A program made the position numbers and the translations under genes. Positions 1-64,000 of a DNA stretch of 64,000 bases are shown here, piece after piece. The stretch's first letter is position 1. Each line of letters opens with the position of its first letter. The notes under the pieces were generated by a model that had not been told where the DNA came from, did not search any database, and was given only the letters and a program-made list of their open reading frames with translations. The DNA lies in NCBI RefSeq assembly GCF_027942865.1, contig NC_134519.1, forward strand, positions 23,470,248 through 23,534,247. Reading direction: 5' to 3'. This stretch comes from Odontesthes bonariensis (lineage: Eukaryota > Chordata > Actinopteri > Atheriniformes > Atherinopsidae).

Positions 1-192
1 TACAGCTCGGTCCTCATAATCTCAGCCCTGTGAAATCAATTTGCCTGATGAGATAGTGACCTACCTAAAGCAGCTAGACAGATAAGCAGTAACGACACTG
101 TCTCAACTCTAATGTGGAAATATTTCACTGATCCCCTATGTAAGACTTCAAACAAGTGTGTCTAAAGGGATCTAACAGTTATCTCTATTAAG

Positions 193-1298
193 GGTGAACT
201 GGCTATGTCATCTGAGATGGAGAAGCTTCAGACAGCCTTGTTCTTTGACGATGTCCCTGATACCTGGACCAAACTGGCCTACCCATCTACCTACAGCCTG
301 GCTATATGGTTTGTGTTTCAGTTTTAGTACTAACATTGTAAAATTCTAAGGGGGATTTATTTTTTATATATATCATATTTTATGTGTAGAAGATACTTTT
401 AGTCGCATTTGTTGCAGTTACTATGTTTTGCTTATGTGACAAAGTAGGACAATAATTCTGTCAACGACTGTGTAATATTGAATGTCACTCTACATTACCT
501 AACAGTGTCTGTTTCTAGAGTAGATGATGACTGACATTATCCAAAGAGCTCTCTGTGTTTTTTTTGTGTGCGTGTCAGGTATAATGATGTGATGCAGCGT
601 TGTAAAGAGCTGGACAGCTGGACTCAGGACTTGTCTCTGCCCAGTGTTGTCTGGCTATCTGGGCTGTTCAACCCACAGTCCTTTCTCACTGGTAACACAG
701 ACAGTTCTACCAAGGCATAAATGGCTCCACTTCATTTTCCCCCTCTCCCCTGTATCTTGTGTTTTCTCATCATTAAACACGACTCTTTTCGTCGTGTGCT
801 TGCTTTTTAGCTGTGATGCAGTCTCTGGCACGTAAAAACGAGTGGCCTCTGGATAGAGTAAATCTTACAGTGGATGTGACCAAGAAGTTTAAGGAAGAGT
901 TCAACCAACCTGCCAGGGAGGGTGCATATGTGTATGGACTTTACATGGAAGGTATACAAACATCTCTTTTTATGGTGCAGGGGCTTAGGTTGGATTTATG
1001 AGCAAAATAAAACAAAAAACATGCATTTTCCCTCCCGTGTTTTTCAACAGGTGCAAGGTGGGACACTCAGACCGGGGTGATCACTGAGGCCCGTCTGAAA
1101 GATTTGACCCCAGCCATGCCTGTCATCTCAGTCCGAGCTGTGCCCAATGACCGTCAGGAGACCAGGAATATCTATGAATGTCCACTCTACAAGACCAAGA
1201 TCAGAGGACCCACATATGTATGGACTTTCAGTCTCAAAACCAGGGAGCGACCAGCCAAATGGGTGCTGGCTGGAGTGGCCCTGCTGCTCAGTGTTTAG
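193..1298 (+). CDS. Axonemal dynein heavy chain, C-terminal end (partial, 4 last exons)
   Basis: Four exons, 193-308, 579-691, 811-951 and 1051-1298, join in phase (TG|G Trp, G|CT Ala, G|GT Gly) and end at a TAG. The product is the C-terminal domain of an outer-arm dynein heavy chain, the ATP-driven motor of cilia. Recognisable blocks are [63 protein letters not shown] and the terminal [11 protein letters not shown], all typical of the DNAH9/DNAH11/DNAH17 group. I cannot choose the exact member from this fragment. Everything N-terminal of it (stem, AAA ring, stalk) lies left of the window. It is convergent with the ZAK-type gene that follows, and the two 3' ends nearly touch. Confidence 0.93.
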
Positions 1299-1519
1299 AG
1301 ATCACAAATGAAGACTTACAAGCGGAGAGGGACATTTTATTTGGTAAAATAGGTGTTCACTGAGGGAGTGTTGTCTGTATGTTCCTTTTGTACCAGTAGT
1401 TACCCATATTGTTCATTCTGTACAGTTCCACATGCAGTGTGATATATACAGTAACTCCTGGAGAATGTAACTCTTTAGCAGAGAAAAGTAACTGGGAGTG
1501 GGATCGGACTGCTTTCCTT

Positions 1520-1525
1520 TTTATT
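1520..1525 (-). terminator. Candidate poly(A) signal of the ZAK-type gene
   Basis: TTTATT on the plus strand reads AATAAA on the minus strand, 875 bases past the ZAK-type stop. Use of this site would overlap the transcript with the convergent dynein mRNA. Non-canonical signals closer to the stop are not excluded. Confidence 0.35.
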
Positions 1526-1532
1526 GAAAAAT

Positions 1533-1538
1533 AATAAA
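1533..1538 (+). terminator. Poly(A) signal AATAAA of the dynein gene
   Basis: AATAAA lies 235 bases past the dynein stop codon on its sense strand. It is the nearest canonical hexamer I see and gives a 3' UTR of ordinary length. Confidence 0.55.
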
Positions 1539-2399
1539 ATATACAGAGAAAAATGCCAACGTTTCACACACTAGATCACAGATGGAACTGATAAAAGCAT
1601 GTTTGAACAAATCAAATCAACAAACAAACAAGATACTATATAAGCAGGAGGAAAAACAGTAGTGCTGCCTCATTAGAACGTCATTCAAGTGTTATTTTGT
1701 TACACTTGTACCTCTTACAGCTTGTTATGTAGCAGTTTTAATAGTACAATAAATTACACAGGTGAAGTCATTCTGACAACATGACAACACAGCCCCTTGA
1801 GTCCCCTTCAGACACAAAAAAAGTAATGACAGGAATCTGACTTGGTTCTATATAACTTTCAACATGACACAAGTCTGAACAGCATGCAGTCACATTAAAA
1901 GGATACGCATGCACAACTAGTGGTGGATGGATTACTTTGGGAAATGATCGCCTTCTCATTGTTCCACTCTTTTCCCTCCAATTATTATGCGGTGGAGTAC
2001 CTAAGTTTTTTTTTTGTATTTGTACCATTTGAATACAAATTTGGAAGGAAAAAAAAAAACTTACTGAGTGCTGCAGCCTGAGCCACAGAGCAGACAAACA
2101 TAAAAGTGACCAATGACCCGATGCTGTTGCTCAAACAGATGATAATGAAGTCTTAAATGTTAGGTGTCTCATGTCTGAAAGAGGCTTTGTTGTCTTTTTG
2201 CTCCTTGCTACTTCACAGTAAACATGGGTGTAATAGTCAAACATTTAATTAAAAAAAAAAAAAAAGAATAACAACAAAATAAATGTTTTCTGTTGTTCAC
2301 CTGTAGACTGTGATGCACATTCTGTCAAAATTTTTCTAGTTTGGCCTTAGTTTGGTTTTCGGGGTGTGCTTTCTGTGCGTGTGTCCACTAATCTGTCTC

Positions 2400-12646
<10,247 letters not shown>

Positions 12647-12971
12647 TCAAATGCATACACACTCACACACAGGGACACACACAAACCCCAAAAAGTGTCC
12701 GCGTTCAACTCAGATCTACTGTGTGTGACCGTAAACAAGTCCCAAATCAGCACAGAGAGCTCGGAGTGAGGATTAAAGAAAGGCACAGTAGGTTCCACCG
12801 CAGGGTCGGAGGGGATGTTGTCAGTCAGCTGAACAGAATGCCAGGGAGAAGAAACCAGAAAGTGCTGGAAAGAGAGAGAGAAGTTTTCCCCCTGTTGACT
12901 GTCAGTGCCAGGCGAGGTGTAACTACGCCTGATAGTGGTGATCCAGTGCAACTACAACACTGAGAGCAAGC

Positions 12972-12973
<2 letters not shown>

Positions 12974-13022
<49 letters not shown>
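12974..13022. repeat. (CA)24 microsatellite
   Basis: An uninterrupted dinucleotide run is bounded on both sides by an AAGCTT hexamer. It lies about 350 bases upstream of the ZAK-type start codon. Confidence 0.97.
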
Positions 13023-13023
<1 letters not shown>

Positions 13024-14937
13024 GCTTAAGGATAAAGCAGATGTAAGTGAGTATGTATAAGACTGTGGTCAGTGTGTGCGGTGTTCCTGTATCAGACACA
13101 CTGTACAAATATGGTCACTGGCATCCAGGGCATTCCGTCTTCCTGGATAACTGTTGCTATATAAAGCTCCCCATATACCACACACGCACCCCTACACACA
13201 CAGACACACAGATACACACACACACACCCACACACACAGACAGTTCTCGCCTATAGTGTGTCAGACAAACTAAATCATTTAGCAACGAGTTTCCCGTCAC
13301 AGATACCTTAATCTGACCCTCACACACTCTATTCCTAAAAACATACACTCACCAGAGTGAAGGCAGGGAGGGTCAGTGTTAGTCAACCAGACAGGAATGA
13401 CCCACTGACATCATCATGCACGATGGTCGTGCTGACATCACTGTCCGGGGACAGGTGAGATCAGCTATGGGAAGTTACAACGCTTGTCAGTTGCTCACAG
13501 CAATCAAAAATAAATGTAAAGTTTACAGTAATGAATAAATAAAACACCACAACATCTGGTTTTCATCAACCTCAGCGGCACACTGCTTTGAGAGCAGAGA
13601 CTCAGCATCGGGACTGTCAGCCCTGCAGAAAGATTTGTAGATTTATCAAGTCATTTTTTCCAGTTTTTACAATTCAGCAACACACAAAAACAGAGGTTTT
13701 CGCGTGCAAAGATGACATGACTTGAACGATGGCTTGAATGTGAGCTGAGATCCTTTGAGGGAAGATGTGTGTTTTGGTGCTTTTTCAGTTGGGGTGGGCC
13801 TCTGTGAAAATACTTGGGCACACAATAACTGCCAATTTCTCTTCTAAAGGTAGCAGAAACTACTTTTATTTTCCATAAATAGTCAACAAGTTTCACAAAT
13901 CTAAACTGTTTTACATACGGTAGCCATTGATAAAACGATGAAAATGAACAAAACCAGTTGGAAAAGGCTTATGATTAATAGATTAAGTGCAAAACTAGGT
14001 GCTGCAGTTCATATTGATGGTGAGTCAAGTAGTTACTATATGAGAGTTCTTTAACTTTTATGACACAATATTGCACCTGCCTTCACATAAATCTATCTGA
14101 GATCAAGTGTTCAACAGCTGGCTGTTGCAATCGTTGCCCAGATATTTTGCTCTGAATTTTGAGTGATGGACCAACAATCTGCCAAACCATCCTGGGCAAA
14201 ATCACAGTCTGAAAAAAGTCATCCAGGCATTAAACACTGTTAAATTAGACATTTTATTTACAAGGCAGACTACACATACAATATGGTTACAGGCTGCTTT
14301 GGAGAAAGCCAGCCTTACGGCAGTTCTCAACACACACCAGCACAGCAAAAGCTCCTGAGATCAAAGAAAAATGAAGAACGCACACTCAAGATCTACACTC
14401 ACATACACAAAAACAAAATCACACAGACTGAACACAGTTGGGAGATAGGACAAGATTACCCCTCAAAGGTCAAGTTCGCTTAGACTCTGAATCAACAAAC
14501 CTCTCCCCGAAGAAAGAGGTGCAGTTTGGTTGTACAGCTGACCTCAGGAAAGATGCAATCGGGCTACTTCAACATCTTGAATGATTCATATTTGTAGTTG
14601 CACTGCCAATGAAAAAGAAATTCAAATACACAGCAGTGATCAATTTGAACACTTTTTGGAATACCGTTACGGCTTTGATCAAACTAATACTCTGTTAAGT
14701 AGCTTTAAAGTGTCTGACTAATTAAAGGAAACTGATACTTAGCTAAAGGGAGTCAAATCCTACCGATTCCAAAGACTTTTATTAGACTAATGGAGATTAT
14801 GAAATATATATGTACTCTCAGATTTCTGTATTATGCAACATGGAAATAAGTCTATCTCTACAGCCTGTAGGGTTTTCTGGGTGTCTCTGAGCAGGACCAT
14901 CAGGAGAGGAGAAATCACTTGACAGGCAGGTCAGTCA

Positions 14938-14943
14938 TTTATT
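14938..14943 (-). terminator. Candidate poly(A) signal of rapgef4
   Basis: TTTATT on the plus strand reads AATAAA on the minus strand, about 440 bases past the rapgef4 stop. A second candidate lies at 14253-14258. Confidence 0.45.
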
Positions 14944-15381
14944 GTAAACTAGGGCTCATTTGAAGTAGCACAACAGTACAGGACACTCTGATAGAAATCC
15001 ACTGTATAGAACACAAAGCCTATAAATTCAGTCATGCAAGATATTGATTGAAGTTCTATACATTACAGTTCTATCTAACAGGTCCCAAACAGTAACAGCT
15101 AGTACAGTAAAAACCCAAAATCTGGGAGCTGAGACACAGGGACAAGAGAGCAGCTGAAAAGTTTCTGTCTGACGAGGAGGAAGAGGCTTTTATCGGCACA
15201 GTTTCAGTCCTTGATCCATGATAGTCCAAAATAGTGCTGAAGTCATTGACTGCTGCGGTTTGCTACTACAAGTCCAGGTGTGTTGAGTTATTTTGACCAG
15301 GTGACGTGTGTGTGTGTGTGTGTCTGTGTGAAATTAATGCTAAGATCACAGAGAAGGCGACGGCGGTGGAAGATCTGGAGC

Positions 15382-18300
15382 TCATGTCCGCCGAGGCTCC
15401 AGTCTGTAGGAGAGCTGCGTCAGAGCCCTCTGGTTGTCAATCACGCTGAGCTTCCTAACGTAACCCCGTACCTCCGCCTGATTCTTGTTCGGCTGGCAGA
15501 TGTCAGGGTCTAACCGTGCAGAGAGACAATACAGAGTAGTGTGACTAGAAGGATTGCCTACAATTGCATTGGAATAGTCTGATGTAGAGTGCTAATGACT
15601 TACTGAATGGTTGGCTTCGACAGTGCCTGACTTGTCGAATTGTGTTTGCTATAATACGCTAATGGAACAAAGATACATTTGCTTTAGATATCATGTGTAA
15701 CGTGAGTAAAAAAAAAAAAAGAAGAAAAACAGTAGGAAACTGTAAAAAACAACATTAAACAGACTTCAGAAATGACTTAATTGCTCCTTTAGTGTGCACA
15801 GAAACTCACCATTTTCTCAAAATTGACCATATTATCAATGAAAGTCTTGTTGCCTTCATGTGTAAAGGTCATATCTGTAAGGGAATGAATCAAAACATCT
15901 GAGATTCTCTGTTAGGCACATCATAAGTCAGAAATTAGATGCAATAAATAGAGCAATTGGTGTTTTTTGTTTCTGCCTTACTTATTTATGGGGGGGGGGC
16001 TTGGTTTACAGGCACTGAAACATACCTTTGAGAAGGAGTGGCATGAAGGGGATAATTGGTGGTTCCAGTTTGGTAACAGTAAGTCTGTAAGATCGGTGGT
16101 TTCTCGATGGGTCCTGTTGTGAAACATGTTTATGGTGTCAGTTTCAAATAGAATTAAAGGTCGGGTTACCAGGTCCTTAAAACAAAACTACTTAAGACGA
16201 ACAGTATGTAGCCACGCGTTCATTTCGCCCAGAGTTTTAGGCATGCATACTTTTCAATACATGGATGGTGAATGGAGTTTTCTTTGTCTGACACACAACT
16301 CAAAAACTAATCTGACACTCAATAAGGACTGCCTCTTTCCAGTATAATTATATTACTTAATCTGATCTCAAAGCAAACCCATATTAATATTTGGATTAAT
16401 TTAGACCAAAACTACAGCATTCAGCATTTTCTAGATACAGGACACAGATACAGGAAATGTTTTAACCAATCTGGGTGACCCGACTGTTTAAACCTGCATT
16501 AGAATCTTTTCGGATAGATGCCGAAACAAAACTCACCATCATGCTCTCAAACTCGGCATAAAATTTCTTAAACTTGGTGGGGAGTTTCTGTCGGAGAGAA
16601 CAACAGATGGGATATTGGTGACGAGACATTCATGCAGAACCTCAATAGGATTTAGTTGTTTTCTGATTCTTTTATGATTTACCTCCCACGTCTGGCTCAG
16701 TCTGCTGACAGCGGGGTTGCTCATCCCCATAATGATGGCAAAGAATGAATTGAGGTTCTTAAATTCTCGACAGCTACAGACAAAAACACACGAGAGCAAA
16801 CAAAAGTGAGTGCAACTATCAAACTCGCCCGCTTTTACTTCTGCACGTGACACCCCTCATCACCAGCGCGTTCCACTCACTGTGCCGCTATCTTGATGAA
16901 CTTCTTGAGGAGCTGCACTCTCTTGCTGAGCTGACTGCAGAGGCAGACTTCGGTGACCACCCACAGCTGCACCTGGTTGAACCTCCTCAGGAACAGGTCC
17001 AAGTTCGCCGTTGTTCTCCTGAAGCTCTGGCGGCCGAATGTGTGGTAAAGCAGCTCGTGCTGTGGGAAAGAGCAGAGGGAACTGTCAGAGTGAGTTTGCA
17101 AATTAAGTTTGCAACAGTGCTCTCTGACTTCATTGCCAGGCTCTGTGATTTACTGTTTTTTTCCTTTTTTCTTTTTTCCTTTCAAAGTGCAAGAGAGGCC
17201 TCTTTGTACAAAGTACCTCATGTACGCAGCTGAAAAGTTCCCAGTCAAACATCGTCATCTGATATGCCAAGTCCTTGGAGCTCATCAGCTCAAAGGTTGA
17301 CATGGAGCCTGCAGAGGGGCCTTCTTGGTCTGGAAGAGGACTCTGACGCAAAAACAGCCAAACATACGTTAGCATTCATTCACAGGCATGCCAAACGCAA
17401 GAAAAAAGGCCAAGAAACATCTCATTTAGATACCTTGACACAACAAATTTTAGATTTCTTAGCATGTATTGCATTACATGGGGGTTGAATCATTTTTCTG
17501 GCAACTGTAAGTGTCAGTATAAACCATTTAAAAGCAGTATTATTCAGCTGCACGTGGGTGACACTAGTCTCTTACCAGACCGACAAGCTGCTCTCGAGGA
17601 CAGGCAAATAATCTCCCGTTGATGCTCAAAGTAGAAAACGCCGATACATCATTAGGCTTCAGGATTTGTTTTTCTGTCACGGAAATCAAGACACGCAAGC
17701 CGTCAGCACCACCAAAATATGTCCAACATTTGGCCATACTGGAGAAACTTTAAACCCATGTCATCACAGCAGAGATGGCATTCACAGACAGCACTCGCTC
17801 TTACATGTGATTGCTGCTTTTTTTTTTTTTTTTTTTTTTTGCATACACACTGTTGTAGTTGACTGCAGATTTAAATCCAACACAGTCTTACCAACAGCAG
17901 AGCTGAGATGGACCAGCAGGAGCTCATCAGAGGTGCCAAGTTTGTCGGTCACAGCACCGATCACTTCTCTTCCTGTCGCTGCCACGCCAACCCTGATCGT
18001 AGTGTAAGTGTGATCGCTGCAGTACACCTTCAAGAGAACTGCACATACGCGAGAAAAAATACGGTGCCATAGGTGAAAGCTTCTTGTCTGTAACATTGAA
18101 AATGAGTGGGATAAAGAAATAAAAAAATGTGCAAATGTATACAAGTATGGGAACATGTTTATTCAAATCAAAGATGCTTTCCGAATGTTTACGCCGCTTC
18201 TTCCTCTGTGCTGTGTGACTGATGACTGCCGTCTCTCCCTGGCTGACCCAGGGCAACTGCCTCACAAGTGATTGTTAAGAAAATAGTTTTGGCACGGAGC

Positions 18301-19490
18301 TTATGTTGATTTTAATTTCCACATACTTTCACTAAGTGGGTGTCATGTCAAACTGTCCATCGGATTTTTTCTCCCCCGTCTTGTGTACATAAGAAATGTT
18401 TTGCTTTGATGGCAGCATGACTAGAGGGGTTAGGGATCACCAAAATATCAAACTGTCTCCCAGTGAAGATAAACATCTATACATTCAATGGCACATTCCA
18501 CATCTGTCTATTGAAAATGCTCTTTTGTTTTTTTCCAGACACACAGCTTACTGTCATCTTGATTCCTAATGGGCTGTTTCTTCTGCAGCCTCTCCTCTCC
18601 ATTGCTGAACTGTCGTATAAGAGTCTTCTGCTAAAAGAAACAGCAGCCAATAATCATTTTGCAGCTGATAAACGCAAAGTACACGCAGTATTGTCTATTT
18701 AAAAACAGCGCTCCACACATACCTTTTTTGTTGATTTAGCCTCTTCTGAACTACAAAAAGTCAAAAGTGACACAATAAATCTGGCGGGTACGTAAAGGAT
18801 GAGGCGGAAAGTTTAAGATGCAGGAACAGAGACGTACTGTAACTTCACCGCTTTCTCCAGGTCGGGCACCAAATCTTTCAGGCCCCTCAGCATACGAGAA
18901 TCATTCGCTACACTCCCGTACAACTCCTGCAGGGACAGACGGGGGAGAGCCACTCAGACCAAACACTGCACCTGAATGAGTGCTGGAGCCGACTGTGTTT
19001 GAGGGCTTGCTCTTGCTCACCTCCAGGAAAGAGACTGCAGCGGGCTCCTCCTGCAGCAGGTATGTGTGCGTGTTCGCCCAGCGCAGGGCCAGAATAAGGA
19101 TCCTCCTCTTGCTGTTGAGTGTGTGCTCCAACCTGTCCTGCTCTGAGCCAGGCGGAGATGCCGTATGGTAGGTGCAAACGAGGTTAAAGTGGATTACGAA
19201 ATTTTTTTTAAACTGTTTTCCAGTTTGTTAGTTAACAATCTGGTGCTCAATACTTAATCCACACTTTTATGCAGTCTAGTCTAGCCCTTATAATCTCAGG
19301 TGTTATATAACTCTTACCCAATTCAAAAACTAGACATATCATTATTATTTGTTGTTTCTTAAGAATAAGCACAGTATTCACACAATACAGCAAACAAAAC
19401 TTGAGCTGTAATGAGCAACTTTAGTCTGTTTTCTAAGTTTTGTTTAGGTTTGTACAAGCTGTAAAATGTGCGAGAAATACCACCTAAGTA

Positions 19491-19545
<55 letters not shown>

Positions 19546-22500
19546 TAAAGGCAAAAAGGATATTGTGCCATGAGTAGAGGGCAGAGTTGGCTGTTGGGCA
19601 TGAAGACACAGTGCATGAGAACAAAATCATCCACTGCTGGGTCTAACAGACGGGAAGGAAAACAAACAGACAGCGAGGAAGGAGAATCAGGTGCAGAACA
19701 GAAAATACTGGAATGCAAAAGAACATTTCAAAAGGTAGTGACTCTGCTATGCATTCGACTTTTCTTTGCCTTCTTACTCAAAGTATCCTTACCGATTATA
19801 TTACGGTGGGAAAAAAATTGCCTTGTGCAAACTATATAATGCCCCTGAATGACCACTGAAAACACAACAGAGAACAATCTTTTGTTGTACATATACTGAA
19901 TGAGTAGCTTTCACTGTACATTATTACTGTATTGGTCTTGCTTTAAGTTACATGTGTAAGTTCTTCATGCTTTCTTGCACTTTTTTATCCACCAGAGGTT
20001 TCCAGTTTCACTTCTCCAGTCACCAGCTTGCCCTCCTTCATTTTCAGCACACTTGCCTCTGATAAATGATTACCTCAGTTATATTAATTCATCCAGTTTC
20101 ACACCGGCCACTGCAAGATCTGTTCAACTTTACATTCCTGTCTGTTCTGCTTTGCATTTCTAACGTCCTTTGCCTGAACAGCCTCTTTTTTTTAGCGTTT
20201 TTAACTCTCACAACCCCCCCCCCCCACCCCCGCCTCCAATCTGCCACCAGTACGTTTATATTGCACTGGGGTCCTGTTTTGAGCCGGAATGCGATCATTT
20301 CCTGAAGTATAAGACTTCATTTAATCAAACTAAAAATCAAGTCTTTTAATCATCCTTTTTTTCCTCTGTGCCTACCTGGTTCATTGTGATGTATGTCCAG
20401 TCTTATAGTCTCCAGGAAGTGCTCAAGGATCTTTTCTGGCGTTCCTGATATCACAGTGTATCTGTGTAACAGCGTGAGAGAAAAGCTGTGTATCGGAGAA
20501 AAATGTCCTTTTTCAAGAATGATCAACATACTGAACATACATGCTTTTATTTAATGGATTTATAGGCATTTTAGCAGGCAAAGACCATGCTTTTCTGCTT
20601 GCTCCTCAAGCTATAAAATAACCATATTAAAAACAAAATAAAACTTATTTACATAGCATGTTTAAAATATAGTTTTAACTTTAACAGTCAAAGCAAAAGC
20701 AGGATACGCGGATATGGATGTCACAGAAACCAAGGTCAAGTAAAAGGTCACTGCTGGGTCAAAAGGACCTGATAACAAAAGCACATTTAGATTTAACTAT
20801 TAACTTCTTGAGACTGAGGCTGCCAACTGGATTATACGGGTCAACATTTATGTTAAATAGCCAGATGAGATTTAAAATATATCAATAAAATCTCAGAATC
20901 AATTCTAATACAAAGTCAGAGGAGAGCTTGGGGTATTGTGGGGTATTGTCATCTGCTTTAGACAGTAACAGCATTCTAGACGTATGCAACCAGACATAAT
21001 CGCACTTACTTGATGCTTCCCAGTGTGGATGTTCGGGGACTCTTTTCTAAAACCAGCACAGCTTGTTCGTGCTCTTTCAAACGCACCGTGTTGGCTTCCA
21101 CATCCTAAATCACAAAAACAAAAATCAGCAAAAAATATCTCATTTGCAATACAGTGTATTTGTCAGAGGAGGGAGACAAAGATCACAATCAGGCCGCATC
21201 AGCAACCAGATACTGCTGTACAACACATTAGACAGCCCAAGGAGATGGATGGATCTATAGTTTTTGATGTGGTTAGATTCAGATGGTGTTAACTACATTG
21301 GATGAATTCTAACATGCATCTTCAAACAGATTAAGGGGAAATGTCGGCGCACCCTGAGTATCCTGTTGAAGTCCTCCTTATCCACACGAAGGAAGTGGCA
21401 GTTGTCCTCTCTCAGGACAATGGAAGCAGCACGAGGTGAATCTGTGACCAGGGCCAACTTCCCAAAGTCATCTCCCTCATGAAGTGTGCAAACCACACCC
21501 TGAGATATACAAACATAAATGCATCACTGCAGACGCAGACAAACACACACCAAGATTTAAATGAGCTCAGACACAAACACAGTTTGAAAGTCATCTGGAG
21601 CCCTGGAAAAAAAAAAAACAGAAGACAGCACAAGCACACAGGGCAGGGGGTGAATCACCCGCGCCTGTTTGTGCATGGACATAAGTGAAAACAGTGGGTG
21701 TGCAAAGCAATTACATTTACACTAGTTGTGCGGTGTGGATTCGTGTATGCATGCAATCCCCTAAGCCAGTTAATCACAGTGATGAGTCACTCTAAGCTGA
21801 GCAGCGCTTGCCAAACTCCACTGCTGGTGTTTCCCTGCCCCAGAGGGCTGCTGCTCTGCTCCTCGCAGACATGATGAGTTACGCATCTTAATCCACTACA
21901 TACTGAAGAAATATCATTTAATGACGCAGAAAACTAAGACAAACTGTGAATGTGCCAAAAAGAAACAAACAAACAAACAAAAAAACATGGTGTAAACGGA
22001 TGAATGATACAGGAGCACACCTTGCCATAGATAACCACGTTAACAGAGCCCTTCTGGATGATGTACCATGAAGTGCCCTCCTCTCCTTGGTTAAACACTG
22101 GAAGATCAAGAATAAACATAAAAAACAGTTACATTACTAACATAGACATTCTGGCCACAAGTAGTTTTATGAGGTGCGCCTTTGCATGAGGGCAAGAACG
22201 AAGTCAAGTTTGGACAGACAGATGGGACACACTCATTTTTTAGATTCAGTGCTGTTTATAATACCATTATATATCATTGCCTCTTCTGTCAACCCCTGTT
22301 CAAAATCTATGTAATACAATTACAAATTGGAGAATAAAGCGGCCAGATGCATAAACAGTGTCTACACACAAAAACCATGCAGGCACCTTTTGCTCCACAC
22401 AAACTGTCATTTAGAAAACCAGAATGTGTGCACCTCATGCATTCTTCAGACCATGAGCACACCTGTTTTTAGACCAAATCAATCCTGATATGACACGGAA

Positions 22501-25500
22501 ACAGAAAAAGAGACAACAGAATTTAACACGAAACATAATTCAACTTTGACCCTTTTTTTGATTAAAGCCTGATCAGTATGGAAGGGATATTTTTCAGACT
22601 TTATGTCTAGTTGGTCATTTTCCTACACTCTTCTTTAATTGTGTGGGGGCTATAACAGCAGGCGTGCAAATTGGCTATGGAAGACGATGCTAATGAGGAT
22701 CATTTCAACATTGTTACAATTTGCCAGCACAATATTGACTTATAACGTCCTTTAGGCTTCCAAAAGCTGCTCAATGAAACAGCCAACAGCACAATTCATC
22801 TTAACATCTGTGTCCCCCTGATTATATCAACACAAAGGTGGAAACTGTACAAGTTGTGCTGAAGATTAATCAAGGAGAAGCAGTTTTTTTTTGTTTTTTT
22901 GTTGTCAAAGTAACCTGCTAATAGATGTCTGTGCATCCATGGAGGAGATACTAAAAGTAACTGGAATCATGGCTACAAATAGTCCCCCGTTTCTCTTGTA
23001 CGCCCCCAAAGTCTGCCAGCTGTAGTTTAACTGTGTCAAGCGTGATAGTTCTTCACACTTCACACTGTGTAGTACTAATAGTATACTACTTTCACACTGT
23101 TTAAAATTCAACAGAATCTTACACAACATGTACATAAACAAAACAGCATTCTAGGACAAAGTGAGGACTCACACACAGTTCCGGCTTTCGCATGCGACTC
23201 AAAGATCACAACGCTCGCCAGTTCTCGCTTCACCTGCAAACCGAAACACAGTTTCAAAACCCAGGAACTCAGCTATGATTCAGCTGTGCTTTTGAAAAAG
23301 TTAAAGAAAAGAAAAAAAAAATTAAAAATGCAAACAAAGATTTGCAAGGATATTCTAAAGAGAATTCACAGGACACAGGAACTCTTACAATCCATAAGCT
23401 ACAGCGTCTTTTCCCTCCTGAAGATGTGCCTTCAGTACAGTTAACTTTCTGTGTATGTACCAGGATTATACTGAAAATTATCCTTCTTTAATAATTATTT
23501 ATTCGGTGCTATACACTATTGGCATATCTTTACTGTCTTGATTTGGCTATGCGTCAATATGAATTGAACGAAGCCACATGGAGAAGTTTTAATTTCTTGT
23601 AATCTTTACTTATAAACTTAGGGTTTTAGGGGGGTTAGGAGAGCTAAAAACTAGCTCAAAAAGTTACATAAATACTGTATACGACTAATTCTAAGATGGG
23701 AATTCACTGCATGGTGCTTGAAATACTAGAACACAGACTCGAATAATCCTCCACATGGTGATCCTTTCACAGCACAGGACACATCGTGTGTAAGAAAAGA
23801 AAAAAAAAATGATCTATTTAAAAAACTGTTGTGTTAACAACCACACTGATAGCTTGTACTGTCCCTTGGAAAAAGAAACCAAGGCAACTGACTCACAGTG
23901 TTGGAGAGGTGAGCTAAGGCCTTGATGTGAAGCAGCTCATCGTAGATGATCTCCAGGTCGTCCCCCGTCCTCTGGCCGGGCCTACGGACACACAGACGAG
24001 TGAAGAAGGTCAAAATGAAGACCTCACCTCTCATGACCCCTCGGTAGAATTTGTAATTACACATTCTAAGGCTAAAACAGAACCAAATATTTGGCAACAT
24101 TATTTCACAGGGTAGTACTGCTCATTGTGAATACTAGTTTAGGTTCCATCAGCCACACCATTCACCAAGGTATTCCAATGGAACAGCATTTATTCATGAA
24201 AAGCAACAAGAGACATGTTGAAATACCCTTAAATCTGTGGATTTAAATAATGCATTTTAGAAAAACTTACAAGACTAATGTTTTCAATGTATGAAATCAA
24301 AGTCTAAATGACAAATAATCATCATCACACTGTTTTTTACGATACTATGAAGTATTGCGTATTAGTTGCTACTGACGATTTCCTGAGGATCATACGCAGC
24401 AGTGCGTCAGGGCCTATCTGAGCGAGAAAAAGGATGGTCTCCGGCAGCTCCTCCTCACTCTCGCGCTTCTCGTCCTCACTGGGTAAGGGCGTGTCCTCCT
24501 CCTCGTCATCGAGAAAGCGGTAGAACAGGTATTTGTCCTGGAAGCCCAGCTCCTGGTCCACTGAGGAGCAGACAATTAAACACATGTGATGTGCTCAAAA
24601 TCTTTTTTATAAGCTCAGAACATCTTTTAAGTCAACTTCTTTGAAGGGGGTGACCTTGAAATCATAATTCAACATCTTTTTTTATGTTAAATCGAATTAA
24701 TTCCCACTTCGGTTTTCACACAAATTCTCTCTCATTGATGTTCAGATCAAAACCCCACACTTGACTCAGAAAGCCGCACGCTTACAGTTGTTGCTTTCAA
24801 TATAAAATCAAAGAGAATTTTTTTTTTTTTAATTTGTTAAGATTTTTTATTTGTGTTCCACTAGCATGTTCACACTCTCATTAGAGGCATTTGTGGCCGC
24901 TCCAAAGTCCTCATTCTGCTCTATCAGAACACATTTTTATGCTTTTATATGTTTTTCGTAGCAGAGGGACTACTTCTTATAATGTCGTCATACAATATTG
25001 TATAATGAAACCTAACAATATGTACTTTGATGAACTATAGTCTCGGCTACCATGATTAAGCACTCCTTCCTCTAGAAGCGTCTGCCACATCCCAACAGCA
25101 TGGGACCGAGTGAGCACGCAGGCACTCTGCAGAACCAACCAGTCCACCAGCTCCGTGCCGACGCAGCACTGCCTGCAACACACACGTTAACACAGAAAAC
25201 GCAGACAAACGTTAAAGGCAAAAAAATAAAACAATTTCCAGGATCCTGCGTGCTAATAATACTGCACGGAAGGACGGACTAACTCGTGTACCTGTATGTT
25301 TTGAGGTGATACTTCCTGTCGCGAATCATGTGCGGTGCCCTCGACAGGATTACATTGCGGAGAACCTTCCCTGCTCTCTGCAGCTTCTCCGAGGGAATCT
25401 ACAGAACCCAAACACAGTTGTGATATGTCATCTTCTTGTTCATTTTCTTTGTTTGTTTGTTTTTTAGTTTTTTTGTAAACCAGCAAATTTCGTATCAAAA

Positions 25501-28500
25501 CTTGTTTGTTTTGATCATCAGCTTGGGGCATGTTGAAGTTTGGGATGTGAATGTGTGCACTGTAGACAGCACAGTGCACTGCTCCTACATGTGAAACTGT
25601 AATAAAACACACAGTGCACAGAAGGAGCCACCACTCTTACAGACCACACCTCCATCTTAAAGGTGGAAAATGACAAGTGAGTATATACACACACATGCAG
25701 CTGCTATTGAAAAACAACAAAGGAAGGCATGTTAATTGGGCAGATGGGATCTTTCATCTATGTGAATCCATTAACTGACATTAGCATGACCACAGAAAAT
25801 CCCAGCTGTGAGTCGTCACTGGTCTCTGTTCACAAAACACACGCACCTCTAAAGTCCATTCTGGCGTTCTGGTTCATTCAAAAAACATGAAAGTATGCGG
25901 CGGATAAAAACAGCTGGATTTCCTGACACCTGGACTGCTTTACTCGGGAGAATCAGGAAGCTTTCGGTTCAAATATAAACCCCCTCGCCGTTTAAAACAT
26001 CAAATGCACTGATCTATGGGTTAACCGGATGCAAACATATGGTGCTGTTGGAGTTAGGTTCACTTAACCTTTCATTTACAGAATGAGTGATGCCGTTCTA
26101 TATTGTTTTTAAATCCAAGACACTGGGGACTAGAGCGAGCATTTACCTTGTTGTGAGCTTTGTTTGCAGAGTCTGAGTTCATGTTGTCTTTGTCTGTGAG
26201 TCCTGAAGAGGAAAACTGTCATCAGGGTGGCTGATTTGAGAATTCTTGTAGACGTAGGCACTTTTCATTCACGACTCTTCTAAAAACATAAAGTACTAAA
26301 AACGTACTTTATGTGCTACATGAGTACATTACCTGTTTCAGCTGTCATAGTATTCATCAAAGTAGAAATCATTTACTCTCTAACATCTGCTTCATCATTC
26401 CACATTATTATTCACTTATATATGAGTGTGTTTTAAAATCTGTGTGTGGGTGCAAAAGTGCATCTACTCACGGTCATTGTTTGATCCACTCTCCATGGCT
26501 CCATAAGGTGGGGCAAGCAGTCCAGCCAGGCTCTGACGATACTTCTACAAGGCAACACACAAATCAGTCAGTTTTTAAAACAATGTGCGCCTCTGTCATA
26601 ATGGCACATCATTTCTCAATGTTGATTTTCATCATCTAAAGAAGTAACATTTTCTTTTTCAGTTTCCCCCCTTTCATTTCAGTGAGTTATGAGTTCAATG
26701 TCCACACCACTGGGAATCATTGTCTTTCCCAGAAGGCACTGCTCCTAGACTCACGAGATGCTCAATCTGTAGTCCAGGCTTTTCTTCCTCAACTTAATGA
26801 CCTCATACTGAAACACACGTTTTTATAAAGCCTGCCCAGTTGTTATTGACCAATCAGATGACAAATTGAAGCAGACTGGGCCTTTTCCGTAGGATGCCAT
26901 GGGAACATGCCCCACTTTCCAATAAATAGGGTCAAGAACCAAGAAAAAGAAGTCCAGTAGCCCTTATTTAAACTCTTAGAATGCCCCAGTATTGATCATC
27001 TCACGGGAGTTTTAACAAGCAGGCAGAAAGAAGTTTGTGTTTTTATGTTTAGAGATGAGGATGTTGGGGGGCAAATAGGGAGGGAGGAAAAGGAAAGGGG
27101 TGCTACGTCACCCACTTTCAGCGCAGTGTATTCCACAAAAATTTCACTCGAGATTCTGTTTCTTGGTGTTGATAGTAAGAAGAGTAGAATGCCGGAGGAG
27201 GGAAAGGAGGAGGAGGACGAGGAGAGGGAAGGAGCTAGATGAACAGTCAGGACAAAGAAAGAGAAAAAGGCGAGACAGGTGAAAGACAGGACATTATTAT
27301 CATTTCCCAGTTGTTTCAGTTTTAGCTGTCGCTTATCGGTTGGATTAGCAAGCTACGCTCATGTAACATATTGTATTGTACATTTATACATGGAGCAGGC
27401 TTGAATAATGGGGGCCTTCTTCCCGATAGCTCTTTATGTCTGCGCTCATGTGCAGCTGTACGCAAAATGAGAACAATTCTGTTTTTCTTTCATATTAAAG
27501 CCTGTAAACCTATTCCAGCAGGCTCCTAAAATGTCATTTCTGAATGAGTGTAAAACAGGCGTTACACATCAGAACATCAAATCTCATTACTGTTCCGTCT
27601 CTCCCGAAAGCACACAATGTTACTTTAACACAGAAACTCAAGGGCCCCTGAGTACAAAGCCTTTTGTACACCCGAGATCATTCATATGCAGAACAACTAA
27701 CATTATATAATACGCACACACACTAACAACAGCTGTACTACAAGCACAGATGCTAAGTGTGCACAGATGCTGTTTTTTCGGCTGTTTATAAGCTGTGCTT
27801 TAAAGAGTTGTAGCAGAGACACTGAAATACACACTGCAAATCATTTGGAGTTTGAATGTGCCACTTCTCTCCTACGAGGTCACTTTCAAGCAACCCGTGC
27901 TTTATGAGGACTGGCAGAAGCACACACACTGACAGGGAGAGAAACAGAGAGAGCATCTGTTTGACCTAAAGACACAAGCGCCCCCCTGTCCGGGTTCCAC
28001 TGACACACACGCAGAGGACGATAACGGGGCCATGAACTACAAGCAGATATTACAGACAAACAGAAAAGAAGCAACTGTTTTGGTAAGTTTCACTTGTGAA
28101 CCGACAATAAAAAATAAATACAAGCAAACATTACAGTCAAACAGTGTCTTGCCCACATGCACACCACTGTTAAAGCCAAGAAGTCAGACTCACCTGAGGT
28201 AACACACTCAGCCGGCTAATGCTGGGAGAACTGAAACCCCAGAGAGCTGCCCTCTGCGCCTTTACAACTCACACACACGCCACCGGATAGCATCCTGCTC
28301 AAAGCAAGCTGCTGCCCTTCTTTCTTTCTGCCTCACTCTTCCTCCCTTCCACTCACACAGTCGCCCCAGTGTCTGCCTCCGTCTCTCACTTGCCCTCCCT
28401 CGCTGCGATCAAGCCCAGAGCCAAAGCACTTTTCCCCACAGGTTACCACGGTGATGTGAGTCTCTGTATTGCTGAGCCACTCCAATGGAGGAATAGGCGG

Positions 28501-28671
28501 CGGAGGGGTGAGAAAGCAGCAAAGGAGGAGAGAGGAGTAGTGAGTGTGAGGATGGAGAAGGAGGAGGGCAGGAAGAGAAGAAGGAGGCTGGCAAAGAAAC
28601 ACGAACAATAAAGGAGAGGAAGTAGGGAGAGATGTATAGCAGGTGAAAAGGGACATAAATAAGCAAAGAAA

Positions 28672-28766
<95 letters not shown>

Positions 28767-31700
28767 GCTCATAAGGGCAGGCAGCCCACAGTTCGTGCCA
28801 GCCAATCATCAGCAATAATTGTTAGACGTGCGTTTACTCATCCCACTTTCACTTGGTGCTAAAATTATGGAGCGGCACTTCTTTTCTTTCATCTTTTCAT
28901 CAAACACACGACTGCATTCATCGTGTAGCTTTTTAGTGCTCGAAACACACAAGCACATGCGCACAAATTATACACATGTAAAACACAAAGCTCCTTTTAC
29001 TATGAGCTGGAAAACACTCCAAAGAGACCAACCGCACGCTATGTTTTCTGCTTTGTGTCCACTGGCCTAAAACAGACAGCAGATAGGGAGCCAGAGTGCA
29101 CTTAGGTGACAAGCACACACACTACAAGCCCAAAAATACAGCATGCGCTCTTTAATAACCAATTATTGTCTTATCTAGGTCTTCCATGTCCGTGTGGCAT
29201 AACATGGAGATCCCACGTTTCAGTAATTCAATTCCTTTCTATTCATCTAGTTACAAAACTGAAGAGCTTGTTTTTCTTCAGTGTTATAAAAAAAATTGTG
29301 TTTTTGTACTGATTAGAACCGCAAAGCCTTTAAAATAGCCTTAAGATTTAGCGATTTTAGCGAGGGTGCTACCATAAAGTAATAAAGTAATTCTGATTCA
29401 GATTTTTACCCTCAAAAGATGCTGATTTTTTTTTATCTTTTCATAACTAAAACCTTTGCAATAAAAACACAACTCATACACCAGTCAGCCACAACGTCCA
29501 CCGGCAGCTAAAGTTCCTGTTACGATCCAACAGTCTGCTGGGAAAACCTTGGATTCCGGCATCCATATAGAAGTTACTTTAACACATACCAACTCGTAGC
29601 AGACCAAGCACACCCGGCGTACCTGCCAACTGTGCCCACGCCAGCAAAACAATCCACCAATACAACGCGGAGAAACCCCGCTGTATTCATGCTCCAATGG
29701 GTTAGAACCATTTTTTTTATTGTGGCTAATTAAACACATGTAGGTCATTCTAAAATGGAAACTCATTTCAAAAGAGACTCTCCAGTCAACATGAATTAGG
29801 TTGAGCAAAAAGAACAAAATAAAACAAACTGAGAGTTTATGATGTCATAGGAAATGGTACCTTTTGGATCTTCTGATGTAGCAGCAAAGAGTGACTGCTG
29901 CCTTACAGAACAGCGGGTCTGACCACGCTAGTCTCTTGGTGCTTATTGTAAAAGCTAAGGAGAACTGATCCAGGACTTCCTCTTTGAGTGAGACCCAGTG
30001 AATGGAGGCAGTGGTCTCAACAAGGGAGGCCCACAGAGAGGCAGCCACAACAATGCCAACTCCAAAAGAAGACGCCAGTTTACAAGGCCAAAGGCATTTT
30101 AGCACTGATTCTTTTTTTTATATCGATTTACAATATTGGACATATCTGCTGTCTGTTTTTTTATAGCTATATATTCTGGGCATGACTTGTTATTGTGATT
30201 GGATACTTCAATAAACTGACAGAATATCTGAAAAATACCAAAATACCAGTGAATAACAAACCCAAGAATATTATCATGATCTGACCCACTGATATGACCT
30301 GCAATATTCCTGTGAACTCATTTTCATTTCTCTGAAGTATTACCTTAACAGGTTGGGTTTGTCTGTTAAATTATTCTCCATTTGTGTTCTACTCTTTAAA
30401 AAAAAGATTATAGACCTTTTGTTTTGATCGCTACCTCACCAAATGGTTGAATACCTCCCCAGTCATTTCGAATCGTATATTCCCTTGAAATGTACTTCAG
30501 TCCAGACGAACACCATCAGAGTTTTAAAAAAAGTGGCTAAGAAATCAACCTCTCTGGTTTAAATCCTCCCATGTCACTGCCTGCCAGTCATGTTACACAT
30601 ATATACCCCTTGGTCCATTATTTTTGCATCATTTCTTGCGCGGCAATTCCTACAGAATCCCATCAAAACAACAGACACCAGTTAGGACACAGAAGCAACA
30701 GGGGCATGTGTCGTACGCAGGCGCTGCTCTCTTTCTCTCTCTCTGTTCTTTAAATAGCTTACTGTTGAGTTGCCTGAGGTGTGCATCTCATAAGTGGACA
30801 GGCCTCTTGTGTCCATAATGGTTTACAGCCCTCTTGTGGTTAAAAAGCACAACTACAACAGAAGGTGGTCTGAAAACTGAATTTGTCAGGAAAAAAAAGC
30901 TCGTACCCTTTCTTGCCTTTGTCCTTCTATTTTTAATCTGCTCGGTTTTATATCTCACCTCCCAGAGGCTCTTGAACTCCCTCTGTTCAATCCGGAGCAG
31001 CTCGCTGGTCTCTCTGCTGACGATGGTAGCGTGACGAGGTGTGTTGTCCAGGATGGACTCCCCAAAGGCCGTTCCAATTCCCAGTGTGCAGATAGTGACT
31101 GCATCCTGCACACAAACATGACTGATATGTTTAAACTACGGCTATAAATGGATAAGAAGACGGTGGTACTGACAGCATTTCTGATACATTACACTGTGAA
31201 ATCATACGGCAGTAACTACAGGCGACACCCAAACGGTTTTCAGAGCAATTCACTGCCTTTAATAAAAGTAAACTCAGATATGAGGTCTTCTGTAAAAGAA
31301 TCACCTTTCGTTGCAGAATATAACAGACTGACGCAGAGGCAAGCTACATTCACACACACCAGTACACAGGCACTGTCCACTGATTCAGACACAATTTTCT
31401 GTGTGCCATTTTCAGCTGTCCAAACTGACATTTCAAATATAGCCACAAAAACTAGGCCACCATTGGCACTTTAGGGCTACATACATGAAAAGGATGCTTC
31501 ACAAAAGAGGAGCTTCTTATCTCTGTGTTTCACTGGGAACAAATCCTCGCTCCCTCGTCTCCCACATGTCATTCTTCTCCTCTGTATGTACTGTATAAGC
31601 CTATTTCCACACTGTTGCTGAAAGGGTACACGGTGTAGCAAAAAGCACGACTCTTGGCGATGCTGTTTTCTGTGGTGTGGCAGCTTTGCTCCAGCACATT

Positions 31701-34700
31701 TAAGCAGGGAATGGGCAATGTTGCCCTTGAGGAGAGCTGGACAGGGCCCGCCCTCCAACACAAGGAGCACTCGCAGGTCCTGACACAGACGATGGGCCAA
31801 GAGGCAACAATGAGCGTCAACAATCAAAATAATTCTACTTCACAAAGATTGAAAGGAAATTACCTAGAATTTCCTATGATCTATCATTAAAGTCATTACT
31901 GATTTGTGACACGCAGCAGCACAGGTGAACTTCTTTGAGTTAAGATATACTTGACCATAAGTATGACCTTGGTTACGTGACTCTTACCTGGTGATTTGCG
32001 GTTTCTGACACTTTCACATCCAGGGAGCCAGACAGGACAGCATACCAACTGGTGCCTATGTCTCCCTGTCGAAACACTGCAGACAGCAATTTTACATTAA
32101 ACATTCATACGGTCAGAGCATTTGCTGCTACCTCATAATATACCTATAATCATCTCTGCTTTCTTGAAGAAACACAATTGAACTGATTTTTTTTTTTGCT
32201 TTATTATTCATATCATCATTTATTGTACCAAATTATTCCATATGCGACAGAAAAGATTCCGATACAAGATTTTGTAACAAGTTGAGCAACAAGGAGAAAC
32301 TCCTAAAAATGTGTGTGGTGCGCGACTGTAAAAGGACCACAACATGAAACTGTTCCCATGGAAGAAACTGAACAGCGGAGGAATAGAGCCAACGGTTAGC
32401 TTGAGGCAGGCCTAGGCAGAAAAACGGTAGTCGTGCAAGTGAATGTAAGTCATTCCACGACTGTGCATCTGCAGCAATGATACAACAACACTCGCCTCGA
32501 GCCAGGTCAGCCACATATGACAACCGCTCATCAAGATCAGCTAAATTGTCCACCAGCATCTGCCAGCATCACAAACTAAGTGCTGCTTCCGCTGTGACAT
32601 ATGATTTCAGAGTGTTTTCAGCTTTATTTTGGCACGAGAAACGCGCTCAGTAGTGAACCTGAATATAATTTTATGTCAACAATAATATTTTCAATTAGAA
32701 CTATAGATTTGTTATGAAATAAATCATTCCAAATAATAGAATTGGTGTGTATTAAATTAATTTCTGTACAAAATGATGCAGAGTTTCAGCAAATTTTTAA
32801 TGATGTCACAGTTGCTTTTTCAATCGCTAAGTGGTAAAAAAAAAACAGTCTTGTATGTCATTTGTTAAGCAAAATCTTTACCAGATTGGAAACTTTTTTT
32901 TCTTTCTACAAATGTACATAAATACCAATCATGTGTCTGATGGAAAAACAAAATCTGAATTTAAACTGAATTTACAACCAAACTGAAAAAGCTGTAATCC
33001 ACTGTACACATACAAAGATTCCACCTGAAATAATGAACCAAATTGGTTGCATCACTTTCCTTGAAACATACTAAGCACAAGGCTTCCGTGATTATATAAT
33101 ATTGAAATAATCAGAGTAAACAGTGTTAAACAGCAGCAGCACACAGACTATGCTTCAGAGCAAGACTGAAGCGGGTAGCATCAGAGTCATATAATCTCCG
33201 ACAGAAAATGACATACAAATCATTTCATAATCCTACGGAACTATGTGTTTGCGTGTTTGCATGTACGTACACGTGATGCCTTTCTCCAGGCATTCGTAAA
33301 AGGCACAGGCACAGATCTGCAGCAGGAGCGGAGGTGGAAACCTCTGGAAGGCTTTGACCTCTCTCAGTCTGGTCAGAATAATGTCCACATCCTCCCCTGA
33401 GCGCTCCGAGGGCCTGTGCAGAGGACACTCACGATTAAAGGAGTAAAAGAAGACTATAAAGATGATTTTCTGTATTATGTGATGTGCACATTGTGATGGA
33501 TTATCTCTCACATACAAGTGCGTTTCTGCCTGAGCGGTAAGAAATCAATCAGAGCCGAGAGGTATGCTTTAATTAGCTGTAGCCTAATATGGAATACTTG
33601 CAAATAGCAGTCAATGACCTAAATAGTGAGAGAAGGAAAACTATCTATTGTATTGTCCTAAGGGGTAGCTTTGCTGTTATAATGTTGTCTTAGCATTTTT
33701 GTGTGTGTTTGTGTGTGTTCTTGTGACTGTGTATGAGCATTCTGGCTTCATTGTTCTGCCTAGTGTCTTAGCGATGGCAGCAGAGAGCTGCGGGCGCCAT
33801 TTCTCTGTGCACGGGCCCCCCACTAGGTGTTGATGTATGATCTCGTACTGTTACTATTTCTAATACGCTTAAATCTGAGCTCGCTTACAGTTAAGTTCTT
33901 GCCGGTTATCTGCGAGCGTGCGCAGGCACGGGAACACACAGCAGTACGATCTGAGAGATTAAACACTCTGCGATGGGGTGGTGAAAAACTACTGAGCCAA
34001 AACATCTCACAGTAACACACACTGCAGTTAGCACGACTCATTCACTTAGTTTCTCTTTGCCAGTGACTCATCTATGCACGTGTGCGTGTGCTTTTGTGTT
34101 CATACAGAATAGCTAATGCACCGAGGGCTCCTTCCTTCACATATGAGAGGCTGTCTATCCCCTATCCTCCTCCAGCTCCTTCGCTTTCTTCCTCTTTGTC
34201 TGCCAACTCTACACATTTCTCTAATCTCCATCTATTTTTCCCTTTCCCTCAATACTTGTGGGTTTCTCTCAGATCATGATACGCAAGACAGAAAGGAACA
34301 AATTGCCCACTTCTTATTTAAGCTACCCATTTTCTCCTTTAAATTGCCAGCATGGATTTCCTCTGTCCATTACGTCCCACCACTCCATTAAAACCTCCTT
34401 ATTATTCCTTTGCCATTGCTTTGGACTCCTGTTCTACTCACGTCTGCATATAAAAAGAGTAACAAACTCTGTCATATATGTCCCTAAGCGGTGGATAGCC
34501 CTCTGTACCTGGCTGTAAAGCATTTGCCATAAGCTGGGGGCGAATACAAATGGATCTCTTCCTTTTCCTGACATGTTTTTGTCTCTGACTCATCATCCAC
34601 CTCCTGCCTGCATACTCACCCCTGGTGCTCAGACAGAGCATCATATCCCAGTGTAGGCGGGGTTAATAGTCTAAACAGGGGGACTCCCACTTATTGCAAC

Positions 34701-35056
34701 TGGGAGAGACTTGGAGGTTAACTTTGCAGGGCTGAATAGGTATCAACACGACCCTTTACCTACTTGTCTATGATAAAACTGTTCAAATCTGTCAGTTATG
34801 GCCCCCTGATTAAACCCCCACGCTGTGTACATTCAGCATCCTGTGTGTCCTGTCTGTTCACAGGAATCTGTCTCCCCTCACTGGTGTGAGATGAATGTGA
34901 CCTGAGAGGCGATCACCTTGTATCACTCTTGATCCTTCCATCTTTCTTCCCTCTCTTCCTTGACTTTTCTTCCTCAGCCCCCCCACCTCACACACTGCTA
35001 ATGTCAGCAGAGATCTCAGCTTTCAACCACAAATTATGGCAACGCACATACATACA

Positions 35057-35099
<43 letters not shown>

Positions 35100-37654
35100 T
35101 CAAATCGACCAGAATGGCACAATGAAGAGAAAAGCGTGAGACAGCAGAAGGTTGTGTAGACTGTTTCAGGGTAAATCCTTCTGGATAATATGGACTGCTT
35201 CCAGATAAATTAATCATAGGCTGAACTGTGTCAAAGGCAAATTAACACACTAGTGTAGCAAATTTATTTCTGAATGTATGAGAGAGGCTCCTTTGACACA
35301 AATCTTCATCTTCTCAAACAACCTGAGATCCTTTTAAAAACACTGAATGCAAGTCAGAGAAAATACAACTCGGTTGCAAACTAATAAAATGAAAATAAAT
35401 GCAAAAATACAGGAAAGTCTGATGTTGCAGCAATTTTTTTTTCTCAAAAATCTTCTTAAAGCTGCAGTCTGCAAGATTTGTTGTTGTCATACGTAAAGTC
35501 CTACTTTTTGGCATTTTAAGAGTTTACATGATCTATCAGAACGCTTGAAGTTGAAAACGGTGACCTCCGTAGTCGCAAAATGCAAGAAATGCTTACTTTT
35601 TAACCGAAAAATAAAAAGTTATTCAACTTCCTGTCCCGCCCCTTCAAAACACATGAGAACTCGTGCACGTCTACGTGCACGCCAGATGCGCCTACACGAC
35701 TCCTCATTCATCAACTCACCTGTCTGATCATGGAAGACACAGTAAGTAGACTAGCCCGTAATGAAGTTCAATAGTCTAGATAAATAAGCGTGGGGACGAG
35801 CCTACCTTGTATCGCGCGTGCACAAACGGTGATTGACAGGCAGTAGAGCCCAGCTCGTAACCTGATTGGTTACCTTTTACCGGTCCGGTCTGCAATTTTG
35901 TAAACAAACCTGCTGGCTTTGGAGGGACCTAGCGGGACATATAGGGGACCTAGAGAACTCGTTTTTTTGTATTGGGGTATTTAATGTACTACTTTTAGAA
36001 TCCCCGGACAGTTCCAGGCATTATGCTTGAAAAAGAGTTACAGACTGCAGCTTTAAGCTGTGTATGGTTATTGCTGCTGGCGGGACTGACCCCCTGTATC
36101 ATTCTGTGTAGCAGCAGACCTGTAGAAGCCTCTGGCTGAACACGCATTGTTGTTTCAACACTGTTATGCAGTATTGTCCATTATGTTCATTTATATGTGC
36201 AGCTTTCTTCTTTGCGCAATCAGCTCCTGGGGGTCCAGAGTGGTCCCCAGCACAGAGCCAGCCTTCTTAATCGATAAGTTTCTTTGAGTCACTGGCACTG
36301 ATGCTGCTGCCCCAAAGATGGCTGCAAAGCAGATTGCACGCCACAAACTTCATTTAACATATCAACGTGCATAATGTATGTATGACACTATAAGCCTTAC
36401 TCAGACAGCACTCCTCTTTTGTGAGAGCATTTTGATAAGACTTGCTACTTTGGGATGTCATTTTAAAGTCTTTGATGTGTCATCAGTGCTCCATACTTAG
36501 ATTTTCTTTAGGCAAAGGGGATAATAAAACCAAAAGTTTCACCTGAGGAAACACTGAACAAAAGCGGTCACTCAGTGGCAATAAATGTCTTCGGTAAGGT
36601 AAAAAAGAAACTGAGATATCATTACCTCTCTCTACATTTCGCTTCTCTCCACACCCCAGTCTCACGCTTCACTTCCTCACATCAACAGTTATGATGGATG
36701 AAAGCTCTCGAACACATACACGCATATATATTTATATGCTCACAGAGCTGGATATTGATTGAATAAGAGGTGGATAGCTTAAGAGCACTGAGTGCCCCAC
36801 AATAAGATCCTGACCTGTCCATCCAGCTCTTATTGACTTCCAGCTACCACTGCAATCCAGCTGCCATTTCTTCAATATGTACAACACTGCACCACCATGT
36901 TTTAATGTTAACCTTTTAATCCTCATCACCAGACAATAATAAGGACATCCCTCTTAGAATCTCACAGGAGATATAAAATCTACGTTGCAAGACTGGAAAA
37001 TAAACGGGCAAAAATAGATGATAAACTATCGATAAAGAAATAATTTCCTAAATTCAGTGGTTCCAGCTTCCCGAGTGTAAATATCTGGTGGTAATCTGTT
37101 GGTTGAACAAAGTCAGCATTTTGAAGAGGCCACTTTGGATTCTAGAAATTTAAGAAGCATTTCTCACTCATTTCAGACAATTTGTTGACAATTGTACAAC
37201 AAACAATTACACGACGAGACAATAATCAACTGGATCAACGACAACAGCACACAGAGTGTAACCTTAACGTGGGTTTATATCATGCATCTCGTCTTATTCC
37301 AGGTGTGGATGAGAGGACAAGATGGTAGCCTCAGGTTGCCAATGGTAACTGATTATGTGTCAGAGAGGTGCGTGCATAGTGTGTGGGTGTGTGAGCAGTG
37401 GGGTGCATGTCTTGTGTATTGCGATTTGCCCATCATCTACAATAACGATTGGACAGTACACAGTATGCTTGCAAAATAATAACGACTGGACAGGACACAG
37501 TTTCAGTATTGAACATTTACCACGACAACATCGACAAAAAGCTACAGCGTTAAAGGTGTTAATAATGGGAGATGTTACACATGTTGGAAATTGACTGCTC
37601 AGCTAATCTGTCCAGTCAGAGCAGACAGCCTGGCATGCAGCAGCGTGACACTGC

Positions 37655-37687
<33 letters not shown>

Positions 37688-38241
37688 ACTACGCTGACTT
37701 GCTACAATCTTTGTTTTGGGGTGATCACCAACACACGAGCTACAGTTGCATTTTAAATATGTATGACAATTTGGTCAAAGTACACAGACAGAAACCATGT
37801 GCGTCTCATCCACCCATCACGGCGCATGCAGCGTAGACACCCCACTGAACCTCGAGGCCACCAACGCCTTTTTGTCCGGAGACACTAAAAACGGATTCTT
37901 ATTTATTTATTTCCTAAAGGACGGTGTGCATTGTTGTGCACCTACTGCAGTCAGTGCAATCACCGGGGGAAGCATTTTGTGAGAACGAAAGGTGGATCCA
38001 ATAGGCTACGCTAGGGGAAAAAAAAGGGGAAAAATGAGGCGTATCATATTATTAGTGCACACTCACGCCGCGATCACCGGTTCCAATTAATCGCGTTGAT
38101 AGGGATGAATGAGCGCTGAGAAAACACGAGGATGCGACGGCGTGGTCGGAGGTCGTGCAGCGCGTTCACCCACCTTTTATCCAGACAGCAGATCCACTCT
38201 GCCGACGGAGACAAATTGGGGGACGTCTGCACTGCGACCAT
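15382..38241 (-). CDS. rapgef4: Rap guanine nucleotide exchange factor 4 (Epac2/cAMP-GEFII)
   Basis: Thirty exons give 997 residues (human about 1011). Epac2 is a cAMP-activated exchange factor for Rap1/Rap2. Domains in order: cAMP-binding domain A (about 26-149, pocket [15 protein letters not shown]), DEP (about 210-285, [11 protein letters not shown]...[16 protein letters not shown]), cAMP-binding domain B (about 345-460, [19 protein letters not shown] and [17 protein letters not shown]), REM ([16 protein letters not shown] onward), a Ras-association-like domain (about 655-740) and the CDC25 GEF domain (about 745-980, [41 protein letters not shown]). It ends SYRLEPRRT. Having both cAMP domains separates it from RAPGEF3 and RAPGEF5. 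The start [23 protein letters not shown] matches the human opening and has a strong Kozak context. Teleosts can have two copies; which one this is cannot be told here. Confidence 0.96.
17818..17840. repeat. Poly(T) tract in a rapgef4 intron
   Basis: About 23 consecutive T on the plus strand. It lies in the intron between exons 17892-18038 and 17576-17673. Confidence 0.95.
19172..19563 (-). other. AT-AC (U12-type) intron of rapgef4
   Basis: The exon ending ATG GCA CA is followed on the minus strand by ATATCCTTTTT, an exact match to the minor-spliceosome AT-type donor (ATATCCTT). The intron ends ...ACTTTAACCTCGTTTGCAC. CTTTAAC is one mismatch from the U12 branch consensus, and its branch A lies 12 nt before the AC end. 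Joining there gives CA|C and restores Met-Ala-His-Tyr-His, matching Val-Ala-His-Tyr-His in human RAPGEF4. No GT donor is nearby that would keep the frame. The 392-nt intron contains a GA microsatellite. Confidence 0.88.
19493..19542. repeat. (GA)25 microsatellite
   Basis: An uninterrupted dinucleotide run sits inside the AT-AC intron of rapgef4, starting about 20 bases from its donor. On the transcribed strand it is (CU)n. Confidence 0.97.
28671..28766. repeat. (GAAA)24 microsatellite
   Basis: A near-perfect tetranucleotide array with a purine-rich left flank, in the large intron between rapgef4 exons 4 and 5. On the minus strand it reads as a false Phe/Leu/Ser-rich protein. Confidence 0.97.
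29477..29680 (+). mobile_element. Degenerate, internally deleted Tc1/mariner-like element
   Basis: The stretch opens with TACACCAGTCAGCCACAACG, close to the terminal repeat of a common fish Tc1-like family. It then jumps into sequence resembling the middle of that family's transposase gene, where the reading resembles the [14 protein letters not shown] region and continues to 'gcagaccaagcacaccc'. The intervening part is missing, so this is a dead copy. It lies in the intron between rapgef4 exons 4 and 5. The family match is from memory and the right edge is approximate. Confidence 0.55.
35057..35100. repeat. (CA)n microsatellite with CG interruption
   Basis: A CA run with a short CGCGCG interruption in rapgef4 intron 1. 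Confidence 0.95.
35460..36052. mobile_element. MITE-like element with inverted ends and TTAA flanks
   Basis: Terminal inverted repeats AGCTGCAGTCTGCAA (left) and TTACAGACTGCAGCT (right) differ at one position. Each end is bordered by TTAA (35456-35459 and 36053-36056), consistent with a TTAA target duplication. The 593-bp interior has no credible reading frame, so it looks non-autonomous. It lies in rapgef4 intron 1. TTAA targets suggest a piggyBac-like mobiliser, but the ends do not show the usual piggyBac terminal bases, so the superfamily stays open. Confidence 0.7.
37657..37685. repeat. Poly(A) tract
   Basis: About 29 consecutive A on the plus strand in rapgef4 intron 1. No retroposed gene is evident next to it. 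Confidence 0.95.
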
Positions 38242-38440
38242 CTTCCCCGGCTGCGTGTCGCTGTGATGCTACCGGAGGAGGCTTTCCAGTTGTCGGTGGT
38301 CGTTAATGAACGTGAGCTCCGGCTGCGCCCCCTCCCCGCCCCTCCGCTGCTCTCCGCCCCGAGCTGCCTTCACGCGACCACAGCCTGCTGCCGCTGCCTC
38401 AGCCGTGGCACGCAGATGACCCGCATCTCTTTGCCTTAAT
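38242..38440 (-). promoter_or_regulatory. GC-rich promoter/5' UTR region of rapgef4
   Basis: The DNA just upstream of the rapgef4 start codon is clearly GC- and CpG-richer than its surroundings. GC-box-like runs (CCCCTCCCCGCCCC and TCCGCCCC on the plus strand) fall at about 38327-38360. No TATA box was assigned. The transcription start cannot be fixed from sequence alone. Confidence 0.5.
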
Positions 38441-41400
38441 GGGCTGTTTTTGCCAGGGCGTGTGGATGGACCAAAAAACAGCACCAGTAACAGGAAGTTT
38501 AGTGCCTGAAGGGTGGGGGAGGAAAAGTCTTTATTCAGTTTAATTATTTTGACCAAAACATATAACCGTGTAAGTGTACCTACTTTAAATTGGGACGATT
38601 AATAGTACACTTCAGCCCATGCTTTAAAACGCCTATTCCAAAGAGGCTGAGACCATGTGTAAACGAAAACAGAATGCATTGATTTTCAATTCTCAGAAGA
38701 AGAAAAAAAGTGTCTTCACATTAGAAGACAGAAAACAGTGAGATATGTTACTGTCTCGTGAAAAACATTTGTACATCTCGAATTTGACTGCAGCAATTCG
38801 TCTCAAAAGGATGCTACAGTTGCTGGACTTGTGGGGGAGAAAACGTAGTCCTAGTCATGTCTGATAGAGGTGTTTTGTCATATTTTGCATATCATTATGC
38901 AAGTCAAATGCTTTTAATTGGTGAAAGATTTGAAAAAAAGAAAAGAAAAAGAGTCAAATGCAGGCAGACTAGTCCAGCATCTGTACTCTTCAACTATGAA
39001 GCCGTGCTTTTGACATAGAATCAGTATGCGATTTACATTGCTGAAATATATACAATGCCTATTCTGAAAAGATGCTGTCTTTTCCGGAATGCATCTTTTT
39101 ATTGCAGCATAATGCTGCAATAAAACCTGTATATACCACTCAGCATTTGATTATGTCTCTCCAGATGTGCAAGTTACCATTTCTATTAGCACTAATGCAC
39201 CCCCATACCATCAGATATGCAGGCTTTTGAACTCAGTGTTAATACCAAGCCAAACAGTCCCTCTCATCTTTATTTCGGGGGGCACAGTGTCCATGATTTT
39301 TTTTTCATTAATTTCAAATGTATTCTCGGACCACAGAGCAGTTTTTTTTTTCTTTGCATTGGCTTTAAAAGTCAAATGAGCCCAATTTCTTTCTTTCTGT
39401 TTTTTTCTTATATTCAGTAATACAGATTAACACATTTGCATTTGAATAAATACTCCAATGTCATTCATTTTTTAATCTCTAAAAGGATGAAACTACAAGT
39501 GGAAGAAAACTATTTGGACCGCTGGCATAAATAATGTGGGGAAAGGAGACCCAGAGACCCCACTGAGTGACCTTTAAGAAAGTCAGCTCACAATGCATCA
39601 TTGATCAACTCAGCCACCCGGAGGCAAAAATGGTCGCTCACAGCAGCTTTAAAATCAAACATGTAAGCAGTGATTTGCACAAAGTGGAGCGTAGGGTGAA
39701 AACCAGTCCACAAAGCAGAGGTTTTTCAAACTGAGACAGCAGGCTTCCTCTTAGATCAAATTTTACACTCACTCTCGCTTTTCGCTTAGTAGGTTAAATT
39801 CCTGGTTGCCCATGGGATAATGATTATGTTGTTTGCAAAATGCAAATGTATCGGTAATGCATCGAATGTATTTGTTTGTCCTTCTGATAACAAACGGAAT
39901 ATTTCCTCATTAATCATCCACCGAGCCTTCCCTGAAGCAGCTTGGAGGCCATTAGGTCAGCTCGATGATTCAGTGCCGGGACATGCAGTGTTTTCAAACA
40001 TAATCTTGCAAATATTGACCCATAATACTCTTAGAAATTCTGAGATCAAGAATAGTTACGTACTGTGACTGGTGATTGTGCAATCTCTTCTTTGGGGTAA
40101 GTCCAGCCAGTGTTTTGAAGCTCTGGACCTGAACCTGATAACAGGAAGCACCTCTGCCTCTCTGTCATCACTTTGGTTGAGACAAAACAAGTGAACATGA
40201 CGTTGCTCTGTTGTTTATTCACCACCTCCCTCGGGGTATTCTTCGAAGTTACATTGCTGCGAGTGTAAATCCATTCAGTGTCGTGGAGCACAATGGAATC
40301 TGCATACACAGTCAGTTTCAGTGCCATAGGTCATCTTCTGATGCACTGTGGGATAAAGCTGTGATGTGTAATAAGGGGAGGGATACAGATTAGGGCTGGG
40401 CCTAATCGGTGGTGGCATTACCATGCATGTGCTTCAGAACATTGAGCCGGGGCATCGTGATGCCCGCCGCCTCGGGGTTGAATATAATTCAAGTGTAATA
40501 AAGAAGTACCACAAATGCCAAGGAAACAACAGAGGGGAGGAGAAGCTGTACATTAGCAGCTTCACAGCATCCGAGTAGTTCGGTCCGTCAGGACGTAGAT
40601 GTAGACGTCCTCATGACAAATGGAACATCTCCCCAAACTTAATACAAATTCAGGCCATTTTAAACAAATGTGATCAGAAATAACTCTTACGAACTATCAT
40701 AATATTACAAAAGCACCAGATCATAAAGTATGTCTCAACACCTGGTCAAAAATAGTTTGACAATATTTCTATTTTTGACCACAGTCGCCAAACATCATGA
40801 TTGACATGGGAGATGGGAAAACACGAGGAGCCAAATCAGAGTATTGTCGGTATTAAGCCAGCCTAATGAGGCAAGATGGCATAAATAAGCTGCGCATGAA
40901 GACTGCCTCTGTATTCCATGGCCTTTAAACTGCTGTAGCCTTGAAGGATCCTCGCGCAAAATTACGTATAAACAGCAACATAGAGGCCATCTTTTCACTC
41001 GCTCTCCTTCAGCCCAACTGATGAGCAGGAAGCGGGAGCAGCAGAGATGCAGCCTGTCACCAGGATGACTGCAGCAGCAGCAGCAGAAGAAGGACGGGAG
41101 GATGAAGAGGAGCAGGGCGGTTATTTCCAGTGCATTCCTGAAAACGGGAAGAGGACAGCGGAGAGGAGGGAAAACAAGGGGAACAAGAGGAGTTTTTGAT
41201 TTACCCGTGGTCAAAAAGAATGTGCGGCCAGACAAACGGAGGTGGACCTGAACCGTTTGTAACGGGATGAATGAGACATGACAGACGAGAATTGCTGCTT
41301 CATCACAAACTCCTTTGTATTAGATGTTCTTTTTCTCTCCTCACCTAGCACCATGACAACACTGAAGTTTTTAATTCTGCCGCATCAGGTGGAAAACATC

Positions 41401-42086
41401 TGCATGTACGCACCTGTTGCAGTTACGTGTGTGTGTGGATATTTACGCCTGCCTCCCTGCATTTGTTTGAAATGGCCACACAGCATGCACGACTGTAATA
41501 CCGGAGGGTGATTGAGCAAGTTTTCTCCAGACTGTTACAGTGAAGTGTGTTGGTGCCAGCTGTCTCCACCTTTAAATCCCACGAGGGCTTATGTGCTATT
41601 TTTAAGATGTTTCTTTGTTCAGAAAAAAAAAAAGTGAAGTGAAGCCTAAATAAAACTGGATGGAATAAACAAAAAACAAAGTCACAGAGTCACAGGAGCA
41701 GATGTATCTAAACAAATTATTTGTCCATTTGAGGCCTGTGCAAGACCAATTGAAACCCTCCTTCTAAAACACATCCCTGTATGCTGTGGAATAGTTTTTA
41801 CAGTTCACCCCGACATGAACTGAATTCATGAGGTCACACACTCATCTGCACACAATTATCACTGATTTTCTCTCTACATGTGCAGTACACATGTCTAAAC
41901 ACAAAGTGGCAGCATCATTGTATATTAATTAATATCTGCATCGCACGTTTCGGCTATAAAAAAAAAAAGCACCACTTAGGAGTCAAGTCGAACTACTTCA
42001 TGGCATATGTACTAAGTTCCTGCAAAGCTGAATTTTTCCTCCTTTAAACTACCGGCTTGTGCATTCAACCCAGCTGTGTGCCGACG

Positions 42087-42128
42087 AGAGAGAGAGAGAG
42101 AAAGAGAGAGAGAGCGAGAGAGAGAGCG
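42087..42128. repeat. Interrupted (GA)n microsatellite
   Basis: GA repeats with a few A and C interruptions, in the intergenic region. Confidence 0.9.
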
Positions 42129-42882
42129 TGAGCGTCTGCATTTAAATGTTCATGAGACTGAGTAATTTCCCTGTGGAAGTTAGAATCTGGAAATATGGTT
42201 GACTGCACAGATGACCATATGCGTCTTGACCGCCTGCCAAATGCTGCCCACAAGAAAAAAAAAAAACGCTCATGCACGCACCGATATCATCAACTATGAG
42301 ACAAAATATTCAAATTTCATATTTCAAATTTGGGTCTTTGAAGTCACAAAACTGAAAAGAAGTGGTTTGTTAAAACAGGATTCAAAGGTAAAATCAGCCT
42401 CAGGCCGCACAGGGGCAGGATTTCTTTTACATATCCGTATTCTTACATACCGATATATTAGGTTTATACAAATATAGAACTCACATTTTACTATTTCACC
42501 AGCAACATTAGGTCATCTTGAATTTGATGGAAATAACATGCCGACAAAAAGAGAAAAACTAGGGGTTCTAAGGAGCAACATCTGGAAGAACGTGTTGCAA
42601 CTAATCAGGTAAATTGCCAACAGATAACATGATTGGGGATTTAAAAAAAAAAAAAAAAGAGCACCTTGGAGAGGCAGATCCTCTCAGAAGTAAAGATGGG
42701 CACAGCTTAACTCGTCTGCAAAAACCTGCATGTGCACATTTTTGAGCAACTTCATAATGATGCTCTTCAATGCAAATGTGTGAAGACTATGCATTTTCCA
42801 TGGTCTGCTGTAACTAATACCACCAAAAGAATTCAGTGAATCTGGACGCATCTAACACCCATCATTTCTGGTCGATATGCAG

Positions 42883-43212
42883 TACACTCATTCACCACTT
42901 TATTAGCAACACCTGTGAAATGCAACGTGAGGTTGAAAGGTCTGACAAAAAGTCTTAGGGGTTCGTCCAGCCTCGAAAGTCCCTAGAAACCTGTGACATC
43001 TGTGGCAAGCAAGCCCAATCCATAAAACCCTATCCCACAACCCATAAGGCTCAAAGTATCCAACGCTAGCATCCCCAGGACCACACACTCCAGGACACGG
43101 CCAGACACTCAAAAATGTCCTTTGTCCATGTCCTGACTGGTCCGAGCTCCGTTAGGAGAAGAAGGGGAACCAACTGAATATTGGGCAGGCGGTCATAACG
43201 TTAAGGCTAACC
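42883..43212 (+). mobile_element. Degenerate Tc1/mariner-like remnant
   Basis: The right end, about 43130-43212, contains 'ggtccgagctcc', 'gaatattgggcaggcggtcataacg' and 'ttaaggct', closely resembling the 3' terminus of a fish Tc1-like transposon. The left end, TACACTCATTCACCACTTTATTAG, resembles the terminal repeat of a related family. The interior carries no intact transposase. The copy may be composite; family assignment is from memory. Confidence 0.55.
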
Positions 43213-44133
43213 ATTTTGAAGCATTTGAAGTCAGCTTCTTCTGAAACCCCATAGGGGATTGCAAGGAATATGTGTTAGCTTGTAACCCGTCTTCCGTATT
43301 TAAATAGAAGCCCTGGCAGGGACTTGTTCACTCTCGTTTGCTTCACAAACTGGGAATAGGCTCATTGTACGGCCCCTCCTTCACTCCTCCTGCAACACAC
43401 CGGCTTGATACCATGACGTTTCACAAACCCAGACATGATGGCCCCGTTTTGATATGACTATCACAGTCTCCAAATATTGGAAAAAAAATAATAATAATTA
43501 ACAAGAGAAAAATCATGTAGACTTGGGGAAGGAGGTATAGAAATTGAATTCTCTAAAGTCTAGGGGACCTGTTGCTGGTGGTAGAGAGAAATTAAAGGCT
43601 ATGTTTACACACACAACGATCCATGTATTTCTTATCTTTTTTTCACATCCTTCACAAGGAATTCACTTTTATTCAACACCGCATGTCAAGCCTGTGATTT
43701 ACTGCGAGGCTCCACTCATGACCGTCTCTCACTGCCTCTCACATTTAAGTTCATTCAGTTGCCTCATCTGCTCTCCCTCCTTCTCCTTTGTGCAGCTTCT
43801 ACCTCTCTGAACTTTACTTTTCCACCCACCTCCACGTTATTCCTTCGAATTTTTCTCATCTCTGCGTCGATTCACTGTCCCTCCTTCCCTCCCTCTCACG
43901 GTTAGCCTCATTCAGAAGGAGGCTTTTGTGATTGGCCAGTATTTATATCAAGTAGGTCCCAGTGCCACCTGGGACAATGGTCTCCAGTCAGATCCAGGTC
44001 ACAGCGAGCAGAACCATTCTTCGGCTCTGCGTGGATCAGTCCAGTCCAGCGGAGTCCAGTCCATCTGCAAGAGAAGCTAGCCTCACAGACAGACAATAGG
44101 TATTGGACCTACTCACCCACTGCACTGGCATAT

Positions 44134-44158
44134 ACACACACACACACACACACACACA
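44134..44158. repeat. (CA)n microsatellite
   Basis: About 12 CA units in the intergenic region, followed by a short CAGG repeat. Confidence 0.95.
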
Positions 44159-44799
44159 GGCAGGCAGACACATAAATCAGCAGGTGCTGCATCACTGCTT
44201 CGGTTTGCCTGGCACACAGGTAGACAGTGGGAGATTTGGCTGGCTGCACTAACCTGTATCATGCACACAGGGGAAAAAAAAACATTCACATGAGGCTTGC
44301 CTCTGAGCCCCGGAGATGTGGTATGGATATCTACAGGCTGGGAGACAGTTAAAGGTAAGCGGATGTGCCAATGACCTCCATCCTTCAGAAGAAGTTTAGG
44401 TTGCAATGTTCTATAGAGCTATGCTGTCAAATGTGTCCACTTTAGAAAGACAGGCAGAAAAAAAAGGAGGAAAGCAGTGTATGTTATGATAGACAGTGTG
44501 ATTAGCACAATGCTTGCTTCACAGTGGTCATTTTAAACTAATTTCAAAACTGAACTGTCAAATACGAGAAAGGCTGCAACAAATAAGTCGCCTAAAGGAC
44601 TCCTTTCTTAAACGTAAATTCATTACAAGATGTCTCTGTTACTATTAGCTCTTCAAAGGAAGGCTGCCTTGGTTCAGTGCTGGTACCCACTCACCACCAC
44701 CGTTTCACAGTTACCGGAGTAGTTTACACAGGATTAACCAGGGGATAATCCATTTACAGTATTTAGAGACATGAGTCGCCATCTGTCTGTATTTATCTC

Positions 44800-45000
44800 A
44801 GCGAGAGAGCCGCCACCGCCGTCTGACTGCCCACAGACAACCCTGCCACGGTACCACCAAACTGTCGACATCAGAGTAAGAAAATAGCCATATTTATATT
44901 GTACAACTTGATTATTTCGCTAACCTTCCATTGAACCGCGCGACCTTTAAACTGCGCGCGCAGTTCAGAACGGTCGGAGAGATTTGCTACCTTCATACGC
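44800..45000 (+). promoter_or_regulatory. CpG-rich segment with a 16-bp palindrome, possible neurabin promoter
   Basis: This segment is CpG-richer than the surrounding DNA and lies 1.2-1.4 kb upstream of the neurabin-type start codon. It contains the perfect palindrome AACTGCGCGCGCAGTT at 44950-44965, which resembles paired NRF1-type half-sites. Its role is inferred from position and composition only. Confidence 0.35.
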
Positions 45001-45329
45001 TGTCGTAAAATTCCATTTTGACCCCGTATTTATTTATTTATTTATTTTTATTATTATTTTCTGCTCCAGTTTTAGTCGGAAGTCTCATCGCCCAGTTTGA
45101 AAGTCATGTCAAACAGACGGGACCGACCTCTTGAACATGCCGTGCGCTTACAACGAAAGGAATGAGCAAAGACATCTTATTAAGGTTAAGTTGATTTATC
45201 TAATTAACTTAGCAAGTTGGATAAACAACAACAGTTTGCCTCACATTTGGCACATCATTTCTGAAGCTGAGCAACATGAGGAGCGAAATCACACTGCTGT
45301 TCTTTTACAAGAGTGGTGTAAAAATGCGT

Positions 45330-45362
45330 TTATATATATATATATAATGCGTTTATATATAT

Positions 45363-45422
<60 letters not shown>

Positions 45423-45436
45423 GCTATAGATAGATA
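45330..45436. repeat. Composite (TA)n / (GATA)n microsatellite
   Basis: The block 'atgcgtttatatatatata' occurs twice in tandem and is followed by about 14 GATA units. Confidence 0.95.
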
Positions 45437-46161
45437 CTACGTGACTTTGTCCTCCCCCACTTTTCCGACGGCACATGAACGCACACTTAGCCGGTAATTG
45501 TGAATACCTGCGTCAGGTAGATGGGTCCTGCCGGCTGCGTTTTGGATTTTTATCATATTGGTGACTAATGTAAACCGTCCAAATGCACAGTGAGTTTGAT
45601 TATTAATAAAGAGAGATAACTCCACTTCTGGCAATACGTGAACTGCATAACAGTTGGTCTCAGTTGTAACAGAGATTTTATTTTTTATTTTTTTTGTCGG
45701 CTTCAAGGAATCTAATTAGGGTTCAGACGGTGTTTGCGAAACAAATCAAGAACTCCCCTTGGAGGAATCTTTCATTTGTGACCCGTTTAAAACTGTGCCT
45801 GTTCACCTAAATGATTGTATTGTACTGCCCTCTTCTTTCTCCACTGTTTTAGGAGTAGAGGTGATGACGAAGAGAAGAATCTAAATCCAAGGACAGCTAA
45901 TGACAAAGAGGTTCCAACACCGAGAGCTCTTCTGTTCTCTGCTGTCATCAGACGACTGCTGTAAACGTTTGAAACACCAGCTTTATTGTAAAGCATTCCT
46001 TGCCTTTCTGCAACCATTCCACGGTACCAGCAATTTGTCAAACGTTGCCTACCTGCTCAGCACTTGCCCAAGTGCTTTTATTTTTTTTTATTGTAGAAAA
46101 AAAAGCCTGGTCCTCAGCTTCTCCACGGTTTTTTCTCACTTCAAAGAGGAGTTATTCCCCG

Positions 46162-49100
46162 ATGATGCGGACAGACATCAGAGGCCGAAGTGCCTCACCT
46201 CACAGGATTACTTATAAGTCTGACTTCCATGCTATCAAATGCTCATTTGACACTGGGGCTTGTTTACAGTCGGGGACCAAAACTGTTGCTGCCACTCAAC
46301 GCTCTGCTGTGCACCCAAACAAGCTGTTGTCCTGCTTGTCAGATCCCATAATGTCCCACACCAGCAGAAGTAGCAGCGCAGACAGCCGAGGAAGGATCCA
46401 AAGCACCAGGGGAACCAAGATCAGAGATAATATTTTTCTACAAATGGACAGCCAGCAATCACGACAAGATAGCGTTCCAGCCCTGAGTTCCTGCTCCACA
46501 CCTCTCCCTCCTCCCTCAGATCTTAGCTTGCAACTCCAAACTTCTCCTTTCCCACGATCCAAACGTTCTGTCATCAGTTCCTCGTCTGTTATGAGCACTC
46601 TGACCAGTATCTCTACCCGAGAAATGTCTCTGCAGGAAAAACCCTCCAGAGCTGAGGGCAAAGTGGATATCGATAGAGCTGCTCTGGCTCAGAAGTTCTC
46701 CGTAACCCGAAGGTTGTTTGAGGCCAAGATGATGAAGGGTGGAAGGGGTGGAGGACAGGTATCAAAGCCTGTGATTGATAGGGGGAGCAAGGGGGCTGCG
46801 GATGGGAGAGAAGAGGTGGAAAAGGGGGAGGAGGCAAGTGGGGAAAAGAAGCACGCAGAGGAGGATGGGTTAGATAAAGACAAATCCATAAACCACATGA
46901 TGAATATTTCTTTGCTGAAGCCTCATGCAGTGGCGTCAGCGACAAGGTGCCCTAAATCTCCAGCACTGGATGGCCCCAGGGACACGCCCAACAAGTCTCC
47001 TTCATCTCATGACATACATGATAAAACCACAGTGTCACAAACAGAGGAAGACGGGGAAGAAATAGCAACTCCTAACCCGTGCTCAGCTCCTGAGGCAACA
47101 CTGAGGGCAGAACTAGTCAGCATAAAGAATGAGTCTTCAGAAAGTGACGAGAACGAGGCGGAGAAGGTGTCGAAGGAGAACAAACACTGGCTTAAGGCTG
47201 ACATGGAAAAGCATACACACAAAGCTGCAGGAGAATGTGAGGAGGCCCTAGAAGATGATGTCTTTGAGGAGCCCACTGTGGAAACAACATCAGTACCTGT
47301 TTATCTGCTGGGAAACGGTGTGGACATCAAAGTAGTGGAAGATGGGCCAATCACTTCCACAGATCGCCAGAAGGAGTTATCAGAAGACATGCAATGGAAA
47401 AGAGTAGCTCAGGATGGTGGAGAACAAAGCGGGGACACGTATCAGCAGGTGAATGAACAATGGGAGGGTAAAAAGGAGGAGCAGAACAGACGGCTCACGG
47501 CACAAACTGAGAAGAAGTCGACGGAAGAAAAAGACAGCGGGGAGAAAAAGACAGACACCGGATTAGGGCAAAGTGCTGGAGAGGCTGAGAGGGTCGTGAT
47601 GCAAGACGAGGGAAAGGCTGAAGGTGAAGAAGAAGACGCTACACAAAGTCAGTGGAAGGGTGGAAAAGAGGAGAGAGGTGTGGGAGAGGAAGGAACAACA
47701 TCTGAGCTGAAAGAGGAGCCCGTCACTGAGGCGGTGAAACGTGCGGCACGCAGGATAAGTAATGATGGAACGGATGATGTAGGTGGCGGCAAAGACGACC
47801 AAACAGGCGCGGCAGTAATCTGTGGGATCGAAAACAAGGCTTTTGTGTACGATCAGGACTCTCAGTCAAATCCTGAGCTTTCAGCATCTCTAACACCGGG
47901 CCAGTTAAGCTGTCTGCATAGAGAAAACCCGCCTGTGTTTGAGGAAATTCCTGGTGTTCCCGAACTGGACTTTCAGGAGGATAAAGATGCACCTGAGGTT
48001 GCAAAGAGGAAAGTCAGCTTTTCTATGGCACCAATCAAGGTATGAATGTCTTTGTAAAAGAAAAGACATATAAATATGTATTTATATATTACAATTCCAG
48101 TGTCCCTCTTCTGCTTTCTTGTGAAAGCTCTTCATTTGACCTTTGTACGACCGTTGGTTCCAGCAGCTGTTTTGAAGTTAGCCCAAAGCCATGTTTCTAA
48201 CCCATAAGGGAGGGCTGGAAAGCAAGATTTCACATGCCTGACTTTGTCAGCACCAGGCTTGGAGCTTCCTTTACATAAACACGCAGGGAAAAAATAATCT
48301 GGCGCGTTTGGTGTGAATCTGGATCGTAACAAACACTTGTAGTAGCAGTCAGCGGTGGTAACAGTAATGTCCCAAGGAAACCGTGTGTGAGGACGCTTTT
48401 TAGCGGTTCCATAATTATGCTTGTACAATATGCTCTCCGTAAGACTTTACACTTCCCGAGTCTCTCGCGTCTCACACTCTCATTGACAGATTTTCAGGCC
48501 CAAACAGCTTCCTTGTAGTGTCAATCTCTGCAGATGGTCCTGTTTACAGTTGGCTCATTTATTCGATATGAATTACATACAACAGCATTTTTTTAGCAGG
48601 CCTAATTTTGTCATCAGTGTTTATCTAAGCTGAGGCCAGTGGAGGATTTATTTACAATAAATGGTGTCTTTCAGGTGTACTGTACCTACTCCAATGCAGA
48701 ATATGACCGACACAATGAGGACATCGACCCAGTGTCCGCTTCAGCAGAGTTTGAGCTGGAAAAGAGAGTTGACAGGATGGACGTTTTTGCTGTGGAAATA
48801 GAAAAGGGTTTGTATGTCTCGCCTGGTTTGCCTCTTATTGCTGAATGTCTAATCCAAAAATGAACAAAATCCCCGTGTCTCAACAATCTGCAAATAACAA
48901 TCCTTTTTTCCCCACTGGCTCTAGGTGAGGATGGACTGGGAATCAGTATAATAGGAATGGGTGTAGGGGCTGACCAGGGACTGGAAAAACTGGGAATCTT
49001 TGTCAAGACGATTACTGAAGGAGGAGCAACACAAAAGGATGGACGGTATGCCTCCACATTTGTTTCCTATGTGTGCTGGAAGGTTGAATAAATGAACTAT

Positions 49101-52100
49101 AACAGGATGACCTCTTTTGTCTGGATGTGTTCTCATGCGTTAGGATTCAGGTGAACGACCAGATAGTGGAGGTGGATGGTGTGACTTTGGTTGGAGTGTC
49201 CCAGCTATTTGCTGCCACAGTCCTTAAGAACACCTCGGGCCTGGTCAAGTATGTAACCGTGAGGTGTCGGTGCTCACGCTTTTTTGCTTTTCTTCAGGCA
49301 GTAGGTTTGCTTTGTCTTGATGGGTGCGGACTCTTGTCACGTTGAATTGTTTCCTGTAATGTTCTTTCGCGCCACTTCTATGAACCGAGCTGCAGCTTTG
49401 GAAGAATGGCTGAGCACACAGTGTTTACCACTTTCATTGTGATCACAGTGCAATTTTGGCTTTTTATCGGATGCGTCACTTTTTTAAAACTGTCAAAAAG
49501 ATTAATCGCCGTGCCTTCTAAGACTTCTAACAGTTTGCTACAGAATTGAAGTTATTTAAAGATCAAACAGCGGTGGTGTGGTAAATATAACTTTTCCTGC
49601 CTATTCTTTCCCTAATGTTTTTTTTTTTTTTTTTTTTTTTTTTAAAGGAACATCTTTTTTTATAACCGCGCAAGACAAACAGCAATATATGTAGCGGAGG
49701 GACAAAGAAAATAAAATAAAAAGTAAACGCTGTTCTTCTGTGAGGGGCGTTTCACTGAAACGGTTTCAGTCCAGTTGTCGTTTGAGGGGATTGTTCTTTG
49801 CGATTAAGGGGAGAAAAAAAAAGCCATTCTCTGTGAAAGCCTTTATTGTAAAATAAACAGTTACGCATACAATTAATTCCTGTTAAAAAGAATTCTGAAG
49901 AATACACTACAGTATATTCAGATAATCCTCCAATCATTCAAATATTGATTAAAAAAAATCTAATTAGAGATAGTTTTTCCTGTACAGATTGTCCAACCAA
50001 ACATTTGTAAATGTGATGCTTTCTCTCATTTTGAATGTATTTTCAAAGGACATTTTAATTTATTTTTGAATTTTGCACCCGATTCTCGTCACAGCAGGGA
50101 AATCGCAATACACTTAGGGGAGCTGCTGCATTTTTAAATGCTAGTTCATCGTTTTACAGGGTCACTTGATGGAACTGAACCACTGTTAAAACCGCATGCG
50201 TTTCCTCTACGGTGACAAGTCTCAATGTCCGCCTCAAAATGTCAGGTGTGCACACTGCATTGATTTCAATTTGGGATCATTAACATCATTTGCAACACTC
50301 GTGCTTCACATTTAGAGAAGTCAGAATGTCTGCTGTGTGGGCGATCTGAGTGTGTGTGGTAAGGGAAGAGATTGCTCACAGCTGTGATTGATTTGTGTTT
50401 TCTGCTGCAGGTTCTTGATTGGTCGAGAAAAAGAGGGGGTGGAGAGTGAGGTGGCGCGGCTGATCAATGAGAGTCTGGAAATGGATAAAACAAAAACCAA
50501 AAAGGTGTGCTATCCTAAAGGAGAGGTGGGGTTGAGTCATCCTAAGAAAAACTTTGATTCTATTGTGCTGCTCCTCTGTGTCTACATATGAAGAGAGAAA
50601 GCAGGAGCAGTGCAGATGAGGACAGTGAGGATAATATGTCAGAGAAGGGATCAGTCACTGAAGATGAAAAAGAGGAGGACGATGAAGAAGAGGATGCGTC
50701 TGTTTTGTCCAGTCTGGACAACTACCAGCTCTGTCTCAAATACCAGCAGGTACTCTCTCTGAATTAAAAGTCTCAAAACAGAAATTCTCTTACAAGCACA
50801 TATTTACAATGTAAGGGAGGTGGGGGATTTTAAGGCTTACAATTTCTTTATATTGTCAAGGAAAATCTTTGTCCTTGATAAGAAACTGTACACCAAAACT
50901 CAACCATGTATTTGCTCTCCCTTCCATTAACTGTGTTTTTTAGCTTCAGTCAAAACTACGAAACAGAACAACCCAACTTCATCATGTGAAAGAGAAGGTA
51001 GGTCGCTCGTTGAACTTGAGATCTCACACACACACACCGGCAACTGTACTCACTGTAATAAACTACCATTGTTTCCAAATTTGGAAACATTCTGACCCAT
51101 TTAACTGTGTATGAGATGGCTCGGTGTTGAGTTATTAGGACACGGACCTCGTTCCAGCTCTCCTCCACGTCAGCCCTGCTTTTCCTGCCTTTGCCTTGCT
51201 GTAATCTCCACTGTGACATAATTGGGCTGGTGAAAAAAAATCTGGCTATCATCACCATCACCATCTGTGTTCCTTCTTTGTGTTATTTCTTGTATCGCAT
51301 TGTTTTCCCTGTCGCACCTATGCATTTGTAAAGAAATAATCACTTTGCCGTTTATCTGCCAGTTAAAGGCTTTGGAGAAGCGGCAGGCCTGTTGGGAGAG
51401 CCAGAGAGCTGAGTTGGAGCAGAGAGCAGAGGATGGAGAGGAGAAAGCTGACAAACTAGAGAAGTATGTTGGTGGAGACGCAGTGCTTCTTGACTACACA
51501 CTATCCGTTTTGGTGTCATAACTGTATCCTGCCGATTTAAGAGGTTTAAAGCCTTCAGTCAACAGAATGAAGAGGATATTGTTGGTAAAGAAGGTGTTTG
51601 TGAAATTCTCTTTAATTATCAGATACTGGCAGGAGGCCCAGACGCTGTGCAGAGTTGTGAGCCAGCGACTGGCTGATGCCCAGAGCCAAACCGATAGCCT
51701 GGAGATCAAATACAGTAAGGCCAAGAGACTGGTCCGAGAATACCAGAGCAGGTATTTATGGAATCCTGTAAACCCTATGAGGCAGTATGAAATCACAAGT
51801 GTATTTTGTGAAATTGTGCAAGGGTGTTTCCCTCACGTTTCACTTTTTCAATTGTCTATTTCAGAGAAGAGGAGAGGGAAAAACAACACAGGGAGACTGT
51901 TGAACGGCTGCAAATCCAGGTGAGACTTCACAATCCCCTGTGGCTGTATGTCAAAGATGTGTCTCTGTCATTGTTTTATACTGTTTATCGCAGAGGGCAC
52001 AGCTAGAGGGGAAAGAGGCTGATCCGGAGGGAATAATCCCCTCTGCAGACTCCTCAGTCTCAGGTAAGAATTTGGATTTTAACATTGGAGAGTTCTCCAG

Positions 52101-54023
52101 TGCTTTTGAAAAGTAATTAGTAGGGATCCAGAGATGAATGAATTAATTCAAAGCTGTTATATTTGACTATAATGTTCAGACCTCTTGAATGAAGCAATCT
52201 TTGTGTCAGACTGGTATATTCCAGTTCCTGATACAGGACGACTAGACTCGAGCGCTCACATAGCCAGAGCTCAGCTAGCTCAAAAGGCGAAGCGCCACCC
52301 ACCTTCACGGGACAAACTCAGAGAGAGCTTCAGAAAACAGGTAAGACACAGTGATAAAAGATGTGACGGCGACCATGTTGAACTTGCCATTTCCATCCTG
52401 TCCTTGTGCTTTGTGTTGCAGCAGGAAGAAGTGGCCATAAAGCCCCAGGAGAGCCGATCGCTGCCCATTTTGACAACGGTCCAAAGTGGCAGAAGCGAGC
52501 TGCCCTGTACCACTTCGTTCTCTGCCCTTAGTCCACAACCTCCCACCACCTCCCTCCTAACTCCTCCCATTTTCATCATTGACACCGTCACGTCTTCGCC
52601 ATGCAAATCCTCAGCGTCCAGAAAATCCAAACGGAAATTTCCCGACTTCAGGTGGAGGATGTCGGTCTTTTTCTTTCACTTATTTTGGATCATGATTCCT
52701 TTTTAGAATCTGTCTCGCTTTCCCCGTCATTCAGGGCAAACCTCTGGGCACTTGCCACAGTGGGAGAGGGCATTTTACAGGTGTCGTGCTCGTTTTCAGA
52801 TTAATTAAAACGAACTCTTCGTTCTTTTTAGCGGCCTCCGCAAGTCTCTCAGCAAGAGGAGTGAGAAACGGAGCAGAAGTTCCATGAACAGTAGGTAAGG
52901 GTCAATCGGGCACAAAAGAAAATACAACTGACTTTTATCATTAAAAATGGGCTTTAAACATAAAATGTCTTCGAGTGGGGTATTAAAGACTCTTCAAAAT
53001 TATTTCTACTTGCATGCTTTTATGTGAATTTTGAATTTGTTTATGGGGGGGGGGGGTGAAAAGCTTGATTACATTTTTTGCAAAATGTACTTTTTTTTTT
53101 TTTTCCTCCAATTTCAAAAGATTGCTAAAATCTCCCAACAATAAACTTGTCACCAGGGCATCGTGTGGTGATTTGATAGATGAGCCCACTGAAGTGTCTC
53201 CATCGGGCTCGGTCACCTCTATGCCCTCCTGCCTTCCCTTTCCCTGGTTTGGGGAGAGGGGGAGAGAAAAAGAGGAAGTGGAGAGGTGCAGGGAGAGGCT
53301 GCGATCTGTGTCCAGCAGCAGTTTGCCTTACCTGACCACAACTGGCAGAAGAGATCAGGTGAGAAAAGGGAGTTCTGATGGGTTTTTCAGCAGGACAGCC
53401 TAGTCCTATTTTAGCCCTTGGGGCTAAAACTGCCTCTAAATAACTCTTAAAGTGGAGATGGCAGTCCACTTTGAAATAAGTGCACGGCGAAGCATGTGGC
53501 AGATATGAAGTATGTAGGCAGCCCAGGACTCTTTCTGTTGGTTCCAGAGTATTGGATCGCCTGTGGGCAGCTCCAGCATGGTGGGCCATGTCTCTGATCA
53601 CTCCCTTTCTGGACACTCTCACACTTGCACATTTTCCTCCTCTGAGGTGAGTCTGTCCTTTCTCCTTTTTCTGCATCCATCTTTCCCCGATGACCACTCT
53701 GTCAACAGTTTTCTGGAGTGCTATCTTTTTAGTTGCAGTTTCTATTCCTTTTTCTCTTTTCTGGTGTTTGGTCAGACTCTGGATGATTATCCAGTTCCCA
53801 ACAATAACAACAATCGGTGGCAAAGCCGCCCGGTCTCGGAGTGGAACACCCAGCAGGTGTGTCTGTGGTTAAGCGCCATGAACATGGATCAGTACATGTC
53901 AGAGTTTACTGCCAAAGGAGTAAATGGGACACAGCTGGTCAACATGGACAATCAGAAGCTTAAGGTGAGGAAACTAATTTATGAAATATTGAAGCTCAGT
54001 TTAAACTTTTGTCATGTAGCATT

Positions 54024-54060
<37 letters not shown>

Positions 54061-54907
54061 TTTTAATTGACAACTTTTTATTTTAAAACGCTTATTTGTA
54101 TTTAAAAGGTCATTAGACCCTGGGCTGAACCTTCCATGAAGTTTCATTCTAGGATCTTTTTAAACTCTCATAATCGAGATTTGAATATAGCCTGGCTGAC
54201 GCGTCCACATCTCGATGAGATGGTGGTCTGGGAACTAGGTGTGCATTTTCTCGTATTTGAGGCGTGGTTTACGAATGCCTAGAGCCGTTTATTGGGCGCT
54301 ACGAATGTCTATCAAATGGCGTCTGGTTCTTCCCATGCTGCTTTGCGCGCGATTCATAGCCAATTGTATCACTTATACCAGATGACGTATGTAGAGCGAC
54401 AGAAATTCGACGTTGCTCTTTTTTAAAAGTAAACTTGCGTTCTAAGCTACTTAAAACACTTTCTAAGGCTGCATCGAACAGTAACGTTGTGTCCGCTGCC
54501 ATGTTGGATTAACACTCTACAAGCTTCGGTGTCTGGCATAGACGTCGTCATCGTCTTGCTGCCCCCCGTTCTGTGATTGGTTCCCTAACTCAGGCAAAAA
54601 TAGGCTGCCTTTGCAGTGTGAATGAAATCGCGTGCAAAGCAGCATGGGAATTCCCAGGCTAATTTGAATACTCCCTTTTTTCTGTCAGGCTCTTGGTGTG
54701 ACCAGTCAAAGTGACCGGTCCGCCCTCAAGAAGAAGCTGCGGGACATGAAGAAAAGCGAGGAGAAAGAGCAGAGAAAAGAACACGGGAAGCTCGATGCAG
54801 AAAAGGAAGGTGAATTCAAGGAGAATGCGAGGATGATGGCGGACGACAAGTCTGTGAAAGAAATCAGACGCAGTGGCAAAACCATACGAACTGAGTCGCT
54901 CTTATAA
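46162..54907 (+). CDS. ppp1r9a-like: Neurabin-type protein phosphatase 1 regulatory subunit 9 (with SAM)
   Basis: Eighteen exons give 1364 residues. Neurabins are actin-binding scaffolds that target PP1, notably in neurons and at cell contacts. The N-terminus [15 protein letters not shown]...FHAIK matches the neurabin/spinophilin opening, and [10 protein letters not shown] (about residue 230) matches their actin-binding region. A long acidic, poorly conserved stretch leads to the PP1 docking motif KVSF (617-620) in [12 protein letters not shown]. The PDZ domain covers about 672-757 ([35 protein letters not shown]). A coiled coil (about 825-945) and a SAM domain (about 1247-1310, [20 protein letters not shown]) follow. 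Spinophilin lacks SAM, so this is neurabin-I-like, perhaps the fish ppp1r9a-like gene. Start: first of two adjacent ATGs in the conserved frame. The last residues are TESLL. Confidence 0.93.
49618..49643. repeat. Poly(T) tract in a neurabin intron
   Basis: About 26 T in the intron between exons 49144-49248 and 50411-50504. Confidence 0.95.
54030..54057. repeat. Poly(A) tract in the last neurabin intron
   Basis: About 28 A, 65 bases past the donor of exon 53776-53964. Confidence 0.95.
54188..54661. mobile_element. hAT-like non-autonomous DNA transposon with intact target duplication
   Basis: The element starts TAGCCTGG and ends CCAGGCTA, a perfect 8-bp inverted terminus. Identical ATTTGAATA copies flank it (54179-54187 and 54662-54670). 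An 8-bp duplication plus a chance A would fit hAT elements. The 474-bp interior lacks a transposase frame. The sequence resembles a repeat I recall as widespread in fish. It occupies most of the last neurabin intron and stops 27 bases before the final exon. Confidence 0.85.
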
Positions 54908-55265
54908 AGGGAAGGGAGGGGGTTAGGGATGCATCACCAGCATGAGGGTCACACACGGAGCTAAATTCAAACCTTGTTCTATTGCACCAACAGAAATGGC
55001 CAGATGTACTCCGCAAATTCTGTTTGTCACATCTAAATAGGTTTTTGAAGATGCAGAGATTTGGATGGGATTAAAAGGATTTTCAAACTCGTATTCCAGC
55101 ACCGAAGTTCAAACTAACAGCAGTTAAGTGTATTTCATTGGCAAGTGTGTGAGAATTACCCTTCGTACCATAATGTTTTTAATCATAAATTATTGTAGAA
55201 TGGGTTTTAATTTGTGTGCCGATTGCTGCACTCAGGTATCTGCTCTAAATGTCTTTTTATGTGTT

Positions 55266-55271
55266 AATAAA
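55266..55271 (+). terminator. Poly(A) signal AATAAA of the neurabin-type gene
   Basis: AATAAA lies 359 bases past the stop codon, within an AT-rich stretch. Confidence 0.6.
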
Positions 55272-55353
55272 TAATTTAAAACTTTGTGCCGTTTTATATT
55301 CTCAGTCAACGTGGCCTTATTTACACCAGACACATTGAACACTTCAAAAAAAT

Positions 55354-55359
55354 TTTATT
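55354..55359 (-). terminator. Candidate poly(A) signal of the integrin gene
   Basis: TTTATT on the plus strand gives AATAAA on the minus strand, about 570 bases past the integrin B-tail stop. It sits only 83 bases from the opposing neurabin signal. Confidence 0.5.
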
Positions 55360-55927
55360 TAAGAAACGAGGCTCTATTTTGCAGCCTGTGGTTTGGAAGT
55401 ATATTTACAAAGGACATTCTCCACTTTCGCATAAGTAACAATATCAGCACAATCACGGGCACCTTTGAGTGCAAGAAAAATATAAATGTTTCAACTGTTT
55501 AAGCAGAGTTTTTAGAGGGGGGAGATGGGACTCTTTTAAAGTAATTGAAACTTAAGATTTCAGTACACAAGTCACCAGTGTATGCATTACATGACGCTTT
55601 GGCCTTTTAGAAGAGCTAACAATGTACTCAAGAATAAATACAATTCAGAACATTCAAATGTACAAAATGACTACAACAAGTTCTCTACCTGCAAAGCCCC
55701 TAATCCAAAACTTAATACACCAAAGAAGCTCCAAAAGCCCCACTGGTGGTAATTGTGCATGACCATCTCTTACACTTTAATCAAATACAATACAGCCCTT
55801 GGAGCAGAATGTCTGATCCAATATTAAGTCCAAACAAAAGTGTTTCCCAAATGATTTAGTTTGATATTTACAGTCATTGTGCAAAGGCAAACTCTGAAAC
55901 TGGTGGTTCATCAATAAGCAACAGTGA

Positions 55928-58900
55928 CTATGTGCAGTCAGATTTCATTGGCTGTGAAGAGTAGTGTTCGTTGTCATGCCACCTCGTCATCCATGGCTTC
56001 TTTTCCGGGTTGTCCCGGTTGCCATTTCCAGCGTTTATCGCTCTCTCCTCCCGTCTGATCCGAACTGCGTTGTAACTAGGTACCTTCTCTTCATATTTGG
56101 CACGCTCAAAAAAGCCACACTGCAGAGGAGAAGGACAAAGTCAGATAATTCCTGAAGGGAAAAAAAAACAACTCTTCTAAAAACTATTCAGAGAAAGCCC
56201 AGTGAGCTTAAGTAAGAAACATCCACCATCAGTCTAACACGTGCCAAAATGCAATGAATCCATTGAGAGGTGTAGATGAGTCATCTGTGCACCTCTATGG
56301 AGAAAGGAAACTTGTTCTTATGCCCTGCTTTTAAGAGTAAAGAAAAAAAAACTTCAGACCAAGCAGCTTTGTGTGCAGTAGTGATGATACAAACTGGAAA
56401 CGGTAGAAGAGACCAATGAGATGCAGCTCAGCCCCCAAAGTATTCCTCAAAGCAGAAGGTAACGCTGTCGTTGCTCATAAGCCATCAACTCCCCCAGCCA
56501 TGCAAGTAAGAAATGTGACGATACACACACAGCAATGTGTGCGAATCTTTTAGACATGTTTTTTGCGGACATAATCATTCAGCTTCTATATAAGCATTTG
56601 TGTCACAGTGTGAGTGTTGCCCACTGCCTGCCTAATACCAGAAAGCAGTACTTTTATAGCAAGAAGTAACCAGAGGAGAAAGTTTCATTCATGGCAGACA
56701 CGGCAATTTTACCATCTCATTTTTATGCATTTGATGTCAGCTTCTCTTTTTCAGATGTGTCCTCTTTATTCTTTTTCTCAAAGACTCCACACTGAGGAGA
56801 GGCAAATCATTAGAAACGTCTGTGGTTAATGTCGTGCATGCCGAAGGCTGTTTTGTAAATGGTGTTTGAAAGTAAAAAAAACTTCAAGGCTTTTTTACTG
56901 AACATCCTACAAATAAGGGGTATAATGTAAAAGTTTTTTTTTGCTCGCTGGAATGTGGTGTGCCCCTGGTCTATATATCGTCAGTCCTACCTTCCAAAGA
57001 AGAAAAGCAAGTAAAGCCAACAACAGCAGCCCGAACAGGATGGACAGCAGGATGATCCACCACGGCACTCCCCCAAACTGAGCTGCGCGCCTCTCTGGGA
57101 ACGCAGTCAATCTTGCCTGAAAAACATCAGCGTTAGGTACACTGAACCAGATGAACACAAAAAGAAACTCTTAAATTTGATGTCATCTTCTTTATCCAGT
57201 GACAGTTTTTTTAGCTTTTTAGCAAAACCTGCAAATTTCAGGTACATTTCATTTGAAAAAAAATAGAGCCTCAACCAACTGTTTTAAGTCGTAAGCTTCA
57301 AGATTCGCGAAGCTAGATTGGAATTTGGTGAAACGAAAAAAAAAAAAGTGAAAATGTATTAACGTAGGTCAGGTAGTTGGATAGCTCAAAATTAAGATCT
57401 CCATCTGTAAAAACCTGGAGGCGGTGTGACGGCAAAGGCAAGCATGGCCTTTACAGGCACTGGGTTCGGGGTGTTTGTTGGCGATGTCAAAGAAGACAAT
57501 TATGAGGTATGAAAATGCATGTCAACCAAGAAATAATGAGGTTAGAATACAAGCTTTTCCCATTAGTTTTTAATTACCTCTGTCACAGCACTCTGCAGCA
57601 CCACGCTCTTTGTTTTGCTATCAACGTGCAGAGATGCCTTCACTTTTATCTCCACATGTGTCTTGGAATATTCCTGTTTAAAAAAAAAATAAAAAAGGAA
57701 TAGAAGAAGAAGAAGAGGAGATCATGTTTAAAGTTCTTGATATTTCATGTTTATTATGCAAAAAATCAAAACCCTTTAGCGCTGCAAACCCCTGAGTATC
57801 AAAAAGATAAATCCTCTTTAACCATCTTTTACCTGTATGAAGGTGGAATTCCAGAGGCGAGAGGTGAGAGTGATGATTGCATTACTGTCCAAGCCCGTCA
57901 GGTGGCACTCGATCCTCACACATTTTGCCCCACTCTCACAGGACTGTCAACAAATGGAGCAAAACGTTATAACCGGATTCTCCCTTTTACCGCTTAAATA
58001 TACTGATAAAAGAAAGAGGAAGACAATAAAAACTGCTCGTGCGGGGTTACCAGAGTTTTTGAAACTTTCTCTAAGCGTGAAAAAGTAGCCTCGATATCTC
58101 CCAGCGTGTTTTCTGCTGCTCTTCTCCTCCTGGTTTTAAGTTCCTTTAAGCAGAGCAAAAACGTTCACTTGCTTACTTCATTTAGCTCGTAATCTTTACT
58201 TGTCTAGAAAAAAAAAACATCAAAAACTAAAGAAGTAGGCTGAGAAACAACCAGACATTAATACGTTTTCACTCACAAGATTACGAGGGTTGATCTCTTC
58301 AGGAGTGCAATCCATATGATCAATGCCAGAGGAGTTGATTGCCACCAGATAGAGAAGCCAATCATTCTTCTCTGTCATCTTTGGCCAGTCTATTTTCAAG
58401 GTGACGGCACCTAAGTCTGTCAAGCTTTTCCCCAGGTTGAGTATCTGTAAAAACAGCAACATCGTGCTACCTCAGCGGATACAATATTACTGATCTATCT
58501 AGGACATAGAGGGTGTTGGTTTCATAACCAATTTAAAAAAGTGCACAAAAAAATATTTGTGCATCATGGAGACAAGCAGCTTCCCTGTACTCACATTGAA
58601 TTGGTGCATGACAGGACTTCCAACGTCGCTTACAGTGTTCATATTTGACTCATCCTTGACTTTCCCAGAAAAGTAGACCTGAGACGGCTGGGCTTGTCTG
58701 GGAAGACAGACAGACATCCACTGTCAGCTGCATCGATCGTTGCATACTTTTCTGTTTGTGCTTACATGTGTGGGTGCGTGTTTCTTACCCTAACAAAGAA
58801 AGCTGCAACATGATGGCCACCTTTGCCTTCGCTTTGATAGCTTGTTTCTGCTGTTCACTTGTCCTGCCAGATAGAATTTACACAAAGCTCAACTCAAAAT

Positions 58901-61900
58901 ACTCCTAAGAAGCTATAGAAATGGCATTGTGTATAATTAAAGTATATTAATTACATTCCAGTGCGTGAGTGTGTCTGCAGTGTTTCTAAGACAAATCAAT
59001 GCAATTTGAACACTTTGTGCTGAAGGAGCACATACTTACGTTTCTATCTGAAGATCTACCTCCAGTTCAGAAGAGCTGCGAGAGATGCCAACAGTGCCCA
59101 TAATAATGTAGAAGGTTGTCTATAAACAAACACAGTTTTCAAGTATGCACAATGACACGTGTGTAAAATGAGTGAGAAAGTGCCACTGAGTGAATTTCTC
59201 TAACCTCTGAGTCACGTTTGAAGGGGTTCCCAAGCTCACATTGAGCCTCGGAACCATCTTTATTGGCTGTGCATTTGACCGGCTTTACCTGAAAGCAACA
59301 ATACGTCCCGGTCAGAGTCAAAAGTCTGTATGTGTGCGACTGTAAGAGGCAGAAGGTTTATGGGACAGAGAGACTTACATCGGGTGAAACACGAAAACCA
59401 GAGTAGGTCAGGGAGCGGGGCAAGAGGGCGATCAGGGACGCTTCGTGTGCGTCATCTCCATTCAGATTGGTTACTGTGACCTCCAAGGCAATTTCCTTTT
59501 GGTTGCTGAGCAAAATCAGTGGCACACCCTTCTCCCTACAAACAAATGGAGAATGCGATGTATACAGTATATATGACTCAATATGGTAACCCTCTCTACG
59601 TGATGATTTTCCCTGTTAATAAAATGACACAACGTGAAAAACAAGCATTTTCTCACAATTCAAATGGAGTGAACTTCTCGTCGTCGACTGTCCTGAAGCC
59701 ATAGCGATATTTCATCTGCAGCTTGCTGTGACATACGTTCCCTTCACAGCCCTCTTTCATGAAGTGCACCTGCAGACATGTTTATGCGCATTGAAAACAT
59801 AGCACTGGGAAGTGGAAAAAAATACACCTACAGCTACATCTGCCCTTTAATAAGTTCATCTATGCATTCAGTATGATGCACACACACCTCTTCTCGAGTT
59901 GGAATTTCGTCCTTGGCGTCCAGCACAGGTGGCAGTTGAGGAGCTGGGGTCTGTCTGCGTTTGCGCTTGGTCTCCTCAATAGCCACAGACACATCGATGG
60001 GAATGGCACGTAGCTTATCTCTAATGTTTTCCTGAAGGATGATGACGGCACAGAAAATTACCCACGACCCACATTTCACTTTTATCCCCACAGAAAGATG
60101 AAATTCTACCTACCTGCATGGCAAGTTTACGTCGAATACACTGTTCTTTTCCTTTGGTGTCCATACTGATCTTGCCCTTAGACTCATAGTTATTATCAGA
60201 ATCAGAAGCCTCTGTGAACCTGGCCCTGGGTAAAAGACCTTTCTCCCTGCGGTCAGCATCTGCCTTCAGGGTGTATGCCACCGCTAAACGGGACAAAGGA
60301 AGGGTATGAGAGAGCAGAATATGAGTCGAAGAAGTACTGAGACATTGTGTGCATTTAGTGGCAGCATGAGGAGAAAATGTAATGAAGATAACATTTTGCT
60401 TCAGTAAAGCAACTAATGCTAAAAATGTGGCTCAGCTTACTTATTCTGGGACCGTAGCTCTGGGGCTGGGCAGTGTAGGAGAAGCATGCTTCAACAGTCA
60501 AGCTGTGGAAAAAATGCATATTGAACTATATAGATAGATGGAATAATATGATTGATTGAAAATTAAAAGTAATTAAGAATTAAGTCTTCTACAGACTTAA
60601 TAAGACAAACAGTGTCCCCCATACCAGAAACTGTTGCCACAGTTCTTTGTGCTGAGGTCGATTTTGCTTGGTGAGAAAGTGACTTTCTTCTCGATTTTAA
60701 TAACTGGTTGGGCTCTGTGAGGAAAGAAAACCTCAGTGAACATCTCAGGGAGCATGATGAGAACTTGATCAGATTAATGTCCTTGATCACTCACCTGTAG
60801 ACAAAGACGGCATCAGAGAGAGATCCGACAGCGAGGTCTGGATAGGAGTTCCTATCGAGGTCCATATTGCCTGCCAAAGAGTAGCCATACAGCTTCACTC
60901 CAACATCCTTGCCACGTAGCTCCTAAAGCAGCAAGAACACAAATTTAAGATCAGGGGTGGAAAAGTTATGCCCTGAATGTTATCTGACATCTGCGTTTCA
61001 GATAAATCAGACTCAATCAAACAGAATAGATAAATAGAGATACATAAACTCTCCTTTTTCCCAAAAACTATGCATTAGAGTGATTTGATTGTTAGACAAC
61101 TGGGTCAACGCTATGCATCTTGAAAGTGCATTTTAAAAGACAGCGTGGTGGTTAAATAACAGCGGCGAGCATAAGTGGAGATCAGCAAAACCTTCAGCAT
61201 AAAATCGCAATGAAATAAGACTCCGAGAATTTGTTTTATAGTACATAATAGGATACAAGCCCTTTACTTACAGTTGTTTAGAGAGATAAAGCATAACATT
61301 AAAACTGATTTAAACTCCAAGAAAGAATGCGGAGGTTGGGATTTTTTATATTCCTAAAACAAACATTACACACTGCAGCCGCTTTATATAACGTAACCAA
61401 ACTGCAAAATCTGCAGACAGTAGTGAAAAAGTTACATGGAAAAGTTTTTAAAAAAAAGCTACCTGTGCAGCTTTCAAAGACTTGAGATCAGTGTTCGATC
61501 CATGGTAGATGTAAACTTTCCCCATGCCATCGCCATCATAAGGAGCTCCCACTGCAAAATCTGACAGCAGGACAATGTGCTTATACAATTCATTTATGGA
61601 GGAGGTGTCAACAAGGACCAGCAGACGGTAGCATACACATACACACTCACCTTGGTAACCATCCTGATTGATATCTCCCAGGTTTTCCACAGCCAGGCCG
61701 AACATGGAGTCCTTCGGTCCATCTATTCTGGTGGGTGTGACTTTGTTCCACTTTCCAGCCTTGTTGATGTAGATGTAGACAGCTCCTCCAATTTCTCCAT
61801 CCTTCTCAAAGTACTGAGGTGCTCCCACCACTATGTCCTCCCATCTAACAAACAGGAGTATTTAAGGCTCATTAGCATAGTATGAAAAAGCAATAATAGC

Positions 61901-62987
61901 GACAGTGATTGAATTGTGTCACCCTGTAACCTCACCCATCTTTGTTGAAATCCAGCACAGCCAGATCGTAGCCGAAAGACGAGGCCAATCCCTCCCCCTC
62001 CAAGATGAACTCCTTAACCAAGATGTTGGTCAAATCTCCGCCTTTCTTCAGCAGCACCACCGCGCCACTGTGGTTTGCTCTGGGAGCTCCCGCCACCACC
62101 GTCAGCTGGCCCTTCTTGGTCAAACTCTTCCCTGAGTCCAGAGAAAATCCTGACAGAAGGAAACAACAACAAAAAAAGAGTGCTTTCGTCGTCAAGCATC
62201 AGTGTACGCTCTTTTGGGGTCATGGTGAAGTAAAGAGATATTTTTACCCAGGTAGCTGTTGGTAGGAACAGGAACCAGGTCAGGGTTCAGTTTTTTCTCA
62301 TCAGCTGTCTCAAACGGCCCATCGAAATAGATGCCCATGCTGTAGAGAGTGTCATTCCTTTGCTCCATGTGAACCTCACCTTAATAAAAGAAGGGGAGAT
62401 GAGAGGAGATGAGATGAGATGTGTGACTTGCGATAAAAGTATGCACACAACGAAGTAACCCTTACGAAGGAGTCATCTTAAAGGAATGACTGAAAAAGCA
62501 TCAGCTGCAAAATTCACTGTTTTCATCAAAAATCATGCCGACTAAATAAATAGAAACATAAGCAGCATTCTCCTGTTAATATTCATAACTACATGGCGCG
62601 CATGCACACATTCACAGACACACAAAACTACCTTTCCAGTTGTAAGCTCCGGGAGCTCCAAAGATGAGGTAATGGTAGTCCTTATCAAAAACAGCGGAGA
62701 GGCCCTGCTGGCAGGAGCCAAACAGCTCGTGGCCTATGTTCCGGCCTTTACAAAAATGCCAGTTGTCTCCCTCTTCGGGCGATGTCGTGTCGATGGTCAA
62801 GTCTTGACCCAGCACGTAGCAGCGACCGATGATGGCACGGGTATTAGCACTTGGGTTCACGTTCTGGTAGCGATGGGCACAAGTCTGCCAAGGAAACAGA
62901 ACAACATAATTGACTACAAAAACATTTCTGACAGGTACCAGTCGGAACAATTTAATAATGATGTTGGTAATAATGAGTTGAAAAGTT

Positions 62988-63028
<41 letters not shown>

Positions 63029-63342
63029 TATATAAAGGCAGCCTTACCACAACCTTGCCGCCTGGCCCTTGACTGTTGACAGTCACCCCCATCCATTGGT
63101 TTTCTTTGATGTCTTCCTCGGTTTCTACACAAGCACAGATGACGGAAGAATCGTCAGTTTTAGTTTTGATAAAACATTTCAAATTTCCCTTAAATGTATC
63201 TCCACGGGACTCACCCTGATTATCAAAGATAACTCTCGTGCAGGCTTTGGTGGTGGAGCTCATGTCACAGCTGTAGAGCCCTCCTGTCACTTTAGACCGT
63301 TGACCATTCAAGGCTTTTGCTCTTGGCGCGCCAATCAGCAGT
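55928..63342 (-). CDS. itga6: Integrin alpha-6-type subunit (5' end outside window)
   Basis: The visible CDS with the B tail covers about 1038 codons. Integrin alpha-6 pairs with beta-1 or beta-4 as a laminin receptor at the basal cell surface. The beta-propeller blades begin at LLIGAPRAKAL, with calcium-binding loops near FNKDGWEDI, INQDGYQDF and LDRNSYPDL. The exon 62248-62379 (ending VPVPTNSYLG) corresponds to the human X1 segment. Thigh and calf regions follow, with a furin site TRRRRAAE in exon 58051-58143 that would split heavy and light chains. The membrane span is VPWWIILLSILFGLLLLALL, followed by AFLLWK. The laminin-binding group (ITGA3/6/7) fits best, and the B tail (KVPSYNAVRIRREERAI) points to ITGA6. 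The signal peptide and first blade are not in the window. Confidence 0.94.
56713..56791 (-). CDS. itga6: Alternative cytoplasmic-tail exon A of the integrin gene
   Basis: After a CCTCTCCTCAG acceptor the exon reads CGVFEKKNKEDTS... and ends KLTSNA and a TAA (CDS to 56723). A GTAAAA donor follows ten bases later, so it can be a cassette exon carrying its own stop. The ending resembles human alpha-6A (...ERLTSDA), and its position between the membrane exon and tail B matches the human order. It is about 13 residues shorter than human 6A, and the membrane-proximal GFFKR is replaced by GVFEK. Confidence 0.82.
62991..63029. repeat. (TA)n microsatellite
   Basis: About 17 TA units ending 19 bases from exon 63048-63124, in an integrin intron. 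Confidence 0.95.
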
Positions 63343-64000
63343 CTACAACAGACATATAAATCCAATCAAGTCTTCCACTTACACATGAAATGATCACACA
63401 TTCCAGTCAGTACAGTGCCGCACAGTAGCCATATTCACACACCAAACTCCTTGACATCCCAACAACCTCAAAGACCCCTTTCAGTCTTTCCTGGGGATGT
63501 TTGAACCGGGCTTTCTACTGTATTGAACCACACTCTCTACACACAGGCACTCCCTTTGTGGGCAGAGAAGAAGGGAAACTGCCACACCCAAGCTTTGACG
63601 ATGGACATCCAGTTCTCTGGATCAATCTTCTGTGAAGGTTTACAGCAAGAAACGAGCAGATGCAAACAGTCAAAAAACTGTTTTGCTTTGTCTGTCCGAT
63701 AACTTTGAGAGCTAATGTTGTACAGCACCAAGTTGTCACCAGATGAGATTAAGCAAAGCCATTTTTAGCTGTAAAACAAAGCATCCTTACATACACAGAG
63801 CATCTGGGAGGGAATTTACAGAGACATACTGTATGACAGTGGGAAGAGCTAAGGTCTAATGCGATCAGCATGTTTGCAATGCAAACTAAATGGAAGAAGA
63901 TGTCAAACTATTGAGCCAACTTGCTGAGACAGAAGGAATCACAATGAATGCTGACAAAAGGCACGTATGATAAGAATTAGCAAAGAACAACAAATGTTTT
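63343..64000 (-). other. Integrin intron or upstream sequence, no exon seen
   Basis: The first integrin exon(s), encoding the signal peptide and the start of the beta-propeller, should lie on this side. No match to the expected RKYGDPGSLFGFS-like motif was found on the minus strand. The stretch is therefore read as intron, with the gene continuing beyond 64000. Confidence 0.6.

Follow-up and report, generated by a model that had tools for sequence, protein, structure and literature searches.

Do the two alternative tails of an integrin alpha-6 gene, lying on the minus strand at the right end of this window (the whole stretch of DNA analysed, 64,000 nucleotides of the Odontesthes bonariensis genome), carry changes that would alter the receptor's hold on its beta chain? 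The membrane-proximal GFFKR motif is a standard model for how integrins stay inactive, and an earlier note on this DNA, finding both tails without it, had predicted a weakened or rewired inner-membrane clasp and perhaps a partly active receptor. We conclude that the sequence is real and correctly placed and that this interpretation was partly over-read: the locus holds a receptor variant, and rewiring is not demonstrated. The best explanation as a whole, to which we assign a probability of about 0.62, is drift at the membrane-proximal motif in both alternative tail exons of an ITGA6 co-ortholog that looks intact.

The window contains the 3′ part of the gene (Table 1). Its headpiece block carries an FG-GAP Pfam match and is closest to integrin alpha-6 (PDB 7ceb, E 2.1e-33; next integrin alpha-V, E 2.8e-07) in a comparison with 46 PDB sequences that include neither alpha-3 nor alpha-7. 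These two were compared solely via their tails: tail B scored 167 against alpha-6B, 119 against alpha-3B and 87.5 against alpha-7B. The earlier assignment to integrin alpha-6 is thus borne out by headpiece similarity; zebrafish is reported to have three such genes, itga6a, itga6b and itga6l (PMC13286361). The order of the coding blocks also follows from tblastn with human ITGA6, and in the PDB the transmembrane exon matches the membrane-spanning parts of alpha-5, alpha-1, alpha-IIb and alpha-V. When 19 neighbouring block pairs were joined at GT-AG sites, a first pass gave 13 convincing joins, 2 implausible ones and 4 empty pairs, and a second pass gained joins for all 4 empty pairs and for one of the two poor pairs. 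Donors are weak in two joins, 59657/59535 and 58265/57943. The second of these passes over the furin-site segment, which the gene model leaves out together with a small exon just upstream of the transmembrane one and a short intron that probably lies within the first block. With coding blocks traced up to 63341, the 5′ end of the gene was not found.

Table 1. Features of the window, in order of position
Feature	Position	Strand	Basis or remark
MAP3K20 kinase exons	8069-12646	-	same orientation as the integrin gene
RAPGEF4 exons	16542-21523	-	match at 16542-16856; cNMP-binding domain at 21296-21523
Probable 3′ untranslated region, with polyadenylation-signal-like ATTAAA (55781) and AATAAA (55359)	55359..55927	-	pattern match only
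Tail B coding part, CGFFERAKYEEK...NEHYSSQPMKSDCT and stop TAG	55928..56119	-	frame, acceptor, tail alignment
Possible end of the tail A exon (donor ATG/GTAAAA)	56713	-	by eye
Tail A coding part, CGVFEKKNKEDTSEKEKLTSNA and stop TAA	56723..56791	-	similarity to Xenopus alpha-6A tail
Transmembrane exon ARLTAFPERRAAQFGGVPWWIILLSILFGLLLLALLAFLLWK, donor AAG/GTAGGA, acceptor at 57116 inferred	56991..57116	-	splice-site reading, PDB alignments
Ordered blocks coding for the extracellular part of the integrin (roughly human residues 39 to 940)	57833..63341	-	PDB match, tblastn, splice joins

The MAP3K20 and RAPGEF4 genes probably extend past the listed pieces, and both are neighbours of ITGA6 in human as well, an arrangement that would favour the ITGA6 identification. 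On the plus strand at 53518-54907, running towards the integrin gene, a SAM domain (PF07647, stretch 53518-54066) is followed by a charged stretch; together they presumably resemble neurabin (PPP1R9A), which to our knowledge does not lie beside ITGA6 in human.

Both alternative tail exons, A then B, are present in the order shared with known alpha-6 genes (human and Xenopus), which the locus also resembles in its headpiece. Exon A, whose first base is 56791, is preceded by TTTGCCTCTCCTCAG and reads through to its stop; exon B is preceded by CTTTGTCCTTCTCCTCTGCAG and reads CGFFERAKYEEKVPSYNAVRIRREERAINAGNGNRDNPEKKPWMTRWHDNEHYSSQPMKSDCT, ending in SDCT, with 55928 as the last base of its stop codon. 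Each lies behind a good splice acceptor, and since the transmembrane exon ends LLWK/GTAGGA, tails A and B both join in phase 0. The spliced products would read LLWKCGFFER for tail B, in which GFFxR is present, and LLWKCGVFEKK for tail A, in which it is absent. The existence of two tail exons and the motif letters reported for them, GFFER and GVFEK, are therefore confirmed by translation.

Alignment scores point the same way when the first six residues of each tail are removed: the rest of tail A scores 36.0 against the Xenopus alpha-6A tail and the rest of tail B 134 against its human alpha-6B counterpart, values equalled by none of 2000 shuffles in either case. As judged from sequence, the tail exons are not chance sequence. 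Neither tail was listed at E up to 1 for Pfam PF00357, the integrin alpha cytoplasmic region (curated cut-off 20.2 bits). Among five control tails, which were fragments run at E up to 10, alpha-1 alone passed (20.3), alpha-IIb and alpha-5 reached 16.6 and 14.8, and the alpha-10 and alpha-11 peptides gave no match, so the absence of a PF00357 match says little. When all six frames of the window were scanned, the patterns G[FV]F-x-[RK] and C[GD][FV]F returned exons A and B and one unrelated GFFSR (53380, plus strand); no further tail exon carrying GFFKR came to light, a pattern search of this kind missing any motif that an intron interrupts. The search for relatives gave 12 pattern matches in viral contigs and 135 in bacterial and archaeal contigs, none of which was confirmed, as one would expect of an animal gene.

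How unusual are these letters? The earlier description of GFFKR as nearly invariant overstates the case where the Lys and Arg slots are concerned. Xenopus alpha-6 has GFFRR (PMC2871791), a silkworm integrin KIGFFNR (PMC12799189), and peptides of human alpha-10 and alpha-11 read GFFAH and GFFRS (PMC8748766). An oyster survey (PMC7390872) writes the motif as GFFXR and attributes it to 7 of 8 oyster alpha chains and to every one of the 18 human chains, the latter statement conflicting with the alpha-10 and alpha-11 peptides of PMC8748766. Like the tails described here, alpha-10 and alpha-11 occur naturally and lack Lys-Arg behind GFF. They differ in having both Phe, one of which is lost in tail A, and no Glu at that place, and in lacking the Arg that tail B has. 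Xenopus alpha-6, the same gene, already varies at the Lys slot, but the positive charge retained there is reversed in tail B. Known alpha-6 chains have GFFKR or GFFRR where we find GFFER and GVFEK(K).

Within the literature searched, the charge reversal of tail B is uncommon and differs in kind from the Arg or Asn found elsewhere. No natural GFFER integrin was found there, the one text match being an 1845 small-pox note that presumably contains a scanning error; GFFDR together with integrin gave no acidic precedent, the match being to amphibian skin peptides; and no fish alpha-6 tail sequence was found. Human alpha-8 may have GFFDR. By itself, GFFER is a modest variation at a motif position already known to vary.

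Tail B, which is strongly similar to the human alpha-6B tail, retains the Gly, both Phe and the clasp Arg, and the Lys slot alone is altered, to Glu. According to the portion of PMC8569584 available, cysteine labelling of alpha-IIb finds G991, F992, F993 and R995 membrane-embedded and K994 exposed, and the activating changes R995D, F993A and F992A-F993A hit the Phe pair and the Arg. By analogy, the Lys-to-Glu change of tail B would sit at the one exposed, variable slot of the motif. Since GFFER fits the looser GFFxR with the embedded residues intact, a lost clasp is not predicted for tail B, whose alpha/beta clasp would be expected to form about as usual. The same portion of that source describes cysteine mutations of the alpha-IIb GFFKR as activating and does not set K994 apart (PMC8569584), so altering the motif can have consequences and no slot should be assumed free.

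The spacing of small residues at the outer clasp, a motif named in PMC5893634, is kept as well: PDB alignments give S-ILF-G here against A-ILF-G in alpha-5 and G-VLG-G in alpha-IIb.

A base-calling error at the single GAG codon by which the tail B motif differs is possible. As an explanation of the locus, an assembly or base error at one site has very little probability indeed, because the changes in tail A are numerous and in frame and the window contains no N; several changes together with a loss of 13-15 codons in an open frame make such an error unlikely in tail A.

Tail A is the more divergent of the two. Its first Phe is replaced by Val and its Arg slot holds Lys (GVFEKK), so the loss of one Phe and of the Arg is as previously described. 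Its shortening is equally clear: by alignment to alpha-6A tails it is without 13-15 middle residues, and counted from the Cys it has 22 residues, compared with 35 in the human tail and, counting from the corresponding residue, 36 in Xenopus.

The placement of its Glu is less straightforward. Read with the Glu as an insertion, CGVF[E]KKNKED against CGFFKRNKKD (the human tail) gives seven identities in the first ten columns, versus four when it is read as a substitution; against the Xenopus tail, the insertion reading raises the identities over the first ten columns from three to four. Against the human tail the inserted codon wins at all four gap costs, and against Xenopus at two of four. Depending on the alignment, the Glu of tail A may be an extra codon and not a changed Lys. 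An identical Lys-to-Glu substitution in both exons was accordingly not upheld, the insertion alignment competing with it in the gap-cost comparison, and of the claim that Glu occupies the Lys position in both exons the half concerning tail B stands while the half concerning tail A is insecure. This bears on the idea of a parallel adaptive charge change, in which Glu was selected at the same slot in both exons, with a matching change in the beta chain or a tail-binding adaptor. In both exons, Glu does come right after the second position of the Phe pair, but with a possible codon insertion in tail A the coincidence is weaker than it appears, and we consider such parallel selection unlikely.

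The reading in which both tails have a weakened or rewired clasp and yield a partly active alpha-6 receptor finds its best footing in tail A, where the first Phe and the Arg, residues of the kind whose change activates alpha-IIb (R995D, F993A, F992A-F993A; PMC8569584), are gone; a Glu near the membrane could in addition repel acidic residues of the beta chain. Against it stand the Gly, both Phe and the Arg retained in tail B, where the altered slot corresponds to one exposed in alpha-IIb, and the Lys of tail A, which preserves the positive charge. Other integrins also speak against a simple rule: F992A or F993A activates alpha-IIb, whereas FF/AA is reported to have had little effect in alpha-V (PMC3639902), and a broken Arg-Asp bridge is, as described in PMC5893634, not always activating. 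The effects of motif mutations would thus seem to differ from integrin to integrin. On this comparison, a partly active receptor appears possible for tail A, whose clasp may be somewhat weaker, and is not indicated for tail B; neither tail's change alone, as read from the DNA, demonstrates an unusually active receptor. We therefore regard a clasp weakened in both tails as doubtful and favour drift at the motif in an otherwise intact-looking gene.

Is exon A still in use? Beyond the motif it keeps basic residues after the Phe and a distal S-x-KE-x-LTS-x-A end, and a hand count finds 7 of the last 11 residues common to tail A (TSEKEKLTSNA) and Xenopus alpha-6A (PSDKERLTSDA). This conservation suggests that exon A is used though diverged. 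In quail myoblasts the 11 C-terminal residues of alpha-6A reportedly inhibit proliferation and favour differentiation, and its last three, SDA, are described as a PDZ-binding motif (PMC5930856); the SNA end of tail A probably keeps that role. That exon A is instead decaying and unused, leaving tail B alone to matter, would account for the missing middle residues and the lost part of the motif, but has little probability in view of the open frame, the good acceptor and the conserved distal block. The intron between A and B (56123-56715, minus strand) adds a weak argument against decay: it holds 15 TGG where 8.9 are expected, a number reached by 19 of 1000 letter shuffles. Its first 300 bases taken alone hold 8 TGG against 5.0 expected (99 of 1000 shuffles), which makes the excess weak evidence. 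The TGG triplets are possibly ESRP-type splicing sites, the excess being in the direction expected for ESRP-type regulation.

Relaxed constraint at the motif would be the likely cause of the drift in both exons, perhaps through a preference for beta-4. Where both beta chains occur together, alpha-6 seems to pair preferentially with beta-4 (PMC5930856), and AlphaFold2 models of human integrins show a helical membrane-proximal region with a conserved Asp at the interface, to which beta-4 and beta-8 are given as exceptions (PMC10187181). A partner whose predicted membrane-proximal region is without the usual helix makes relaxed constraint plausible. Against this view, alpha-6 pairs with beta-1 too, which is not named among the exceptions in the part of PMC10187181 available. 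A stronger version holds that the alpha-6 of this lineage abandoned the usual clasp chemistry in both tails and that the acidic residue marks a lineage-specific, beta-4-adapted clasp; alpha-6 would then work mainly with beta-4, whose membrane-proximal region, in that reading, offers no usual clasp partner. We hold this to be distinctly unlikely. In a single genome, relaxed constraint, adaptation and lineage-wide fixation look the same. A natural alpha-6 that has Glu at the exposed slot and leaves GFF-R intact offers a ready-made way to learn which motif residues count and whether the alpha-6/beta-4 pair needs a clasp at all.

Tail B differs from its counterpart at the far end as well. It runs nine residues (SQPMKSDCT; 55928-55957, minus strand) beyond the end of human alpha-6B, replacing the C-terminal SYS, which in human alpha-6B is described as an alternative PDZ-binding end (PMC5930856).
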